A stretch of DNA of 64,000 nucleotides, taken from an uncultured Pelagibacteraceae bacterium (GTDB lineage Bacteria > Pseudomonadota > Alphaproteobacteria > Pelagibacterales > Pelagibacteraceae). Shown one piece after another: positions 1 through 64,000 of this stretch. The stretch is taken from positions 62,001 to 126,000 of the forward strand of contig CACIHO010000002.1 in the NCBI GenBank assembly GCA_902586485.1. The letters are read 5' to 3'. Within the stretch, counting starts at the first letter, position 1, and each line of letters starts with the position of its first letter. The notes beneath the pieces were generated by a model. It saw only the letters and a list, made by a program, of their open reading frames with translations, had not been told where the DNA came from and searched no databases. Both the position numbers and the translations under genes were made by a program.

Positions 1-1795
1 GAATTGATTTACCACTCGGTACACGTACATCATCAACCATTTTTTGAGTAGCCTTATCTGGTTCTGCAGTCATTAAACTAACTATCACCATTAAAACTAA
101 ACTTACAGCTGATCCGAAGATACCAAATGTTAACTGTGTAATTCCTAGGAATCCACTTCCACCAGTTCGTACCCAAACTAGGTACCACGCACCGGCGATT
201 AGACCACCTAGCATACCAGCAACCGCACCTTGTCTATTAGCTCTCTTCCACCATACACCAAGTACAAGTGGGAAGAACAATCCAGACATCGCAAAATCAA
301 AAGCCCAAATAACCGAACCTAAGATTCCTTGAATCTCCATTGCTGCAATAGTTGCTCCAGCAAAACCAATTATTACAAGTAATACCCTTGCAACAAGTAG
401 TCGTTTTGCAGTTTCCGCTTTTGGATCAATGATCTTATAGTAAACATCATGTGATATAGCGTTTGCAATTGCTAGAATCAAACCATCAGCAGTAGACATG
501 GCAGCTGCCATACCTCCTGCAGCAACTAGACCTGAAATTACATAAGGTAATCCAGCTATCTCTGGAGTTGCTAATACAACGGCTTTACCACCCATGAAGA
601 ACTCATTCAATTCAAGAGTTCCATTTCCGTTAAAGTCGCTGATAAACATTAGGTTTGCTTGGTTCCAGTTTTGGTACCAATCTATCGCTTCCACTTCTGC
701 AAATGTCTTACCGATAATACCTGTTGGTAAATTCGGGTCGATCAATGATAACTTAGATAATGTAGCTAACATTGGAGCAGAAGAATAAAGTAGGAATATA
801 AAGAATAATGACCAACCTACTGATTTTCTAGCTGCTTTTACACTTGGAGTAGTAAAGTATCTCATCATCACGTGCGGTAATGAAGCTGTTCCCATCATCA
901 TCGCTAATGCTAAAGAAATAAATGCCCAAGGTGTAGCGTTCACTGCAGAGTGAGCTTTAGTTATTCCTGCTAAGCCTTTAGGTACTGATTTTAGATCAGC
1001 AGCCGCGTTTTTAACAAAACCGAACTGTTGCTCTAATTCACCAATTCTAGCTACCTCGTCAGCTAACATAAAGTGAGGGAAGAAACCCGCACCCATTTTA
1101 TTACTGATCCAGAATACTGGAAGTAGGTAAGCTATAATCAGTACGATATATTGTGCAACCTGTGTCCAAGTTACCCCTCTCATACCACCTAACATTGAAC
1201 ATAATAAAATACTTATTAGTCCAACATAAACTGCGTATTGAAATGGGATATCAAGTGCAACAGATGCAATAGTACCTGTAGCGTTAATTTGTGCAGTCAC
1301 ATAAGTGAATGAAGCAACAGTTAAAACTACCACTGCGCTAAATCTTGCTAGATTACCACCGTATCTTGTACCTATAAAATCTGGAACTGTATAACAGCCA
1401 AATTTTCTTAAGTATGGTGCTAATAAAGATGCAACAAGCACGTAACCACCAGTCCAACCTACAAGTAGTGCCATATAACCGTAACCTTTAAAGTAAATAC
1501 CACCCGCCATTGCAACGAATGAAGCACCAGACATCCAGTCTGCTGCAGTCGCCATTCCGTTGAAGACTGTAGGTACTTGCCTACCAGCTACGTAATATGC
1601 ATCTGCTTGGGCTGTTCTTGATAGCCAACCGATTAATGCATAGATGAATACAGTAAATGCAACGAAAGCGATACCGATCGCTTTAGCTGTCATACCCATC
1701 TGTTCAGCAATTGCCATAATGATTATGAAACCTATAAATCCTCCGGTATAGATCCCGTAAACTTTAGGCAAATTATCTATGAAATTACCTTTCAT
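1..1795 (-). CDS. Sodium:solute symporter, VC_2705/ActP-like large subunit (C-terminus cut by window)
   Basis: This gene is absent from the ORF track because it runs off the window edge. I translated the minus strand from the ATG at 1795, and it stays open for about 598 residues. The protein is a polytopic membrane carrier of the SSS family (Na+-driven uptake of small organic acids), beginning MKGNFIDNLPKVYGIYTG, with family features such as AADWMSGASFVAMAGG and GTRYGGNLARF. The start overlaps the stop of the DUF4212 small subunit by one base (TAATG), the usual arrangement for the two-subunit VC_2705 type. Acetyl-CoA synthetase lies nearby, so acetate is a plausible substrate (inference). One extramembrane loop contains a complete EF-hand-like calcium loop (DFNGNGTLELNE, about residues 387-398). 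The stop codon is not visible. Confidence 0.9.
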   Translation of the reverse strand, partial: MKGNFIDNLPKVYGIYTGGFIGFIIIMAIAEQMGMTAKAIGIAFVAFTVFIYALIGWLSRTAQADAYYVAGRQVPTVFNGMATAADWMSGASFVAMAGGIYFKGYGYMALLVGWTGGYVLVASLLAPYLRKFGCYTVPDFIGTRYGGNLARFSAVVVLTVASFTYVTAQINATGTIASVALDIPFQYAVYVGLISILLCSMLGGMRGVTWTQVAQYIVLIIAYLLPVFWISNKMGAGFFPHFMLADEVARIGELEQQFGFVKNAAADLKSVPKGLAGITKAHSAVNATPWAFISLALAMMMGTASLPHVMMRYFTTPSVKAARKSVGWSLFFIFLLYSSAPMLATLSKLSLIDPNLPTGIIGKTFAEVEAIDWYQNWNQANLMFISDFNGNGTLELNEFFMGGKAVVLATPEIAGLPYVISGLVAAGGMAAAMSTADGLILAIANAISHDVYYKIIDPKAETAKRLLVARVLLVIIGFAGATIAAMEIQGILGSVIWAFDFAMSGLFFPLVLGVWWKRANRQGAVAGMLGGLIAGAWYLVWVRTGGSGFLGITQLTFGIFGSAVSLVLMVIVSLMTAEPDKATQKMVDDVRVPSGKSI

Positions 1796-2055
1796 TATTC
1801 GTCCTCTCTTTCGCTAAAGCCGAACTCTTCATCGATTTTTTCTTGTCTATTCGCAAACCAGAAAATTAGGATTACAAATGCACCAAGAGATCCCTGACAT
1901 GTAAACCAGTATGTCCATGGATAACCGAAAGGTCCTGTGACCTCGTTCATTTCAGCTCCAAAGAGAAAGATGCCAATTGAGAAAACAAACCAGATTGCTA
2001 ATGTTATAAATAACAATCCCCTGGTTTTTTCCCAGTGTTTTTGTTGATTTGACAT
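1795..2055 (-). CDS. Sodium/substrate symporter small subunit (DUF4212)
   Basis: An 86-residue protein with two hydrophobic segments, about residues 13-33 and 47-67, separated by a short aromatic loop (GYPWTYWFTCQG), then an acidic tail. This is the pattern of the DUF4212 small subunit that accompanies VC_2705-type solute:sodium symporters. It sits directly upstream of the large subunit with a one-base overlap, so the two are probably translationally coupled. A good ribosome binding site (AAAGAGAGG, a few bases before the ATG on the minus strand) supports this start. The role of the subunit is not well defined. It probably forms part of the carrier in the inner membrane. Confidence 0.88.
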   Translation of the reverse strand: MSNQQKHWEKTRGLLFITLAIWFVFSIGIFLFGAEMNEVTGPFGYPWTYWFTCQGSLGAFVILIFWFANRQEKIDEEFGFSEREDE

Positions 2056-2190
2056 TTATACCTCTCTTTTTAGTTATAACTGGTTGAAACCATAACCATT
2101 ATGAGGGTTTTGAAAAGACCTAAAATTCACCATATTAGGTACTTATTTACTTACTTTTTTAAGATATAATTGGCGCACTTACAAATTATC

Positions 2191-2810
2191 ATGGGAAAAT
2201 ACAAATTAACTTGGAGAGACATAAAACTTGAGGATTTCAAAACATATTTGTTCGCTATGTTTAAGGCGTTTATTCCCAAAAAAAAAATAAAAAATTTAGA
2301 TGAACTAGAACAATTTATTCAAACAAAATCCGCTTGGGCTACTCAAGTTACTTTATACAATTATCTTAAAACTAGAATGGGAACAAGATACGTTCTCCAT
2401 TTTGATAATGATGACTTTATGTCATCAGTAAATCTTGCTAAATGGAATATTTATTCAGTTGCATTACAAGATTTAACTTTTTTTACTTTTTCATATTTGA
2501 AAGTTAATTTCAATTATCAAGATATTCATAAAGCAAACGAAATTTTTAATAAAATTTTAGATGATGAAATTTCTAATAAGATGCCATTAGATATTATTGA
2601 AGAAGCTAGAAAAAGTTTTGATGAACGATTAGAGAAAATAAATTGGGATGGGTATTATCAAGACTTACCTTTTAATCCTAGTGCACTCTCTTTATATAAA
2701 TGGGCTCCAATTGCAGATGAATTAAAAACTTTAGATCGAAAGATCGTTTTAAATTCGATGATTTTAAAATGGGATGTTGTTAAACAAGAGTTTAAAGATT
2801 TAATCCAGTT

Positions 2811-2814
<4 letters not shown>
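2191..2814 (+). CDS. Conserved-looking cytosolic protein of unknown function
   Basis: I do not recognise this family. The ORF track begins at a TTG (2170), but the ATG at 2191 ([17 protein letters not shown]) is the more likely start, giving 207 residues. The protein is rich in aromatic and charged residues, has no signal peptide and no clear membrane segment, and contains the stretch [13 protein letters not shown] and a C-terminal part rich in Trp and Asp. It stands alone on the plus strand, divergent from the symporter genes, and its stop codon overlaps the 3' end of acs by four bases. A promoter would have to lie in the 135-base gap before it. I saw no motif pointing to a catalytic role. 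Confidence 0.7.
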
Positions 2815-4907
<2,093 letters not shown>

Positions 4908-4922
4908 AGGACAATTTTTTTT

Positions 4923-5336
4923 TTAAATCTTACTCATGTTATTTATAATTTTCCAGCTTTTATAATCAACAGGCATTACAGAAAGCCTACTTTGCTTTAT
5001 CAGAGCTAAATGGCTTAAATCCTTATTTTTTTTAATACTTTCGAGCGTTATAGGCTTTGAAAATTTAGACTTAAATTGAACAGTAATGGCAACAAATCTC
5101 CCTGTTTTGTCTGTTTTATCTATATACGATTCTTTAATGACTTTTACTATACCAACTATCTCTTTTCCTATGTTTGAATGATAAAAAAAACATAGATCTC
5201 CTTTACTCATACTTTTTAAATTTTTTGCAGCTTGATAATTTCTGACACCATCCCAAGGTGTACCTTTAATTCCAGCTTCTTTTTGTTGGTCAATTGACCA
5301 AACATCTGGTTCAGATTTTAGTAACCAATATTTCAT
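4923..5336 (-). CDS. EVE domain protein (DUF55, thymocyte nuclear protein 1-like)
   Basis: A 137-residue single-domain protein. The N-terminus MKYWLLKSEPDVWSIDQ, followed by TPWDGVRNYQAAKNLKSM and GDLCFFYHSN, is the hallmark of the EVE domain, a PUA-like fold thought to bind modified nucleic-acid bases. Family members in bacteria are usually of this length. It lies immediately upstream of acs on the same strand with only 15 bases between them, which may be co-transcription or simply tight packing. A role in RNA or modified-DNA recognition is an inference from the fold. The exact target is not known from sequence. Confidence 0.9.
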   Translation of the reverse strand: MKYWLLKSEPDVWSIDQQKEAGIKGTPWDGVRNYQAAKNLKSMSKGDLCFFYHSNIGKEIVGIVKVIKESYIDKTDKTGRFVAITVQFKSKFSKPITLESIKKNKDLSHLALIKQSRLSVMPVDYKSWKIINNMSKI

Positions 5337-5427
5337 TGCTCTTTTATATAATTAATTTTCTTGCATTTATAATGTTTTTTTAAATTACTCATTGTATGAC
5401 AAAAAATAATTGATAACTTCTTATTTT

Positions 5428-5970
5428 ATGAGAGCAGCAAATTATTCATCAATGAACATATTTAATGAGAATCAAATTAAAGAAATTAATAATGTAATTA
5501 AGTCAAATTTTGTAGAGGGAAAAGATGATTTTGCAGCAGATTCTCATAAAACATCTGATGTAAAGTTTGTGTATTTAGGAAAAATTCAACAATATATTTT
5601 TCCATTCATAGATTTTTGCAAAACAGCAAATAATAATTTTTTTGGTTTTGACCTTCATTCTTTAACGTCCTTGAAAAAATTAAATTACAATATTTATGAC
5701 GAAGGTACTGAATATAGTTGGCATATAGATGCTGTTCCCAGGGATCCTGTGAGAGATATCAAGCTGACTGCTTTATTAAATTTATCTGAAGAGTCCTATG
5801 AAGGTGGTGAATTAGTTTTATTTAGAGCAAATGAAATAGTTTGTACCGAATTTAATAAACCTGGAAGCGCAATTATATTTCCATCATTTATAAATCATAA
5901 AGTTAATAAAATAAAATCAGGTAAACGCCATACTTTGGCAATCTGGCTTTCAGGTCCAAAATTTAGGTAA
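5428..5970 (+). CDS. 2-oxoglutarate/Fe(II)-dependent oxygenase, prolyl-4-hydroxylase-like
   Basis: A small cytosolic oxygenase of the 2OG-Fe(II) superfamily. The iron ligands are visible as the HxD pair in YSWHIDAVPRD and the distal His in FPSFINHKV. The Arg in SGKRHTLAIW is the expected 2-oxoglutarate ligand, and EGGELVLFR is the strand before the distal His. The domain resembles the PKHD/P4Hc hydroxylases that act on protein or phage-tail-like substrates, but the substrate cannot be read from sequence. The track start at 5410 is a TTG. The ATG at 5428 (MRAANYSSMNIF) is preferred, giving 180 residues. It is convergent with tsaD, with five bases between the stops. Confidence 0.85.
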   Translation: MRAANYSSMNIFNENQIKEINNVIKSNFVEGKDDFAADSHKTSDVKFVYLGKIQQYIFPFIDFCKTANNNFFGFDLHSLTSLKKLNYNIYDEGTEYSWHIDAVPRDPVRDIKLTALLNLSEESYEGGELVLFRANEIVCTEFNKPGSAIIFPSFINHKVNKIKSGKRHTLAIWLSGPKFR

Positions 5971-5975
5971 TAATT

Positions 5976-7049
5976 TTAAATTTTTACTCCAGCACCTTTG
6001 AGAAAAACTGCATCTTCATCTAAAGGCCATCTCGGTTTGGCCGGATAATCTAAATTATTAAATTGATTTAATTTAAATTTTTCTAAACCTACCATTGCAA
6101 TCATTGCTGCATTGTCTCCACAGAATTCTATAGGTGGAAAAATGCCTTTATAATTATTTTTATTACATAGATTGATTAGCATAGATCTAATTTTTTTATT
6201 TGCCGCAACGCCTCCAGCAACAACGAAAATTTTTTCATTAAGTTTATTTATTTTTTCAAATTCGGTAAAAGCAATCTTTGTTTTCTTGTATAAAATTTCT
6301 TCTATTGTTTTTTGAAAAGATGCTGCAAGGTCATATTTATCTTGTTCTGACTTAATTGTTTTGCTTATTTTCAACACGGCAGTTTTTAGACCTGCAAAAG
6401 AGAGATTGCATCCTCCTTTGCTAAAAATTGGTTTAGGTAAATCATATCTTTCGGGATCGCCTTTTTTAGCTAAAATTTCTATTTGAGGTCCTCCTGGAAA
6501 TTTTATTCCTAAAAGTTTTGCCGTTTTGTCAAACGCCTCACCTAATGCATCATCAATAGTTGTTCCTAATCTTTTATATTTACCAAGGTTCTGAACACTT
6601 AAATATTGTGAGTGCCCGCCTGAAATTAAAAGAAGTAAATATGGATAATTTAAATTTGTATTTAGTTTTGGACTTAAAGCATGTCCCTCTAAATGATTAA
6701 CAGCAATAAAAGGTTTATTCATTGCTGTTGCTAAAGCTTTACCAAAACTTAACCCAACTGATAAACAAACAATTAATCCGGGACCAGCGGTAGAAGCAAC
6801 CGCATCTATTTCCTCAATTTTTCTTCCACTTTCATCAATAGCTTTTTTGACAATCCAATCAATTTTTTCAATGTGTGAACGTGCTGCTAGTTCAGGAACT
6901 ACACCACCAAACTCCCTATGAACCTCCACTTGGCTAGAAACAATGTTGGATAAAACTACTGGGAATCCCTCTTCATTTTCAGTTATTAAAGAAGCTGCTG
7001 TTTCATCACAACTAGACTCTATTCCAAGAATTAAGGGTTTTTTGCTCAT
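5976..7049 (-). CDS. tsaD: tRNA N6-adenosine threonylcarbamoyltransferase TsaD
   Basis: TsaD transfers the threonylcarbamoyl group onto A37 of tRNAs that read ANN codons. The 357-residue length is normal for the bacterial enzyme. Diagnostic segments are GIESSCDETAASL at the N-terminus, FGGVVPELAARSH, the metal-binding HLEGHA, SGGHSQYL, and the C-terminal nucleotide-binding FCGDNAAMIA. The gene is convergent with the 2OG oxygenase and divergent from hemC, with a 54-base gap before hemC that must hold both promoters. The partner genes tsaB, tsaC and tsaE are not in this window. Nothing appears missing or truncated. Confidence 0.97.
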   Translation of the reverse strand: MSKKPLILGIESSCDETAASLITENEEGFPVVLSNIVSSQVEVHREFGGVVPELAARSHIEKIDWIVKKAIDESGRKIEEIDAVASTAGPGLIVCLSVGLSFGKALATAMNKPFIAVNHLEGHALSPKLNTNLNYPYLLLLISGGHSQYLSVQNLGKYKRLGTTIDDALGEAFDKTAKLLGIKFPGGPQIEILAKKGDPERYDLPKPIFSKGGCNLSFAGLKTAVLKISKTIKSEQDKYDLAASFQKTIEEILYKKTKIAFTEFEKINKLNEKIFVVAGGVAANKKIRSMLINLCNKNNYKGIFPPIEFCGDNAAMIAMVGLEKFKLNQFNNLDYPAKPRWPLDEDAVFLKGAGVKI

Positions 7050-7103
7050 TCAAATAGTTTTTAATAATTGTACAATCTTTATACAAGTAAGAAATAATTT
7101 TTT

Positions 7104-8021
7104 ATGAGAAAAAAAATAATAATTGGATCTAGGGGTAGCAAACTTGCATTACTTTATGCTCAACAAGCTAAAGATAAGATTATTGAAAATACCGACCTTG
7201 GGAATGAAGATATTTTAATTAAATCAATTACAACTAAAGGTGACGAAGTACAGGATATAAGATTATCTGAGCTTGGTGGCAAAGGTTTGTTTTCTAGTAA
7301 TATTGAAATAGAACTTCAGTTAAAAAATATTGATATTGCAGTCCATGCACTGAAAGATATGCCTGCTAATGAGACAAAAGGATTAAGGACAGATTCTTTT
7401 CTTAAAAGAAATGACCCTAGAGAGATTTTAATTACAAAGAACAAAAAAAAACTTAAAGACTTAGATCAAAAGTCAATTGTTGGTACCTCATCATACAGAA
7501 GAGAATTTCAAATAAAAAAAATTAGACAAGATTTAAACTGTAAACTAATTAGAGGAAATGTAGATACTAGAATTAGAAAATTGAATGAAGGGATGTATGA
7601 TGCAATTATTTTGTCTTATGCTGGTATCAAATTTTTAAAATTTGAAAATGAAATTTCAGAAATTTTTTCAGCTGAAAAAATAATTCCTAGTGCAGGACAA
7701 GGTGTAATTGCTCTTCAGTGCAGGGAGAATGATGATGAGACAATTTCTATTTTAAACAAAATTAATCATGAGGAAACACATAAAAGAGCTCACCTTGAGA
7801 GAAATATTTTAAAAGTTTTAGATGGAGATTGTGAAACAGCAATTGGTGCTCATTCAGTGGTTGATGGAGATAAGATTACAGTGGAGGCTGAACTTTTTTC
7901 TTTAGATGGTAAACAAAGGTTTTATGAAAAAAAAGTTGGTAATTTGAATGAGTTTAAAGAAATTGGTAAAGAGATTGGAATACTTTTAAAAACAAAATCA
8001 AATAATTCATATAAAAGATAA
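7104..8021 (+). CDS. hemC: Hydroxymethylbilane synthase (porphobilinogen deaminase)
   Basis: HemC polymerises four porphobilinogens into hydroxymethylbilane in heme synthesis. The N-terminal GSRGSKLALLYAQ, the HALKDMPA catalytic segment, GTSSYRRE and IRGNVDTRIRKL are all present. The Cys that carries the dipyrromethane cofactor is in LDGDCETAIG. The length of 305 residues is typical. It starts a run of closely packed plus-strand genes (hemC, hemD, MscS, YggT, FolD), with hemD one base after its stop. Pairing with hemD is common in bacteria and supports both assignments. Confidence 0.97.
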   Translation: MRKKIIIGSRGSKLALLYAQQAKDKIIENTDLGNEDILIKSITTKGDEVQDIRLSELGGKGLFSSNIEIELQLKNIDIAVHALKDMPANETKGLRTDSFLKRNDPREILITKNKKKLKDLDQKSIVGTSSYRREFQIKKIRQDLNCKLIRGNVDTRIRKLNEGMYDAIILSYAGIKFLKFENEISEIFSAEKIIPSAGQGVIALQCRENDDETISILNKINHEETHKRAHLERNILKVLDGDCETAIGAHSVVDGDKITVEAELFSLDGKQRFYEKKVGNLNEFKEIGKEIGILLKTKSNNSYKR

Positions 8022-8022
8022 T

Positions 8023-8721
8023 ATGCATATTTTGTTAACTAGACCACTGGAGGATTGTTCTGAAATGATATTAAAGTTTCAATCATTAGGACATCAAGTT
8101 TCTCATCTTCCATTAATAAGAATTGAAAAGGTTAATTATGAAGAAATTAACTTTTCTGAATATGGTGGAATTGTTTTTACTAGTACAAATGCAGTAAAAT
8201 TTTTAAATACAGTAAAATTAGATAAAAATATTAAATGCTTTTGTGTTGGAAATGCTACAGAAAATAAAGCAAGAAGTGTTGGTTTTCAAAATACAATTGC
8301 GGCTGAAGGAAATGTTACAAACTTAAAGGAGTTAATTATACAAAGTTATGAGTCCAAAAATAAAGAATTACTTTATGTTAGTGGTGAAACAATATCGGTT
8401 GATTTAGATCAACAGTTATTAGGCGAAGGTTTTAAGGTAAAAAGAATTATTAATTACAGAGTATATCATAATCAAAAATTTGATGAGAAATTTGTTAATG
8501 AATTAAAATTAAATATGCCTGATATGGTCTATGTTTATTCTCAAAATAGTGCATCAAGTTTCTTAAATTTCATAAAGATTTACCAAACTGAAAATTTATG
8601 GATGAATACAAATTTGATGTGTATAGGCGAAAAAACCTCGTCAATACTGAACGAAATCAAATGGAAAAAGATTTTTCTTTTTAACCCTGGAGAAGAAGAG
8701 TTTTTGTTATATAAAATTTAG
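8023..8721 (+). CDS. hemD: Uroporphyrinogen-III synthase
   Basis: HemD closes and inverts ring D of hydroxymethylbilane to give uroporphyrinogen III. Sequence conservation in this family is weak, but the two-lobed pattern is visible: MHILLTRPLEDC at the N-terminus, GIVFTSTNAVKF in the first lobe, and the second-lobe helix VYSQNSASSFLNF followed by MCIGEKTSS. The length of 232 residues fits. The strongest support is its position directly after hemC. The C-terminus is compact and has no HemX-like fusion. Confidence 0.92.
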   Translation: MHILLTRPLEDCSEMILKFQSLGHQVSHLPLIRIEKVNYEEINFSEYGGIVFTSTNAVKFLNTVKLDKNIKCFCVGNATENKARSVGFQNTIAAEGNVTNLKELIIQSYESKNKELLYVSGETISVDLDQQLLGEGFKVKRIINYRVYHNQKFDEKFVNELKLNMPDMVYVYSQNSASSFLNFIKIYQTENLWMNTNLMCIGEKTSSILNEIKWKKIFLFNPGEEEFLLYKI

Positions 8722-8723
8722 AA

Positions 8724-9809
8724 ATGGAATTAATTAATAATTTTTCGGAGATATTTTTATCAGTATGGAATAAAGGAATTCTTGGTGTTGATATTTTTCA
8801 AATATTAATTGGTATTGGAATATTTTTACTATTCTTAATTTTTAGGGGTCTAATAAGCAAATTAGTTATTAAAAAATTAGAAATTATCTCAAAAAGAACA
8901 ACGAATAAATTAGATGATACCTTTGTTCAATCACTTGTAGGGCCAGCAAGATTTTTACCAATTGTATTAGGATTTTTTATTGCAAGCTACTACATGACTT
9001 TCTCACTAGAAGGAAGAGAAGTGGTAGATACAATTAATAGAACGTTAATCACTATTTTAATTTTTTGGGTAATTCACCAAATCATAGAACCAATCTCATA
9101 CATACTTAGTGGTTTAGACAAATTGTTAACAAGAGAACTTATTGGCTGGATAATTAAATCGCTAAAAATTTTAATTTTTATTTTAGGTTTAGCAGCAGTT
9201 TTAGAATTGTGGGGAATTAAAATAGGTCCAATCATTGCAGGTCTTGGATTGTTTGGTGTTGCTGTAGCATTAGGGGCACAAGATTTATTCAAAAATTTAA
9301 TATCAGGAATTTTAGTTTTAGTTGAAAAGAGATTTAAAATAGGAGACTGGATAGCTGTCGAGGGTATTATTGAAGGTGTAGTAGAAAAGATTGGATTTAG
9401 ATCGACAACAATTAGAAAGTTTGACAAATCTCTTGCTATTATTCCAAATTTTCAATTTGCCGAAAACGCAGTTGTAAATGTAAGTGAAACTTCAAATTGG
9501 TTAATCAGTTGGATTATTACACTTCAATATGACACTACGGTAGATCAGTTAAAAAAAATTAGAGATGAAATCGAAAGTCATATTAATTCAAGCGAAGATT
9601 ATAATACCTCAATTGGTGTTGCGGTAAGAGTTGATAAATTTTCTGATAGTTCAATAGATATGTACGTAAGATGCTTTACAAAAACAGGAAGTTGGAATAA
9701 TTGGCTTAATGTAAAAGAAAGATTAGCAATTGCGATAAAGGAAATTGTAGAAAAAAATGGTGCTTCATTTGCGTTCCCAAGTCAGTCGATTTACGTTGAG
9801 AAAAAATGA
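8724..9809 (+). CDS. Mechanosensitive ion channel, MscS family
   Basis: An inner-membrane channel that opens under membrane tension and releases small solutes on osmotic downshift. Several hydrophobic helices in the first half lead to the pore-lining TM3 signature GLGLFGVAVALGAQDLFKN and the MscS beta-domain sequence VEKRFKIGDWI. A C-terminal cytoplasmic alpha/beta part ends in FAFPSQSIYVEKK, the usual end of this family. At 361 residues it is slightly longer than E. coli MscS (286) because of extra N-terminal helices. It overlaps the YggT gene by four bases (ATGA), so the two are probably co-translated. Confidence 0.93.
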   Translation: MELINNFSEIFLSVWNKGILGVDIFQILIGIGIFLLFLIFRGLISKLVIKKLEIISKRTTNKLDDTFVQSLVGPARFLPIVLGFFIASYYMTFSLEGREVVDTINRTLITILIFWVIHQIIEPISYILSGLDKLLTRELIGWIIKSLKILIFILGLAAVLELWGIKIGPIIAGLGLFGVAVALGAQDLFKNLISGILVLVEKRFKIGDWIAVEGIIEGVVEKIGFRSTTIRKFDKSLAIIPNFQFAENAVVNVSETSNWLISWIITLQYDTTVDQLKKIRDEIESHINSSEDYNTSIGVAVRVDKFSDSSIDMYVRCFTKTGSWNNWLNVKERLAIAIKEIVEKNGASFAFPSQSIYVEKK

Positions 9810-10096
9810 TAGCTATTTTCTATTTAGTTTTACAAATTTTAAAATTGTACTCTTATGTTGTAATCGCCAATGTTATTGTAAGTTGGTTAATAGCTTTTAA
9901 CGTTCTAAATACTCAAAATAGGTTTGTGTATGCAATTTTAGAGTTGAGTTACAAATTAACCGAGCCTTTCCTGAATAAAATAAGACGTTTTTTGCCAAAT
10001 TTAGGTTCACTAGATATTTCTCCAATCATTCTTCTTTTATTGATTTGGTTTATCGAAATGTGTATGAAGCTTTACATCGCACCAATGATTTTTTAA
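9806..10096 (+). CDS. YggT family membrane protein
   Basis: A 96-residue protein with two hydrophobic segments flanking a short amphipathic part containing LSYKLTEPFLNKIRRFLPN and LDISPIILLLLIWF, the typical YggT signature. Proteins of this family are linked with osmotic tolerance and, in other bacteria and plastids, with division or nucleoid organisation. The exact function is not settled. It overlaps the MscS gene by four bases and is followed nine bases later by folD, so it is part of the same run of genes. Confidence 0.9.
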   Translation: MIAIFYLVLQILKLYSYVVIANVIVSWLIAFNVLNTQNRFVYAILELSYKLTEPFLNKIRRFLPNLGSLDISPIILLLLIWFIEMCMKLYIAPMIF

Positions 10097-10105
10097 GAGA
10101 GAAAT

Positions 10106-10951
10106 ATGATTTTAATTGATGGAAAAAAAGCAGCTGCAGAGTTAAGAGCAGAGTTAAAGGAAGAAGTTGCAGAGTTAAAATCAAAACATAATAAAGTACC
10201 AGGTTTAACAGTAATACTGATAGGTGATTTAACACCTAGTCAGATTTATGTAAGAAATAAAGAGAAGTCAGCAAATGAGGTAGGATTAAAATCTGAAGTA
10301 ATTAAATATCCAGACTCAGTTGAAGAAAAGACTGTTCTAGAAAAAATTCAAGAATTAAACAATGATGAAACTGTTTCAGGAATTTTAGTTCAACTTCCTT
10401 TACCTAAGCATATTGATAAGCAGAAAGTTATAGAAGCTATTGATCCTTCAAAAGACGTAGATGGATTTCATCCAATGAATGTAGGCAATCTTTCATCTGG
10501 TTATGAAAGTTCGATACCTTGTACTCCGCTTGGATGTTATTTGTTGATAAAAAAAATTGAACCTAATTTAAGTGGTAAAAAAGCTGTGGTTGTGGGTAGA
10601 TCAAATTTAAATGGTAAACCAATGACACAACTACTTTTAAAAGAAAATTGCACTGTAACTATAACTCATTCAAAAACTAAAGATTTAAAAGCTGAGTGTT
10701 TAGAGGCTGATATAATCGTTGCAGCTGTAGGTATACCTGAACTTGTTAGAGGAGATTGGGTTAAGAAAGATGCTATTGTTATTGATGTTGGTATAAATAA
10801 AACTGACAACGGTATAGTTGGTGATGTTCATTTTGATGAAGTTTCAAAAAATGCAAAAGCACTTACACCAGTTCCAGGTGGTGTAGGTCCAATGACCATT
10901 GCTTGTTTGCTTAAAAATACGATCGACTGTTTCAAAAGATCGCAAATTTAA
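10106..10951 (+). CDS. folD: Bifunctional methylenetetrahydrofolate dehydrogenase/cyclohydrolase
   Basis: FolD interconverts 5,10-methylene-, methenyl- and 10-formyl-tetrahydrofolate in the cytosol, supplying one-carbon units and NADPH. Key segments are YVRNKEKSANEVG with the catalytic Tyr and Lys, QLPLPKHID, the dinucleotide-binding GRSNLNGKPM, and PVPGGVGPMT near the C-terminus. At 281 residues it is normal. A GAGAGAA sequence a few bases before the ATG may act as a ribosome binding site. In organisms that oxidise methyl groups, as SAR11 does, FolD also has a role in C1 oxidation to formate, but nothing else in the window shows this. Confidence 0.97.
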   Translation: MILIDGKKAAAELRAELKEEVAELKSKHNKVPGLTVILIGDLTPSQIYVRNKEKSANEVGLKSEVIKYPDSVEEKTVLEKIQELNNDETVSGILVQLPLPKHIDKQKVIEAIDPSKDVDGFHPMNVGNLSSGYESSIPCTPLGCYLLIKKIEPNLSGKKAVVVGRSNLNGKPMTQLLLKENCTVTITHSKTKDLKAECLEADIIVAAVGIPELVRGDWVKKDAIVIDVGINKTDNGIVGDVHFDEVSKNAKALTPVPGGVGPMTIACLLKNTIDCFKRSQI

Positions 10952-10989
10952 TAATTAAACCATAAGCTGTAATCTGTTAATTTATTAGG

Positions 10990-11193
10990 ATGAAAAAACC
11001 TAAACGACCATACAGATTTGGTATAATTTTTTTGCTTCTTACAGTTCCACCTATTGGGGCAACACAATTAGGTTGGTATTTGCATGACAAGCAAACTGGT
11101 TTTGATTATGGTATGATTGTAGGTACTGTATCAGTAATATACGCTGCATATTTAATGTATGAAAAAAACTGGCGTGAAGAAGATGAAGATTAA
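10990..11193 (+). CDS. Small membrane protein of unknown function
   Basis: A 67-residue protein with a basic N-terminus (MKKPKRPYRFG), two hydrophobic segments at about residues 10-25 and 40-57, and an acidic C-terminal tail (WREEDED). This layout predicts a two-pass inner-membrane protein with both ends in the cytosol. I do not recognise the family. It is followed three bases later by another small membrane gene (SHOCT protein), so the two are likely co-transcribed. The codon use is like its neighbours and the reading frame is clean. Confidence 0.7.
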   Translation: MKKPKRPYRFGIIFLLLTVPPIGATQLGWYLHDKQTGFDYGMIVGTVSVIYAAYLMYEKNWREEDED

Positions 11194-11196
11194 ATT

Positions 11197-11472
11197 ATGG
11201 AAAAAATAATTTTTTTTGGATTGGTTATTCCTATTATGGCTTATGTTCTATACTTAGGTGGAATGGCAATTATGAATGGTTTTAAGTCTAAGGAAGCTAA
11301 TAGAGCCGAGAAAGAGGAAGCTGAAAGTGAGGGTAGGGAGACAAGCGAAACTTCTGATGAACAAAGCAGTAATTTAAGTGATGAACTTACTAAATTGAAT
11401 GATTTAAAAGAAAAAGGAATTATTTCTCAAGAGGAATTTGAAAAGGCGAAAAATAAACTATTAAATAATTAA
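11197..11472 (+). CDS. SHOCT domain protein with N-terminal membrane anchor
   Basis: A 91-residue protein with one N-terminal membrane helix (about residues 3-25), a charged Glu/Ser-rich linker, and a C-terminal SHOCT-type segment (LNDLKEKGIISQEEFEKAKN). SHOCT segments are short helical hairpins often found at the end of membrane-anchored bacterial proteins and are thought to mediate oligomerisation. No enzymatic role is evident. It sits between a small membrane gene and the dehalogenase-like hydrolase, with 11 bases to the latter. Confidence 0.82.
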   Translation: MEKIIFFGLVIPIMAYVLYLGGMAIMNGFKSKEANRAEKEEAESEGRETSETSDEQSSNLSDELTKLNDLKEKGIISQEEFEKAKNKLLNN

Positions 11473-11483
11473 ATAGTTTAATC

Positions 11484-12371
11484 ATGTTTAATGGTTTTAA
11501 AAAAAAATTTGTTAAAGTAAGCAAGGGCAAAATTTTTTGTAGATTTAAAGGTAACGGTCCCCCCTTATTATTACTTCATGGATATCCCCAAACACATGTG
11601 ATGTGGCACAAGACTGCACCTGAGCTTAGTAAATATTTCACTGTAATAGTTGCTGATCTGAGAGGATATGGAGATAGTTTAGTTTTACCTGGTGGTACTA
11701 ATCATAAAAATTATTCAAAAAGAGAAATGGCTAAAGATATGGTTCAATTGATGAGTAAATTAAATTTTAAAAAATTTTTTGTTGCTGGACATGATAGGGG
11801 CGGAAGAGTTGCACACAGAATGGCAAGAGATTATAGAAATAAAATTATGGCTTTAAGTGTATTAGATATTTGTCCGACTCTAGATATGTACGAGCATACA
11901 GATATGAAATTTGCAAAAGGATATTTTCATTGGTTTTATTTAATACAGCCAGCACCTTTACCAGAGAAAATGATAATGGCAGATCCTAAAAGATGGTTAC
12001 ATAGTCGGTTTAATAGGTCATCTAAACGTGCGATTGGAAGAGTTGAAGATGAATATTTTAGAGCCTTTAAACAAAATAAAAGAATTCATGCAACATGTGA
12101 AGATTATAGAGCTGCGGCGACTATAGACTTAGAGCACGATAAAAAAGATAGAAATAAAAAATTAAACATTCCTATCCAAGTTTTGTGGGGAAAAAAAGGA
12201 GTAGTTGGAAAGCAATTTAATTCGATTAAAATTTGGAAAAAATATACAAATAAAAAAATTTATGGTGCAGAAATTAATTCTGATCATTTTATTCCAGAGG
12301 AAAGTCCTAAACAAACGATTAATCACCTAAAAAAATTTTTTTTAAAAAATGTTAAAGATAATTCCAAATAA
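11484..12371 (+). CDS. Alpha/beta hydrolase resembling fluoroacetate dehalogenase
   Basis: A 295-residue cytosolic alpha/beta hydrolase. The oxyanion segment is LLLLHGYPQTHVMW. The nucleophile elbow is GHDRGGR, with Asp as nucleophile and the Arg pair that in fluoroacetate dehalogenases holds the carboxylate. The acid is likely the Asp in LDICPT and the base is the His in NSDHFIPEE. The cap contains FHWFYLIQPAPLPE and ATCEDYRA, which match the His-Trp and Tyr halide-binding positions known from fluoroacetate dehalogenase. From family knowledge these are defluorinating haloacetate hydrolases, but close relatives act on other substrates, so the substrate here is inference. The 3' end overlaps the next gene (TauD-like) by 23 bases. 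Confidence 0.88.
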   Translation: MFNGFKKKFVKVSKGKIFCRFKGNGPPLLLLHGYPQTHVMWHKTAPELSKYFTVIVADLRGYGDSLVLPGGTNHKNYSKREMAKDMVQLMSKLNFKKFFVAGHDRGGRVAHRMARDYRNKIMALSVLDICPTLDMYEHTDMKFAKGYFHWFYLIQPAPLPEKMIMADPKRWLHSRFNRSSKRAIGRVEDEYFRAFKQNKRIHATCEDYRAAATIDLEHDKKDRNKKLNIPIQVLWGKKGVVGKQFNSIKIWKKYTNKKIYGAEINSDHFIPEESPKQTINHLKKFFLKNVKDNSK

Positions 12372-13140
12372 AAAAAATATTGGGGCAGAAATAATTGTAA
12401 ATTTAAAAGAAATTACAAATAAAGATATTTTAAAAATTAAAAAAGCACTGAATAAGTATGGAATGTTATATTTTAAGGAACAAAAATTGACTTCTAAACT
12501 TTACATTAAGTTTGCAAAATATTTCGGAAATTTAGCCAATTATCCAAGACTAAAAGGTTTAAATAAAAAATTTCCTCAAATTACAGTAGTGCAAAGAAAA
12601 TCAACTGATAAAGGACCAAGTTTTGGTGAACAGTTTCATACCGATTCAATTTATACAAAAAAGCCACCAAGATTTACAATGTTGCTTTCTAAACTTGTGC
12701 CAAAAAAAGGAAAAGCTAATACAGAATTTTGTTCACAATATCTTGCTTATAAAGAATTACCAAATTCAATAAAAAGAAAATTTAAAAATATTAAAGCTAA
12801 ATATTCCTCTGAAGGTCCAATTTCGGTTACAACAAAAGAAAGAGTAAAAGAAAAAGGAAAAAATATTAAAGAACTTAAATCTTCACATAAAATAATTAGA
12901 AAAATCAGTGCAAATCATTCGATTTATTGTAGTCCAGGACACTTTGTTGGTTTTAGTTCAAAAATAAAAAATCAAGAAAAGTTAAAAAAATTTTTATTTA
13001 AGCATCAAATAAAGAAGAAGTTTCAATTTTCATTGCCTTGGGAAAAAAATCAATTGGCTATATGGGATAACAGATCTATGCTTCATCAAGCAACACCCTT
13101 TAAAGGAAATAGAATAATGCATAGAATAACGATTAAATAA
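12349..13140 (+). CDS. TauD/TfdA family 2-oxoglutarate-dependent dioxygenase
   Basis: A 263-residue Fe(II)/2OG oxygenase. The HxD pair is in EQFHTDSIYTKKPP, the distal His is in NRSMLHQATPF, and the 2OG-binding Arg is in IMHRITIK at the C-terminus. TauD family members oxidise small sulfonates, carnitine-like compounds or herbicides. The substrate cannot be told here. The gene overlaps the preceding hydrolase by 23 bases, which is tight coupling and suggests a shared pathway. An AEC-type carrier follows three bases after the stop. The protein is unusually rich in Lys, as are its neighbours. Confidence 0.87.
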   Translation: MLKIIPNKKNIGAEIIVNLKEITNKDILKIKKALNKYGMLYFKEQKLTSKLYIKFAKYFGNLANYPRLKGLNKKFPQITVVQRKSTDKGPSFGEQFHTDSIYTKKPPRFTMLLSKLVPKKGKANTEFCSQYLAYKELPNSIKRKFKNIKAKYSSEGPISVTTKERVKEKGKNIKELKSSHKIIRKISANHSIYCSPGHFVGFSSKIKNQEKLKKFLFKHQIKKKFQFSLPWEKNQLAIWDNRSMLHQATPFKGNRIMHRITIK

Positions 13141-13143
13141 TTT

Positions 13144-14070
13144 ATGTTCACAATTTTTTTAGGACTAACTCCATTTATATTTATTACTTTTTTAGGGTTT
13201 GTATTTGGTAAGTTAAAAGTCTTAGACCTTAGTCATGCTAAAATTTTAAATCTTTTCTTGTTCTATATTGCGGTCCCCGCATTGATCATTAAGCTAATAG
13301 CACAAAATGAAATTGGACAAGTAGATTTCAAACAAATTTTCTCTTATTTAATTATGCAATCGATATGTGGAATTATCGCTTACTTAATTACTTCAAAATA
13401 TTTTAAAAGATCAATCCCTGAGTCAATTATTTGGGCTTTAACAGTTGCATTATCAAACCATGTGACTTTGCTTTTGCCAATAACAGAAATATATTTTCAA
13501 CAAGATGTAATTACACAAGTTGCAAGTATCATATTAATGGATGGGATAATTTTATTATCTGTAATTGCTTTTTTTCTAGAATTATCGACAAAAAAAAATG
13601 TAAATTTATTTAATTTTATTAAAAATTTATTTTTAAACCCATTTATTCTTTCAATAATTATAGGTTTATTTTTTTTATTATTAAATTTAAATATTGATCA
13701 AACACCGATTGAATACACTTTGTCTAAACTTGCAGCATGTGTTTCACCAGTTGGATTGTTTGCAATTGGCATAACTCTTTCATTTTATACTAAAAATGTA
13801 ATTAACAAATTATCCGTTTCTATTTCAGTTTTAAAATTAGTCATTTCCCCGATAATCCTATTGTTAATTGGATTAATGTTTTTTAATGCAGGATTACCAG
13901 CTGAAATACCAGGTGCTTTCTTCGTGAGTGTTGCACCTTGTGGAGTTACTTCTATAGTTTTATGTGCTGCTTATAATGTAAGTCCCGAAAATATAATAAA
14001 AGCAATTTTTGTCTCTACAATTGCTTCTATAGGTACTATATTTTTTGCAATTAAGTATTTAACTCTATAA
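13144..14070 (+). CDS. AEC (auxin efflux carrier) family transporter
   Basis: A 308-residue polytopic membrane protein with about ten hydrophobic segments arranged in two halves. The N-terminal half carries the FYIAVPALIIKLIAQ segment and the C-terminal half SPVGLFAIGITLSF and VAPCGVTSIVLCAAY, which are typical of AEC carriers. Bacterial members move organic acids such as malate or malonate, and direction and substrate vary. It follows the TauD-like gene by three bases, so it may move the substrate or product of the hydrolase/oxygenase pair (inference). Its stop overlaps the convergent metallo-hydrolase gene by six bases. Confidence 0.9.
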   Translation: MFTIFLGLTPFIFITFLGFVFGKLKVLDLSHAKILNLFLFYIAVPALIIKLIAQNEIGQVDFKQIFSYLIMQSICGIIAYLITSKYFKRSIPESIIWALTVALSNHVTLLLPITEIYFQQDVITQVASIILMDGIILLSVIAFFLELSTKKNVNLFNFIKNLFLNPFILSIIIGLFFLLLNLNIDQTPIEYTLSKLAACVSPVGLFAIGITLSFYTKNVINKLSVSISVLKLVISPIILLLIGLMFFNAGLPAEIPGAFFVSVAPCGVTSIVLCAAYNVSPENIIKAIFVSTIASIGTIFFAIKYLTL

Positions 14071-15048
14071 TAATTTATCTAGAGGACTAACTTCTCCAAT
14101 TTTAAAAATAATTGCATCTTCTTTATTAAAACCATATTTTTCAGCATTATCTTTAAATCTAATTGGGGGTTCCATAATCGGTTCTAATGACAAAACAAAT
14201 GTTCCCCAATGCATCCCTAATACTTTTTTACTTTTTAGGTCTTGCGCAACATTCAGGGCTTCTTCTGGTGTAGTATGATAAATAGTTTTATCAAACATTG
14301 GTTTGAAGTTATAAGCACCAATATTAATCATTGTAAGATCTACAGGACCATATTTTTTTCCTAGTTCTTTGTAGATTTCCCCATAACCTGTGTCACATGC
14401 AAATAAAATTTTTTTATTTTTATATTCTATAAGAAAATTACCCCACAAAGTTTTATTTGTGTCTGTTAAACTTCTCTTTGACCAATGAACTGCAGGAAGT
14501 AAAGAAATTTTCAGATGCTCATTAATAATTATTTGATCATACCAATCCATTTCATTTACATCTTTATATCCTTTAAAATATTTACCAAGATTTAGTGGGG
14601 TTAATACTTTTGCACTCTTAAAAGGAAAATTTCTAATTGTTGACATGTCCTGATGATCGTAATGATTATGAGTGAGTAAAAATATATCTGTTTTAGGTAT
14701 CTCGTTTAATTTTATTGCAGGATTAGTAAATCTTTTTGGACCAAAGATTAGTGGTCCAGCATTCTTTGAAAATACAGGATCTGTTATAATTGTAGTTCCA
14801 CCTAATTTTATAAGATATGTCGCGTGACCTATCCAAGCAATATAATCATTGTCTTTATATTTTTCTAAATCAGCTAATACTTTTTGTTTTTCAATAACAT
14901 GTTCTTTTGGATAAGTTAAATCAACTTTTTTTCTCAATTTACTGAAAGTTCTATAAGAAAATTTTCCTGACCTAGATATTATTACCGGAGATCCTTTTGG
15001 ATTCCTGAAAGTACCATCAGGCAAATGATGATAAGGTCTTTCTTTCAT
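14065..15048 (-). CDS. MBL-fold metallo-hydrolase, NAPE-PLD/UlaG-like
   Basis: A 327-residue cytosolic metallo-beta-lactamase-fold enzyme. The metal-binding motif HNHYDHQD is in LLTHNHYDHQDMS. Further ligands are the His in LLPAVHWSKRS, the Asp in FACDTGYGE and the His in GMHWGTF. The arrangement is like the NAPE-phospholipase D/RomA branch, which hydrolyses phosphodiesters, rather than beta-lactamases. The N-terminal GTFRNPKGSP fits that branch. The substrate is not known. It is followed on the minus-strand reading by nothing co-directional, and preceded by the sugar dehydrogenase gene one base away. Confidence 0.87.
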   Translation of the reverse strand: MKERPYHHLPDGTFRNPKGSPVIISRSGKFSYRTFSKLRKKVDLTYPKEHVIEKQKVLADLEKYKDNDYIAWIGHATYLIKLGGTTIITDPVFSKNAGPLIFGPKRFTNPAIKLNEIPKTDIFLLTHNHYDHQDMSTIRNFPFKSAKVLTPLNLGKYFKGYKDVNEMDWYDQIIINEHLKISLLPAVHWSKRSLTDTNKTLWGNFLIEYKNKKILFACDTGYGEIYKELGKKYGPVDLTMINIGAYNFKPMFDKTIYHTTPEEALNVAQDLKSKKVLGMHWGTFVLSLEPIMEPPIRFKDNAEKYGFNKEDAIIFKIGEVSPLDKLL

Positions 15049-15049
15049 A

Positions 15050-16117
15050 TTATTTTTTTTTCTCCATTAACCACAAGCTATTTCCTGCAAGAAAATATAT
15101 TTTTCCATTAACAGGGTGAACTTGTATGTCTCTTATTCTTCCAATTTTATCTTTGAAAATAATTGTTTCTTCAATATTAGACAAATTTTGAAAGTTTAAT
15201 TTTCTCATTGATTTATCTTTTAAAGAAGTAATTAACGCTTCGCCATTCCATTCACTAAATTCTTTTCCCTTATAAATAGTTATAGCACTTGCTGCTATTG
15301 AAGGTACCCAGTATTGGATTGCCTTAGTAAAACCTGGTTTCCATTTAGGTCCAATCTTTGAGCCTGAATAATTTGTTCCACCCCAACCTAAAATTTTCCA
15401 ACCATAATTTTCTCCCTTTTTAATCTCACCAAACCAATCACCACCTTTTGCACCATGGTTGCTTGCATAAATTTTTCCATCAAAAGAGGAATAGGTTAGA
15501 CCTTGAGGATTACGAACGCCAATTTGATAAATTTCTGGTAGCCAATTTGACTTTCCTTCAAACTTAGGGTTATCTTTTGGAATACTACCATCTAAATGAA
15601 TTCTGATAATACTTCCAGGATGTTTTGTTGGATCTTGAGCAATCATGCCTCCACCTCTTTCTCCAGCGGATGCAAAAAGATAATTATCTTTTATAGTTAA
15701 TCTTGAGCCAAAATGATAACCAGATTCTATTGGTGGTTCAGCTTGAAATATATTTTCGAAATCTAAATTTTTTTTATTTAATTTAGCCTTTGCAATCGAA
15801 GTACTTGTTTTCCAATCCCCTCTATTTTCTGAATAAGAAATCCATAAGTGATTATCTTGGTAAATAATATCTAATAAACCCCCTTGCCCGTGTACAAAAT
15901 AATTTAAGTTATGTTCAACCTCATAAACTTCCTGAGAAATAATATTTACTATTTTTATTTTTCCAGTTTTTTCAGTGATAATAAGCTCTTCATTACTTAT
16001 AAAAGATGATCCCCATGGGTCACTTAAATCTACCAATTTTTTAAAAGTTAAATTTTCAGAAAAACTTTTCGATGAAAATAATAAAAGGAAAAATATCGAT
16101 AAAAAATATTTGATCAC
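15050..16117 (-). CDS. Secreted PQQ-type sugar dehydrogenase-like beta-propeller (YliI/Gdh-B family)
   Basis: An exported protein: a basic start, a hydrophobic core (YFLSIFFLLLF) and a cleavage region SSKSFSEN. The mature part has the soluble aldose dehydrogenase propeller motifs GYHFGSR (with the expected catalytic His), ASAGERGGG, GVRNPQGLTY and GENYGW. Family members oxidise sugars in the periplasm using PQQ. PQQ synthesis is not in this window, and many family members are uncharacterised. The track ATG at 16144 lies inside the conserved VDGG segment of the upstream SDR gene. The GTG at 16117, one base after the SDR stop, gives a normal signal peptide and is preferred, for about 355 residues. 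Confidence 0.85.
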   Translation of the reverse strand: MIKYFLSIFFLLLFSSKSFSENLTFKKLVDLSDPWGSSFISNEELIITEKTGKIKIVNIISQEVYEVEHNLNYFVHGQGGLLDIIYQDNHLWISYSENRGDWKTSTSIAKAKLNKKNLDFENIFQAEPPIESGYHFGSRLTIKDNYLFASAGERGGGMIAQDPTKHPGSIIRIHLDGSIPKDNPKFEGKSNWLPEIYQIGVRNPQGLTYSSFDGKIYASNHGAKGGDWFGEIKKGENYGWKILGWGGTNYSGSKIGPKWKPGFTKAIQYWVPSIAASAITIYKGKEFSEWNGEALITSLKDKSMRKLNFQNLSNIEETIIFKDKIGRIRDIQVHPVNGKIYFLAGNSLWLMEKKK

Positions 16118-16118
16118 T

Positions 16119-16829
16119 TTATGAAAGTTTAGATCTACCACCATCTACAGCAATTATTTGGCCTGTAACCCAAGAACTATCTTCTGTTAGTAAGAATTTA
16201 GCAAGAGCAGCGGAGTCTTTACCTTCTCCCAATCTTTTAAGGGGATGTGCTTTTGCAATACCTTCAGCTATAGCAGTATTTTTTAACATTGGTTCTGCTA
16301 TTTTAGATTTTGTTAAACTTGGTGCCACACAATTTACTCTTATGTTTGGAGCGAACTCTGCTGCAAGAGAAACCGTCAATCCCTCAACAGCTGCTTTTGC
16401 TGATGCTATGATTGCATGATTGGTAAAACCTCTTTGAGCAGCAACAGTTGAAAATAACACTATTGAACCTTTATTTTTTTTTAAACTTTCCTGATATCCT
16501 TTAATAGATTCTACAGCAGAATAAAGATTAAGTTTCATGCATTTCTGAAAGTCTTGTTCATTTATCATTCTTAATGGTTTTAAATCAATTGAACCGACAC
16601 AATAAGCTAAGCCTTTAATTTCAGAAATATCTGATTTAATTTTTTCTATAAACCCATCCTCTAAAACATCTGCAACTGTATGTGAGCATCCAAGTTTTTC
16701 AGAGACAGAGCTAAGTTCACTTTCATTTCTTCCAACTAAATGAATATCGTTTCCAGAGTTTTTTAATTGTTCTGCTAAACTTGACCCAATAGAACCTGTC
16801 GCACCAAAAATTACATATTTTTCTGACAT
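16119..16829 (-). CDS. Short-chain dehydrogenase/reductase-like protein lacking the catalytic Tyr
   Basis: A 236-residue Rossmann-fold SDR. The nucleotide-binding glycine motif is GATGSIGSSLAEQL and the NAG-type position is replaced by YCVGSI. The catalytic Ser is at FSTVAAQ. Where the classical YxxxK is expected the sequence reads HAIIASAKAAVEG, so Lys is kept but the Tyr position is Ile. The C-terminal VDGGRSKLS is typical. The enzyme may use another residue or be a binding protein. It is divergent from the cryptochrome/photolyase gene 27 bases away, an association worth noting. NADP versus NAD preference cannot be judged. Confidence 0.87.
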   Translation of the reverse strand: MSEKYVIFGATGSIGSSLAEQLKNSGNDIHLVGRNESELSSVSEKLGCSHTVADVLEDGFIEKIKSDISEIKGLAYCVGSIDLKPLRMINEQDFQKCMKLNLYSAVESIKGYQESLKKNKGSIVLFSTVAAQRGFTNHAIIASAKAAVEGLTVSLAAEFAPNIRVNCVAPSLTKSKIAEPMLKNTAIAEGIAKAHPLKRLGEGKDSAALAKFLLTEDSSWVTGQIIAVDGGRSKLS

Positions 16830-16856
16830 AAAAAATTTTATTAGTTATATTTAACT

Positions 16857-18347
16857 ATGAAGTTATTTTTTATACTTGGTAATCAATTATTTCCAACAAA
16901 ATACCTAGACCGCTTCAAAAAAGACCACCTATTTTTTATGGCTGAAGATAAGGGTTTATGCACCTATGAAAAGCATCATAAACAAAAAATTTTATTATTT
17001 CTATCTTCTATGCGTTCTTATGCAGACCGATTAAGAAAAAACAAATTTAAATTAGATTACTTTAAAATCGAAGATAAAGAATTTAATGAAGATTATTTAA
17101 AAAAATTAAAAAAAATAATTACACAAAAAAAAGTAAATGAAATTTCAAGTTTTGAAGTGGAGGATAAATTTTTTGAAAAAAAAATTTCACAATTTTTAAA
17201 AAAAGAAAAAATACACTGGAATATTATTCAAACTCCTATGTTTTTAAATTCAAGAGCTGAATTTAAAAATTATTTATCAAAATCGAAAAAACCTTTTATG
17301 GCAACTTTCTACAAAGATGTTAGAAAAAAATCTGGAATATTGATGGGTTCAGATGGTAATCCAATCGGGGGCAAATGGAGTTTTGATGAAGATAACAGAA
17401 ATAAATTGCCTAAAAATATTTCAATTCCTAAATTTCCAAAAATAAATGAAACCATTCATACAAAAAAATTAAAGCCTATTATTGAAAAGGAATTTAAAAA
17501 TCACCCTGGGAGTACAAATAATTTTTGGTTTGCAACGGAATATGAAGATGTAGTTAAACTATTGAATTTTTTTATAAAAGAAAAATCTAATCTTTTTGGT
17601 GATTATGAGGATGCAGTTGATCAAAAAGATAATATCCTGTTCCATAGTGCATTAAGTCCTTACATAAATTTAGGTTTAATAACTCCTGAATTTGTTGTCC
17701 AAAAAGTTTTAGACTTTCACAAGAAAAATAAAATTAGAATGAATTCTTTAGAGGGTTACATTCGTCAAGTGATTGGTTGGCGAGAATTTATGCGAGGAAT
17801 TTATCAGTCATACTCTCGAGAAATGGAAACTGGAAATTTTTTTAAACAAAATAGAAAAATGAAAACTTCTTGGTACGACGGTACCACTGGTCTTCCACCT
17901 TTGGATTATGCAATTAAAAATGCCGTAAATCATGGTTGGTCCCATCACATTGAAAGGTTAATGATTTTATCAAACATTATGAACCTTTGTGAAATTAAGC
18001 CAACAATTGTTTACAAGTGGTTCATGGAAATGTTTGTAGACTCCTCAGATTGGGTAATGGTTCCTAATGTTTATGGAATGGGATTATTTAGTGATGGAGG
18101 AATTTTTGCTACCAAACCTTATATTTGTGGATCTGCATATTTTATGAAAATGATGGACTTCAAGAAAGGTGATTGGTGTAACACCATGGATGGTTTGTAC
18201 TGGAGGTTCATCGATCGAAATAGAAAATTTTTTTTAAAAAATCCTCGTTTGTCGATGATGGTGAGGATATTTGACAAAATGAAATCTGAAAGAAAAAAAT
18301 TAATTTTATCAGAAGCCGATAAATTTATTAAACAAAATACAATTTGA
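16857..18347 (+). CDS. Cryptochrome/photolyase family protein (DPRP / FeS-BCP type)
   Basis: A 496-residue flavoprotein of the deoxyribodipyrimidine photolyase-related family, which includes bacterial (6-4) photolyases and cryptochromes. The N-terminal domain starts MKLFFILGNQLFP. The FAD-binding part has YIRQVIGWREFMRG, NHGWSHHIERLMILSN and WVMVPNVYGMG. Characterised relatives (Agrobacterium PhrB) bind a 4Fe-4S cluster through four Cys, including a close CxxC. Here the matching area reads YICGSAYF then KKGDWCNTMDGLYW, with no CxxC, so the cluster cannot be assumed. The DUF2256 gene overlaps by one base, and GATase and membrane genes follow. The function is likely DNA repair or blue-light sensing. 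Confidence 0.92.
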   Translation: MKLFFILGNQLFPTKYLDRFKKDHLFFMAEDKGLCTYEKHHKQKILLFLSSMRSYADRLRKNKFKLDYFKIEDKEFNEDYLKKLKKIITQKKVNEISSFEVEDKFFEKKISQFLKKEKIHWNIIQTPMFLNSRAEFKNYLSKSKKPFMATFYKDVRKKSGILMGSDGNPIGGKWSFDEDNRNKLPKNISIPKFPKINETIHTKKLKPIIEKEFKNHPGSTNNFWFATEYEDVVKLLNFFIKEKSNLFGDYEDAVDQKDNILFHSALSPYINLGLITPEFVVQKVLDFHKKNKIRMNSLEGYIRQVIGWREFMRGIYQSYSREMETGNFFKQNRKMKTSWYDGTTGLPPLDYAIKNAVNHGWSHHIERLMILSNIMNLCEIKPTIVYKWFMEMFVDSSDWVMVPNVYGMGLFSDGGIFATKPYICGSAYFMKMMDFKKGDWCNTMDGLYWRFIDRNRKFFLKNPRLSMMVRIFDKMKSERKKLILSEADKFIKQNTI

Positions 18348-18475
18348 TGAAAAAGGAAAATTTACCAACAAAAATTTGTCTAGTTTGCAAAAGACCATTT
18401 ACTTGGCGAAAAAAATGGAAGTTGAATTGGGATAGAGTAAAATATTGTTCCAAGAAGTGTTCTAAGTTAAGTTAA
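18347..18475 (+). CDS. DUF2256 small zinc-binding protein
   Basis: A 42-residue ORF that is too short for the ORF track. Its ATG overlaps the TGA of the cryptochrome gene (TGATGA). It reads MKKENLPTKICLVCKRPF, then WRKKWKLNWDRVKYC and SKKC. The CxxC plus CxxxC pairs form a probable zinc ribbon, and the Cys spacing with RPFxWRKKW is diagnostic of DUF2256. In many genomes this small protein is encoded beside DPRP-family photolyases, which matches the context here. Its role is unknown, perhaps a nucleic-acid or protein adaptor. Confidence 0.88.
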   Translation: MKKENLPTKICLVCKRPFTWRKKWKLNWDRVKYCSKKCSKLS

Positions 18476-18480
18476 GCTTA

Positions 18481-19200
18481 GTGAATATAATAGTACTACA
18501 GCACATTAAAATAGAAGACCCAGGGTATATTAAAGATTTAATGCTAGCTGATGGATTTAATTTAACTATCATTGAATTAGATGAAGGTGAAAAAATACCA
18601 GACGATTTAAGTAAATTTGATGGAATGTTTTGCATGGGGGGGCCAATGGATACCTATATGGAACAAGAATATCCTTGGTTAATAGAGGAAAAAAAAGCAA
18701 TTAAAGAATTTGTTATTAATCTAAAAAAACCTTATTTAGGTTTTTGTTTAGGTTGTCAGCTTTTAGGTGAGGTAGTTGGTGGAAAAGTAGTTAAATCTAA
18801 ACCAGCAGAAATAGGGATTATGGATATTAATTTCTCTAATGAAAAAGATGAAGATAAATTATTTTCAAAATTTCCTAATACGATTAAAAGTTTACAATGG
18901 CATTCTTATGAGGTTCAGGGTATTGAAAATAATAAAGATGTAACTTTATTAGCCTCTTCACCAATCACAAAGTATCAAATTTTTAAATATCAAAATCATG
19001 CTTATGGAATTCAATTTCATATAGAAATAAAAGATACTACGGTTAATGAATGGGGATGTGTTCCGGAGTATAAAAAAGCTTTGGAAGATCAGCTTGGTAA
19101 TGGTGCATTAGAAAAGTTTGATCAATCTGCAAAAGATAACATGAAAGATATGAATAACTACTCTACAATCCTTTATAATAATTTTAAAAAACTTTTATGA
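18481..19200 (+). CDS. Class I glutamine amidotransferase-like protein
   Basis: A 239-residue single-domain GATase1 protein. The nucleophilic Cys is in LGFCLGCQLLGE (GxCxGxQ pattern), and the His and Glu of the triad are in GIQFHIEIKD. FDGMFCMGGPMDTY matches the oxyanion strand. Stand-alone domains of this type act as amidotransferase partners or gamma-glutamyl hydrolases, and no synthetase partner is adjacent. The start is a GTG five bases after the DUF2256 stop, and the 3' end overlaps the next small gene by four bases, so it is in the same operon as the cryptochrome. Its link with light or repair is not explained. Confidence 0.88.
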   Translation: MNIIVLQHIKIEDPGYIKDLMLADGFNLTIIELDEGEKIPDDLSKFDGMFCMGGPMDTYMEQEYPWLIEEKKAIKEFVINLKKPYLGFCLGCQLLGEVVGGKVVKSKPAEIGIMDINFSNEKDEDKLFSKFPNTIKSLQWHSYEVQGIENNKDVTLLASSPITKYQIFKYQNHAYGIQFHIEIKDTTVNEWGCVPEYKKALEDQLGNGALEKFDQSAKDNMKDMNNYSTILYNNFKKLL

Positions 19201-19418
19201 ATAATAAAATTTTCGAATGGGCAGGGGTTATAACTGCAATATTGTACTCTTTGTTTGTCGCTTTAAATATAGGCATAGAATTTTTCGGTTTTTGTCTGCT
19301 GTTATTGTCAGCCATTTTAATTGGAATTTGGGCCTATAGGGGTGGTCATAAAGGAATTTTATTATTACAATTTTTTTATGCGACCGCTGGAATTATTGGG
19401 ATGGTTCGTTGGTTTTAA
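19197..19418 (+). CDS. Small three-helix membrane protein
   Basis: A 73-residue hydrophobic protein with about three membrane segments (residues 8-24, 27-46 and 52-70) and a short charged loop YRGGHKG. It overlaps the GATase gene by four bases (ATGA) and is the last gene of the cryptochrome run. Its stop overlaps the convergent photolyase gene by four bases. I do not recognise the family with confidence. A general role in the membrane is all that can be said. Confidence 0.7.
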   Translation: MNNKIFEWAGVITAILYSLFVALNIGIEFFGFCLLLLSAILIGIWAYRGGHKGILLLQFFYATAGIIGMVRWF

Positions 19419-20554
19419 TTAAAGCTTGAAACTATCTTGGGAATATAATTTTTAAAATTAAAAAAACCTTTATTGCAGTATTGCCAAGCTAATTGATCAA
19501 GATTTCTATATAAAAAATCTATCTTTAAATTATTAGAATTTAAAAAATCTAAATTTTCACCTACAGTTGGATACAAACAGTAATAATTTTCAATATTTTT
19601 TAATTCACTTATATCTATAACTTGATAATCAATAGATTGATTTTTTAATCTTTGTTCTTGGTCTTCTATTAAATGAGATTTAAATTTCACTAATTTTTCA
19701 CTGAGTTTTATTGCTCTATTTTCATTTTTATTAGAAACTAAGTAAATTTTCTTAAAGTCGTTTTCCTTAAAGTCAGTGATTTCAAATGAGAGATTATTTT
19801 CAAAAATTAAAAGATTCTTATTCTCAATATTTTGTGGGTTATTGAAATCCCGTTTAATTATTTGGTAAGATTTTTCAGATACTTTTGGAGGAGCATTTTC
19901 ATTTAATTCAATATTTTGAAATCTATTGTTAGTAAATTTTTTGATATTCCATTCGCTTGCAAGGTAATGTTTGCCCTGAGTTTGAACTCCAGCCACCCAT
20001 CGCCATCCAAGGGTATTCGATGCTGCATCTCCATCATAAAGATTTTGCATAAAAAATTCTGCACCCAATTGCCAAGGTAATTCTAAAGTAAAAATCCAAA
20101 TACTAGCAAACCACATTCTTGTGTGATTATGCAAATAATTGTTTTCTTTAAGCTCTTTCACCCACTCATTAAAGCAATCTATGTTTGTTTTTCCCTCAAT
20201 TGCATTAAGATAATTTTGATTATTTTGAAATTCATTTCTAATTTGATTTAATTCGATAAGGTAATCTGACCAAACATTCGGTCTTAGTTCTAACCAACCT
20301 TTCCAATACGTTCGCCATAGAACTTCTTGAATAAACTTTTCATTTTTTGAAAAAGAAAATTTACTTAGAGCTTTCTGAATGACTTCTTTTTCATTAATTA
20401 TTCCATGAGTTATATATGGTGATAAGCAAGATATATTAGATCTTTTTTCAGGTCCAAAATCAAAATTTCTTAATTTTGAATATTCTCCAAGATTATTCTC
20501 AACAAAATTATTTAATTGATTTAAGGCCTTAACCCTTGAAGCTTCAAATATCAT
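19415..20554 (-). CDS. Photolyase-like flavoprotein with FAD domain first (apparent circular permutation)
   Basis: A 379-residue protein. Residues about 1-215 are a photolyase/cryptochrome FAD-binding domain: SCLSPYITHGIIN, QEVLWRTYWKGWLE, YLHNHTRMWFASIWIF, YDGDAASNTLGWRWVAG. In ordinary photolyases this domain is C-terminal and follows an alpha/beta antenna domain. Here nothing precedes it, because the upstream PsiE gene ends six bases away. Instead residues about 235-379 form an alpha/beta-looking region (NLLIFENNLSF, KKIYLVSN, DYQVIDISEL) that resembles the antenna domain moved to the C-terminus. It is likely FAD-binding, but whether it repairs DNA is unknown. It is convergent with the cryptochrome operon. 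Confidence 0.82.
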   Translation of the reverse strand: MIFEASRVKALNQLNNFVENNLGEYSKLRNFDFGPEKRSNISCLSPYITHGIINEKEVIQKALSKFSFSKNEKFIQEVLWRTYWKGWLELRPNVWSDYLIELNQIRNEFQNNQNYLNAIEGKTNIDCFNEWVKELKENNYLHNHTRMWFASIWIFTLELPWQLGAEFFMQNLYDGDAASNTLGWRWVAGVQTQGKHYLASEWNIKKFTNNRFQNIELNENAPPKVSEKSYQIIKRDFNNPQNIENKNLLIFENNLSFEITDFKENDFKKIYLVSNKNENRAIKLSEKLVKFKSHLIEDQEQRLKNQSIDYQVIDISELKNIENYYCLYPTVGENLDFLNSNNLKIDFLYRNLDQLAWQYCNKGFFNFKNYIPKIVSSFN

Positions 20555-20560
20555 TTTAAA

Positions 20561-20941
20561 TTATTTTGATTTTTTTTTCTTAAGACCTAATTTGTCACTA
20601 TGTCTTAGTCTTAAAACAACAATGGCTCCAGCTATTAACAAAATTGCTACTGCTTCATAAACAAGTGCAGTAGGATCCATTTCTTTGCCTTGTAGAATAA
20701 TAAATCGTGCCAGGGCGGTAATCGCAATAAGAAGTGGTAGGGTAATACTAATAGATTGTTGGTTCCAAAAAACCCTAACCATTGCTAGTACCTCCAAATA
20801 AAGAAACATTAAAAGCAAATCTGCTAATGTAACAGATTGATTTAAAAACATGTTTTTCATTTCAATCCCAACAGCAATAACAGTACTGATTAAGATAATA
20901 ACCATTAATGCTAACTGTAAGTTTTTTGCTATCTTATCCAT
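20561..20941 (-). CDS. PsiE family membrane protein
   Basis: A 126-residue inner-membrane protein with four hydrophobic segments. The order of helices and the segments EVLAMVRVFW and LARFIILQGKEMDP match the PsiE family (phosphate-starvation-inducible E in E. coli). The function of PsiE is not established. The C-terminus is a Lys-rich cytoplasmic tail. Its start overlaps the stop of the upstream 152-residue gene by one base (TAATG), and the photolyase-like gene begins six bases after its stop. No phosphate-regulation (Pho) box was found. Confidence 0.88.
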   Translation of the reverse strand: MDKIAKNLQLALMVIILISTVIAVGIEMKNMFLNQSVTLADLLLMFLYLEVLAMVRVFWNQQSISITLPLLIAITALARFIILQGKEMDPTALVYEAVAILLIAGAIVVLRLRHSDKLGLKKKKSK

Positions 20942-21399
20942 TATTTATCTTTACTAAAAGGTAACCATTTTTCAATTGCAGATTTTAAGGGACCATCATA
21001 AGGGATTGAATAAGAATTCGGGTTTGGACTTGTTAAAACTTCAATTCCTTTTGAAAATACAAAAATAAATACTATTACAAAAACTATGACCATGATTTTA
21101 AAAGGATCAAAATTTTTTGTTTGAAAAACACTTGCAGACTTTTCCTCTGCTCTATGGAATTGTTTAAAAGTCATATAGACGGCAAATATTAAACCGATAT
21201 GAGCTAAAAAAAGTCCAGCCCAACCAAATGCAAAAGTTGTGTAAGAAAAAACATATAAACTAAAAACAGTAGTCCAAATAAAACTTAAAACTAAAAGAAT
21301 TTGTAATCTAACTGTTTTAGGAAGTGCGCGTAGATCATTCTTACTATCGTCAAATAAAATATTTGCAGCATCTCTCATCCAATTCTTTATTGATTCCAT
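20941..21399 (-). CDS. Membrane protein of unknown function
   Basis: A 152-residue protein with an N-terminal amphipathic part (MESIKNWMRDAANILF), two or three hydrophobic segments near residues 32-53, 57-78 and 102-120, and a C-terminal soluble part ending LPFSKDK. I do not recognise a family. It is coupled by a one-base overlap to the PsiE-like gene, so the two are probably made together. An AT-rich gap of 57 bases separates it from argG on the same strand. Nothing suggests an enzyme. Confidence 0.7.
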   Translation of the reverse strand: MESIKNWMRDAANILFDDSKNDLRALPKTVRLQILLVLSFIWTTVFSLYVFSYTTFAFGWAGLFLAHIGLIFAVYMTFKQFHRAEEKSASVFQTKNFDPFKIMVIVFVIVFIFVFSKGIEVLTSPNPNSYSIPYDGPLKSAIEKWLPFSKDK

Positions 21400-21456
21400 G
21401 ATCTAAGGATATAATTTTTAGTGATTTAAACAAATGTTAATTTGTCCTAAACGATA

Positions 21457-22644
21457 CTAAGAACGAAGCTTTTTTTTGTGAAAATTGATAAATCTTTCAA
21501 CGTTAGATTTATTAAATGACTTATTTTCTTCAAATGAGACTTTTTTCATCGAGTAAGCGCTGCTATTAGTAACTCTAGATTGAATTGTAATATTTCCTTT
21601 ATACAATTTAAGTTTAACTGAGCCATTAACTTTGCTTCTTTTTAAATCTACAATTTTTTGAAGTTTAAATCTTTCTTTTGAATACCAATAACCATTGTAA
21701 ATTAACTCTGCATATCTAGATATTATCTGATCTTTTTTATGCATAGTTTCTTTGTCTAAGGTAACAGACTCAATTGCTCTATGAGCATTTATTAAAAGAG
21801 TCCCACCAGGTGTTTCATACACTCCTCTAGATTTAATACCTAGAAATCTATTCTCTACTAAGTCAACTCTTCCAATTCCATTTTTGCCTGCTAGATCATT
21901 TAACTTTGTTAATAATTTAGCTGGAGATAATTTTTTTCCATTAATTCCAAAAGGATCACCATTTTTAAAATTAATAGTAACAAAAGATGGTTTGTTAGGT
22001 GCTTTTTCAGGAGAAACTGTTCGTTGAAAAATAAATTCTGGAGCGGAATTTTTTGGATTTTCTAAAACCTTACCTTCAGTAGATGTATGAAATAAATTAT
22101 CATCCACTGAAAAAGGAGGTGCACCTTTTTTATCTTTAGGTATAGCTATGCCGTGTTTTTTTGCATAATTGATTAAGTCCGTTCTTGATTTTAGTTTCCA
22201 AATTCTCCAAGGAGCTATGATTTTAATTTTAGGTCCAAAATAATGATAGCCTAATTCAAATCTAACTTGGTCATTGCCTTTACCAGTTGCTCCATGCGAA
22301 ACTGCATAGGCCTTAAATTTTTTAGCTACTCTTATTTGATCTTTTGCAATAAGAGGTCTTGCTATCGATGTCCCTAATAAATAAACACCCTCATAGATCG
22401 CATGTCCTCTGATCATTGGATAAACATAATCTTTAACAAAAATATCTTTTAAATCTTTAATAATTATATTTTTAACACCAAATTTTTTTGCATTAGTAAT
22501 AATTTTTTTTCTATCAATTTCTTGTCCAATATCTGCTGTATAACAAATTACATCTGCATCATAATTTTCTTGGAGCCATTTTAAAATTATAGAAGTATCG
22601 AGCCCTCCAGAATAAGCTAGAACAATTTTCTTTTTTGATTTCAT
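21457..22644 (-). CDS. argG: Argininosuccinate synthase
   Basis: ArgG joins citrulline and aspartate with ATP to make argininosuccinate in arginine synthesis. The PP-loop motif is AYSGGLDTSIILKWL at the N-terminus. YAVSHGATGKGNDQVRFE and GRVDLVENRFLGIKSRG are diagnostic. The 395-residue length is typical. Its start is five bases from the stop of the IalB-like gene upstream on the minus strand. argH is not in the window. The sequence is complete. Confidence 0.97.
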   Translation of the reverse strand: MKSKKKIVLAYSGGLDTSIILKWLQENYDADVICYTADIGQEIDRKKIITNAKKFGVKNIIIKDLKDIFVKDYVYPMIRGHAIYEGVYLLGTSIARPLIAKDQIRVAKKFKAYAVSHGATGKGNDQVRFELGYHYFGPKIKIIAPWRIWKLKSRTDLINYAKKHGIAIPKDKKGAPPFSVDDNLFHTSTEGKVLENPKNSAPEFIFQRTVSPEKAPNKPSFVTINFKNGDPFGINGKKLSPAKLLTKLNDLAGKNGIGRVDLVENRFLGIKSRGVYETPGGTLLINAHRAIESVTLDKETMHKKDQIISRYAELIYNGYWYSKERFKLQKIVDLKRSKVNGSVKLKLYKGNITIQSRVTNSSAYSMKKVSFEENKSFNKSNVERFINFHKKKLRS

Positions 22645-22648
22645 TGAA

Positions 22649-23161
22649 TTAACTACAAGCTTTTCTTGAAGCGTTATAAGCTTTAGTAAATCCTAATAAT
22701 GAGTAATGATCAATTGTTTGAGAACCTTGTTGATTGTATCCAGTGATCATAATTCTAGATCCTTTTCTCATTTGTTTGATCATTTTTAATTCGATTTTGT
22801 TGTCTGCAATCCACGCAAAACCTTGTTCTTTAATATCAAATTTAAATTTATTCTTCCCTGAAGCAGCTGTTACAGAATTATTTTTGTTGAATTCATAACC
22901 CGGGGTAACACTCACTTCATTTTTAATATTGTCGTTAGGTCTAAATGCTACAAATAATTTTGCATCTCTTTTATTAGTTTTGGGTGCTTGCAAAATAGGT
23001 AAAGATTGCGCAAAGCATACTTTACCGTCAGCATCTATAACGACCATTGCCTCCCAATCTTTATATTTACCAATTTTTTTAATTTCCTGAGCTGAAACTT
23101 GAGCAACACCACTTATAAAAAATATTCCTAACAATATTGTAATTTTTTTAATTATGGACAT
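22649..23161 (-). CDS. Invasion-associated locus B (IalB)-like secreted protein
   Basis: A 170-residue exported protein. The signal peptide is MSIIKKITILLGIFFISG, with cleavage likely after VSAQ. The mature part has GKYKDWEAMVV, CFAQSLP and a final Cys, a pattern of the IalB family that is common in alphaproteobacteria. IalB was named from Bartonella, but relatives in free-living bacteria have no known invasive role, and a periplasmic stress or envelope function is more likely. The ATG overlaps the end of the aldo/keto reductase gene by ten bases, so the two are co-transcribed. Confidence 0.85.
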   Translation of the reverse strand: MSIIKKITILLGIFFISGVAQVSAQEIKKIGKYKDWEAMVVIDADGKVCFAQSLPILQAPKTNKRDAKLFVAFRPNDNIKNEVSVTPGYEFNKNNSVTAASGKNKFKFDIKEQGFAWIADNKIELKMIKQMRKGSRIMITGYNQQGSQTIDHYSLLGFTKAYNASRKACS

Positions 23162-24186
23162 GGATTTGGATAAATTGTTTGTACGTGGTTAATTTCTTTA
23201 ATGACATCATCAGATAAGTTTACATTTACACTTTCTATATTTGTTTTCAACTGCTCCATTGTAGTTGCTCCAATTATTACACTAGTCATAAAGTCTTGGA
23301 TTTCACAAAATTTTATCGCCATCTGACTCATATCTAGACCAAACTTTTCACTAATTTTATAATAATGTTCAACTGCATCCTCAGTATTTGGCTTTCTATA
23401 CCTTGTCCAGAAATCGAAATCTCTCTCCATTCTTGATCCTTTGGGGAAATTCTTATTTCTATACTTTCCACTTAAATATCCACTAGCTAATGGTGAGTAA
23501 GCTAAGCAGCCAATGTTTTCTCTTATAGAAACTTCAGCTAGTCCAACTTCGTAAGATCTATTTAATAAACTATAAGGATTTTGGATTGACATCATTCTTG
23601 GCAACTTTTTATCTTTGGATAACTGAAGATAATTTAAAACTCCCCAAGGGGTCTCATTTGATAAACCAACGTATCTTATTTTTCCCTGATCAATATATTT
23701 ATTTAACTCTGCAAGAACATCTTCAAATTTATTCCATTCATTTTCCTTATGAATATAACCAAGTCTTCCAAAATTATTTACATTTCTTTCTGGCCAATGA
23801 AGTTGATATAAATCTATATAATCAGTTTTAAGTCTTTTAAGACTATCATTTAAAGCAGATTCTAAGTTTGGACCTGTAAAACTATTTTCTCCACTTCTTA
23901 AATAATCTCTTGCTGGACCAGCAACTTTTGTTGCAAGAATTACTTTGTCTCTTTTTTTTGTTTTTTCAAACCAGTTCCCAATAATTTCCTCTGTATCACC
24001 GTAGGTTTCTTTTCTAGGAGGTACTGCATATAATTCAGCAGTGTCCCAAAAGTTTACTCCTTGATCTAATGAAAAATCCATTTGTTCAAATGCTTCAAGT
24101 TTAGTATTTTGTTCTCCCCAAGTCATAGTACCGAGACAAATTGTACTTACTTTAATATTGGTATTACCTAAATTTTTGTAATTCAT
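23152..24186 (-). CDS. Aldo/keto reductase, Tas-like
   Basis: A 344-residue NADPH-dependent aldo/keto reductase (TIM barrel). The catalytic Asp and Tyr are in FWDTAELYAVPP, followed by Lys in VILATKV and His in YQLHWPER. Cofactor-binding segments are SIQNPYSLLNR and SVIIGATTMEQL. The insertion after the Tyr (RKETYGDTEEIIG) is typical of the E. coli Tas branch rather than the standard AKR. The substrate is unknown. It overlaps the IalB-like gene by ten bases and is divergent from the Bax-inhibitor gene across a 79-base gap. Confidence 0.92.
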   Translation of the reverse strand: MNYKNLGNTNIKVSTICLGTMTWGEQNTKLEAFEQMDFSLDQGVNFWDTAELYAVPPRKETYGDTEEIIGNWFEKTKKRDKVILATKVAGPARDYLRSGENSFTGPNLESALNDSLKRLKTDYIDLYQLHWPERNVNNFGRLGYIHKENEWNKFEDVLAELNKYIDQGKIRYVGLSNETPWGVLNYLQLSKDKKLPRMMSIQNPYSLLNRSYEVGLAEVSIRENIGCLAYSPLASGYLSGKYRNKNFPKGSRMERDFDFWTRYRKPNTEDAVEHYYKISEKFGLDMSQMAIKFCEIQDFMTSVIIGATTMEQLKTNIESVNVNLSDDVIKEINHVQTIYPNPCP

Positions 24187-24265
24187 TAGAAATATTAAGT
24201 TAAATTTTTGTAAATCTTTTAAGGTATCTTGAATAATTAGTAAAAGAATATATATATTACTTATT

Positions 24266-25027
24266 ATGGAATTTGATAAAAACGGAATACTAAATAGAGC
24301 AAAAGCAGCACAACAATCGGCTGCTGTAATGGATGAAGGCTTAAGAGCCTACATGCTAAAAGTTTATAACTACATGGCAACAGGTATACTACTAACTGGA
24401 ATAGTAGCACTATTAACATTTAAAATGTCTGTTGTTACAAATGATGCAGGTTCAATCGTCGGTTTAACGCAGATGGGGAATGCAATTTATTTATCAGGTC
24501 TTAAATGGCTTGTAATGTTAGCACCTCTAGGTATCGTTTTTTACATGAGTTTTGGAATTAATAAAATGAGTGCATCAAAGGCACAAACTACGTTTTGGGT
24601 TTTTGCAGCTCTGATGGGTCTATCATTATCTTCAATTTTATTGGTTTATACTGGAATGAGTGTAACAAGAGTTTTCTTCATTACATCTGCAACATTTGGA
24701 GCGATGAGTATTTATGGATACACAACTAAAAGAGATCTTACAAAGTTTGGATCTTTTTTAATGATGGGTCTAATTGGAATAATTATAGCTTCAATTGTTA
24801 ATATCTTTATGAAATCTTCTATGATGTATTTTGTGATTTCAATTTTAGGTGTTTTAATATTTGTTGGTTTAACAGCTTATGACACCCAGAAAATCAAAAA
24901 TATGTATGTTGCGTCAGACTCAGGAGAGTTAATGGGCAAAAAAGCTGTAATGGGCGCTTTAACTTTATATCTAGATTTTATCAATTTATTTATAATGTTG
25001 CTAAGATTATTTGGTCAAAGAAGATAA
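24266..25027 (+). CDS. Bax inhibitor-1/YccA family membrane protein
   Basis: A 253-residue protein with seven hydrophobic segments. It starts with a soluble part (MEFDKNGILNRAK) and the family segment RAYMLKVYNYMATGILLTG, and ends with LTAYDTQKIKNMY and ALTLYLDFINLFIMLLRLFG. The latter carries the Asp residues that in this family form a pH-sensing latch for Ca2+ leak. The family includes YccA, a modulator of FtsH, and YbhL. Function in this organism is likely membrane stress or ion homeostasis. The upstream 79 bases are very AT-rich and may hold a promoter, but I could not fix one. Confidence 0.92.
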   Translation: MEFDKNGILNRAKAAQQSAAVMDEGLRAYMLKVYNYMATGILLTGIVALLTFKMSVVTNDAGSIVGLTQMGNAIYLSGLKWLVMLAPLGIVFYMSFGINKMSASKAQTTFWVFAALMGLSLSSILLVYTGMSVTRVFFITSATFGAMSIYGYTTKRDLTKFGSFLMMGLIGIIIASIVNIFMKSSMMYFVISILGVLIFVGLTAYDTQKIKNMYVASDSGELMGKKAVMGALTLYLDFINLFIMLLRLFGQRR

Positions 25028-25029
25028 AT

Positions 25030-25377
25030 TTATTTTTGAAGTTTCTTCCAGTTGGTATTTTTTAATAAAATTCTAAGATCGTAAGAATTTTTTAGTATTT
25101 TACCACTCGTATCAGTAATCAAATATTTAAGATTTTTATTTTTAGGCTTAAAATTTTTACAAATTTTATATAGGGCATTTTCAGTAGCATTTCTAAAAAC
25201 ACTAAACCCCACTTGCTTACTTGAAATACTTAAACCGTAATCTTTCCAAGAACCTTCAGAAACCATCTTGGCATATAAGTCTAATATAATTTTTAGCTCA
25301 TCTTTTTCAAAAAAATGTTTTTCTTCTATTTTATTATGTGGATTACTTACTACTAATTTTAAATTACTACGCATCAA
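25030..25377 (-). CDS. DUF2794 family protein
   Basis: A 115-residue cytosolic protein. KHFFEKDELKIILDLYAKMVSEGSWKDY, read as two parts, together with GFSVFRNATENALYKI is the characteristic sequence of DUF2794, a family nearly confined to alphaproteobacteria. The function is unknown. Its start overlaps the 3' end of the YciB gene by 11 bases, so the two are co-translated. It is convergent with the Bax-inhibitor gene, with two bases between stops. Confidence 0.87.
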   Translation of the reverse strand: MMRSNLKLVVSNPHNKIEEKHFFEKDELKIILDLYAKMVSEGSWKDYGLSISSKQVGFSVFRNATENALYKICKNFKPKNKNLKYLITDTSGKILKNSYDLRILLKNTNWKKLQK

Positions 25378-25921
25378 TCTTATGTTTATTAATTAATGGT
25401 ACCTGAAACCCTGTAAATATTATTGTTATTGGAAGCATTCCCCACACTTTAAAATTAACCCAAAATTCTTCTGTTTGAGTTCTCCAAACAATTTCATTTA
25501 ATAAAGCAAGACCAAAGAAAAAATACATCCATCGTTTATTAAGAATTTCCCATCCAACATCAGTTAGTGGAATAGATTTACCCATAATTTTTTTAAGAAT
25601 AGGTTCATTGGTAAAATATTTCCCAAAAAATAATGCAAGAGCAAACATGATATTAATGATAGTTGGTTTTACGTAAATAAATATAGGATCATTAAAGTAG
25701 ATAGTTAACCCACCAAAAAAAGTAATTAAAATACCACTTACCAAAGGCATTGGAGGAATTTTTTTTTCAAAAAACCAAACTACTGCTAATGCAACTAAAG
25801 TTGCAACTATTAGTGGAGGTATTGCTACCGATAAATTTTTGCCACTATTGTAATAATAGAAAAAAAATATTGCTAAAGGACCGAAATCAGTAACAAATTT
25901 TAAAAAAGATTTATTCACCAA
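25367..25921 (-). CDS. yciB: Inner membrane-spanning protein YciB (septation protein A)
   Basis: A 184-residue protein with five or six hydrophobic segments. The N-terminus FLKFVTDFGPLAIFFFYYY and the C-terminal RWMYFFFGLALLNEIVWR and WVNFKVWG are diagnostic of YciB/IspA. The protein takes part in envelope synthesis and division, probably through contacts with elongation and division proteins (knowledge from other bacteria). The length is typical. It precedes the DUF2794 gene with an 11-base overlap. ftsY is not adjacent, although yciB often lies near it in other alphaproteobacteria. Confidence 0.93.
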   Translation of the reverse strand: MVNKSFLKFVTDFGPLAIFFFYYYNSGKNLSVAIPPLIVATLVALAVVWFFEKKIPPMPLVSGILITFFGGLTIYFNDPIFIYVKPTIINIMFALALFFGKYFTNEPILKKIMGKSIPLTDVGWEILNKRWMYFFFGLALLNEIVWRTQTEEFWVNFKVWGMLPITIIFTGFQVPLINKHKIDA

Positions 25922-26005
25922 AAAGATATTAACATATTTGCCACATCACAAAACATTTATATTTTTACCATTGATTTTCATTTCTAAATACCCATACTAA
26001 GATTA

Positions 26006-26326
26006 ATGCCAGTCCAAAAAGCTAAATTTTCAATTGGAGACATCGTAAAACATAAACACTTTGAATTCAGAGGTGTGATTTACGACGTTGATTTTGAATT
26101 TAATAATTCTGAAGAATGGTATCAATCAATTCCAAAAAATGTGAGACCAAGAAAAGACCAACCATTTTATCACTTATTAGCAGAAAATGATGAGATAACT
26201 TATGAAGCTTATGTCTCTGAGCAAAACTTGCTTATGGATGACTCTGATGAACCAATAAAACACCCCTTAATTGAGGAGATTTTTTCAGGAAAAAAAGGGT
26301 CTAGTTATTTTAAGATTTCTAATTAA
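26006..26326 (+). CDS. hspQ: Heat shock protein HspQ
   Basis: A 106-residue cytosolic protein. KFSIGDIVKHKHFEFRGVIYDVD, read in two parts, and RPRKDQPFYHLLAEN and AYVSEQNL match HspQ, the hemimethylated-DNA-binding/YccV family. In E. coli it is a specificity-enhancing factor for the Lon protease. The length is typical. It is a single gene, divergent from yciB across 84 bases and followed by a 180-base gap before ccmC in which I see no ORF, hairpin or known RNA. Confidence 0.93.
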   Translation: MPVQKAKFSIGDIVKHKHFEFRGVIYDVDFEFNNSEEWYQSIPKNVRPRKDQPFYHLLAENDEITYEAYVSEQNLLMDDSDEPIKHPLIEEIFSGKKGSSYFKISN

Positions 26327-26506
26327 GGCAACCATCATTCAACCACATTTAGCTCAAATCTAGGCCATATAAATTATCTATATCTCTAGAATATTCTGGT
26401 CAAGAGTGTTAAACGTTAATTTCAATCTTATTATCTCCCCTCTGCATTCTTGATCAGAAAACTATTTCATAATAGAAATCACCAATAAAAATTCTAAAAT
26501 TAAAAT

Positions 26507-27214
26507 ATGTTTAAACTTTTTGAACCTAACAAGATCTTCAAAATTACGTCAAAAGCACCTAAGTACGTTTTATTTTTGTTTATTGTTGTATTAAGTGTTG
26601 GTTTAGTTGAAGCATTAGTTATATCTCCTGAAGATTATAAACAAAGTGATGCAGTTAGGATTATGTATGTTCATGTTCCTGCAGCTTGGATTTCACTTGG
26701 AATATTTTCTTCTATAACTTTATTATCTATTTGTGGTTTCGTGTTTAGAAATAAAAACTTTTTTTTAATCTCTAAAAGTTTAGCTCCTTCAGGATTTGTT
26801 TTTAATATTATTGCTTTAGTTACAGGATCAATTTGGGGAAAACCAACTTGGGGAACTTGGTGGGCTTGGGATGCAAGAATTACTTCAATGTTAATATTAG
26901 CTTTGTTCTATGCAATGTATTTAATCGTATGGAGAATTTATGATAAAGAAGAAAAAGTCTATAAGATTTCAACTTTTATAACCATTTTAGGAATTATTAA
27001 TGTACCAATAATAAAATATTCAGTTGATTGGTGGAATACACTACATCAACCAGCATCTATTAATATTTTGTCAAAAAGCTCAATTCATTCGTCAATGCTT
27101 TATCCATTATTGATAATGACTGCGGCATTTGCTCTTTTTTCATTGTTAATTTTCTTAATGAAATATAATACAGAACTGATAAAAATTAAAAATAAAGGCC
27201 TAGATAGATTATGA
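26507..27214 (+). CDS. ccmC: Heme exporter protein CcmC
   Basis: A six-helix inner-membrane protein that delivers heme to CcmE in cytochrome c maturation. The tryptophan-rich periplasmic motif is KPTWGTWWAWDARITS, and the flanking His in MYVHVPAAW and TLHQPASI are the heme ligands. At 235 residues it is normal. It opens the run ccmC-ccmD-ccmE-ccmF-ccmG-ccmH, with ccmD overlapping by four bases. ccmA and ccmB are not here and must lie elsewhere. Confidence 0.96.
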   Translation: MFKLFEPNKIFKITSKAPKYVLFLFIVVLSVGLVEALVISPEDYKQSDAVRIMYVHVPAAWISLGIFSSITLLSICGFVFRNKNFFLISKSLAPSGFVFNIIALVTGSIWGKPTWGTWWAWDARITSMLILALFYAMYLIVWRIYDKEEKVYKISTFITILGIINVPIIKYSVDWWNTLHQPASINILSKSSIHSSMLYPLLIMTAAFALFSLLIFLMKYNTELIKIKNKGLDRL

Positions 27215-27438
27215 TAAACGAATTATTTTTTATGAATGGATATGCAGTGTATGTGTTATCTGCTTTTAGCTTTACCTTGTTAAGTTTCCTGGGTTTATAT
27301 TTAGTAACTAAAATGCAATTTGTTAAAGAACAAAACAAATTTGCTGTTAAATTTGGATCACTTACTACTGAGCAAGCTAATTCTGCAAAATCACAAAGAA
27401 TAAATAAAGAAATTTTAGCAAACGTAACAATTAAATAA
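27211..27438 (+). CDS. ccmD: Heme exporter protein CcmD
   Basis: A 75-residue membrane protein with a single hydrophobic helix (about residues 10-33, AVYVLSAFSFTLL) and a charged cytoplasmic tail, longer than the ~60-residue type. CcmD is small and poorly conserved. The call rests on position between ccmC (four-base overlap) and ccmE, together with the FFMNGYAVYV start, which resembles the family's M-x-x-YAxYVWxAY pattern. It assists release of holo-CcmE from CcmABC in other bacteria. Confidence 0.85.
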   Translation: MINELFFMNGYAVYVLSAFSFTLLSFLGLYLVTKMQFVKEQNKFAVKFGSLTTEQANSAKSQRINKEILANVTIK

Positions 27439-27448
27439 CTTTTAAACC

Positions 27449-27868
27449 ATGTATGGTCGAAAAGTTAAATTAAGATTTTTGTTTATAGTAATAATCTTAA
27501 TTACTTTAATTTTAACAACTTTTTTGATTTTAAAATCTTTAGAGGAAAATGTTGTATATTTTCAATCACCTTCTGAAATAAAATCACTCACTGAAATTAA
27601 CAAAAGCAAAATAAGAGTTGGAGGAATGGTTAAAAAAAATTCTATTTCCATAAATTCAGACGAAATTAACTTTATAATTACAGACTTTAAAAATGAAATA
27701 AATGTTACTTACTCGGGAGCAGTGCCAAATTTATTTGCTGAGGGAAAAGGAGTTGTCGCAGAAGGTTTTTTGAAAGATAAAAACTTTTTTTCTGCAACAA
27801 AAATTTTAGCTAAGCATGATGAAAATTATATGCCACCAGAAGTAAAAGAAGCATTAGGAGAAAAATAA
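27449..27868 (+). CDS. ccmE: Cytochrome c-type biogenesis protein CcmE (heme chaperone)
   Basis: A 139-residue periplasmic heme chaperone with one N-terminal membrane anchor (residues 9-28). Its beta-barrel domain follows, with [13 protein letters not shown] and the covalent heme-binding His in [14 protein letters not shown], where HDENY is the family signature. The ten-base gap after ccmD and the one-base gap to ccmF fit an operon. It carries heme from CcmC to CcmF/H. Confidence 0.96.
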
Positions 27869-27869
27869 A

Positions 27870-29744
27870 TTGATCTATAGTCTTGTTGGATATTATTCGT
27901 TAGTGTTAGGATTAATTATTGGATTATTATTATTTTATTTTTCATATAAAAATTTTAATAATTCAAACGTATTAAATACAAAAATAATATCTTTTACATT
28001 TTTACAATTATTTTTTGTTTTCATTAGTTTTTTGTGCTTGATATTTTCTTTTATTGTTTCAGATTTTAGCAATGAAACAGTATTTAATAATTCTCATACC
28101 ACTAAACCTTTATTTTATAAAATAAGTGGAACCTGGGGGAATCATGAAGGGAGTTTGTTATTATGGTTATTTGTTTTAACTTTATTTATTTTCATCTTTT
28201 TAGTACGAACAAAAAATCAACCAGTAAAATACAAAATTTTAACTTTAGTTTTTCAACAAATAATAATAATTGGATTCTTTTTATTTTTAATCAAAACATC
28301 AAATCCATTTAATTATATTTTTCCAATACCTACCGAAGGTCTTGGATTAAACCCAATTTTACAAGACCCGGCTTTAGCAATTCATCCGCCTATTTTATAT
28401 TTAGGCTATGTTGGTTCTTCAATTATTTTTTCATCTGTCTTGGCAGCAACAAGTTTAAAGATTATTTCTTCCAGTTGGGCATCGCATATAAAAAAATGGA
28501 TCTTAATTTCATGGATATTTTTAACTTTAGGAATATTGCTCGGATCAATTTGGGCTTATTATGAATTGGGATGGGGAGGTTTTTGGTTTTGGGATCCAGT
28601 CGAGAATGTTTCTCTAATGCCGTGGCTTGCATTAACCACTCTTTTACATTGTATTTTAGTATTAGAGAAAAAATCTATTTTAACTTCATGGGTAATAATT
28701 CTTTCTATTGCAACATTCACATTAAGTATGTGTGGAACATTTTTAGTAAGATCAGGAATATTAAATTCAGTTCATACATTTGCAAATGATCCTGAAAGGG
28801 GTTTATTTATTCTTGTTTTTTTATTCATTTTGATTTTTTTATCTATTTTAATTTTTTTCTTTTTTCACAAAGATAATGACAAAAAATCTTATAATTTTTT
28901 TTGGTTGAGTAAAGAAACTTCAATATTAATTAACAACTGGTTTATGATGTATTTTTTATCAGTTGTATTAATAGGTACCGTATATCCAATTTTTTTAGAT
29001 GTAATTTCTTCACAAAAAATATCAGTTGGTCCTCCATTTTATCATAAGTTAATAATACCATTTTTAATTCCTTTTTTACTTATGATGGCGATTGGTCCAA
29101 AATTAAAATGGATAAAATCTCAACTCGAAGACAAGATTTATTTAATTTCTTTTTTTATTATCTCAACTTTATTAGCCTTTTTAGTATTAAAAAATTTTAA
29201 TCAAAATATTCTAATTAATACAATTTTGATATCGAGTGCACTTTATTTATTCTTTATTACTTTGAGAGATTTTTTTGTAAAAAAATATAAAAATATTTCA
29301 CAAAATATTGCTCATTTTGGATTTAGTTTATTAATCCTAAGTATTTTGTTTAATAATTTATTTGCAAGTGAAATTATAACGAATCTTAAAGTTGGTGAAA
29401 CTTTTGAAAATTCAAAAACCAAGATAGTTTTTGAAAGTGTTGATCAGAAAAAAGAACAAAATTATAATGCTATTATTGCAAATTTTTCTATAAGCAATCC
29501 GAATGGTGAAAAAGATAGACTTTCGCCTGAGTTGAGAATTTATAATCAACCTGTAATTGCCACAAGCGAAGCTGATATTAAAACAACTCTTATGTCAGAT
29601 AAATTTATTGTAATTAATCTGGTTCAAAACCAAGATTTTTTCAATGTAAGATATCAAGTTAAACCATTTATGTTATGGATCTGGTTATCAGTAATTTTAA
29701 TATCTTTTGGAGGTATTGTTAGCTTTTTACAAAAAAGATCATGA
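27870..29744 (+). CDS. ccmF: Cytochrome c heme lyase subunit CcmF
   Basis: A 624-residue polytopic membrane protein that attaches heme to apocytochrome c with CcmH. The WWD-type motif is GWGGFWFWDPVENVSLMPW, and conserved His are in TWGNHEGSLLLW, LAIHPPILYLGY and SVHTFANDP. The C-terminal periplasmic part holds EIITNLKVGE and ending helices. The start is a TTG one base after the ccmE stop (ATAAATTGATC). No better ATG is available nearby. Its end overlaps ccmG by four bases. Confidence 0.96.
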   Translation: MIYSLVGYYSLVLGLIIGLLLFYFSYKNFNNSNVLNTKIISFTFLQLFFVFISFLCLIFSFIVSDFSNETVFNNSHTTKPLFYKISGTWGNHEGSLLLWLFVLTLFIFIFLVRTKNQPVKYKILTLVFQQIIIIGFFLFLIKTSNPFNYIFPIPTEGLGLNPILQDPALAIHPPILYLGYVGSSIIFSSVLAATSLKIISSSWASHIKKWILISWIFLTLGILLGSIWAYYELGWGGFWFWDPVENVSLMPWLALTTLLHCILVLEKKSILTSWVIILSIATFTLSMCGTFLVRSGILNSVHTFANDPERGLFILVFLFILIFLSILIFFFFHKDNDKKSYNFFWLSKETSILINNWFMMYFLSVVLIGTVYPIFLDVISSQKISVGPPFYHKLIIPFLIPFLLMMAIGPKLKWIKSQLEDKIYLISFFIISTLLAFLVLKNFNQNILINTILISSALYLFFITLRDFFVKKYKNISQNIAHFGFSLLILSILFNNLFASEIITNLKVGETFENSKTKIVFESVDQKKEQNYNAIIANFSISNPNGEKDRLSPELRIYNQPVIATSEADIKTTLMSDKFIVINLVQNQDFFNVRYQVKPFMLWIWLSVILISFGGIVSFLQKRS

Positions 29745-30259
29745 AAAATAAAATTTTACCTTTTTTAGTTATTTTTATTTTTGGAATAATATTTTTTATT
29801 TTTTACAAAGGTCTAGAAGATTCAAAAATATATACGCCTGATGCTAATACAAAAAAAGAGATACCAGTATTTAATACTAAGGAATTTTTTTCTGGAGAAA
29901 ATGTGAAATCATCAAGTATCTTTGAGTTAGATAAGATTTATTTATTAAATATTTGGTCATCTTGGTGTGTTCCATGTCGACAGGAGCATCCTTTTTTGAT
30001 GAATTTAAATTTAGATAATAAACTAAATATTATTGGGTTGAATTATAAAGATAGTTTTAAAAATGCAGAAAATTTTTTAAAAGAACTAGGAAACCCTTAT
30101 CAAGAAATATTTATTGATCTAGATGGTACAATTGCAATTGAGTGGGGCGCTTATGGAGTTCCTGAGACATTTTTAATTTATAATAGTCAAATTATTAAAA
30201 AATATATTGGACCTCTTAACCAAGAATTAGTTAATGAAATTAATTTATTGATAAAATGA
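29741..30259 (+). CDS. ccmG: Thiol:disulfide interchange protein CcmG/DsbE
   Basis: A 172-residue membrane-anchored thioredoxin-fold protein. The N-terminal helix (residues 5-23) anchors it and the active site is WSSWCVPCRQEHP (CVPC). YGVPETFLIY carries the cis-Pro loop. It reduces apocytochrome c Cys before heme attachment. It overlaps ccmF and ccmH by four bases each. The size is typical. Confidence 0.95.
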   Translation: MKNKILPFLVIFIFGIIFFIFYKGLEDSKIYTPDANTKKEIPVFNTKEFFSGENVKSSSIFELDKIYLLNIWSSWCVPCRQEHPFLMNLNLDNKLNIIGLNYKDSFKNAENFLKELGNPYQEIFIDLDGTIAIEWGAYGVPETFLIYNSQIIKKYIGPLNQELVNEINLLIK

Positions 30260-30618
30260 AATTTATTAAATTTATTTTAATTTTTATAATATTATTTTCT
30301 TTAAGCGGTGTTAATGCCGAGGATAACGACAAAAGAAATAAAATAACTAAAAATTTACGATGTCTTATATGTCAAGGTCAATCAGTTTACGACTCTGACT
30401 CTGAATTTGCAAACAGTCTAAAAATTGTAGTTGAAAAAAAACTTCAAGAAGGTCTTTCTGAAGATCAAATATATGAATATTTTAAAATTAAATATGGAGA
30501 ATGGATACTTTATGATCCAGGTTTAAATAAAAACACTTATATTCTTTGGTTATTGCCAATATTGATATTTTTGATCGGAGGTGCAATAATCTATAAAAGT
30601 TTTATAGTTAAAAAATAA
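30256..30618 (+). CDS. ccmH: Cytochrome c-type biogenesis protein CcmH
   Basis: A 120-residue protein: signal peptide (MKFIKFILIFIILFSLS), the CxxC site in LRCLICQGQSVYDSDSEFA, then a C-terminal membrane helix (YILWLLPILIFLIGG). This is the short CcmH/CycL form without the TPR domain; CcmI is not seen here. Together with CcmG it handles the apocytochrome thiols. It is the last ccm gene, and the PagL-like gene follows after about 11 bases. Confidence 0.94.
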   Translation: MKFIKFILIFIILFSLSGVNAEDNDKRNKITKNLRCLICQGQSVYDSDSEFANSLKIVVEKKLQEGLSEDQIYEYFKIKYGEWILYDPGLNKNTYILWLLPILIFLIGGAIIYKSFIVKK

Positions 30619-30629
30619 ATAAATTATTG

Positions 30630-31142
30630 ATGAATTTAAAAATTTTTTTAATCAATCTGTTAATGATCACATTTGCATTTTTTTCGATTGCAGATGAAAA
30701 AGTTTTAAAAGATCAAAATACTGAATTCAGTGTTTACACAGGAATGTTTGATTTTAGTGATGATGGAAAAAAATCAACTTTAATAGGCTTTCAACATCAA
30801 AATGAAAATTTAAATAGAAATACTTTACTTGGAAATATTTCTCCAATAACAGGATTTTTAATTACTACAGATAATGCAGGATATTTATATACAGGTGTTC
30901 AGGCTCAATATAAATTAGGAGTGTTAAATTTTACTCCAAGCTTTACTCCTGGAATATATCACGAGGGAGATGGTAAAGATCTAGGTCATTTAATTGAATT
31001 TAAAAGTGAACTACAAATCTCACTTGATCTCTCAAATACAAGTGAATTAGGTTTCTCCTACAATCATATATCTAATGCCAGTCTAGGAGATAAAAATCCT
31101 GGGGCAAATAGTTATATGTTTAATTTCTTCAAAAACTTTTAA
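30630..31142 (+). CDS. Acyloxyacyl hydrolase / PagL-like outer-membrane protein
   Basis: A 170-residue exported protein, with a signal peptide (MNLKIFLINLLMITFAFFS) and then a predicted beta-barrel of alternating residues. The C-terminal segment LGFSYNHISNASLGDKNPGANS resembles the active region of PagL lipid A 3-O-deacylases (HxS). As I recall, PagL uses a His, a Ser 2 residues later and a Glu 12 residues after the Ser. Here that last position is Asn, so activity is uncertain. The ATG at 30630 is preferred to the track TTG at 30627. It follows ccmH closely and may share its transcript. A lipid A or outer-membrane function is inferred. Confidence 0.75.
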   Translation: MNLKIFLINLLMITFAFFSIADEKVLKDQNTEFSVYTGMFDFSDDGKKSTLIGFQHQNENLNRNTLLGNISPITGFLITTDNAGYLYTGVQAQYKLGVLNFTPSFTPGIYHEGDGKDLGHLIEFKSELQISLDLSNTSELGFSYNHISNASLGDKNPGANSYMFNFFKNF

Positions 31143-31151
31143 AAAGCACTT

Positions 31152-32303
31152 ATGAATTTAAAAGATTGTCACAACTTTAGTGATTTTAGAAAATTAGCAA
31201 AAAAAAAGCTACCATCACCGATATTTCACTATATTGATGGTGCTGCAGATGATGAAATCACTTACGCTAGAAATACAAGTGCATTTGATGATGTTGATTT
31301 AGTACCTAATGTTTTAAGAGGCGTAGAGAATGTTGATTTATCGACAACAATATTTGGGAAGAAATTGGATCTACCCTTCTATTTATCACCTACCGCTTTA
31401 CAAAGATTATTTCATTACGATGGTGAAAGAGCTGTAGGTAAAGCAGCTAAGAAATATAATACTATGTTTGGTGTGTCGGCACTAGCAACAGTAAGTGTAG
31501 AGGAAATTTCCTCACTTGTTGATACTCCGAAAATGTTTCAATTTTATTTTCATAAAGATAGAGGGCTTAATGATTCATGCCTAGAAAGAGCAAAAGCAGC
31601 AAAGTTTGATGTTATGGCCTTGACAGTTGATACGATTACAGGAGGAAATAGGGAAAGAGATTTAAGAACTGGGTTTACGTCCCCACCTAAACTAACACTA
31701 TCAAGCTTGTTTAGTTTTGCTACAAAGCCAATGTGGGGAATAAATTATTTAACAAAAGGTAAGTTTGAATTACCTCACCTTCAAGATTTTGTAAAAGAGG
31801 GTACAAGCACAAACTCTTCAATTGGAAATTATTTTTCTACAATGTTAGATCAATCAATGAATTGGAAGGATGCTGAACAACTTTGTTCGAAATGGGGAGG
31901 TCATTTTGCTTTAAAAGGAGTTATGAGTGTTGAAGATGCTAAAAGAGCTGTAGATATTGGATGTACAGGAATAATGGTTTCAAACCACGGTGGAAGACAA
32001 CTTGATGGATCAAGATCACCTTTTGATCAACTTGCTGAAATCGTTGATGCTGTTGGTGACAAGCTGGATGTAATCTGTGAGGGTGGAATTCATAGAGGAA
32101 CACATATGCTTAAAGCATTATCATTAGGTGCAAAAGCATGTTCTGGTGGTAGACTTTATTTATATGCTTTAGCAGCAGCTGGACAAGCAGGTGTAGAAAG
32201 AGCTTTAGAAAAGTATAAATCTGAATTAGTAAGAGATATGAAGTTAATGGGCTGTACTAAAATTAGTGATTTAAACAGAAGTAATTTAAGATTTAGAAGA
32301 TAG
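31152..32303 (+). CDS. FMN-dependent alpha-hydroxy-acid dehydrogenase (LldD-like), copy 1
   Basis: A 383-residue TIM-barrel flavoenzyme of the L-lactate dehydrogenase/glycolate oxidase family. It oxidises an L-2-hydroxy acid to a keto acid. Landmarks are PIFHYIDGAADDE, MFQFYFHKD with the substrate Tyr, the FMN-site Lys in ALKGVMSVEDAK and the catalytic His/Arg in VSNHGGRQLDGSRSP. The phosphate-binding segment reads CEGGIHRGTHMLKAL where DGGVRRG is usual, so Asp becomes Glu and the first Arg becomes His. The GR pair near LGAKACSGGR is kept. A tandem copy follows six bases downstream. The substrate (lactate, glycolate or another acid) is not decided. Confidence 0.9.
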   Translation: MNLKDCHNFSDFRKLAKKKLPSPIFHYIDGAADDEITYARNTSAFDDVDLVPNVLRGVENVDLSTTIFGKKLDLPFYLSPTALQRLFHYDGERAVGKAAKKYNTMFGVSALATVSVEEISSLVDTPKMFQFYFHKDRGLNDSCLERAKAAKFDVMALTVDTITGGNRERDLRTGFTSPPKLTLSSLFSFATKPMWGINYLTKGKFELPHLQDFVKEGTSTNSSIGNYFSTMLDQSMNWKDAEQLCSKWGGHFALKGVMSVEDAKRAVDIGCTGIMVSNHGGRQLDGSRSPFDQLAEIVDAVGDKLDVICEGGIHRGTHMLKALSLGAKACSGGRLYLYALAAAGQAGVERALEKYKSELVRDMKLMGCTKISDLNRSNLRFRR

Positions 32304-32308
32304 TAATC

Positions 32309-33460
32309 ATGAACATAAATGATTGTTATAATTTTGAAGACTTTAGAAAATTAGCAAAAAAAAAATTACCAGCACCTATTTTTCATTATATTGATGGTGG
32401 TGCAGATGACGAGGTTACTCTTAATAGAAATACTGAGGCGTTTAATGATTGTGATTTAGTTCCAAATATTCTTAACAGTGTTGGAGAGCCAGATTTATCA
32501 ACTACAGTGTTTGGTAGAAAAATTAGTATGCCTTTATTTTTATCACCAACAGCAATGCAAAGCTTGTATGATCCAGAGGGTGATAAGGCATCTGCAAGAG
32601 CTGCTGAAAAATTTGATACCATTTATAGTATGTCTACTATGGCTTCTTTTTCAATTGAGGAAGTAGCAAATATTTCAAGTGGTCCAAAACTTTTTCAGCT
32701 TTATATTCATAAAGATAAATCAATTACTGACGACTTAATTGAAAGATGTTCTAGAGCAAATTTTGATGGCATGTGTATTACTGTTGATACTCTTGTAGCT
32801 GGAAATCGAGAACGTGATCATAGAACTGGGTTTACAACACCACCTAAATTTACGTTTGATAGTTTGTTAAGTTTTGCTATGAGGCCAGGATGGGTTTTTA
32901 AATATTTTACTAATAAAAAATTTGAGTTGGCGAATATAAAAAATAAAACTGACAAAGGTACAAATATAGCTAAATCGGTTATGGAATATATAAATGAACA
33001 GTACGATCCTGCGATGAATTGGAAAGATGCTGAATATTGTATAAAAAAATGGAATAAACCAATGGCACTAAAAGGAGTTATGTCAGTTGAAGATGCCAAA
33101 AAAGCAATTGATATTGGCTGCACTGCAATAATGATTTCAAACCACGGAGGAAGGCAGCTTGATGGATCTAGGTCTCCTTTCGATCAAGTTAAAGCAATAT
33201 CAGATGCAGTTGGTGACAAACTGGAAATCATTTTAGATGGTGGAGTAAGAAGAGGAACACATGTGCTAAAGGCATTAGCTGCAGGTGCAACAGCATGTAG
33301 TTTTGGAAAAGCGTTTCTTTTTAGTTTAGGTGCTGGTGGACAAAAAGGAGTTGAGAGATTGTTAGAAAACATGCAAAAAGAAATTAGACGAAATATGGTG
33401 CTAATGGGATGTAAGTCTATCAAAGATCTTGATGCGTCAAAAATTATATATCGAAACTAA
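32309..33460 (+). CDS. FMN-dependent alpha-hydroxy-acid dehydrogenase (LldD-like), copy 2
   Basis: A 383-residue paralogue of the preceding gene, with the same length and close sequence similarity along its whole length (PIFHYIDGGADDE, LFQLYIHKD, ISNHGGRQLDGSRSP). Its FMN segment is the standard DGGVRRGTHVLKAL, but the later GR position reads CSFGKAFLF, with Lys for Arg. The pair therefore differ at complementary FMN-phosphate positions. They look like a tandem duplication that has diverged in substrate use. The gene is preceded by no terminator and followed by a 104-base gap. It probably feeds electrons to the quinone pool, as LldD does. Confidence 0.9.
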   Translation: MNINDCYNFEDFRKLAKKKLPAPIFHYIDGGADDEVTLNRNTEAFNDCDLVPNILNSVGEPDLSTTVFGRKISMPLFLSPTAMQSLYDPEGDKASARAAEKFDTIYSMSTMASFSIEEVANISSGPKLFQLYIHKDKSITDDLIERCSRANFDGMCITVDTLVAGNRERDHRTGFTTPPKFTFDSLLSFAMRPGWVFKYFTNKKFELANIKNKTDKGTNIAKSVMEYINEQYDPAMNWKDAEYCIKKWNKPMALKGVMSVEDAKKAIDIGCTAIMISNHGGRQLDGSRSPFDQVKAISDAVGDKLEIILDGGVRRGTHVLKALAAGATACSFGKAFLFSLGAGGQKGVERLLENMQKEIRRNMVLMGCKSIKDLDASKIIYRN

Positions 33461-33564
33461 ATTCTCTTAATTTTAGCTAATTATTTATAATTATAGTCCA
33501 ATTTATTTTGAAAACAGAATAGACAAAAAAGTATTTTTCGTTTAATTTTCCGTTTTTAATTATT

Positions 33565-34731
33565 ATGAAGTTAGCAGCGTCATTAAACAGGCTAGGAACA
33601 GAGAGTGCTTTCTCAGTTTTAGCAGAGGCAAAAAAACTCGAAGCACAGGGAAACCCTATGATTCATTTAGGATTAGGTCAACCTGATTTTAAAACTCCAA
33701 AACATGTTGTTGATGCAGCGAAAAAAGCTTTAGATGATGGACATCACGGATATGTTCTTTCAAATGGAATTTTAGAATGTAGACAATCAGTAACCAGATG
33801 GATTAAAAAAAGATATAACGCTGATGTAGATCCTGAAAGGATTCTTATAATGCCAGGAGGAAAGCCAACAATGCACTATGCAATTCAGTGTTTTGGTGAG
33901 CCTGGAGTTGAAATAATTCACCCAACACCTGCCTTTCCAATTTATGAGTCTATGATAAATTACACAGGTTCAACATCTGTACCATATGATTTAACAGAAG
34001 ATGAAAATCTAAAATTTAGCGCTGATAAAATTTTATCTTTAATAACAGATAAAACTAGATTGTTAATTTTAATTAATCCAAATAATCCAACAGGAAGTTT
34101 CGTTGAAAAACCAGAGATTGATAAATTAGCAGAGGGTTTAAAAAAACATCCACATGTAACAATATTAAGTGATGAAATTTATAGTAGACAAATTTTTGAT
34201 GATAAAGAAATGCCAACTTTTTTTAATTATCCAGAATTAAGAGATAGATTAATTGTACTTGAAGGTTGGAGCAAAGCTTATTCTATGACAGGTTGGAGAC
34301 TAGGTTGGAGTTTTTGGCCTGAAAATTTAGTTGAACATGTAAATAAATTATTAATAAATAGTGTTTCATGTGTAAATGCTGCTGCTCAGTTTGCAGGTAT
34401 AGCAGCTCTTGATGGTCCTGATGACTCAATTCATGAGATGATGGAAAAATTTACTTTAAGAAGAAAACTAATTCACGAAGGTCTCAACAGTTTGCCAGGT
34501 GTAGAATGTAGTTTGCCTGGTGGAGCATTTTATGCATTTCCGAAAGTGATTGGAACAGGAATGAATGGTTCTGAATTTTGCAAAAAAGCTATGCACGAGG
34601 CTGGTGTAGCTATAGTTCCAGGAACAGCATTTGGTAAAACTTGTCAGGATTACGTAAGATTTAGTTTTGCCGCTTCCAGAGATAATATTTCCCAAGCATT
34701 GGAAAATATAAAAAAAATGCTTACTAAATAA
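33565..34731 (+). CDS. Class I/II pyridoxal-phosphate aminotransferase
   Basis: A 388-residue fold-type I aminotransferase close to the aspartate/aromatic type. NPNNPTGSF, the PLP-binding Asp in LSDEIYSRQ, the Schiff-base Lys in GWSKAYSMTGWRLGW, and the carboxylate-binding Arg in YVRFSFAASRDN are all present. It heads a cluster that includes a GlcD-like oxidase, a 2-hydroxyacid dehydrogenase and a 3-hydroxyisobutyrate dehydrogenase-like enzyme, so a role in glyoxylate/alanine or serine-type transamination is plausible (inference). Its upstream 104-base gap holds no recognisable RNA. Exact donor and acceptor are unknown. Confidence 0.9.
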   Translation: MKLAASLNRLGTESAFSVLAEAKKLEAQGNPMIHLGLGQPDFKTPKHVVDAAKKALDDGHHGYVLSNGILECRQSVTRWIKKRYNADVDPERILIMPGGKPTMHYAIQCFGEPGVEIIHPTPAFPIYESMINYTGSTSVPYDLTEDENLKFSADKILSLITDKTRLLILINPNNPTGSFVEKPEIDKLAEGLKKHPHVTILSDEIYSRQIFDDKEMPTFFNYPELRDRLIVLEGWSKAYSMTGWRLGWSFWPENLVEHVNKLLINSVSCVNAAAQFAGIAALDGPDDSIHEMMEKFTLRRKLIHEGLNSLPGVECSLPGGAFYAFPKVIGTGMNGSEFCKKAMHEAGVAIVPGTAFGKTCQDYVRFSFAASRDNISQALENIKKMLTK

Positions 34732-34776
34732 GCTGTATTTTTTTATTTTTTTTTATTAGTATTAATATTTAGAACT

Positions 34777-36150
34777 ATGAACCAGCAAGTTGAGACAGAA
34801 TTAAAAAATCTTTTAAACAGTAGGTATTCGACATCAGAGTCTGCTCGTGGAAATTATGCAAGAGGTGAAGACACCTACGATCCAGTTTTATCAAAAGCAG
34901 TAGTTTTTCCAGAAACCAATGAAGAGGTGTCAAAAATATTAAAACTTTGTAATGAACATAAAATTCCAGTCGTTCCCTATGGTACAGGCACATCTTTAGA
35001 AGGGAATGTCGTAGGAAATGAAAATGGTATTACTATATGCTTGGAAAAAATGAATAAAATTTTAAGTGTAAACGCTCAAGATTTTGATTGTAGAGTTCAG
35101 GCATGTGTAACAAAAGAACAATTAAATGATTATTTAAGAGAAGATGGAGTTTTTTTCCCAATTGACCCAGGAGCAAACGCTGCATTAGGGGGAATGGCGT
35201 CAACTTCAGCTTCAGGAACTATGGCAGTAAAATATGGAACTATGAAGACGGTTATTTCTGGTCTAACTGTAGTACTGCCAAATGGTGATATCATTAACAC
35301 AGGTGGTAGAACTAAAAAAACCTCAGCAGGTTACAATTTAACAAATCTATTTATTGGATCAGAAGGAACTTTAGGTGTTATTACAGAAGTTCACTTAAGA
35401 TTATCTCCTGTACCTGAAAGTATAATGAGTGCGGTATGTCATTTTCCTACTTTAGAAGATGCTGTAATGACAGCTCAACAAATTATTCAGTATGGTGTCC
35501 CAATTGCTAGAATTGAAATGCTTAACGCAGATCAGATGGGAATATCTATAAACTACTCTAAATTAAAAGACATTGAAGCGGTACCAACTTTATTTTTTGA
35601 ATTCCATGGGTCCGAGTCTTCAAACAAAGAGAACATAAAAATTGTAGAAGAACTATCAAAAGATAACAATGGAAGCTCATTTAAATGGGCTAAAGATTTA
35701 GAGGAGAGAAATAAAATTTGGCAAGCAAGGTGGGATGTATATTATTCTGTTAAAGCTTTAAATAATAATGGAAGGGTTTATTCAACAGATGTATGTGTTC
35801 CAATTTCAAAAATTACAGAGTGTGTAAAATTTGCAGAGGAAAAGGCTAAAGAATTTGGGGTTAGAGCCCCAATGGTAGGCCATATGGGTGATGGTAATTT
35901 TCATGTAGTTTTACCTTATGATCCAGCAAAAAAAGAAATGTATAAACAACTTAGAGCCTTTAATGGCACATTAATAAGGAAAGCTCTAGAGCTTGAAGGA
36001 ACTATTACTGGCGAACACGGTGTAGGTCTCCATAAAAAAGAATATTTGCTTGAACAGCATCCTGACAATATTCCAGTTATGAAATCGATTAAAAGAACTT
36101 TAGATCCGAACAACATAATGAATCCTGGAAAAATCTTTGATTTAAACTAA
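34777..36150 (+). CDS. FAD-linked oxidase, GlcD/D-lactate dehydrogenase type
   Basis: A 457-residue FAD enzyme. The PCMH FAD-binding domain (residues about 30-220) has VPYGTGTSLEGNV and LGGMASTSASGTMAVKYG. The C-terminal FAD-oxidase domain ends with HMGDGNFHVVLPYD and TGEHGVGLHKKEYL, where the His residues bind metal and substrate. This matches D-2-hydroxyacid dehydrogenases such as GlcD and D-LDH. GlcE and GlcF are not adjacent, so it may be a stand-alone D-lactate or D-2-hydroxyacid dehydrogenase. It starts 45 bases after the aminotransferase and precedes a D-2-hydroxyacid dehydrogenase by nine bases. Confidence 0.9.
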   Translation: MNQQVETELKNLLNSRYSTSESARGNYARGEDTYDPVLSKAVVFPETNEEVSKILKLCNEHKIPVVPYGTGTSLEGNVVGNENGITICLEKMNKILSVNAQDFDCRVQACVTKEQLNDYLREDGVFFPIDPGANAALGGMASTSASGTMAVKYGTMKTVISGLTVVLPNGDIINTGGRTKKTSAGYNLTNLFIGSEGTLGVITEVHLRLSPVPESIMSAVCHFPTLEDAVMTAQQIIQYGVPIARIEMLNADQMGISINYSKLKDIEAVPTLFFEFHGSESSNKENIKIVEELSKDNNGSSFKWAKDLEERNKIWQARWDVYYSVKALNNNGRVYSTDVCVPISKITECVKFAEEKAKEFGVRAPMVGHMGDGNFHVVLPYDPAKKEMYKQLRAFNGTLIRKALELEGTITGEHGVGLHKKEYLLEQHPDNIPVMKSIKRTLDPNNIMNPGKIFDLN

Positions 36151-36159
36151 TCTTAAAAT

Positions 36160-37113
36160 ATGAAAAAAATTCTGATTACTAGAAGGTTACTAAGATCTTG
36201 TGAAGAAAAAGCATCAAAAATTTTTCATGCAAATTTTAATGACAATGATGAGCTTTATTCTCAAAACAAGGTAGTAGAAATGAGTCAAGGATGTGATGGA
36301 ATTTTAACCTCCCTAACAGATAAAATGGACGCTGAAACAATTAATAAATTACCTGAGAGCGTAAAAATAATTTCAAATTTTGCAGTTGGTTTTGGAAATA
36401 TAGATTTAGATGCAGCAAAAAAAAGAAAAATAGCAGTTACAAACACACCTGATGTTTTAACAGATGCGACAGCAGAAATTGGAATTCTACTAATACTTGG
36501 AGCTTGCAGAAGAGCTTCTGAAGGAATTGAAAGCGCAAGACAGGGAGGATGGAAGTGGTCAGCTGATTACCTTATCGGCAAACAACTGACTGGTTCAAGG
36601 TTAGGTATTTTAGGAATGGGAAGAATTGGTCAAAAAATTGCTAAAGTTGCAAAGTCTTTAGGGATGATTATTCATTATCACAATCGATCAAAACTAAACG
36701 AAGATAAAGAACAAGGCGCAACTTATCATGATAGTTTAAAAGGCTTGTTATCAGTTTCAGATGTTTTGTCGATTTGTTGTCCAGCTTCTAAGGAGACGAT
36801 TGATATGATTAATAAAGAGACAATAGAATATTTACCTAAAGGTGCGATAGTTACAAATGTTGCTAGGGGAGATATTGTTGATGACGATGCAATGATAGAT
36901 GCTTTAGAAAGAAGAAAAGTTTATGCAGTAGGATTAGATGTATATAAAAATGAGCCCAATTTAAACCCAGGGTATCTAAATCACAAAAGTGCATTTATAC
37001 TTCCACATCTAGGTAGTGCAACTAAAGACACTCGTACAGCTATGGCTAACTTAGCGATAGATAACCTTGAAGAGTTTTTCAAAACAGGAAATTGTAAGAA
37101 TAAAGTAAATTAA
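36160..37113 (+). CDS. D-2-hydroxyacid dehydrogenase (glyoxylate/hydroxypyruvate reductase-like)
   Basis: A 317-residue NAD(P)-dependent enzyme. The cofactor motif is LGILGMGRIGQKIAK. Catalytic Arg is in NVARGDIVDDDAM, Glu in VYKNEPNLNP and His in LPHLGSATKDTR, so the triad is complete. The closest match in pattern is glyoxylate/hydroxypyruvate reductase. It follows the GlcD-like gene and overlaps nothing. The next gene starts at the base after its stop. Together they form a hydroxy/keto acid handling set, with reduction of glyoxylate or hydroxypyruvate as the likely activity. Confidence 0.92.
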   Translation: MKKILITRRLLRSCEEKASKIFHANFNDNDELYSQNKVVEMSQGCDGILTSLTDKMDAETINKLPESVKIISNFAVGFGNIDLDAAKKRKIAVTNTPDVLTDATAEIGILLILGACRRASEGIESARQGGWKWSADYLIGKQLTGSRLGILGMGRIGQKIAKVAKSLGMIIHYHNRSKLNEDKEQGATYHDSLKGLLSVSDVLSICCPASKETIDMINKETIEYLPKGAIVTNVARGDIVDDDAMIDALERRKVYAVGLDVYKNEPNLNPGYLNHKSAFILPHLGSATKDTRTAMANLAIDNLEEFFKTGNCKNKVN

Positions 37114-38028
37114 ATGTCTAATTTGATTGCTTTTATTGGTGTTGGCAACATGGGTTGTCCAATGGCTGAAAATTTAATGAAGGCAGGTAAATCTGTGAAA
37201 GCTTTTGATGTCTCAAAAAAAATGCTGGAAATTGCAAAAGATAAAAATCTTGAGACAATCGAAAATTTAAATGATCTAATTACAGCTGATGTTGAAACAG
37301 TTATAACTATGCTTCCAGAAGGTAAGCATTCGAAGGAAGTTTATTTAGGAGAGAACGGAATAATAAATAAAGTTTCGAAAAATTGTTTGTTAATTGATTG
37401 TTCAACAATTGATATTCAAACTTCTATTGAAATAGGAAAAAAAGCTTCAGAATTTGGAATTAAAATGATTGATGCTCCGGTTAGTGGCGGAGTAATGGGA
37501 GCCCAAAAAGCAACTTTAAATATAATGGTTGGTGGATCAAAAGAAGCATTTGAAAAAGCACTTCCTTTATTAAAAATTATGGGAAAAAATATATTTCATG
37601 CAGGTGATTTAGGTAGTGGGAATGGTGCCAAAATTTGTAACAATATGGCTCTAGGTATTGCAATGATTGCTGCTTCTGAGTCATTAATGTTAGCGAAAAG
37701 ATTAAATATAGATATCAAAAAAGTTCATGAAATCATGAAAAATGCATCCGGTAACAGTTGGCCAATTTCAGTGTATCCTCCTTTACCTGGTTTAATTGAT
37801 GGCACGCCTTCAAATAATAATTATCGTCCAGGTTTCTCTGCGGGAATGATGAATAAAGATCTTAAACTTGCAAATGATTGTGCAAAAAGTGTAAATGCTG
37901 AAACACCATTGGGAAAAATGGCTTTAGAAATTTATGACCAGTTTTGCAAAGAAGGAAATGATACTAAAGATTTTTCAGCGATTTCTAAAGTTATAGGTGG
38001 CAGTGCTTGGGATTATCCAATTGATTAA
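37114..38028 (+). CDS. 3-hydroxyisobutyrate dehydrogenase / beta-hydroxyacid dehydrogenase family
   Basis: A 304-residue NAD-dependent beta-hydroxyacid dehydrogenase. The Rossmann motif is FIGVGNMGCPMAENLMKAG. Substrate-binding DAPVSGGVMGAQKATL and the catalytic Lys in GNGAKICNNMALG are the family signature. Members act on 3-hydroxyisobutyrate, tartronate semialdehyde (GarR) or glyoxylate/succinic semialdehyde. The NSWPISVYPPLPG segment fits MmsB-like enzymes. In this setting tartronate semialdehyde/glycerate chemistry is also possible. The gene ends the cluster and is followed by a non-coding stretch with an SDR remnant. Confidence 0.9.
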   Translation: MSNLIAFIGVGNMGCPMAENLMKAGKSVKAFDVSKKMLEIAKDKNLETIENLNDLITADVETVITMLPEGKHSKEVYLGENGIINKVSKNCLLIDCSTIDIQTSIEIGKKASEFGIKMIDAPVSGGVMGAQKATLNIMVGGSKEAFEKALPLLKIMGKNIFHAGDLGSGNGAKICNNMALGIAMIAASESLMLAKRLNIDIKKVHEIMKNASGNSWPISVYPPLPGLIDGTPSNNNYRPGFSAGMMNKDLKLANDCAKSVNAETPLGKMALEIYDQFCKEGNDTKDFSAISKVIGGSAWDYPID

Positions 38029-38169
38029 TTAAATTTATTGAAGTCCATTCCTCTTAACAGATACGCAGATGTTGAAGAAATTGCGCCAGCAGTATTGTTT
38101 CTAGCACCTTTAAAATTTAGTTTTAAAATGGATTTCTTCTACTATGAGTTGAATTTATTAAATATTTGA
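38029..38169 (+). pseudogene. Remnant of a short-chain dehydrogenase gene (C-terminal fragment)
   Basis: In the 216-base gap before the alcohol dehydrogenase gene one reading frame, in phase with the preceding stop, gives SIPLNRYADVEEIAPAVLFL from 38044 on. This is the conserved C-terminal segment of short-chain dehydrogenases (IPLxRxxxPEEIAxAVLFLAS), normally followed by the ITG and VDGG part. Here it changes directly into unrelated sequence and reaches a stop at 38169. No start codon or upstream SDR domain is present, so it is a decayed gene fragment. Its presence suggests a deletion of an SDR gene at this site. The remaining part of the gap is described under the promoter. Confidence 0.7.
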
Positions 38170-38185
38170 AAGGTTAAAAGTGGCA

Positions 38186-38214
38186 TTGACTCCTGATCCG
38201 ATTAATTTTTTAAT
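38186..38214 (+). promoter_or_regulatory. Likely sigma-70 promoter for the alcohol dehydrogenase/ABC operon
   Basis: TTGACT (-35) and TTTAAT (-10) are separated by 17 bases, the best promoter I can see in the window. Transcription would start near 38221, giving a leader of about 24 bases with a GGGAGAG ribosome binding site ahead of the ATG at 38245. It lies just after the SDR remnant. No operator-like palindrome is obvious. Confidence 0.55.
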
Positions 38215-38244
38215 GATGTTTTAAATTTAATGGGAGAGTAAACT

Positions 38245-39306
38245 ATGAAAGCACAGGTTTTACATAAGTATGACCCAGAGATGAAAGAAAAAGTTTGGGT
38301 CACAGGTGAAGAGTTACCAAATCCGAAAATAGAGAAAGCAAGCGATGTAATTGTTAAAATTGGAGCTGCAGGTGTTTGTAGAACTGATTTACATATTATA
38401 GAAGGTGTGTGGAAACATATTCAAGACCCGGATGGAAAATTACTTCCATGCGTTATGGGTCATGAAAATGCAGGCTGGATAGAAGATGTCGGAAAGGATG
38501 TAACAGAATTTAAAAAAGGGGATCCAGTAATTTTGCACCCTTTAATTTCAGGAACAGATGGAACCTGTTTAGATTGTAGAAGAGGGAATGACATGCATGC
38601 AGCAGCAGGTGCATTTCCAGGATTAAGTATTAAAGAAGGCGGATATTCAGAACTTTTAAAAACAAGTGTTAGAAACTTGATTAAATTGCCGAAAGTCTTG
38701 GCTCCCAAAGACGTGGCTCCTTTTTCTGATGCAGGTTTAACAGCTTATAGAGTTGTTAAAAAAGCGACAAGACACTTACTTCCTGGTCAAAGTTGTGTGG
38801 TGATAGGTGCTGGAGGTTTAGGTCATATCGCAATTCAATGTTTAAAAGCAATGTGTGCAGCTGATATTATTATCGTTGAAAAATCTGAAAAAGCTTTAAA
38901 ACATGCAATGGAACTCGGAGGAGATCATGGAGTAATTATTGATGGAAACGAGGTTGAAAAAGTTAAGGAAATAACAAAAGGTGTTGGTGCAGAAGCAGTT
39001 ATAGATTTTGTAGGAGAAAAAGGTTCAACATCAATGGGTCTTAATATGACCGCTAATGGTGGTTTCTTTTACATAGTTGGTTATGGTGAGGAAATAAAAA
39101 TACTTGCTGTTGATGTAATTATATCTGAAAGAAACATAATTGGAAATTTAGTAGGAACGTGGTCTGAATTATATGAATTAATGGAGTTAGCCGACCGAGG
39201 AAAGGTTAAGTTGTCCATGCAAGAATATAAATTAGACGATGCTAACAAAGCGCTACATGATCTTAATGATGGAAAAGTCAAAGGTCGTGCAGTGTTAGTT
39301 CCATAA
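38245..39306 (+). CDS. Zinc-type alcohol dehydrogenase (MDR superfamily)
   Basis: A 353-residue medium-chain dehydrogenase. The catalytic zinc site is formed by CRTDLH and GHENAGWIE. The NAD-binding motif is VIGAGGLGHIAIQC. The structural zinc lobe, normally four Cys, reads DGTCLDCRRGNDMHA, so only two Cys remain and the first and fourth positions are Asp and Ala. The enzyme is probably still active, as the catalytic ligands are kept. It heads the operon with the ABC importer and has a good GGGAGAG site before its ATG. A likely role is oxidation of the imported polyol or an alcohol from it. Confidence 0.92.
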   Translation: MKAQVLHKYDPEMKEKVWVTGEELPNPKIEKASDVIVKIGAAGVCRTDLHIIEGVWKHIQDPDGKLLPCVMGHENAGWIEDVGKDVTEFKKGDPVILHPLISGTDGTCLDCRRGNDMHAAAGAFPGLSIKEGGYSELLKTSVRNLIKLPKVLAPKDVAPFSDAGLTAYRVVKKATRHLLPGQSCVVIGAGGLGHIAIQCLKAMCAADIIIVEKSEKALKHAMELGGDHGVIIDGNEVEKVKEITKGVGAEAVIDFVGEKGSTSMGLNMTANGGFFYIVGYGEEIKILAVDVIISERNIIGNLVGTWSELYELMELADRGKVKLSMQEYKLDDANKALHDLNDGKVKGRAVLVP

Positions 39307-39329
39307 ATAACAAAAGAGAGGAAACGAAG

Positions 39330-40865
39330 ATGAAGACAATAAAAACTTGCGTAACTGCTATAATATCAGCTTTGTTGATATTTAGTCCAGTCGCGTATGC
39401 AGATAAGTGGAGCGATCAGTTTCCACATATCAAAGCTACTGGAGATATTCCAGGCGAGTGTTCTTACGAGTCTATGTCTAAGAAAAATTACAAAGGTAAG
39501 ACACTAAAAATAAATACACATGCTGTTCCAGTTATGGGAGAACCAACAGCTTTACATGCTGAGCAATTTGCTAAACTTACAGGAGCAAAAGTTGATGTAA
39601 CACATACACCTGCTGGTGATTTGTATGCAAAAGCTATGGTTCCATTTCAAGCAGGTCAAGCTCCGTATGATATAGTTTTTGGATTTTCAAACTTTATTAA
39701 TGATTGGAAAAGATACTTAGAACCAGTTCCAAAAAAATATGTTGAGATGAAACAAATGCAAGACGTTACTCCATCTCACATTGGTATAGCATCTTGGGAT
39801 GGTGTTATGTATCAGTTTCCAGTTGATGGTGACAGACATTATTTAAAATATAGAAAAGACGTAATTGACAATCCTAAGTATCAAAAAAAATATAAAGCTG
39901 ATACTGGTAAAGAGTTAAGAGTCCCACAAACATGGAAAGAGTATGGAGAAATGGCTGCATACTTTAATGGTTGGGATTGGGATGGTGATGGCGAGAAGGA
40001 ATATGGATCTGCAGAGGTTATGAAAAAAGATGATTTGATGTATGCAGCCTTTTATTCAAGATCTGCCGCTTATTCAAAAAATCCTAAAACTCCAGGTGGT
40101 TTTTTCTTTGATTTAAAAACTATGAAACCATTGATTAATAATCCAGGTTTTGTGGAAGCTTTAACCGACTGGGTTGCAGCTACTAAATATGTTCCTCCAG
40201 GAGGAATAAACTTTGGTCTAGGTGATGAAATTGGATCATTTGGTGGAGGACAAACTTTGTTTAGTTTTTCATGGGACGATGCATTTGTTGCTGCTATGCA
40301 ACCTGACAGCCCAATTAACAACAAAGTTGGTGCTGCTCAATTACCTGGGGCAATGAAAGTTTGGAATAGAACAACTAACTCTTGGGATGAAGGCTTTAAC
40401 CAAGCTCCTTTCTTCGTATGGGGATGGGCAGTTGGTGTTGCTAAGAAAAGTAAAGAAAAAGAAATGGCTTTTGATTACTTATGTTTCTTTGCAAACGAAG
40501 CAAATCACCAAGCCGACATAGGTATTGGTCGTTTCGGAGTTAACCCATTTAGAAATGATGACTTTAAAGCAGATGTTTGGACTCAAATTGGTTGGGATAA
40601 AGATATTGCTCAATCATATGTTGATACCTTAGCTCAAATGGAGGAAAGTAAAAATAGAGTTTTTCCTTTAAGAGTTCCAGGTACATTTGAGTTTAATGCT
40701 GCATTAGCTACAGCTGCAGCAAAAGCTTTAGCTGGACAGTTATCACCACAAGCTGCCTTAGACGAAGCTGCTAAGCAGTGGGAAGATATACTTAATAGAG
40801 TAGGAAAAGATAATGTGAGAGCAGCTTATTCTGTTGGTGTAGCAATGGAAGATAACAAGCTTTAA
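39330..40865 (+). CDS. ABC transporter extracellular solute-binding protein (family 1, GlpV-like)
   Basis: A 511-residue periplasmic binding protein. The signal peptide is MKTIKTCVTAIISALLIFS, with cleavage near VAYADK. GQAPYDIVFGF and PVDGDRHYLKYRKD are typical of family-1 binding proteins. A Ca-binding-like loop, DWDGDGEKEYGS, sits at about residue 218. The AGAGAGGAAACGAAG leader is a strong ribosome binding site, fitting high expression. With two permeases and two ATPases downstream, the system resembles the rhizobial glycerol importer GlpVPQST. The substrate is inferred to be a polyol or sugar. A GC-rich hairpin follows the stop. Confidence 0.9.
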   Translation: MKTIKTCVTAIISALLIFSPVAYADKWSDQFPHIKATGDIPGECSYESMSKKNYKGKTLKINTHAVPVMGEPTALHAEQFAKLTGAKVDVTHTPAGDLYAKAMVPFQAGQAPYDIVFGFSNFINDWKRYLEPVPKKYVEMKQMQDVTPSHIGIASWDGVMYQFPVDGDRHYLKYRKDVIDNPKYQKKYKADTGKELRVPQTWKEYGEMAAYFNGWDWDGDGEKEYGSAEVMKKDDLMYAAFYSRSAAYSKNPKTPGGFFFDLKTMKPLINNPGFVEALTDWVAATKYVPPGGINFGLGDEIGSFGGGQTLFSFSWDDAFVAAMQPDSPINNKVGAAQLPGAMKVWNRTTNSWDEGFNQAPFFVWGWAVGVAKKSKEKEMAFDYLCFFANEANHQADIGIGRFGVNPFRNDDFKADVWTQIGWDKDIAQSYVDTLAQMEESKNRVFPLRVPGTFEFNAALATAAAKALAGQLSPQAALDEAAKQWEDILNRVGKDNVRAAYSVGVAMEDNKL

Positions 40866-40872
40866 AAATATC

Positions 40873-40899
40873 TTGTGGCCGTTTTAACGACGGCCACAA
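40873..40899 (+). promoter_or_regulatory. Intercistronic stem-loop after the binding-protein gene
   Basis: TTGTGGCCGT and ACGGCCACAA form a perfect ten-base-pair stem with a seven-base loop, eight bases after the binding-protein stop. It is far more GC-rich than its surroundings. There is no T run after it, so it is more likely a 3' mRNA-stabilising element or attenuator that keeps binding-protein transcript higher than the permease transcripts, as seen in other importers. Confidence 0.7.
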
Positions 40900-40924
40900 C
40901 TAACAAATTCCAAAAATTACAATT

Positions 40925-41791
40925 ATGAATTTTAAGCACAAATATGTTTTTTTATTTCCTGGTTTATTTGTGCTTATAGGAATACTTATTTTTCCAATTA
41001 TTTTTACTATCAGATTAAGTTTATCGGGCTGGAATAGTTATACACCTGAAATGAATTTTATAGGAATTACAAATTATATAAGACTTTTTACTGATGACCC
41101 AAGATTTTGGGAGTCTTTCTTTAGACTGAGTTTTTTATCAGTTACTACTGTTATTCTTCAATACATTATTGGTTTTGCATTAGCACTTATAGTGTGGAGA
41201 GAAATTAAATTTAAAAGATTCTTCAGAGTCATATTCTTGATTCCTATGATGACTACTCCTGTAATTATGACAGTAATTTGGAGAACTTTTTTTCATGAGT
41301 CTTTAGGTCCTGTAAATGATCTTTTGGGAAACTTAGGAGTAAAGCCTATTTTATGGCTCAGTGATCCAGTTATTGCTAAATTTACTGTAATTATTGTTGA
41401 AGTATGGCAGTGGACACCATTTATGTTTTTATTGTTACTTGCAGGTTTATTGTCTTTGCCAAAAGAACCTTTTTTAGCCGCTGCAATAGATGGCGCAAGT
41501 CCTTTTAGAAAGTTTGTATATGTTACCTTTCCACTTATGGCGCCAATATCAATAGGGGCAATTATTATTAGATTAATTGAGGCCTCAAAGATAATGGATA
41601 CAGTTTTTGTATTAACTTCTGGAGGACCAGGTACCGCAACAGAAACTTCAAGTTTTTATATTTATATTAAAGGCTTAAGGGAGTTTCAAATGGGTTATGC
41701 TGCAACTCTTTCTTTTACGTATTTAGTTATAATGATCATAAGTTTAACGATCATTGCAAAGGTATTAACAAAATTAATGATTAAAGAATAA
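40925..41791 (+). CDS. ABC transporter permease, sugar/polyol type (MalF-like)
   Basis: A 288-residue permease with six membrane helices and the EAA loop EPFLAAAIDGASPFRKFVYVTFPLM, which contacts the ATPase subunits. The N-terminal YVFLFPGLFVLIGIL is the typical first helix of MalF/UgpA-type permeases. The gene is 59 bases after the binding protein, beyond the hairpin. It overlaps the second permease gene by one base (TAATG). Confidence 0.92.
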   Translation: MNFKHKYVFLFPGLFVLIGILIFPIIFTIRLSLSGWNSYTPEMNFIGITNYIRLFTDDPRFWESFFRLSFLSVTTVILQYIIGFALALIVWREIKFKRFFRVIFLIPMMTTPVIMTVIWRTFFHESLGPVNDLLGNLGVKPILWLSDPVIAKFTVIIVEVWQWTPFMFLLLLAGLLSLPKEPFLAAAIDGASPFRKFVYVTFPLMAPISIGAIIIRLIEASKIMDTVFVLTSGGPGTATETSSFYIYIKGLREFQMGYAATLSFTYLVIMIISLTIIAKVLTKLMIKE

Positions 41792-42639
41792 TGGAAAAAC
41801 TATACAAATTTTTAAAATATACTTTTATTATTCTCTGGACAGTTTTTATTGTAGCTCCTTTTCTGTGGGCTATCTCTACTTCTTTTAAAGATTTCCAGTC
41901 GGTAAATAGTAAGGTTACTTACATTCCCTGGTTAGATTTTGAACCAACACTTGAAGGATGGCGTGTATTAATTAAATCACCTGCAAGAGGTGGGGTGGAT
42001 ATTGTTGAACCTTACTTTAATAGTCTTTTTGTAACCTGTACAGCAAGTTTAATAAGTATAGTTTTAGGAACTTTGGCAGCTTATGCCTTATCAAGATTTA
42101 CTTTTAAAGCTGGTTTTGTCAGAAATAACGATATTACTTTCTTCTTTATATCACAAAGAATAATGCCGCCCATTGTTTTATCAATTCCCTTCTTTATATT
42201 TTTAAGCACAATAGGATTATTAGATAGTTTGATAGGACTAGTAGTAGTTTATATAGTTCTTTTAATGCCCATTGCAGTTTGGATTATGGTAGATTTTTTT
42301 AACCGAGTTCCAAAAGAGTTGGATGAAACTGCACTTATTGATGGATGTAATCCCTATCAAGCCTTTTATAAAGTAGTTTTACCAAACTCCATTCCTGGAT
42401 TAATTGTTGCTGGTATGTTTTGTATAATATTTGGTTGGATTGATTTCTTCTTTGCTTTTATTTTAACTTTTACTGAAGTGCAATTACTACCAGTTAAAGT
42501 GGTAGCTTTAAATTCTTCTATTACGCCTTGGTGGAGTCTATCCGCATCTGCCTTAATATCTGTGGCTCCACTTATAATAGTCGCTTTTGTGGTTGAAAGA
42601 TATTTGTCTAAAGGAAATTTATCAGGAGCCTTAAAATAA
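41791..42639 (+). CDS. ABC transporter permease, sugar/polyol type (MalG-like)
   Basis: A 282-residue second permease with six helices. The EAA loop is KELDETALIDGCNPYQAFYKVVLP, and FLWAISTSFKD matches the MalG/UgpE start. LAAYALSRFTFKAG is also typical. It overlaps the first permease and the first ATPase gene by one base each, so the three are translationally coupled. It forms a heterodimeric channel with the previous permease. Confidence 0.92.
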   Translation: MEKLYKFLKYTFIILWTVFIVAPFLWAISTSFKDFQSVNSKVTYIPWLDFEPTLEGWRVLIKSPARGGVDIVEPYFNSLFVTCTASLISIVLGTLAAYALSRFTFKAGFVRNNDITFFFISQRIMPPIVLSIPFFIFLSTIGLLDSLIGLVVVYIVLLMPIAVWIMVDFFNRVPKELDETALIDGCNPYQAFYKVVLPNSIPGLIVAGMFCIIFGWIDFFFAFILTFTEVQLLPVKVVALNSSITPWWSLSASALISVAPLIIVAFVVERYLSKGNLSGALK

Positions 42640-43718
42640 TGAACCTGGTTGCAAAACATTTAACTTACAAACCTGATAATCAGTATCACCTTAATGATGT
42701 TTCTTTTAATTTTGAAAAAGGGAGACTTTATACAATTCTTGGACGTACATTGTCTGGCAAAACAACACTATTAAAGACAATAGCTGGTTTATTAAATCCG
42801 GATAGTGGAAATATAAATTTTGAAGATAAAAATTTTAGCAAAGTGCCAGTATGGGAAAGAAATGTTGCTATGGTTTATCAGCAATTTATCAATTACCCCC
42901 ATTTGAGTGTTTATGAAAATATTTCATTTCCATTAAAACAGAGAAAATTAAATGAGGAAAATATAAAAAAGAACGTTGACGATGCTTTAAAAACGGTTGG
43001 TTTACAAGGTTTTGAAAATAGAAAAATTCAAGAATTGTCTGGAGGACAGCAACAAAGGGTAGCATTAGCAAGATCACTCGCAAAAAAAGCAAAAATTTTA
43101 TTATTAGATGAACCTCTTGTTAACCTTGATTATAAACTTCGTGAACAACTTAGAGAAGAATTTAAAACCATATTTAATGAGGGATTGGCTAATGAGACTA
43201 TTTTAATCTACTCAACCACTGACCCACAAGAAGTTATGGAATTAAATGGAGAGGTAATTGTACTTGATGAGGGTAAAGTTTTACAAACAGGTCCAGCTAA
43301 AGATATTTTTGAAAATCCAATTAACCTCAAAGTTGCTGAAATTTCAAATGATCCTCCGATGAATATTATAAATGGCTTAAAAATTGATGGTAAAATTACT
43401 TTCGAAAATATTAACATCAAACTACCAAAACATTTATCTCAATTAGATAATAAAAATTATAATTTTGGAATTAGATCTTCTGAAATTAAGCTTAGTGATA
43501 GCGGTGAGGAATTTGAAATAGAGTTGGCAGAAATTAGTGGGTCAGAAACATTATTACATTTAAAAAGAGGAAGTACAAAAGTTATTGCATTGATTGAAGA
43601 GGTTATGAATTTTAAAATTCATGAAAAAGTAAAAGTTGTGTTCAATTCTGATAAATTTTATGTTTTTGAAGAGGATGGAAAATTAATCTCATCACCATAC
43701 AGGATTAAGAATGGCTAA
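42639..43718 (+). CDS. ABC transporter ATPase, GlpS-like (degenerate Walker A, intact signature)
   Basis: A 359-residue ABC ATPase with a C-terminal regulatory domain from about residue 240. The Walker A position reads LGRTLSGKTTL rather than GxxGxGKS/T, and the H-loop position reads IYSTTDPQEVM with no His. The signature LSGGQQQRVALARSL and Walker B ILLLDEPL are intact. The pattern matches GlpS of the rhizobial glycerol transporter, where two different ATPases pair. It likely pairs with the downstream ATPase, and overlaps it by eight bases. Confidence 0.9.
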   Translation: MNLVAKHLTYKPDNQYHLNDVSFNFEKGRLYTILGRTLSGKTTLLKTIAGLLNPDSGNINFEDKNFSKVPVWERNVAMVYQQFINYPHLSVYENISFPLKQRKLNEENIKKNVDDALKTVGLQGFENRKIQELSGGQQQRVALARSLAKKAKILLLDEPLVNLDYKLREQLREEFKTIFNEGLANETILIYSTTDPQEVMELNGEVIVLDEGKVLQTGPAKDIFENPINLKVAEISNDPPMNIINGLKIDGKITFENINIKLPKHLSQLDNKNYNFGIRSSEIKLSDSGEEFEIELAEISGSETLLHLKRGSTKVIALIEEVMNFKIHEKVKVVFNSDKFYVFEEDGKLISSPYRIKNG

Positions 43719-44784
43719 AATAGATCTATCAAATATCTCACATACTTATAATCCAAAAGATTTAGAACCTACTTATGCTCTAAATCCATTTTCGATGACA
43801 TGGGAAAATGGTAAACGTTACGCAATACTTGGACCATCTGGTTGTGGAAAAACAACTATGTTAAATATTGTATCAGGCTTAATAAAGCCTACTCAAGGCA
43901 GGATACTGTTTGATAATGATGATGTAACTAGCCAAAAAACTGAAACTAGAAATATTTCGCAAGTATTTCAGTTTCCAGTAATTTACAACACAATGTCAGT
44001 ATATGATAACTTAGCGTTTCCATTAAAATGTCGAGATTTTGAAAAGAATAAAATTGAAGAGAGAGTTCAATCTGTATCTGAAACATTAAATCTTTCCTCA
44101 TTTCTCAACATGCCCGCAAGGAAACTCACAGCAGATCAAAAACAACTTATTTCATTAGGAAGAGGATTAGTAAGAGAAGATGTAGCTGCTGTGTTAATGG
44201 ATGAACCATTAACAGTAATTGATCCAGACTTAAAATTTAGATTGAGAAGAAATTTAAAAGAAATTAATGAAGAATATAAAACAACATTGGTTTATGTTAC
44301 TCATGATCAAAATGAGGCAATGACATTTGCAGATAATATTATTGTAATGGATCAAGGTGAAATAGTTCAGGTTGGGCTTCCCAAAGATTTATTCGAAAGA
44401 CCTAAAACTACTTTTGTTGGCTATTTTATTGGTTCTCCAGCAATGAACTTATTTGAAAGCCAATTACATACAGACAATAGTGTAAAAATTAATGACACAA
44501 CAATAAAAACAAATACAAATTTATCAAAATTAAAAAATGATAATATAAAACTAGGTATTAGATCAGAATTTGTAAAAGTAGCAAAAGATGAAAGTGAGAA
44601 TTTGGTGGAAGTTAATATTCAAAAAATAGAAGACTTTGGAAACTTCAAACTATTAACAACAAAAATGGGTCAACTAACAATAAAGTCAAAAATCAATAGA
44701 GAAATTGAAATAGCTAATGATAAAGTAAAATTACACTTTCCTCCCGAAAAATGTTGTGTATATCAAAATAATAAATTGATCTAA
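43711..44784 (+). CDS. ABC transporter ATPase, GlpT-like (intact Walker A, degenerate signature)
   Basis: A 357-residue ABC ATPase. Walker A is canonical (GPSGCGKTTML), the H-loop His is present (VYVTHDQNEAM) and Walker B reads AVLMDEPLTV. The signature LSGGQ is replaced by LTADQKQLISLGRG. With its partner this gives one complete nucleotide site (this Walker A plus the partner's LSGGQ) and one degenerate site. It is the last gene of the operon. A 132-base gap precedes the TRAP binding protein. Confidence 0.9.
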   Translation: MAKIDLSNISHTYNPKDLEPTYALNPFSMTWENGKRYAILGPSGCGKTTMLNIVSGLIKPTQGRILFDNDDVTSQKTETRNISQVFQFPVIYNTMSVYDNLAFPLKCRDFEKNKIEERVQSVSETLNLSSFLNMPARKLTADQKQLISLGRGLVREDVAAVLMDEPLTVIDPDLKFRLRRNLKEINEEYKTTLVYVTHDQNEAMTFADNIIVMDQGEIVQVGLPKDLFERPKTTFVGYFIGSPAMNLFESQLHTDNSVKINDTTIKTNTNLSKLKNDNIKLGIRSEFVKVAKDESENLVEVNIQKIEDFGNFKLLTTKMGQLTIKSKINREIEIANDKVKLHFPPEKCCVYQNNKLI

Positions 44785-44891
44785 GTAAATTTCTACTCAG
44801 GATTGTAAAAAAATATAATTAGCTTTAAATAGTGACAATCTGTGCCTCTTTTTAGAAAGACTCTAATATAAAACTATGTTTTACTTCTCGA

Positions 44892-45000
44892 CAGTTAATT
44901 AACTAGAGGAGAAGAAATGATTAAAAATAAAAAATCATTGAAGGGTTCTAAAACTCCTTCAAGAAGAAAGTTCTTCAAAGCCGCAGCAGCAACTGGTGCA
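44892..45000 (+). repeat. DctP leader and Tat signal region, copy 1 of duplicated sequence
   Basis: The stretch from CAGTTAATTAAC through the ribosome binding site and the first 28 codons of this TRAP binding-protein gene matches the same region of the second gene (49708-49821). I count 13 differences in the 84 coding bases. After the signal peptide the two proteins diverge strongly. Confidence 0.75.
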
Positions 45001-46074
45001 GCAGCAGCAACAGCTGTAGCAATGCCGAATGTTGCTTTTGGTGCTCCGCAAACATTAAAGATGCAAGCAGCATGGCCATCAGGTGCTAACATCTTTTTTG
45101 AAATGGCCGGAGACTATGCCAAAATGGTCGGAGACATGTCAGGTGGAAGTTTAAAAATTGATCTTCAACCTGTTGGGGCAGTTGTAAAAACTGGAGAAAT
45201 TGGACAAGCTGTAAGTGATGGTGTTCTTGATATGGGACACTGGGTTACTGCTTATTGGTATGGAAAAAATCCTGCCGCGTCTCTTTTCGGAACTGGCCCA
45301 TCTTACGGTCTATCATCTCAAGAAGTAATGGCTTGGATGGAAGAAGGTGGTGGAAGAGCATTGTATGAAGAAACATTAGCAAAAGTTGGATATGACTATG
45401 TTGGTGTTTTTGCGATGCCTATGCCAGCTCAACCTTTTGGTTGGTTCAAAAAGAACGTAACTAAAGTAAGTGACGTTAAAGGTATGAAGTATAGAACAGT
45501 TGGTCTTGCAACTAACGTTCTTACTGCAATGGGTATGGTAGTTAGACAATTACCAGGTGGTGAAATTCAGCCAGCAATGAAAACTGGTTTGATTGAAGCT
45601 GCTGAGTTTAACAACCCAACTTCAGACTCTCAGTTTGGTATGCAAGATGTTTCTAAGCATTATCACTTAGGATCTTTCCACCAATCACAAGAGATGTTTG
45701 AAATACCTATTAACAAAAAAACATTTAATAGCTTATCTCCTGCAAACCAAGCAATATTAAAAAATGCTTCGTATGCAGCAAATACCGCTAACTACTTTAA
45801 AGCTTTGGTAAGATACTCAGCTGATTTATCTAAATTGATGAATGAGCATAAAGTAAACGTTTACCAAACTTCAGATGCAATTTTAGCAGAGCAGTTAAAA
45901 GGTTGGGATAAAGTTGTAGGTGATTTCTCTTCTAAAGATCCATTCTTTAAGAAGATTGTTGATTCACAAAAAGCTTACGCGAAAAGAGTAATGAAATACT
46001 TACTTATGAATCAGCCTAACTACAGACTTGCTTATGAAAATGAGTTTGGTCCGTTAGCGAAAGTTAAAATCTAA
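44917..46074 (+). CDS. TRAP transporter substrate-binding protein DctP, copy 1 (Tat-exported)
   Basis: A 385-residue periplasmic binding protein. The twin-arginine signal is PSRRKFFKAAAATG, with cleavage likely near VAFGAP. The mature part is DctP-like (QAAWPSGANIFFEM, ISDVKGMKYR-type segment as VSDVKGMKYRTVG). The Arg that usually contacts the carboxylate would be in KYRTVG. The ribosome binding site GAGGAGAAG is strong. It is followed by a terminator, then the DctQ and DctM genes. The amidase at the operon end suggests that the ligand may relate to an amide or its acid product (inference). Confidence 0.92.
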   Translation: MIKNKKSLKGSKTPSRRKFFKAAAATGAAAATAVAMPNVAFGAPQTLKMQAAWPSGANIFFEMAGDYAKMVGDMSGGSLKIDLQPVGAVVKTGEIGQAVSDGVLDMGHWVTAYWYGKNPAASLFGTGPSYGLSSQEVMAWMEEGGGRALYEETLAKVGYDYVGVFAMPMPAQPFGWFKKNVTKVSDVKGMKYRTVGLATNVLTAMGMVVRQLPGGEIQPAMKTGLIEAAEFNNPTSDSQFGMQDVSKHYHLGSFHQSQEMFEIPINKKTFNSLSPANQAILKNASYAANTANYFKALVRYSADLSKLMNEHKVNVYQTSDAILAEQLKGWDKVVGDFSSKDPFFKKIVDSQKAYAKRVMKYLLMNQPNYRLAYENEFGPLAKVKI

Positions 46075-46095
46075 GGTTCAAATATATAAAAAATT

Positions 46096-46123
46096 AAGGG
46101 GGCTTTTTAGCCCCCTTTTTTTT
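46096..46123 (+). terminator. Rho-independent terminator between dctP and dctQ (TRAP 1)
   Basis: AAGGGGGCT and AGCCCCCTT form a nine-base-pair stem with a TTTT loop, followed by a run of eight T (46116-46123). It lies 22 bases after the dctP stop and 40 bases before dctQ. It is a strong terminator, so partial readthrough would set binding protein well above permease. Confidence 0.9.
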
Positions 46124-46163
46124 AATTGAATTAATTAAGAAAATTAAGATAAGTTAGTTAAAT

Positions 46164-46748
46164 ATGTACTCTTATATAAAATTTGCAGATACTCTTAGTA
46201 CCTCAATGGGTAAAGCCTTCTCATGGTGCATAGTAATTTTGATGGGAGGAACATGTTATGAGGTTATCATGGCTTACGCATTTAATGCTCCTACTTTATG
46301 GAATTTTGATTTCAGTTTACAAATGTATGGAGCGATATTTATGATGGCTGGAGCTTACACTTTAGCAACAGAAGCTCACGTTAGAGGAGATGTTATTTAC
46401 AGGCTGTTCCCAACTAAAGTTCAAGGATGGATTGATTTAATATTATATTTCATCTTCTTTTTTCCAGGGGTGATTGCACTTGCATTTTATGGATATGAAT
46501 ATGCAGCTAAAGCATGGATGGTGAAAGAAACAAGTTGGAATAGTCCAGCACAAATTCAAATTTATATGGCAAAATCATTAATACCTTTATCAGGCATACT
46601 TCTTACACTCCAAGGAATTAGTGAAGTATTTAGAGCAATTATTTGTATTAGAACAGGACATTGGCCAGAGAGAGATGCCGGTGCTGAAGAAACTGAAAAA
46701 ATTTTAATGAGAAAATCTAAAGAGGAAGAAAAAATAGATGTTGTTTAG
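46164..46748 (+). CDS. TRAP transporter small permease DctQ (TRAP 1)
   Basis: A 194-residue membrane protein with four hydrophobic segments, the usual DctQ form. The segment EAHVRGDVIYRLFPTKVQ is the family hallmark. The C-terminus is a charged cytoplasmic tail. It forms the membrane complex with DctM, which starts within its end (11-base overlap). It sits after the terminator that follows dctP. Confidence 0.92.
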   Translation: MYSYIKFADTLSTSMGKAFSWCIVILMGGTCYEVIMAYAFNAPTLWNFDFSLQMYGAIFMMAGAYTLATEAHVRGDVIYRLFPTKVQGWIDLILYFIFFFPGVIALAFYGYEYAAKAWMVKETSWNSPAQIQIYMAKSLIPLSGILLTLQGISEVFRAIICIRTGHWPERDAGAEETEKILMRKSKEEEKIDVV

Positions 46749-48099
46749 TTTAACAAATCCAGAAATTGCTATTTTAATGATGGTGATATTTCTGTTTGCT
46801 GTATTACTCGGATTTCCTATTGCATTTACTTTAATGGCAATGGGTTTAGGATTTGGGTATTACGCATATTTTGATCCCTCAAGAATGGATCATTTATTAG
46901 ATAATAGGATATTTAATTTATTTGTTTCAAATACCTACTCTGTCATGGATAACCATGTCCTCACCGCCGTACCATTGTTTTTATTTATGGGATATTTAGT
47001 TGAAAGAGCAGGCATAGTTGCAAGATTATTTTATGCCATAAGACTTGCATCTCATTCTCTTCCAGCATCAATGGCAGTTGCTGCCCTAGTTACTTGCACT
47101 TTATTTTCTACAGCAACGGGTATAATTGGAGCAGTTGTGACTTTAATGGGTTTGCTTGCTTGGCCTGCAATGGTCAAAGCTGGTTATGATAAGAAATTTG
47201 CATCAGGAGTAATATGTGCTGGAGGATGTTTAGGAATTTTAATTCCTCCTAGCATTATGCTTATTGTTTATGCAGTAATAGCTCAGTTATCTCCATTAAG
47301 ATTATTTGCAGCAGCAATATTTCCTGGTTTGATGTTAGCAGGTTTATATATTTTATATGCAATTATTTTGGCTTATTTTAATCCATCAGTTGCACCTAAG
47401 CCTCCTAAAGAAGAAATTCCACCAAGATCTGTAATATTAAAAGAAGTTTTGGTTTCATTCTTACCATTATTTTCATTAATTATCTTAGTATTAGGAAGCA
47501 TTCTTGCTGGCTTAGCTACCCCAGCAGAAGCTGCAGGTGTTGGAGCTTTTGGAGCGTTAGTTTTATCTTTCTTTTATAAATCTCTAAAATGGAAAAATTT
47601 TAAAGAGTCAGTATTTCTTACTGCAAAAACTACCGCAATGATTATGTGGTTGTTTATTGGATCTTGGACGTTTGCGTCAGTATTTTCATATTTAGGAGGA
47701 CATGAAGTATTTGAGCATTTTTTTAAATCAATGGATATACAACCTTGGCAATTTTTAGTCATTACACAAATTATAATTTTCTTATTAGGCTGGCCATTAG
47801 AGTGGACAGAAATATTAATTATATTTGTTCCAATATTTTTACCTTTAGTAGAATTTTTTGGAGTTAACCCTTATTTTTTTGCAATGTTAATTGCTTTAAA
47901 TTTACAAACATCATTTTTAACCCCCCCCATGGCCATGTCGGCTTATTACTTAAAAGGTGTGCAATCTAAAAATGTTGAATTAATTGAGGTATTTAAAGGC
48001 ATCATGCCATTCTTAGCGATTGTTATTTTTGGAATGGTTTTAATGTATTTATTTCCAGGTATAGCTTTGTGGTTACCTGATCAATTATTTGCTAACTAA
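46738..48099 (+). CDS. TRAP transporter large permease DctM (TRAP 1)
   Basis: A 453-residue polytopic membrane protein of the usual DctM length. It has the family segments FALAVLLGFPIAFTL-like (FAVLLGFPIAFTLM), LFMGYLVERAG, FSTATGIIGAVVTLMG, GCLGILIPPSIMLIVY and NLQTSFLTPPMAMSAYYL. It contains the Na+-coupled substrate path. The start overlaps dctQ by 11 bases. The amidase gene begins four bases after its stop. Confidence 0.94.
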   Translation: MLFSLTNPEIAILMMVIFLFAVLLGFPIAFTLMAMGLGFGYYAYFDPSRMDHLLDNRIFNLFVSNTYSVMDNHVLTAVPLFLFMGYLVERAGIVARLFYAIRLASHSLPASMAVAALVTCTLFSTATGIIGAVVTLMGLLAWPAMVKAGYDKKFASGVICAGGCLGILIPPSIMLIVYAVIAQLSPLRLFAAAIFPGLMLAGLYILYAIILAYFNPSVAPKPPKEEIPPRSVILKEVLVSFLPLFSLIILVLGSILAGLATPAEAAGVGAFGALVLSFFYKSLKWKNFKESVFLTAKTTAMIMWLFIGSWTFASVFSYLGGHEVFEHFFKSMDIQPWQFLVITQIIIFLLGWPLEWTEILIIFVPIFLPLVEFFGVNPYFFAMLIALNLQTSFLTPPMAMSAYYLKGVQSKNVELIEVFKGIMPFLAIVIFGMVLMYLFPGIALWLPDQLFAN

Positions 48100-48103
48100 C
48101 TTG

Positions 48104-49441
48104 ATGAATGAAATTGTAAATTTTTCTGTTCAAGAATTAATAAATAAAATTTCAAATTCTCAAATTACTTCTGTCGAAATATGTGAAGCATATATTAAGA
48201 GAATTAATAAGTTTGAAAAAGATATAAATGCTTGGGCTTTTTTTGACAAAGAATTACTATTGGAAAAAGCCAAAGAGTCAGATGCTTACAAAAAATCTGG
48301 AAAACCCATTGGTCCACTACATGGTATTCCTGTAGCGATTAAAGATATTGTTGGTACTTTAGATATGCCAACCGAATGTGGTACACCGATAAGAAAAGGT
48401 AAATCTTATTCACAGAATGCAGAAATAGTTGATTTATTAACTTCTTCAGGGGCTATTGTGATGGGTAAAACTGTTACTACTGAATTAGCATATTTAAATC
48501 CCTCCAAAACAAAAAACCCACACGATTATTCACGAACACCAGGAGGATCATCAAGTGGTTCTGCTGCAGTTATCGCATCTTATATGGCTCCACTTTCAAT
48601 AGGATCACAAACTGGTGGCTCAATAATTAGACCAGCATCTTATTGCGGTGTTGTTGGATACAAACCTTCATTTGGTTTGATTTCTAGAAATGGAGTATTA
48701 AAGACTTCCGAAAAACTTGACCATTTAGGAGTTTTTGGAAAAACAGTTGAGGACATAGCATATTTAGTTAAAGAGTTAATTAAAAAAGATTCCCATGACC
48801 CTGCCACTGTTTATTATTCTTCAAATAATATGGTCGACGCTGTAAAAAAAGGTCCTTTATATGAACCTAAGTTCATATTTTATAAAACTGAATTTTGGAA
48901 AGCAATTGACAAAAAATCTAAGGAAGCTTTTGAATATTTTATAAAGTCATTTAAAAAAAATATTGAAGTTCATGATACTCCATCTTATTTTAAAGATATC
49001 CACAAATATCATCAAATAATTTATGAAACTGATCTAGCTAATAATTTTAGTGATTATTACAAAAATTATAAATCAAAACTTTCAAAAATTATGCAAACTG
49101 CAATTTCAAATGGAAGAAAACATTCTGCAAGAGAATATGCTGAAGCAATAGATTTTATGAAAAGAAGCTATGATTCTTATAAAGAAGTATTCGAGGACTA
49201 TCACGGGGTTTTATCACCATCCAGCCCAGGTGTTGCTCTTAAGGGTCTTAAAAGCACTGGATCAGCTGATTTCAATAAAGTTTGGTCTTACCTAGGAACG
49301 CCTTGTATTTCACTTCCTTTACTTCAAGGCGAAAATAATTTACCATTAGGCATTCAAGTTATTGGAGAGAAATATGACGATAATCGTTTCTTAGGAGTTT
49401 CCAGTTGGCTTGAAAAGGAAAGTGAGAAATTTAATGAATAA
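48104..49441 (+). CDS. Amidase (amidase-signature family)
   Basis: A 445-residue amidase-signature hydrolase. The Ser-cisSer-Lys triad is visible: Lys in VAIKDIVGT, Ser in GGSSSGSAAVIAS and the nucleophile Ser in SQTGGSIIRPASYCG. The track starts at a TTG inside dctM (48089). The ATG at 48104, four bases after the dctM stop, is the more likely start. Substrates of this family range from amides to GatA-type acyl groups, and GatA itself is excluded because gatB/C are absent and the sequence is diverged. Being in the TRAP 1 operon, it may hydrolyse the imported compound. Confidence 0.9.
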   Translation: MNEIVNFSVQELINKISNSQITSVEICEAYIKRINKFEKDINAWAFFDKELLLEKAKESDAYKKSGKPIGPLHGIPVAIKDIVGTLDMPTECGTPIRKGKSYSQNAEIVDLLTSSGAIVMGKTVTTELAYLNPSKTKNPHDYSRTPGGSSSGSAAVIASYMAPLSIGSQTGGSIIRPASYCGVVGYKPSFGLISRNGVLKTSEKLDHLGVFGKTVEDIAYLVKELIKKDSHDPATVYYSSNNMVDAVKKGPLYEPKFIFYKTEFWKAIDKKSKEAFEYFIKSFKKNIEVHDTPSYFKDIHKYHQIIYETDLANNFSDYYKNYKSKLSKIMQTAISNGRKHSAREYAEAIDFMKRSYDSYKEVFEDYHGVLSPSSPGVALKGLKSTGSADFNKVWSYLGTPCISLPLLQGENNLPLGIQVIGEKYDDNRFLGVSSWLEKESEKFNE

Positions 49442-49610
49442 ACTTGTAACACTAATAGGACTTTCTTTTGCAATCTTTTTTCTTATAGGTTTAGCAACAA
49501 CACTTACTAGATCTATGATGATAGGTTTCTTTGATGTATTACCAGTATATATATTGATGATACTTGCGATATCGATGATGTTATACGAAGCCTTTTTTGA
49601 CAAAAAATAA
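49434..49610 (+). CDS. Small two-helix membrane protein
   Basis: A 58-residue protein with two hydrophobic segments (LVTLIGLSFAIFFLIGLA and FFDVLPVYILMILAISMM) and a short basic/acidic end. The track begins at 49410, but the ATG at 49434 (MNKLVTLIG), overlapping the amidase stop by eight bases, is the natural start for a coupled gene. I do not recognise the family. It is the last gene of the TRAP 1 operon. Confidence 0.65.
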   Translation: MNKLVTLIGLSFAIFFLIGLATTLTRSMMIGFFDVLPVYILMILAISMMLYEAFFDKK

Positions 49611-49707
49611 ATTTAATAATTCTTAAATTTACTACCTCTGATTGTATTATATTCTTTAATAGGAATTTAACTCTAGACTTAAACATACAATTGTAATTTA
49701 ATCTGTG

Positions 49708-49821
49708 CAGTTAATTAACAAAGAAGAGGAGATACAAATGATTAAAGAAAAAAAATCATTGAAGGTTTCTAGATCACCTTCAAGAAGAAAGTTCTTTAAA
49801 ACTGCAGCTGCAACTGGTGTT
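49708..49821 (+). repeat. DctP leader and Tat signal region, copy 2 of duplicated sequence
   Basis: This matches 44892-45000: the same CAGTTAATTAAC start, a GAGGAG ribosome binding site and nearly the same first 28 codons. The spacer between the 12-base start and the ATG is five bases longer here (30 against 25). Confidence 0.75.
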
Positions 49822-50871
49822 GCTGCTGTTGCAGCATCATCTTTATCTGCTCCAGCTGTTGCCAAAGAGAGAATAGAAGCTTCTATGGTAGCTACTTGGC
49901 CAAGAGATTTTCCAGGCCTTGGAACTGGTGCACAAAGACTTGCTCAAAGATTGAGTGATATGAGTGACGGTAGAATTCAAGTTACTTATTATGCTGCTAA
50001 TGAAAGGGTAAAAGCATTTGACTCGTTTGATGAAGTTGCTTCAGGAAATTCTCAAATGTATCATGGTGCTGATTACTACTGGGTTAAAAAACACCCTGCA
50101 TTTGGATATTTTACTGCCGTTCCATTTGGTTTCACATATGCTGAAATGAATGCGTGGTTAAAATTTGCTGGTGGACAAGAGTTGTGGGATGAGTTGACTG
50201 ATGATTTTGGAACACAAAGTTTTGCTGCTGGTAACACTGGAGTGCAAATGGGTGGTTGGTTCAATAAAAAAATTAGATCAGCTAATGATATTAAGGGTTT
50301 AAAAATGCGTATGCCTGGTTTAGGAGGACAAGTACTTGGAAAACTTGGTGGCTCTCCAATTTCACTTCCAGGTGGACAAATCTATGAAAACCTTGTGTCT
50401 GGTGCAATTGATGCAACGGAATGGGTAGGACCTTGGAATGATGAGGCTTTCAAGTTTTATGAAGCAGCCAAGTATTATTACTATCCAGGAATGCACGAAC
50501 CAGGATCAACCCTATGTTGTGGCGTAAATAAATCTTGGTTCACAAGTCTAACTAAGTCAGATCAGTTGATTATAAAAACTGCTTGTGATTGGGCTGATAC
50601 AACTACTATGGCAGAATATAATGCAAAAAATGGAGCAGCATTAGATCGTTTAGTAAACGAAAATGGAGTTAAACTTGAGAAGTTTAACGATAAAGTTTAT
50701 GACGCTTTTGCTAAAGGTGCTGCAGAAGTTTTTGACGAAGTTCAGCAACATAGTGCCCTTGCTCAGAAAGTGCATGCTGCTTTTGTTAAAGGACGAAAAG
50801 AAATAGGTGCTTGGACAAACTTGTCTGACTCACCGTACATTTCTCAAAGAAATAGAGCATTAGGAGTATAA
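49738..50871 (+). CDS. TRAP transporter substrate-binding protein DctP, copy 2 (TakP-like, Tat-exported)
   Basis: A 377-residue periplasmic binding protein. The Tat signal is PSRRKFFKTAAATG, and the mature part starts near AKERIEASM. The ligand-site segment ATEWVGPWNDEAF followed by YYYYPGMHEPGS strongly resembles the TakP/lactate-binding branch, which binds 2-oxo acids or lactate with a cation. The track starts at a GTG (49705). The ATG at 49738 is preceded by AGAAGAGGAG and mirrors copy 1, so it is preferred. It is followed by a terminator. Confidence 0.92.
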   Translation: MIKEKKSLKVSRSPSRRKFFKTAAATGVAAVAASSLSAPAVAKERIEASMVATWPRDFPGLGTGAQRLAQRLSDMSDGRIQVTYYAANERVKAFDSFDEVASGNSQMYHGADYYWVKKHPAFGYFTAVPFGFTYAEMNAWLKFAGGQELWDELTDDFGTQSFAAGNTGVQMGGWFNKKIRSANDIKGLKMRMPGLGGQVLGKLGGSPISLPGGQIYENLVSGAIDATEWVGPWNDEAFKFYEAAKYYYYPGMHEPGSTLCCGVNKSWFTSLTKSDQLIIKTACDWADTTTMAEYNAKNGAALDRLVNENGVKLEKFNDKVYDAFAKGAAEVFDEVQQHSALAQKVHAAFVKGRKEIGAWTNLSDSPYISQRNRALGV

Positions 50872-50890
50872 TTTAATTCTAATTAATACT

Positions 50891-50918
50891 AGAGGGCCCT
50901 TAAATGGGCCCTCTTTTT
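50891..50918 (+). terminator. Rho-independent terminator between dctP and dctQ (TRAP 2)
   Basis: AGAGGGCCC and GGGCCCTCT form a nine-base-pair stem with a six-base loop, followed by TTTTT. It starts 19 bases after the dctP stop and precedes dctQ by 24 bases. The position is the same as in TRAP 1, but the sequence is different. Confidence 0.88.
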
Positions 50919-50942
50919 ATATATCATTAAAAGTTTTGTCAT

Positions 50943-51926
50943 ATGATTGAGAAAAAAAACTTATCTATTTTAATAAGAATATTTAGTTATTCTATTTTAA
51001 CATTAACATTAATTTTTTTAATAAATAATGTTTTAACAGTTTGGTTTGATTGGCCAGGAGTTAAAAAACTTTTTTCTCACTATGAAATATTTGGTTTTAA
51101 AAAATTAAATGAACCTTTAGAGGGACTTTCGATGAGTCTGTCGTATATTCAATTATTATTTTATTTTTTATCTTTTATAGGAGTTATAATGTTTGTTTTA
51201 AAATCTTTAAAACAAACATTACAAACAGATTCAGAAATACTAAAAAAAATAACAGCATACATTATTAGATCTTCATTCTGGGCAGTGTTAATTGTTGGAG
51301 TAGCAGATTTTTTAATCTCATTTATGGTTGTAGAAAAATTGGTTGAGCCAATTTTTGGGGAACAAGTTAAAATTAATTTAGTAAAACCTGCTTTCAGAAT
51401 TTCATATATACATTTCCCACTTATAATAGCTTCTTTTGTAATTGGTTATTTCACAAGATCTGTAGGATTTATTTGGTTAGCAGTTTTAGTAGTTGGAAGT
51501 GAATTCTTGATAGTTGTATCAAGATTTATATTTCAATATGAACAAGCTTTTCAAGGAGATCTTGTTCGTTTTTGGTATGCTGCGCTTTATCTTTTTGCAA
51601 GTGCATATGCATTAATTCACGAAGGTCATGTAAGAGTTGATGTTTTGTATGCTAATTTTAGTGAGAGAAAGAAGGCATGGACGAATGCAATTGGATCTCT
51701 CATTTTAGGCATTCCTTTATGTTTGATAGTTATATTTTTGGGTATGGGTGGTAAAGCTAGTATCATTAATGGTCCAGTAATTTCATTTGAAATTACTCAG
51801 CAAGGTTCGAATGGATTATATTTACTTTATTTAATGGCAGTTTACTTAGCAGTATTTGCAGTAAGTATGTTAACTCAATTCACAAGTTATTTTATGAGTA
51901 GTAGTCACAAACTTTTAAATAATTAA
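50943..51926 (+). CDS. TRAP transporter small permease DctQ, long form (TRAP 2)
   Basis: A 327-residue protein, much longer than a normal DctQ (about 160-200). The DctQ domain proper is in the C-terminal half (YLFASAYALIHEGHVRVDVLY is the hallmark, near residue 225). The first 150 or so residues add about four hydrophobic segments and polar loops with FDWPGVKKLFSHYE. The extended form is found with large TRAP subunits of the mannitol/chloroaromatic type. It is followed three bases later by the extended DctM. Confidence 0.88.
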   Translation: MIEKKNLSILIRIFSYSILTLTLIFLINNVLTVWFDWPGVKKLFSHYEIFGFKKLNEPLEGLSMSLSYIQLLFYFLSFIGVIMFVLKSLKQTLQTDSEILKKITAYIIRSSFWAVLIVGVADFLISFMVVEKLVEPIFGEQVKINLVKPAFRISYIHFPLIIASFVIGYFTRSVGFIWLAVLVVGSEFLIVVSRFIFQYEQAFQGDLVRFWYAALYLFASAYALIHEGHVRVDVLYANFSERKKAWTNAIGSLILGIPLCLIVIFLGMGGKASIINGPVISFEITQQGSNGLYLLYLMAVYLAVFAVSMLTQFTSYFMSSSHKLLNN

Positions 51927-51929
51927 ATA

Positions 51930-54581
51930 ATGGAACATTTATTTTTAGCTTTACTGGTAATTATAATGATTGGAGCTTTGGCATCTGGTTTTCCAGTAGC
52001 TTTTGCACTACCTGGATCAGCGATAATTTCAATAGGACTAGCTGCTTTTTTCGGTTATTTATTTGCAGGAGACCCCAGTGCTTATTTTGCTGTTGATGGG
52101 CCTAAAGAATGGTTAACTGCTGGTATTACTAATTTTAGGAGTAATTATTGGGATGTAGAAACAGACACCTTAATTGCGATCCCATTGTTTATCTTTATGG
52201 GGATAATGTTGCAAAAATCAAAAATTGCAGAAGACCTTTTAGTTACTATGGGACAACTATTTGGACCAATTCCAGGAGGGCTTGGTATTTCTGTTATCTT
52301 TGTAGGTGCATTACTTGCAGCGACAACCGGAATAGTTGGAGCAACAGTAATAGCAATGGGACTAATTTCTTTACCCACAATGTTAAATAATAAATATGAC
52401 AAAAGATTAGCAAGTGGAATTGTTTGTTCCTCTGGTACACTTGGTCAAATTATACCTCCTTCAATTGTCTTAATTATCATTGCTGATCAATTGGCAAGTG
52501 CCGCTGACGTTGCAAATACTATGCGTCAGACTGATTATAAAATTTTAACTGGCGAATTTAATATGCCTGGAGAATTTAGAGTAGGGTCTACTTCAGCTGG
52601 AGATATGTTTTTAGGAGCATTATTACCAGGATTAGTTTTGGTTGGATTGTATATGCTTTACATATTTGTGTATGCAAGATTAAACCCAAAAGCAGCTCCT
52701 CCTGTTCCATTTAAAGGAAATTTTGATTCTAAATTTTGGATCAAAGTTATTTTAGTAATTATTCCACCACTTGCTCTAATCTTTGCAGTTTTAGGATCTA
52801 TACTTATGGGTATTGCTACAGTAAATCAGGCTGGATCAATAGGTGCTATTGGTGCAACAATGATGGCAGGCTATCGATTGCATCAGGGTAAAAAGAACGC
52901 ATACTATCCAATAATAATTGCAATCGTATCTTTAATTCCAATTTATTTTTTATCTAAAAATTATAACTTAAATATTAAAGCTGTTGACACTAGAGATCTA
53001 GGCGCAATATTAATTGCATTATTTTTTACAATTACATTTTTAGCAAGTGTTGTATGGAGTTTTTGGAGAGCATTTAAAATAGATGATGTTTTAAAAGAAG
53101 TTGTTGTAGAAACTTGTGTAACTACCTCAATGGTATTTATAATTCTACTCGGAGCAGCAATGTTAACCTCTGGATTTAGGGCATTTGGAGGTGAAGAGTT
53201 AGTAAGAGACTTTCTTCAAGATTTACCAGGAGGGTTTTGGACTCAGTTCGTTGTTGTAATGATAGTCATCTTTTTATTGGGTTTCTTTCTTGATTTTATT
53301 GAAATAGCTGTAGTTGTCGTTCCTATTATTGCTCCTATATTATTAGCTGAACCCGGTGCGAATGTAAGTGCAATTTGGCTTGGTGTTATGATTGGGGTAA
53401 ATTTACAAACTTCATTTTTAACTCCACCATTTGGATTTGCTTTATTTTATTTAAAAGGAGTAGCTTCAAAACTTGTCACTACTTTAAATATTTGGAAAGG
53501 AGTTGTTCCGTTTATTATTTTACAATTGATAGGTCTTGGAATTGTTGGTTTCTATCCTTCATTGGTTAATTACTTACCAGCGAGAACATATTTAACATCT
53601 AATGTAGCTCCACCACCAATGAATCCAAAACTTCAATATTGCTTACAAGAATATAAATTTGCAATTTATAATAATGAAGAACAAAAAATTACAAATGTAA
53701 TTAAGAATATGCAGAAATTAACTCCAGCAAATCTTCCAGTTGATAAATTAGATATCTTTGAAGAGCATTTTGATAATGCTTTAGGAACTTTTGCTATAGT
53801 TAAAAAATTACAAAAAACTGAGCAAGAATATGATTTATTTACAAAAGATTATAAAGATCTTCATTTCGATGTAAGAAAAATTCAGAAAAAAGTTAGAAAA
53901 ATTGACCAAAAAATAAAAAAGTTAAAAGCTGAAATTAGAAACTTAGACGATGATAATTTATCAGCTAAAAATAAATTAGAATTAAAAATTGAGAATTACG
54001 AGCTAGAAATTAAAGAACTTCAAAATAAAATTCCTGAAAGCTGGAAAACTAAAAATGGAGAGTTTGAAATATTACATAAAGCAAAAAACACAAGAACCAA
54101 GAGATATAGAAAAAACGTTGATGAAGCTTATGAAACTTTAGATCAAATAGTAATGTTTATAAATGATAATGAAAAATTAAAAGAACTTTCGCCAGAAATA
54201 AAAGAATTAAGAAATACTATTGATAATAAAAATTTTGAAAAATCCATTTCAATAATTGATAGTCTTTTTGAAAATCTTGGAGAAATCTCTGGAACAGATG
54301 AATTTGCAAATAAACTTGATGATCTAATTTCTGTCATCGATAATGATGAGATTGATGAGCAGAAGTTAATTGAAACCAGTTCAGAAACTTTTGATCTTTT
54401 CAACTTAGAAGTTTCATGGAGAGATGATGCTAATAAAAATTTATTACCTGAATTAATTAAATACAATGATGTAATTAAACACAATATTGGACTAAGACTT
54501 CAAAGCAGGTTAACTAAAGAACAAGCTAAATTTGTTGCAAGATGTAACTCAGTTCACCGAGATATATCTTTAAACTTTTAA
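51930..54581 (+). CDS. TRAP transporter large permease DctM with C-terminal coiled-coil domain (TRAP 2)
   Basis: An 883-residue protein. Residues 1 to about 560 are a DctM permease (FLFMGIMLQ-type segment as IPLFIFMGIMLQ, AATTGIVGATVIAMG, GTLGQIIPPSIVLII, NLQTSFLTPPFGFALFYL) with extra loops and helices compared with TRAP 1 (for example NTMRQTDYKILTGEFN). From about residue 565 there is a roughly 320-residue charged domain. A coiled coil runs from about residue 629 to 701 (FDVRKIQKKVRKIDQKIKKL and ELKIENYELEIKELQNK), followed by acidic helices. No known domain is recognised there. It is the last gene of the operon. Confidence 0.92.
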   Translation: MEHLFLALLVIIMIGALASGFPVAFALPGSAIISIGLAAFFGYLFAGDPSAYFAVDGPKEWLTAGITNFRSNYWDVETDTLIAIPLFIFMGIMLQKSKIAEDLLVTMGQLFGPIPGGLGISVIFVGALLAATTGIVGATVIAMGLISLPTMLNNKYDKRLASGIVCSSGTLGQIIPPSIVLIIIADQLASAADVANTMRQTDYKILTGEFNMPGEFRVGSTSAGDMFLGALLPGLVLVGLYMLYIFVYARLNPKAAPPVPFKGNFDSKFWIKVILVIIPPLALIFAVLGSILMGIATVNQAGSIGAIGATMMAGYRLHQGKKNAYYPIIIAIVSLIPIYFLSKNYNLNIKAVDTRDLGAILIALFFTITFLASVVWSFWRAFKIDDVLKEVVVETCVTTSMVFIILLGAAMLTSGFRAFGGEELVRDFLQDLPGGFWTQFVVVMIVIFLLGFFLDFIEIAVVVVPIIAPILLAEPGANVSAIWLGVMIGVNLQTSFLTPPFGFALFYLKGVASKLVTTLNIWKGVVPFIILQLIGLGIVGFYPSLVNYLPARTYLTSNVAPPPMNPKLQYCLQEYKFAIYNNEEQKITNVIKNMQKLTPANLPVDKLDIFEEHFDNALGTFAIVKKLQKTEQEYDLFTKDYKDLHFDVRKIQKKVRKIDQKIKKLKAEIRNLDDDNLSAKNKLELKIENYELEIKELQNKIPESWKTKNGEFEILHKAKNTRTKRYRKNVDEAYETLDQIVMFINDNEKLKELSPEIKELRNTIDNKNFEKSISIIDSLFENLGEISGTDEFANKLDDLISVIDNDEIDEQKLIETSSETFDLFNLEVSWRDDANKNLLPELIKYNDVIKHNIGLRLQSRLTKEQAKFVARCNSVHRDISLNF

Positions 54582-54620
54582 TTCTTTAGAATTTGTTTTT
54601 CAATCATTTTTCGATGAGAA

Positions 54621-56204
54621 TTAATATCCTTTAGCATACCCATCTTTTCTAGGATCTGATCCACCCAAGAGATCACCTTGACTTCTATTTATTTTTATTG
54701 CTTGGCCCCCACCGTGTGTACCATCAAAATATTCTACATTATGACCTATTTCTTTGAGTCCATGGAAAATTTCTTTATCAATAGTTTTTTCTAGTTTGTA
54801 AATATTATTAAAATGAAAAGCTCTTGGAAAACTCAAAGCTTTTTGTGGTCCCATTCCAAAATCAATCATATTATTTAAAACATGAACTTGTCCTACTGGT
54901 TGATATTGGCCTCCCATAACACCATAACTTAAAGTTGCTTTGTTGTTTTTATCAATTAGCATACCAGGAATAATAGTATGTAACGGTCTTTTTAAGCCTG
55001 CTATACAGTTTGGATGTCCATTTTCTACTCTGAAATTTGTACCCCTATTATGTAAAAGTATTCCACTTTTATTTGTAGTAATACCTGATCCAAATACATA
55101 ACAAACAGAATTGATAATTGATACACTATTTAAATCTTTATCTACCACTGTTAGATATATCGTTTCTGGATGAGCTGGAATATTTAAGTCACCAACATCA
55201 CTGCATGAATTTAAATTAATTTTATTAAAAATTTCTTCAATATTTTTATCACTTAAAATTTCTTCTAAATTAAAGTTAACAAAATTTGGATCGCCTAAAA
55301 TAGTTTCTTTTACTTTATAAGCTTGTTTTGTAACTTCTGCTTCAAGATGAAATCTTTCTATACTATTTAATTTATAATTTTGAATATTTAGTTTTTCTAA
55401 TAATTTCATCATAATCAATACAGTAACACCAGGACCATTGGGAGGGCATTGATGAATAAAATCACCCTTATAATTAGATTTGATTGTATCTGATCTTATT
55501 GTACTCTGTTTTGAAAAATCCTCAAAAGTATGTACACCTCCTAATTCATTTAAAGTTTCAATTATATCTTTTGCAATTTCTCCTTCATAAAATTCTTTAC
55601 TTCCTTTTTTGCTAATTGCTTCAAGTGTTTCTCCTAAAGCAATATTTTTCATTAATTCATTTTCTTGATAAGTACGACCATCTTTCAAAAAAATTTTTTT
55701 TGAACTTTCATTACCATTGATTTTATTCAAACTATTTTTCCAAGCATTTGATACAACTTTTGTAACTCTATGACCATTCTTTGCAATATCAATTGCACCC
55801 AAAAATAATTGTTCAAAATCTAGCTTACCAAATTCCTTATGAATTTTTTCCCAAGCGTTAAGTGCACCAGGAATTGTGACTGAATGTGGACTAGTTAATC
55901 CAATTTTATCAATATTCTTATCCTTAAAAAAATTATAATTTAATTTTTCAGGCGCTAAACCTGATCCATTAAAAGACACAGCATCCTTGTTCTCCATTTT
56001 AACTATTGCAAAACAGTCGCCACCAATACTCGTTGCATTAGGCTCTACTACAGATAAAACAATCGAAGCAGCAACTGAAGCATCCACAGCATTTCCACCC
56101 ATTTTGAGTATTTTTAATGCTTCCTCTGTAGCTAAAGGATGTGAAGTTGCAGCCATTGCATTTGAAGAGCGTGCATCTTTATCTTTTGTTGACTGATTAT
56201 TCAT
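54621..56204 (-). CDS. ggt: Gamma-glutamyltransferase (cytosolic type)
   Basis: A 527-residue gamma-glutamyltranspeptidase-family Ntn hydrolase. MGGNAVDASVAASIVLSVVEP and NSVCYVFGSG are conserved. The expected catalytic Thr begins the small subunit in the segment TIYLTVVDKDLNSV, and GGQYQPVGQVHVL and DGTHGGGQAI are also typical. There is no signal peptide, unlike classical GGT, so the enzyme is probably cytosolic. It could split gamma-glutamyl compounds imported by the neighbouring carriers. It is divergent from the MFS gene with a 29-base gap. Confidence 0.9.
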   Translation of the reverse strand: MNNQSTKDKDARSSNAMAATSHPLATEEALKILKMGGNAVDASVAASIVLSVVEPNATSIGGDCFAIVKMENKDAVSFNGSGLAPEKLNYNFFKDKNIDKIGLTSPHSVTIPGALNAWEKIHKEFGKLDFEQLFLGAIDIAKNGHRVTKVVSNAWKNSLNKINGNESSKKIFLKDGRTYQENELMKNIALGETLEAISKKGSKEFYEGEIAKDIIETLNELGGVHTFEDFSKQSTIRSDTIKSNYKGDFIHQCPPNGPGVTVLIMMKLLEKLNIQNYKLNSIERFHLEAEVTKQAYKVKETILGDPNFVNFNLEEILSDKNIEEIFNKINLNSCSDVGDLNIPAHPETIYLTVVDKDLNSVSIINSVCYVFGSGITTNKSGILLHNRGTNFRVENGHPNCIAGLKRPLHTIIPGMLIDKNNKATLSYGVMGGQYQPVGQVHVLNNMIDFGMGPQKALSFPRAFHFNNIYKLEKTIDKEIFHGLKEIGHNVEYFDGTHGGGQAIKINRSQGDLLGGSDPRKDGYAKGY

Positions 56205-56233
56205 AGTACAGATTAATTCTCAAAAATTTATAA

Positions 56234-57445
56234 ATGATTACTAAAGTAAATAAAAGCATTATCATATTCTGTATTTTTGCCTTTGGTTTTTTATTATCTA
56301 ATTTGGTAAGATCCATAACAGCAACATTAACACCTGTCCTCACATATGAATTCGATTTAACAGCTGGAAATTTAGGGCTATTAGCAGGAGGTTATTTTAT
56401 AGGTTTTTCAATAATGCAAGTTCCAATAGGACTACTCTTGGATAAATTTGGGCCAAAAAAAGTTGTTGGATATTTTTTAATTATAGCATTAGTGGGAACG
56501 ATTTCATTTGCATTAGCAAAAAGCTTCTCTGGATTACTTGTTTCTAGAATTTTTATCGGTATTGGTGTGAGTGCTTGTATGATGGGACCACTGACTGGTT
56601 ACAGAGTTTGGTTTGCTGAAAAGTATCAACAGAGAGCAAATTCTTGGATGTTAATGGTAGCAAATATAGGCTTTGTCTCTTCGACTTTACCTGTTCAAAT
56701 TTTATTACCTTACATAGGCTGGAGATGGATTTTTATATTAATAGCTATACTGATCCTAATAAGTATTACTCTAATATTCTTATTTACACCTAATTGGGAG
56801 CAGACAGAAAATTCTAAAATTGATGCAGAAAAAAAAGGCCTAGCTGAAATCTGGAAGAATAAGTTTTTTATAAGTATGGTCCCATTAGCATTTATTAATT
56901 ATGGTGGTATCCAAGCAATTCAAACGCTTTGGGCTGGACCTTGGATGTTAAATATAACTGGATATTCACCATTTCAAAGTGCTACAGGGTTATTTTGGAT
57001 CAATGTAACCATGCTGGCATCATACTTTTTATGGGGCTATATTTTGCCTAAACTTTCTGATTACGGCATAAGCAGTATCAAATTAATTAAATTTGGACTG
57101 CCCATAAGCTACTTTGTTTTTTTTCTGATAATATTCCTTGGGACTAAGGCTGGAGCATTATTATTTGCAATATATATTATGACTTCAATAGTGATTTCTC
57201 TTACACAACCAGCAATAGCTTTAAATTTTTCACAAAGTCTTGCAGGCAAATCACTCACTTCTTACAATGTATTTATTCATTCAGGGACATTTTTTATGCA
57301 ATGGGGAATTGGATTATTTATAGACTTATTTAATTCAAAAGGATTTGATATTTTAAGTAGTTATAGAATTTCTTTTTCGATTTTTTTAATTCTTTGTATA
57401 TTAAGTTATATTTTTTTCATTTATTTAAATAAAAATAATGATTAA
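56234..57445 (+). CDS. MFS transporter
   Basis: A 403-residue major facilitator superfamily carrier with 12 predicted helices. The MFS motif between helices 2 and 3 reads GLLLDKFGPKKVVGYFL. Helix 4 holds SRIFIGIGVSACMMGPLTGYR. A larger cytoplasmic loop lies in the centre (TPNWEQTENSKIDAEKKG). The substrate is not known. It is divergent from the GGT gene, which suggests they may share substrate or control. It overlaps the alpha/beta hydrolase gene by eight bases. Confidence 0.9.
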   Translation: MITKVNKSIIIFCIFAFGFLLSNLVRSITATLTPVLTYEFDLTAGNLGLLAGGYFIGFSIMQVPIGLLLDKFGPKKVVGYFLIIALVGTISFALAKSFSGLLVSRIFIGIGVSACMMGPLTGYRVWFAEKYQQRANSWMLMVANIGFVSSTLPVQILLPYIGWRWIFILIAILILISITLIFLFTPNWEQTENSKIDAEKKGLAEIWKNKFFISMVPLAFINYGGIQAIQTLWAGPWMLNITGYSPFQSATGLFWINVTMLASYFLWGYILPKLSDYGISSIKLIKFGLPISYFVFFLIIFLGTKAGALLFAIYIMTSIVISLTQPAIALNFSQSLAGKSLTSYNVFIHSGTFFMQWGIGLFIDLFNSKGFDILSSYRISFSIFLILCILSYIFFIYLNKNND

Positions 57446-58253
57446 TAAAAAAATGACATTAATAAATATATTTTTTTTTATATTTACAATTTATACTTTG
57501 ATTTGTATTTTTCTTTTTTTTTATCAAAGAAATTTGATGTATCATCCAAATGAGAATAATTATTCTGGAGATAATTTAGAGGTTAAAATTGAAAAAGTAA
57601 GTATCCAAACATCAGATAATATTAATCTTTTAGGCTGGTTTCATAATAAAAATTTAAAAAGTTATAAAACAATAGTTTATTTTCACGGAAATGCTGGGAC
57701 ACTTGAAAACAGAGTCCATAAATTAAATCATTTTAAAGACATGGATGTTAATTTTTTAATTATTGCATGGAGAGGGTTTAGTGGAAATAAAGGAAAACCA
57801 AGTGAGGAGGGCCTTTACATAGATGGTACTAGCACAATAAACTGGCTAAAAGAAAAAGGTCTGAAAGAAGAAGATATAATTATTTATGGAGAGTCATTAG
57901 GAACTGGAATTGCTACTGAAATTTCTCAGAATAAAAATTTTGCAGGATTAATTTTAGAAACACCTTTTACATCAATGATAGAAGCTGCGAAAAATTTTTA
58001 TCCATATATCCCAGTAGGTTTAATTTTAAAAGATAAGTATGAAAATAATAAAAAAATTAAAAATATTAATATCCCAGTATTAGTAATGCATGGTGAGGCC
58101 GATCAAATAGTTCCATTTTGGATGGGTAAAAAAATTTTTAATTTAGCAAGTGAACCCAAATATTCATATTTTACAAAATATGACGACCATATGATGGAAT
58201 ATGATGATAAACTTGTATTAGCCCTAAAATCGTTTGTTGATAGTTTAAATTAA
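57438..58253 (+). CDS. Alpha/beta hydrolase, BEM46/ABHD13-like, membrane-anchored
   Basis: A 271-residue protein with one N-terminal hydrophobic helix (residues 6-26). The oxyanion segment is VYFHGNAGTLENR, the nucleophile Ser is in YGESLGTGIA, the acid is in GEADQIVPF and the His is in YDDHMMEYD. This matches BEM46/ABHD13-type serine hydrolases. The substrate (lipid, thioester or peptide) is unknown. It overlaps the MFS gene by eight bases. Confidence 0.87.
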   Translation: MINKKMTLINIFFFIFTIYTLICIFLFFYQRNLMYHPNENNYSGDNLEVKIEKVSIQTSDNINLLGWFHNKNLKSYKTIVYFHGNAGTLENRVHKLNHFKDMDVNFLIIAWRGFSGNKGKPSEEGLYIDGTSTINWLKEKGLKEEDIIIYGESLGTGIATEISQNKNFAGLILETPFTSMIEAAKNFYPYIPVGLILKDKYENNKKIKNINIPVLVMHGEADQIVPFWMGKKIFNLASEPKYSYFTKYDDHMMEYDDKLVLALKSFVDSLN

Positions 58254-58301
58254 GCCACAATCTAAACAAAGATAATTCAAATTTTTTTTTTAAGTTAATC
58301 T

Positions 58302-58865
58302 ATGAAAAATTTTTTCTTATTTTTTATTGTTCTTTTTTCTTTAAATAATTTATCAAATGCCAAAGAAAATTTAGCATCTGTAGACAGCCTTTTTCATATT
58401 GATCAAATGAATTCACACGATGAAAACTTCGCATTATATTTCAAAACCCGTGAAAAAGCTGTTTTAGCTCGAGGAGAAAATTCAAATTATATAAATGATT
58501 TTCCAAAGGATCTTTATATTTACAATTACAAAACAAAAGAATCTTTGCCATTAATTTCCTATGAATGGTTTCCAAAAACTGCAAAATATTATTTGCAGGA
58601 ATATGATTTTCCAGTTTTTCCAGATGACTTTGCGTATTATCTTTTGAAAGATAATAAAACTTTAGTAATGATTAGTGCTGTAAAAAGTTTAAAGGCTAAT
58701 TTCAAATTTGATATTATTGAAAAAAAATTAGAGCTTTATCCTGTAAATGGAAAATTTGATTTTATTATTTCTTCGATAGCTAAAAATTGTGGACATTATG
58801 AATTTAAAGAACACTACAAATGTAGTTTTTATAAACCTTTAATATCTAGTACATTAATTAACTAA
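58302..58865 (+). CDS. Secreted protein of unknown function
   Basis: A 187-residue exported protein with signal peptide MKNFFLFFIVLFSLNNLS and cleavage near NAKEN. The mature part has no recognised domain. It has two Cys near the end (NCGHYEFKEHYKC) that could form a disulfide, and several Tyr/Phe-rich strands. It overlaps the 3' end of ftsY by eight bases in convergent orientation. A 48-base gap separates it from the preceding hydrolase gene. Confidence 0.7.
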   Translation: MKNFFLFFIVLFSLNNLSNAKENLASVDSLFHIDQMNSHDENFALYFKTREKAVLARGENSNYINDFPKDLYIYNYKTKESLPLISYEWFPKTAKYYLQEYDFPVFPDDFAYYLLKDNKTLVMISAVKSLKANFKFDIIEKKLELYPVNGKFDFIISSIAKNCGHYEFKEHYKCSFYKPLISSTLIN

Positions 58866-59775
58866 TTTGAGTGAAAGCCTCTGCAAATTTTTCAGCTTCA
58901 AAAATTTGTAAATCATCTTCTTTTTCTCCTAATCCAAGAGCAATAATTGGTAGTTTATATTTCTTAGCAACAGCTAGAAGAATACCTCCTTTTGCTGTGC
59001 CATCTAATTTTGTCATAATAAGACCAGTTATTGGAATAATTTTATTAAATTCTTCAACTTGATTAATAACATTTTGCCCCGAAGTTGCATCTAAAACTAA
59101 AATAACATCATGTGGAGCGTCAGGATCAATTTTTTTAGTAACGTTTGCAATTTTTTTATATTCTTCCATCAAATTTTTTTTATTTTGTAGTCTTCCAGCT
59201 GTATCAATTAAAACTTGGTTAAAATCATTGTTTAATGCTTCTTCAATAGCTTTGTAAGCAACTGATGCAGGATCTGAACCCTGAGATGATTTTGTAATTT
59301 GAACATCAACTTTGTTTGCCCAACTTTCTAATTGTTCTATGGCTGCTGCTCTAAAAGTATCTGATGCAGCTAACATTACTTTATTTCCATTATCTTTTAA
59401 TATTTTACTTATTTTTCCAATAGTAGTTGTTTTTCCAACACCATTAACACCTGAAATTAATGTTGCATTTAATTTTTCTTTTTTTTTGAAGAATTCAATA
59501 TTTTCTAAAGGTTTCATTATTGAAATAATATAATTTTTTAAAATATTATTTATTTCTTCAGTTAAATCTTTACTAGGATCAATTTTTGTTTGAGAAATTA
59601 TTTCTCTTATTTCTGAAGCAGAAACAATACCAACATCGGATTGAATTAAGTAATCTTCAATTTTGTCTAATGTTTTGTCATCAATCTCTTTTTTTACAAC
59701 TATATCTCTTAAACCCGTTGTAAAAGCTGAGGCACTCTTTTTAAAACCTGATTTAAATTTCTCAAAAATTCCCAT
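58858..59775 (-). CDS. ftsY: Signal recognition particle receptor FtsY
   Basis: A 305-residue SRP receptor GTPase, short for the family because the acidic A domain is missing. The N-domain starts MGIFEKFKSGFKKSAS. The GTPase has G1 SGVNGVGKTTTIGK, G2 DTFRAAAIEQLE, G3 DTAGRLQNKKNL, G4 TKLDGTAKGG and GLGEKEDDLQIF. It targets SRP-ribosome complexes to the membrane with Ffh, which lies just across dapF. It overlaps dapF by one base. Confidence 0.97.
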   Translation of the reverse strand: MGIFEKFKSGFKKSASAFTTGLRDIVVKKEIDDKTLDKIEDYLIQSDVGIVSASEIREIISQTKIDPSKDLTEEINNILKNYIISIMKPLENIEFFKKKEKLNATLISGVNGVGKTTTIGKISKILKDNGNKVMLAASDTFRAAAIEQLESWANKVDVQITKSSQGSDPASVAYKAIEEALNNDFNQVLIDTAGRLQNKKNLMEEYKKIANVTKKIDPDAPHDVILVLDATSGQNVINQVEEFNKIIPITGLIMTKLDGTAKGGILLAVAKKYKLPIIALGLGEKEDDLQIFEAEKFAEAFTQIS

Positions 59776-60599
59776 TAAATTTTAAAATTTATCTCCTCAA
59801 TATCTGAAACTGGTCCTTTCATATGAATACTATTGTTTTCATCAATTGAAATTGTCAATCTACCTGTAGAAAATTCAATATTAACTTTATCATTTACCAG
59901 TCCGTTTTGTTTTGCGGCAAAAGCTGTTGCGCAAGCTGCAGTTCCACAAGCTTTTGTAAGCCCAGCTCCTCTTTCCCACACTCTAACTTTTATCAATTCT
60001 TTGTTAATAACAGTTGCTAAAGTCACATTACATTTTTCTGGAAATAGAGAGTGGGTTTCGATTTTTGGTCCAATTTTTTCAATTTCAAAATTTTCGTTAT
60101 TATCAACAAAAAAAACTACATGTGGGTTTCCAACATTTACAGCAGTTCCGCCAGAAAATTCGTTATTATTTTTGTCATTAATTTTAATTCCTAAATTATT
60201 CGTATTTAATTCTTTAGACAATGGAATCTCATCCCATTTTGTTTTTGCAACACCTATTTCTGTTGAAACCATTTTTTCTCCAACAATATTTGATTTTAAT
60301 TTGCCAGATAAAGTTGTTAAGACAATTTCTTTTTTGTTATTTTCTTTGCCTAATAAATCAGCAATACATCTTGTACCATTTCCACACGCACCAGACATTC
60401 CTCCATCTGAATTATAAAATTCTAGTGAAGCATCTGAAATATTATTTTTTTTAATCAATATTAGTTGGTCACAACCAATAAATTTTCTGTCACAAATCTT
60501 TATTATTTGCTCTTTCGTCAAATTTGTAATTGTTTGCCTATTATCTATGATGACAAAATCATTACCTAAACCGTCCATTTTAAAAGCTTTAATATCCAT
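59775..60599 (-). CDS. dapF: Diaminopimelate epimerase
   Basis: DapF converts LL- to meso-diaminopimelate for lysine and peptidoglycan. The two catalytic Cys are in GACGNGTRCIA and KACGTAACATAF. The N-terminus KMDGLGNDFVIID and VNVGNPHVVFF are typical. It is 274 residues. It is followed on the minus strand by ftsY with a one-base overlap, and divergent from the ffh leader across about 50 bases. Confidence 0.97.
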   Translation of the reverse strand: MDIKAFKMDGLGNDFVIIDNRQTITNLTKEQIIKICDRKFIGCDQLILIKKNNISDASLEFYNSDGGMSGACGNGTRCIADLLGKENNKKEIVLTTLSGKLKSNIVGEKMVSTEIGVAKTKWDEIPLSKELNTNNLGIKINDKNNNEFSGGTAVNVGNPHVVFFVDNNENFEIEKIGPKIETHSLFPEKCNVTLATVINKELIKVRVWERGAGLTKACGTAACATAFAAKQNGLVNDKVNIEFSTGRLTISIDENNSIHMKGPVSDIEEINFKI

Positions 60600-60654
60600 A
60601 TATAGATATTTAACTTATTTATTGACTTTTTGAACCTCTATTATAGGTTGTTGC

Positions 60655-60756
60655 CGTTTCCGCAAAAACATTAACTTTGCGGTGTCTTTGGAAACAAAGA
60701 GATCGACACTAGTCAGCGAGGGTTCGCCCACTAGTGCGTTACTGCTATGCGTAATA
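60655..60756 (+). ncRNA. Structured leader upstream of ffh
   Basis: Between dapF and ffh a run of hairpins is visible. H1 is CCGCAAA/TTTGCGG (60660-60682). H2 is TCTTTG/CAAAGA with a GAAA loop (60685-60700). H3 is CACTAGT/ACTAGTG (60707-60736), enclosing GGG-TTCG-CCC. H4 is TTAC/GTAA, enclosing GC/GC (60739-60754). The block is much more GC-rich than its surroundings and ends six bases before the ffh ATG. A candidate structured leader of ffh has been reported in SAR11 bacteria as I recall, but I could not compare it. It is not the 4.5S RNA itself: the conserved asymmetric loop is absent. Confidence 0.7.
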
Positions 60757-60759
60757 AAT

Positions 60760-62118
60760 ATGTTTGAAAATTTAACAAATAAATTTGAAGAAATTTTTTC
60801 TTCTCTGAAAAAGGCACCTTCACTTGATGAAGCTCAAGTAGATGAAGGTTTAAGAGGTATTAGGCAAGCCTTACTTGAAGCAGATGTCTCTTTGGATGTT
60901 GCAAAAGATTTTATTGAAAAAGTTAAGCCAAAAGCATTAGGCCAAGAGATAATAAGGTCTACCTCTCCTGGGGATATGGTCGTTAAAATTGTTTATGATG
61001 AGCTTGTAGACTTATTAGGTGCAACAAATAATGAGATAAATTTAAACGCAGTACCACCCGTGCCAATGATGTTAGTTGGGTTACAAGGTTCTGGAAAAAC
61101 AACAACAACAGCAAAATTAGCAAAATTTTTAGAAAATAATAAAAAGAAAAAAGTAATGATGGTCAGTCTAGATATTTACAGACCAGCTGCACAAGAACAA
61201 CTTAGATCTTTAGGAGAACAAAATAATATTTTAACTTTACCTATTATAGAAGGTCAGCAACCTGCTGATATTTGTAGAAGAGCAATAAGTGCTGCTAATT
61301 TAAATGGAGCTGAAATAATTTTATTTGATACTGCTGGTAGAACTCAAATCGATTTACAAATGATGAGTGAAATTAAGCAAATTGAAGCTGTCATTAATCC
61401 AACAGAAACTTTCTTAGTTGCAGACTCTTTAACAGGTCAAGTTGCAGCTTCAGTGGCAAAAGAATTTAAAAATACAGTTAATTTATCTGGAATTATTTTA
61501 ACTAGGGCTGATGGTGATGCAAGAGGTGGAGCCGCAGTGAGTATGAAATATGTTTCAAACGTTCCAATCAAATTTTTAGGGATAGGAGAAAAAATAGATA
61601 ATCTTGAAGTTTTCCATCCAGATAGAATTGCAAACAGAATACTTGGTATGGGGGATATCGTATCCCTTGTAGAAAAGGCAGCTCAAGATTTAGGAGAAGA
61701 AAATCTTAAAAAAGCAGAGGAAAATTTAAAAAAAGGTCAATTCTCTATGGAAGATTATTTATCTCAATTAAGACAAATGAAAAAAATGGGTGGCATTGAG
61801 GGAATTATGTCTTTTATGCCAGGAGTTTCTAAAATTAAATCTCAAATGGATTCAGCGGGAATTGATGAAAGTATAATTACTAAAAATGAAGCTGTTATTT
61901 TATCAATGACAAAAAAAGAAAGAGAGAACCCAAAAATAATTGATGGTTCTAGAAAAAAAAGAATTGCTAATGGCTCTGGCACAGATCCGGCCACTATCAA
62001 TAAATTGCTTAAGCAATTTAAAATGATGTCTGAAATGATGAAAAAGATGTCAAAAGGAAATCTGAAAGGTATGTCTGATAAAGGTATACCGCCAGAGCTA
62101 TTTAACCAATTAAAGTAA
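60760..62118 (+). CDS. ffh: Signal recognition particle protein Ffh
   Basis: The protein of the bacterial SRP, about 452 residues. It has an N-domain (MFENLTNKFEEIFSSLKKA), GTPase motifs GLQGSGKTTTTAKLA, DIYRPAAQEQL, DTAGRTQIDLQMM, TRADGDARGG and GIGEKIDNLEVF, and a Met-rich C-terminal M-domain (FKMMSEMMKKMSKGNLKGM) that binds the signal peptide and SRP RNA. The track start at 60682 (GTG) lies inside the hairpin leader. The ATG at 60760 matches the usual start. rpsP follows 12 bases later. Confidence 0.97.
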   Translation: MFENLTNKFEEIFSSLKKAPSLDEAQVDEGLRGIRQALLEADVSLDVAKDFIEKVKPKALGQEIIRSTSPGDMVVKIVYDELVDLLGATNNEINLNAVPPVPMMLVGLQGSGKTTTTAKLAKFLENNKKKKVMMVSLDIYRPAAQEQLRSLGEQNNILTLPIIEGQQPADICRRAISAANLNGAEIILFDTAGRTQIDLQMMSEIKQIEAVINPTETFLVADSLTGQVAASVAKEFKNTVNLSGIILTRADGDARGGAAVSMKYVSNVPIKFLGIGEKIDNLEVFHPDRIANRILGMGDIVSLVEKAAQDLGEENLKKAEENLKKGQFSMEDYLSQLRQMKKMGGIEGIMSFMPGVSKIKSQMDSAGIDESIITKNEAVILSMTKKERENPKIIDGSRKKRIANGSGTDPATINKLLKQFKMMSEMMKKMSKGNLKGMSDKGIPPELFNQLK

Positions 62119-62130
62119 AAAGGAGAAGAA

Positions 62131-62592
62131 ATGTTAAAATTAAGATTATCAAGAGGTGGAACAAAAAAACGTCCTGTTTATAAAGTTGTTGTTGCTGACA
62201 GTCGTTTTGCAAGAGATGGAAGATTTATAGAAAAGGTTGGTTTCTTTAATCCTCTATTACCAAAAGAGAAAAAAGAAAGAGTGGGCCTAGAAGCTGAGAG
62301 AATTAAATATTGGCTTGGTCAAGGAGCTCAACCAACAACTAGAGTAGCAAGAATTTTAGGTGAGAATGAACTAATGCCTATGCCTGCAAATGGAAATAAT
62401 CCAAATAAAGCAGTGCCAAAAAAAGAGAGAAATAAAAAAGAAGAGGATAATAAAGAAGCTCCTAAAGAAGAAGCTCCTAAAGCAGAAGCAGCTCCAGCAA
62501 CAGAAGCCCCTAAGGAAGAAGCTCCTAAAGCAGAAGCAGCTCCAGCAGCAGAAGCTCCTAAGGAAGAAGCTTCAGCAGAGGAAAAAAAATAA
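62131..62592 (+). CDS. rpsP: 30S ribosomal protein S16 with Ala/Glu/Pro/Lys-rich tail
   Basis: A 153-residue protein. The S16 core is residues 1-83 ([36 protein letters not shown]). The rest is a low-complexity tail containing [16 protein letters not shown] and a near-identical second copy. S16 is usually about 80-90 residues, so the tail almost doubles it. The AGGAGAAG site before the ATG is strong. It is between ffh and trmD in the classical operon. The tail has the same repeat type as L19, two genes downstream. Confidence 0.95.
62470..62565 (+). repeat. 48-base tandem repeat in the S16 tail
   Basis: Two copies of 48 bases (62470-62517 and 62518-62565), each coding 16 residues of the type [16 protein letters not shown]. 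They differ at a few positions. The in-frame period keeps the repeat open. Sequence of the same type is present in the L19 tail. Confidence 0.85.
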
Positions 62593-62606
62593 TTTAAAGA
62601 TTATTT

Positions 62607-63293
62607 ATGTGGCAAGCTCAAGTGTTTACACTGTATCCAGAGGTTTTTCCTGGTCCTTTATCTAAAGGACTCTATGGAAAAGCTTTATCAAATAATTTAT
62701 GGAAACTTAAAGTTGTAAATATAAGAGATGCAGCTGATGACAAACATAAAACAGTAGATGACACACCTTATGGGGGTGGTTCAGGGATGTTGTTAAAAGC
62801 AGATGTTCTTGCAAAGTCTTTAGATGAAAATAAAAATGAGAGTGAGAGAATTTTATACTTATCGCCAAAAGGAAAAAAATTTGATCAAAATTTAGCAAAA
62901 GAGCTAGCTAGTGAAAAATCTCTGTCTTTAATTTGTGGTCATTTTGAAGGTGTGGACGAAAGAATACTTTCAACAAGAAATATTGAGGAAATTAGTATTG
63001 GAGATTACGTTTTGTCAGGCGGGGAGTCAGCTGCATATGTAGTTATAGATAGTATTTTAAGATTGCTGCCAGGTGTATTAGGAAATGAAAACTCTAAATT
63101 AGATGAAACCTTTGAAAATGGTCTTCTAGAGTATCCTCAGTATACAAAACCTCAAATTTGGGAGGAAAAAGCTGTGCCAGACGTGTTATTATCAGGTGAT
63201 CATAATAAAATTAAACACTGGCGTTTATCTCAATCTGAGGCTATAACACGCGACCGAAGACCAGATTTATGGGAAAAATATAAGAAGAATTAA
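62607..63293 (+). CDS. trmD: tRNA (guanine-N1)-methyltransferase
   Basis: TrmD methylates G37 of tRNAs to prevent +1 frameshifts. It is 228 residues. [22 protein letters not shown], read in parts, [28 protein letters not shown] and [17 protein letters not shown] match the SpoU-TrmD knot with SAM-binding loops. The C-terminal [19 protein letters not shown] is characteristic. It is placed between rpsP and rplS, as in most bacteria. Confidence 0.97.
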
Positions 63294-63309
63294 CTTGATA
63301 AATATTAAC

Positions 63310-63885
63310 ATGAAAACAATTGAAGAAATAAACCAGCATAACGTAAACAAAATTCTTTCAGAAAAAAAAATTCCAGAATTTTATCCTGGAGACGTTGTTA
63401 AAGTTGGTGTGAGAATTACCGAGGGTAAAAAAGAAAGAATTCAATATTTTGAGGGAGTGTGTATTGCTAAAAAAAGCAGAGACTTAAACTCATCTTTTAC
63501 GGTTAGAAAGATTTCATTTGGAGAGGGTGTTGAGAGAACTTTTCCTTTATTTGGAACTTTAATTGACTCAATTAAGGTTATTAGATCAGGTAAAGTAAGA
63601 AGAGCAAAACTTTATTATTTAAGAGACAGAACTGGTAAATCAGCAAGGATTGCAGAAAAAATTAGAAAAAAAATTGGTATTGATATTGAGGCAAAACCAG
63701 AGACAGTTACTGAGGAAAATGTAGCTCCTGCAGTAGAAGCAACAAAAGAAGAAGCTCCTAAAGCAGAAGCAGCACCAGTAGCAGAGGCTCCTAAAGCAGA
63801 AGCAGCACCTAAAGAAGAGGCGGCTCCAGCAGCAGAGGCTCCTAAAGAAGAACAAAAATCAGAAAGCTCTACAGAAAAAAAATAA
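63310..63885 (+). CDS. rplS: 50S ribosomal protein L19 with Ala/Glu/Pro/Lys-rich tail
   Basis: A 191-residue protein from the ATG at 63310; the track start at 63295 is a TTG. The L19 core (residues 1 to about 120) has [20 protein letters not shown] and [21 protein letters not shown]. The C-terminal tail from about residue 130 is built of units such as [16 protein letters not shown], very like the S16 tail. Normal L19 is about 115-130 residues. It follows trmD by 16 bases and precedes leuC by 11. Confidence 0.95.
63751..63849 (+). repeat. Degenerate repeat in the L19 tail, matching the S16 tail
   Basis: Units of EAPKAEAAP-type codons arranged less regularly than in S16. A run of more than 25 identical bases (GAAGCTCCTAAAGCAGAAGC within it) is shared with the S16 repeat, which suggests exchange between the two genes. 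Confidence 0.8.
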
Positions 63886-63896
63886 TTTTTTTTTCA

Positions 63897-64000
63897 ATGT
63901 CTACAACATTATACGATAAAATTTGGAACGATCATCTAGTTGACCAACAAGATGATGGCACATCTTTACTTTTTGTAGATAGACATTTAATTCATGAGGT
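63897..64000 (+). CDS. leuC: 3-isopropylmalate dehydratase large subunit (N-terminus only)
   Basis: The gene is cut by the window end and absent from the ORF track. From the ATG at 63897, the first 34 residues read [20 protein letters not shown], then [15 protein letters not shown], the classical start of LeuC, an aconitase-family enzyme in leucine synthesis. It follows rplS by 11 bases. The Fe-S ligands and the rest lie outside the window. Confidence 0.9.

Follow-up and report, generated by a model that had tools for sequence, protein, structure and literature searches.

Among TRAP transporters (TC 2.A.56), SiaPQM has solved structures with fused (H. influenzae) and unfused (P. profundum) membrane subunits (7qe5, 8thi, and 7qha). 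The cryo-EM structure of PpSiaQM revealed an M subunit with 12 transmembrane segments and an N-out, C-out orientation, in which TM10-12 are part of the transport (elevator) half (PMC9971032). In TakPQM, the alpha-keto acid TRAP of Rhodobacter sphaeroides (2hzk), the binding protein TakP is a helix-swapped dimer, the Arg177 and Tyr100 residues of which act in pyruvate binding (PMC1839085). Enlarged TRAP systems have been described as DctQM fusions, in which the two subunits are joined by one extra helix (PMC5812351). The locus in this study resembles these fusions in that the architecture of the membrane subunits varies, whereas its Q and M subunits are separate, each with a new domain of its own.

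The window, the whole stretch of 64,000 nucleotides analysed, derives from an AT-rich genome of Pelagibacteraceae (SAR11 group), the close relatives of which carry Pelagibacteraceae labels and comprise single-cell genomes and MAGs. All of the parts of a TRAP transporter (DctP, DctQ, and DctM) were found in the operon order P-Q-M at positions 49705-54581:

49705..50871 (start codon uncertain), + strand: DctP-type substrate-binding protein, TakP-like, with a Tat signal (PF03480, E 3.7e-49)
50943..51458, + strand: N-terminal extension of DctQ, approximately residues 1-172, probably four transmembrane helices; conserved, with no family match
51459..51926, + strand: DctQ core (small permease domain; PF04290, residues 188-309)
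51930..53585, + strand: DctM permease, residues 1-552 (PF06808; PDB matches to TRAP QM)
53586..54581, + strand: C-terminal tail of DctM, residues 553-883 and the stop codon; kept in all tailed orthologues, with no known domain

The dctM gene (51930-54581, + strand) is a single ORF of 883 amino acids with an ATG start and an unbroken frame. PF06808 (Pfam DctM) matched three segments that together span the permease (E 1.1e-59, above the cut-off), and the PDB matches of the permease were TRAP QM structures (9pym, 8thi, 7qe5, and 7qha). Although the M subunit of SiaPQM is homologous over both repeats, the M chain of the solved structures stops, without a periplasmic tail, at the position aligned to residue 551 of DctM, and, therefore, the extra part begins at approximately residue 553 (53586). 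An earlier note on this DNA had proposed an extra domain of approximately 320 residues, starting at 53622, after a complete DctM permease: the extension is real, lies in one ORF, and is under selection, while its start is 36 bases earlier and its length is 331 residues. The DctQ core and a separate binding protein are also shared with SiaPQM, in which, however, DctQ is short or fused and M lacks an insertion bearing two hydrophobic segments (residues ~320-380). Since tail-less relatives of DctM also aligned across this insertion, it belongs to the wider DctM family. DctQ and DctM are two separate ORFs (50943-51926 and 51930-54581), and the system is thus not a DctQM fusion. A second, ordinary DctM (46771-48090; ORF of 453 amino acids; ~34-41% identical, depending on the stretch) is located just upstream of an amidase gene, so that two TRAP systems lie close together.

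Among 101 genomes sampled from the genus and order, the tail was present in 23, all belonging to the same genus, and every DctM orthologue of the genus that reached residue 564 (21/21) ran on in frame into the tail. Among close relatives, dN/dS was 0.084-0.10 for the tail versus 0.015-0.044 for the permease, and the ends of the tail were the most constrained (0.046 for residues 553-600 and 0.048 for residues 831-883). Since all 21 orthologues keep the tail, with dN/dS of ~0.09, it is not a product of decay and is under purifying selection; neither absence from relatives nor relaxed selection, which the earlier note had named as grounds against its proposal, was found. In one relative (L048, genome G044), the dctM match in the permease started at query residue 127 in an ORF of 778 amino acids, its N-terminal part being missing or frame-broken through either assembly error or decay.

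When 385 evenly drawn alphaproteobacterial genomes were searched with a tail profile, matches were found in 31 genomes from 24 genera, all in ORFs of 838-960 amino acids; therefore, no free-standing tail was seen in this class sample. All matches of a phylum-wide search were within the same class (399 genomes; the share outside the class is not given), and plasmid searches with two tails gave no match. Tailed relatives include genomes of up to 5.6 Mb, which weakens the previous argument that such an extension is costly in a small genome. A permease-only search was also performed against 372 alphaproteobacterial genomes, with identity calculated over all 563 query residues. ORFs with identity of at least 57% were 838-960 amino acids long and tailed, whereas full-length permeases with identity of 52% or less ended at residue ~551-558 and were tail-less; the sole exception was G107 (65% identical), the DctM of which is cut by the contig end. 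The tail-less alphaproteobacterial relatives (mostly 520-600 amino acids) showed 44-52% identity along almost the entire permease, the insertion included, and were accompanied by a TakP-like DctP. In a permease-only tree, a single branch with 100/100 support separated tailed from tail-less sequences, and, as the tree program warned, some long branches meet there; the ORF lengths are independent of the tree. One gain of the tail, with tailed DctMs as one clade, fits these data. A 912-amino acid ORF in genome G187 was rejected as a tailed DctM because it was an upstream read-through, and Ruegeria SPO0591-0593, considered as a possible tailed system, was a DHPS transporter beside other genes.

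DctQ consists of 327 amino acids, of which PF04290 recognised residues 188-309 only (E 5.8e-11, 42.9 bits with a cut-off of 28.3). The extension had no match in Pfam, NCBIfam, or PDB, and a duplicated DctQ core was ruled out as its source (hhalign probability of 1%). It was conserved among 26 aligned DctQ sequences, in which columns of R, F, W, G, D, and E showed little or no variation; the charged residues D122, E131, and R109 were invariant, in or beside predicted helices, and the extension was found only with tailed DctM. At the loci of tail-less members of this DctM family, all 16 DctQ sequences matched only from residue 157 onward, namely, by the core, in ORFs of 186-243 amino acids (15/16; the remaining one was in a longer read-through frame). 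Furthermore, the extension profile was found in 28 and the tail in 27 of the 372 genomes, and these genomes were the same except for three contig-end cases: DctQ is truncated in G209, in which the tail is present, and DctM is truncated in G107 and G136, in which the extension is present. This co-distribution, which was absent from the earlier note, suggests that the tail and DctQ extension function together; since they share one operon and one origin, it does not prove joint function, and may reflect common descent only. We read the tailed, Q-extended system as a putative TRAP subclass with both membrane subunits enlarged. No description of such a DctM tail or DctQ extension was found in the open-access literature, to which the search was confined, and these two unannotated domains deserve family entries.

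The tail was divided into the following elements:

53607..53642, + strand: exit linker APPPMNPKLQYC, proline-rich, ending in the invariant C571 (alignment of 43 tails)
53814..54032, + strand: antiparallel coiled-coil hairpin, residues 629-701 (periodicity and AlphaFold helices)
54039..54464, + strand: helical region, residues 704-845; W705, W830, and R831 are invariant (both AlphaFold models and invariance)
54486..54578, + strand: C-terminal block, residues 853-883, G-x-R-x-Q ... C872 ... H-R-D-I-S-L-N-F (conservation and dN/dS)

The tail is helical and charged, with a near-balanced composition overall (54 K/R vs 60 D/E); the "acidic helices" proposed previously hold only locally. P561, P562, N565, L568, and C571 of the exit linker were invariant in 43/43 tails. 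The coiled coil previously assigned to residues 629-701 was supported by a hydrophobic period of 3.5 residues at 640-671 (z 3.5 vs shuffles), while no such period was observed in the second strand (677-700) taken alone (z 0.2); the two AlphaFold helices (604-671 and 677-699; local pLDDT of ~80-93) indicate an antiparallel hairpin, which was shorter by 21 residues in one lineage (L211). Helices past the hairpin spanned residues 704-858, with local pLDDT of 75-88 at ~741-840 in the full-length model. In the C-terminal block, G854, Q858, C872, and F883 were found in 43/43 tails, L881 in 42/43, and H876 and D878 in 41/43, and the two cysteines and last 30 residues were the most conserved elements of the tail. 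The AlphaFold alignments were shallow (22 near-identical sequences, including 21 SAR11 relatives) and mean pLDDT was low (56 for the tail and 41 for the whole DctM); local confidence was confined to the hairpin and to a part of the helical region.

The absence of a recognisable domain, as reported previously, held in all of the searches performed. The tail gave nothing at the curated cut-offs of Pfam and NCBIfam, including catalytic domains and peptidoglycan-binding or other known motifs, and no Pfam family exceeded the cut-off when 21 divergent homologues were each scanned alone. The earlier note had also suggested that the tail might link transporters together or hold an enzyme, and for the latter no catalytic-domain match was obtained. 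Foldseek found no match at E of 0.001 or less for either AlphaFold model, only assorted coiled coils, and the tail profile had no acceptable match in PDB; the weak matches, such as influenza hemagglutinin (E of ~0.002-0.5), were coiled-coil background. An internal repeat was also ruled out (probability of 4%).

Regarding the side of the membrane, both termini of SiaM are periplasmic (PMC9971032), and the topology parity with SiaM would be kept because the insertion at residues ~320-380 has two hydrophobic segments. The orientation of DctM is read from SiaM, its own hydropathy and the AlphaFold models being too weak to decide it. The 43 tails (14,267 residues), which include divergent homologues with 19-33% identity to the tail of the window, contained 86 cysteines: exactly two per tail, and always C571 and C872. 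ParC proteins from the same loci contained 6.0 cysteines per 1000 residues; given that the permease, too, has few cysteines, the lack of additional ones in the tail carries less weight than the invariant pair. Among 12 tailed genomes, DsbB was detected in 10, that of the window being one of them, and not detected in the other two. The location of the SiaM termini and the two-cysteine pattern together suggest that the tail is most likely periplasmic and probably closed by a C571-C872 disulfide; a role in sensing the cytosol, which the earlier note had considered, is thus unlikely and probably wrong. Taken alone, the view that the tail is a conserved domain on the periplasmic side, marking a TRAP subclass, is very likely.

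The nearest solved relatives of DctP were a ketoacid-binding protein (7ug8; 1.2e-74) and TakP (2hzk; 5.5e-70). The TakP ligand residues Y100, R177, E214, and W215 all aligned to identical residues in DctP, and the alignment included the long C-terminal region, extending to TakP residue 352. Judging from these residues, a 2-oxo acid is the likeliest substrate class of the transporter. DctP also has a Tat-type signal (SRRKFFK), and, thus, may be exported in a folded state.

The operon is located between the genes for arginyltransferase and parC in several families, a position consistent with prolonged vertical descent and uninformative about the substrate. In many alphaproteobacterial families, a gene of ~740-750 amino acids adjoined the tailed TRAP operon (L194-L198, L202, L203, L207, and L209), often together with arginyltransferase or BioY; it was parC in the four scanned. 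This parC-side placement is unusually stable for a transporter operon. Downstream of dctM (54621-57445), GGT and MFS genes are present in the window, and this region varies among SAR11 relatives, being occupied by MFS alone or by ketopantoate-reductase-like and acyl-CoA-ligase genes with GGT. In a comparison with the closest sampled genome (G022, locus L034), nucleotide identity decreased from ~0.90-0.98 to ~0.83-0.93 at codon 541 of dctM, namely, at the permease-tail border, and the GGT gene found downstream of dctM in the window is missing from G022; recombination inside dctM near codon 541 is possible.

Based on these results, we tentatively propose a TRAP subclass in which a periplasmic platform couples a TakP-like protein to the elevator, a reading that is plausible but, taken as a whole, stops short of probable. 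The cargo that the TakP-like protein would hand over to the enlarged DctQ-DctM pair is expected to be a small carboxylate and probably a 2-oxo acid. The tail would exit on the periplasmic side past the final helix, itself part of the moving (elevator) half, and fold as a helical arm, its ends joined by the C571-C872 disulfide and its hairpin projecting. This arm may sit near the docking place of the binding protein on the scaffold half and, together with the enlarged DctQ, may form a platform for holding or orienting the binding protein; the platform would couple docking and opening of the binding protein to the elevator stroke, the DctQ extension serving as its fixed partner. The docking or coupling role of the tail is one that we infer, and the TakP-like binding proteins of tail-less DctM relatives (42-53% identical) count against it because such proteins need no tail. 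It is doubtful, but conceivable, that the disulfide-closed arm and DctQ domain keep the binding protein captured, with its opening mechanically linked to the elevator stroke; a captured binding protein would then replace the usual free-diffusing one.

The tail may instead be an assembly module, in which at least two QM units pair via their arms and enlarged DctQ subunits into a dimeric transporter matching a dimeric TakP-type protein. Coiled-coil hairpins are common pairing elements, TakP is a helix-swapped dimer (PMC1839085), and the approximately four transmembrane helices brought by the enlarged DctQ could form an interface; however, a single-chain antiparallel hairpin is already satisfied internally, and tail-less relatives with TakP-like binding proteins do without the tail, making this unlikely. 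A tethering role, in which the tail would fix the transporter to some other part of the envelope (peptidoglycan, a protein of the outer membrane, or an enzyme of the periplasm), would suit the probable periplasmic location, the long helical arm, and the strongly conserved C-terminal tip (HRDISLNF), which could be a binding site. We consider this to be quite unlikely because the tail has no peptidoglycan-binding or other known motif and no enzyme gene is consistently found beside the operon: several families have parC and arginyltransferase there, and Pelagibacter has GGT, MFS, or acyl-CoA ligase. It is highly improbable that the tail senses redox state or a ligand and regulates transport by gating it through C571-C872 or the C-terminal block: these are its most conserved elements, but an invariant pair with no cysteines elsewhere is what a structural disulfide usually shows, and Foldseek and Pfam found no known sensor fold. 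Similarly, a cytoplasmic domain is highly improbable: the high charge and coiled coil frequent in cytosolic domains and a hydropathy segment count (12 at one threshold) that is not decisive alone are set against the homology to a C-out M subunit, the two-segment middle insertion, which would keep parity, and the strict two-cysteine pattern.

Returning to the platform proposed above, the way in which TRAP transporters pass cargo from the binding protein to the elevator is still debated as a question, and a conserved, probably periplasmic arm on the moving half would offer a direct handle on it. The putative subclass is found in Pelagibacteraceae of the SAR11 group and in many other alphaproteobacterial families, and, given this broad occurrence, probably matters for the marine uptake of small organic acids.
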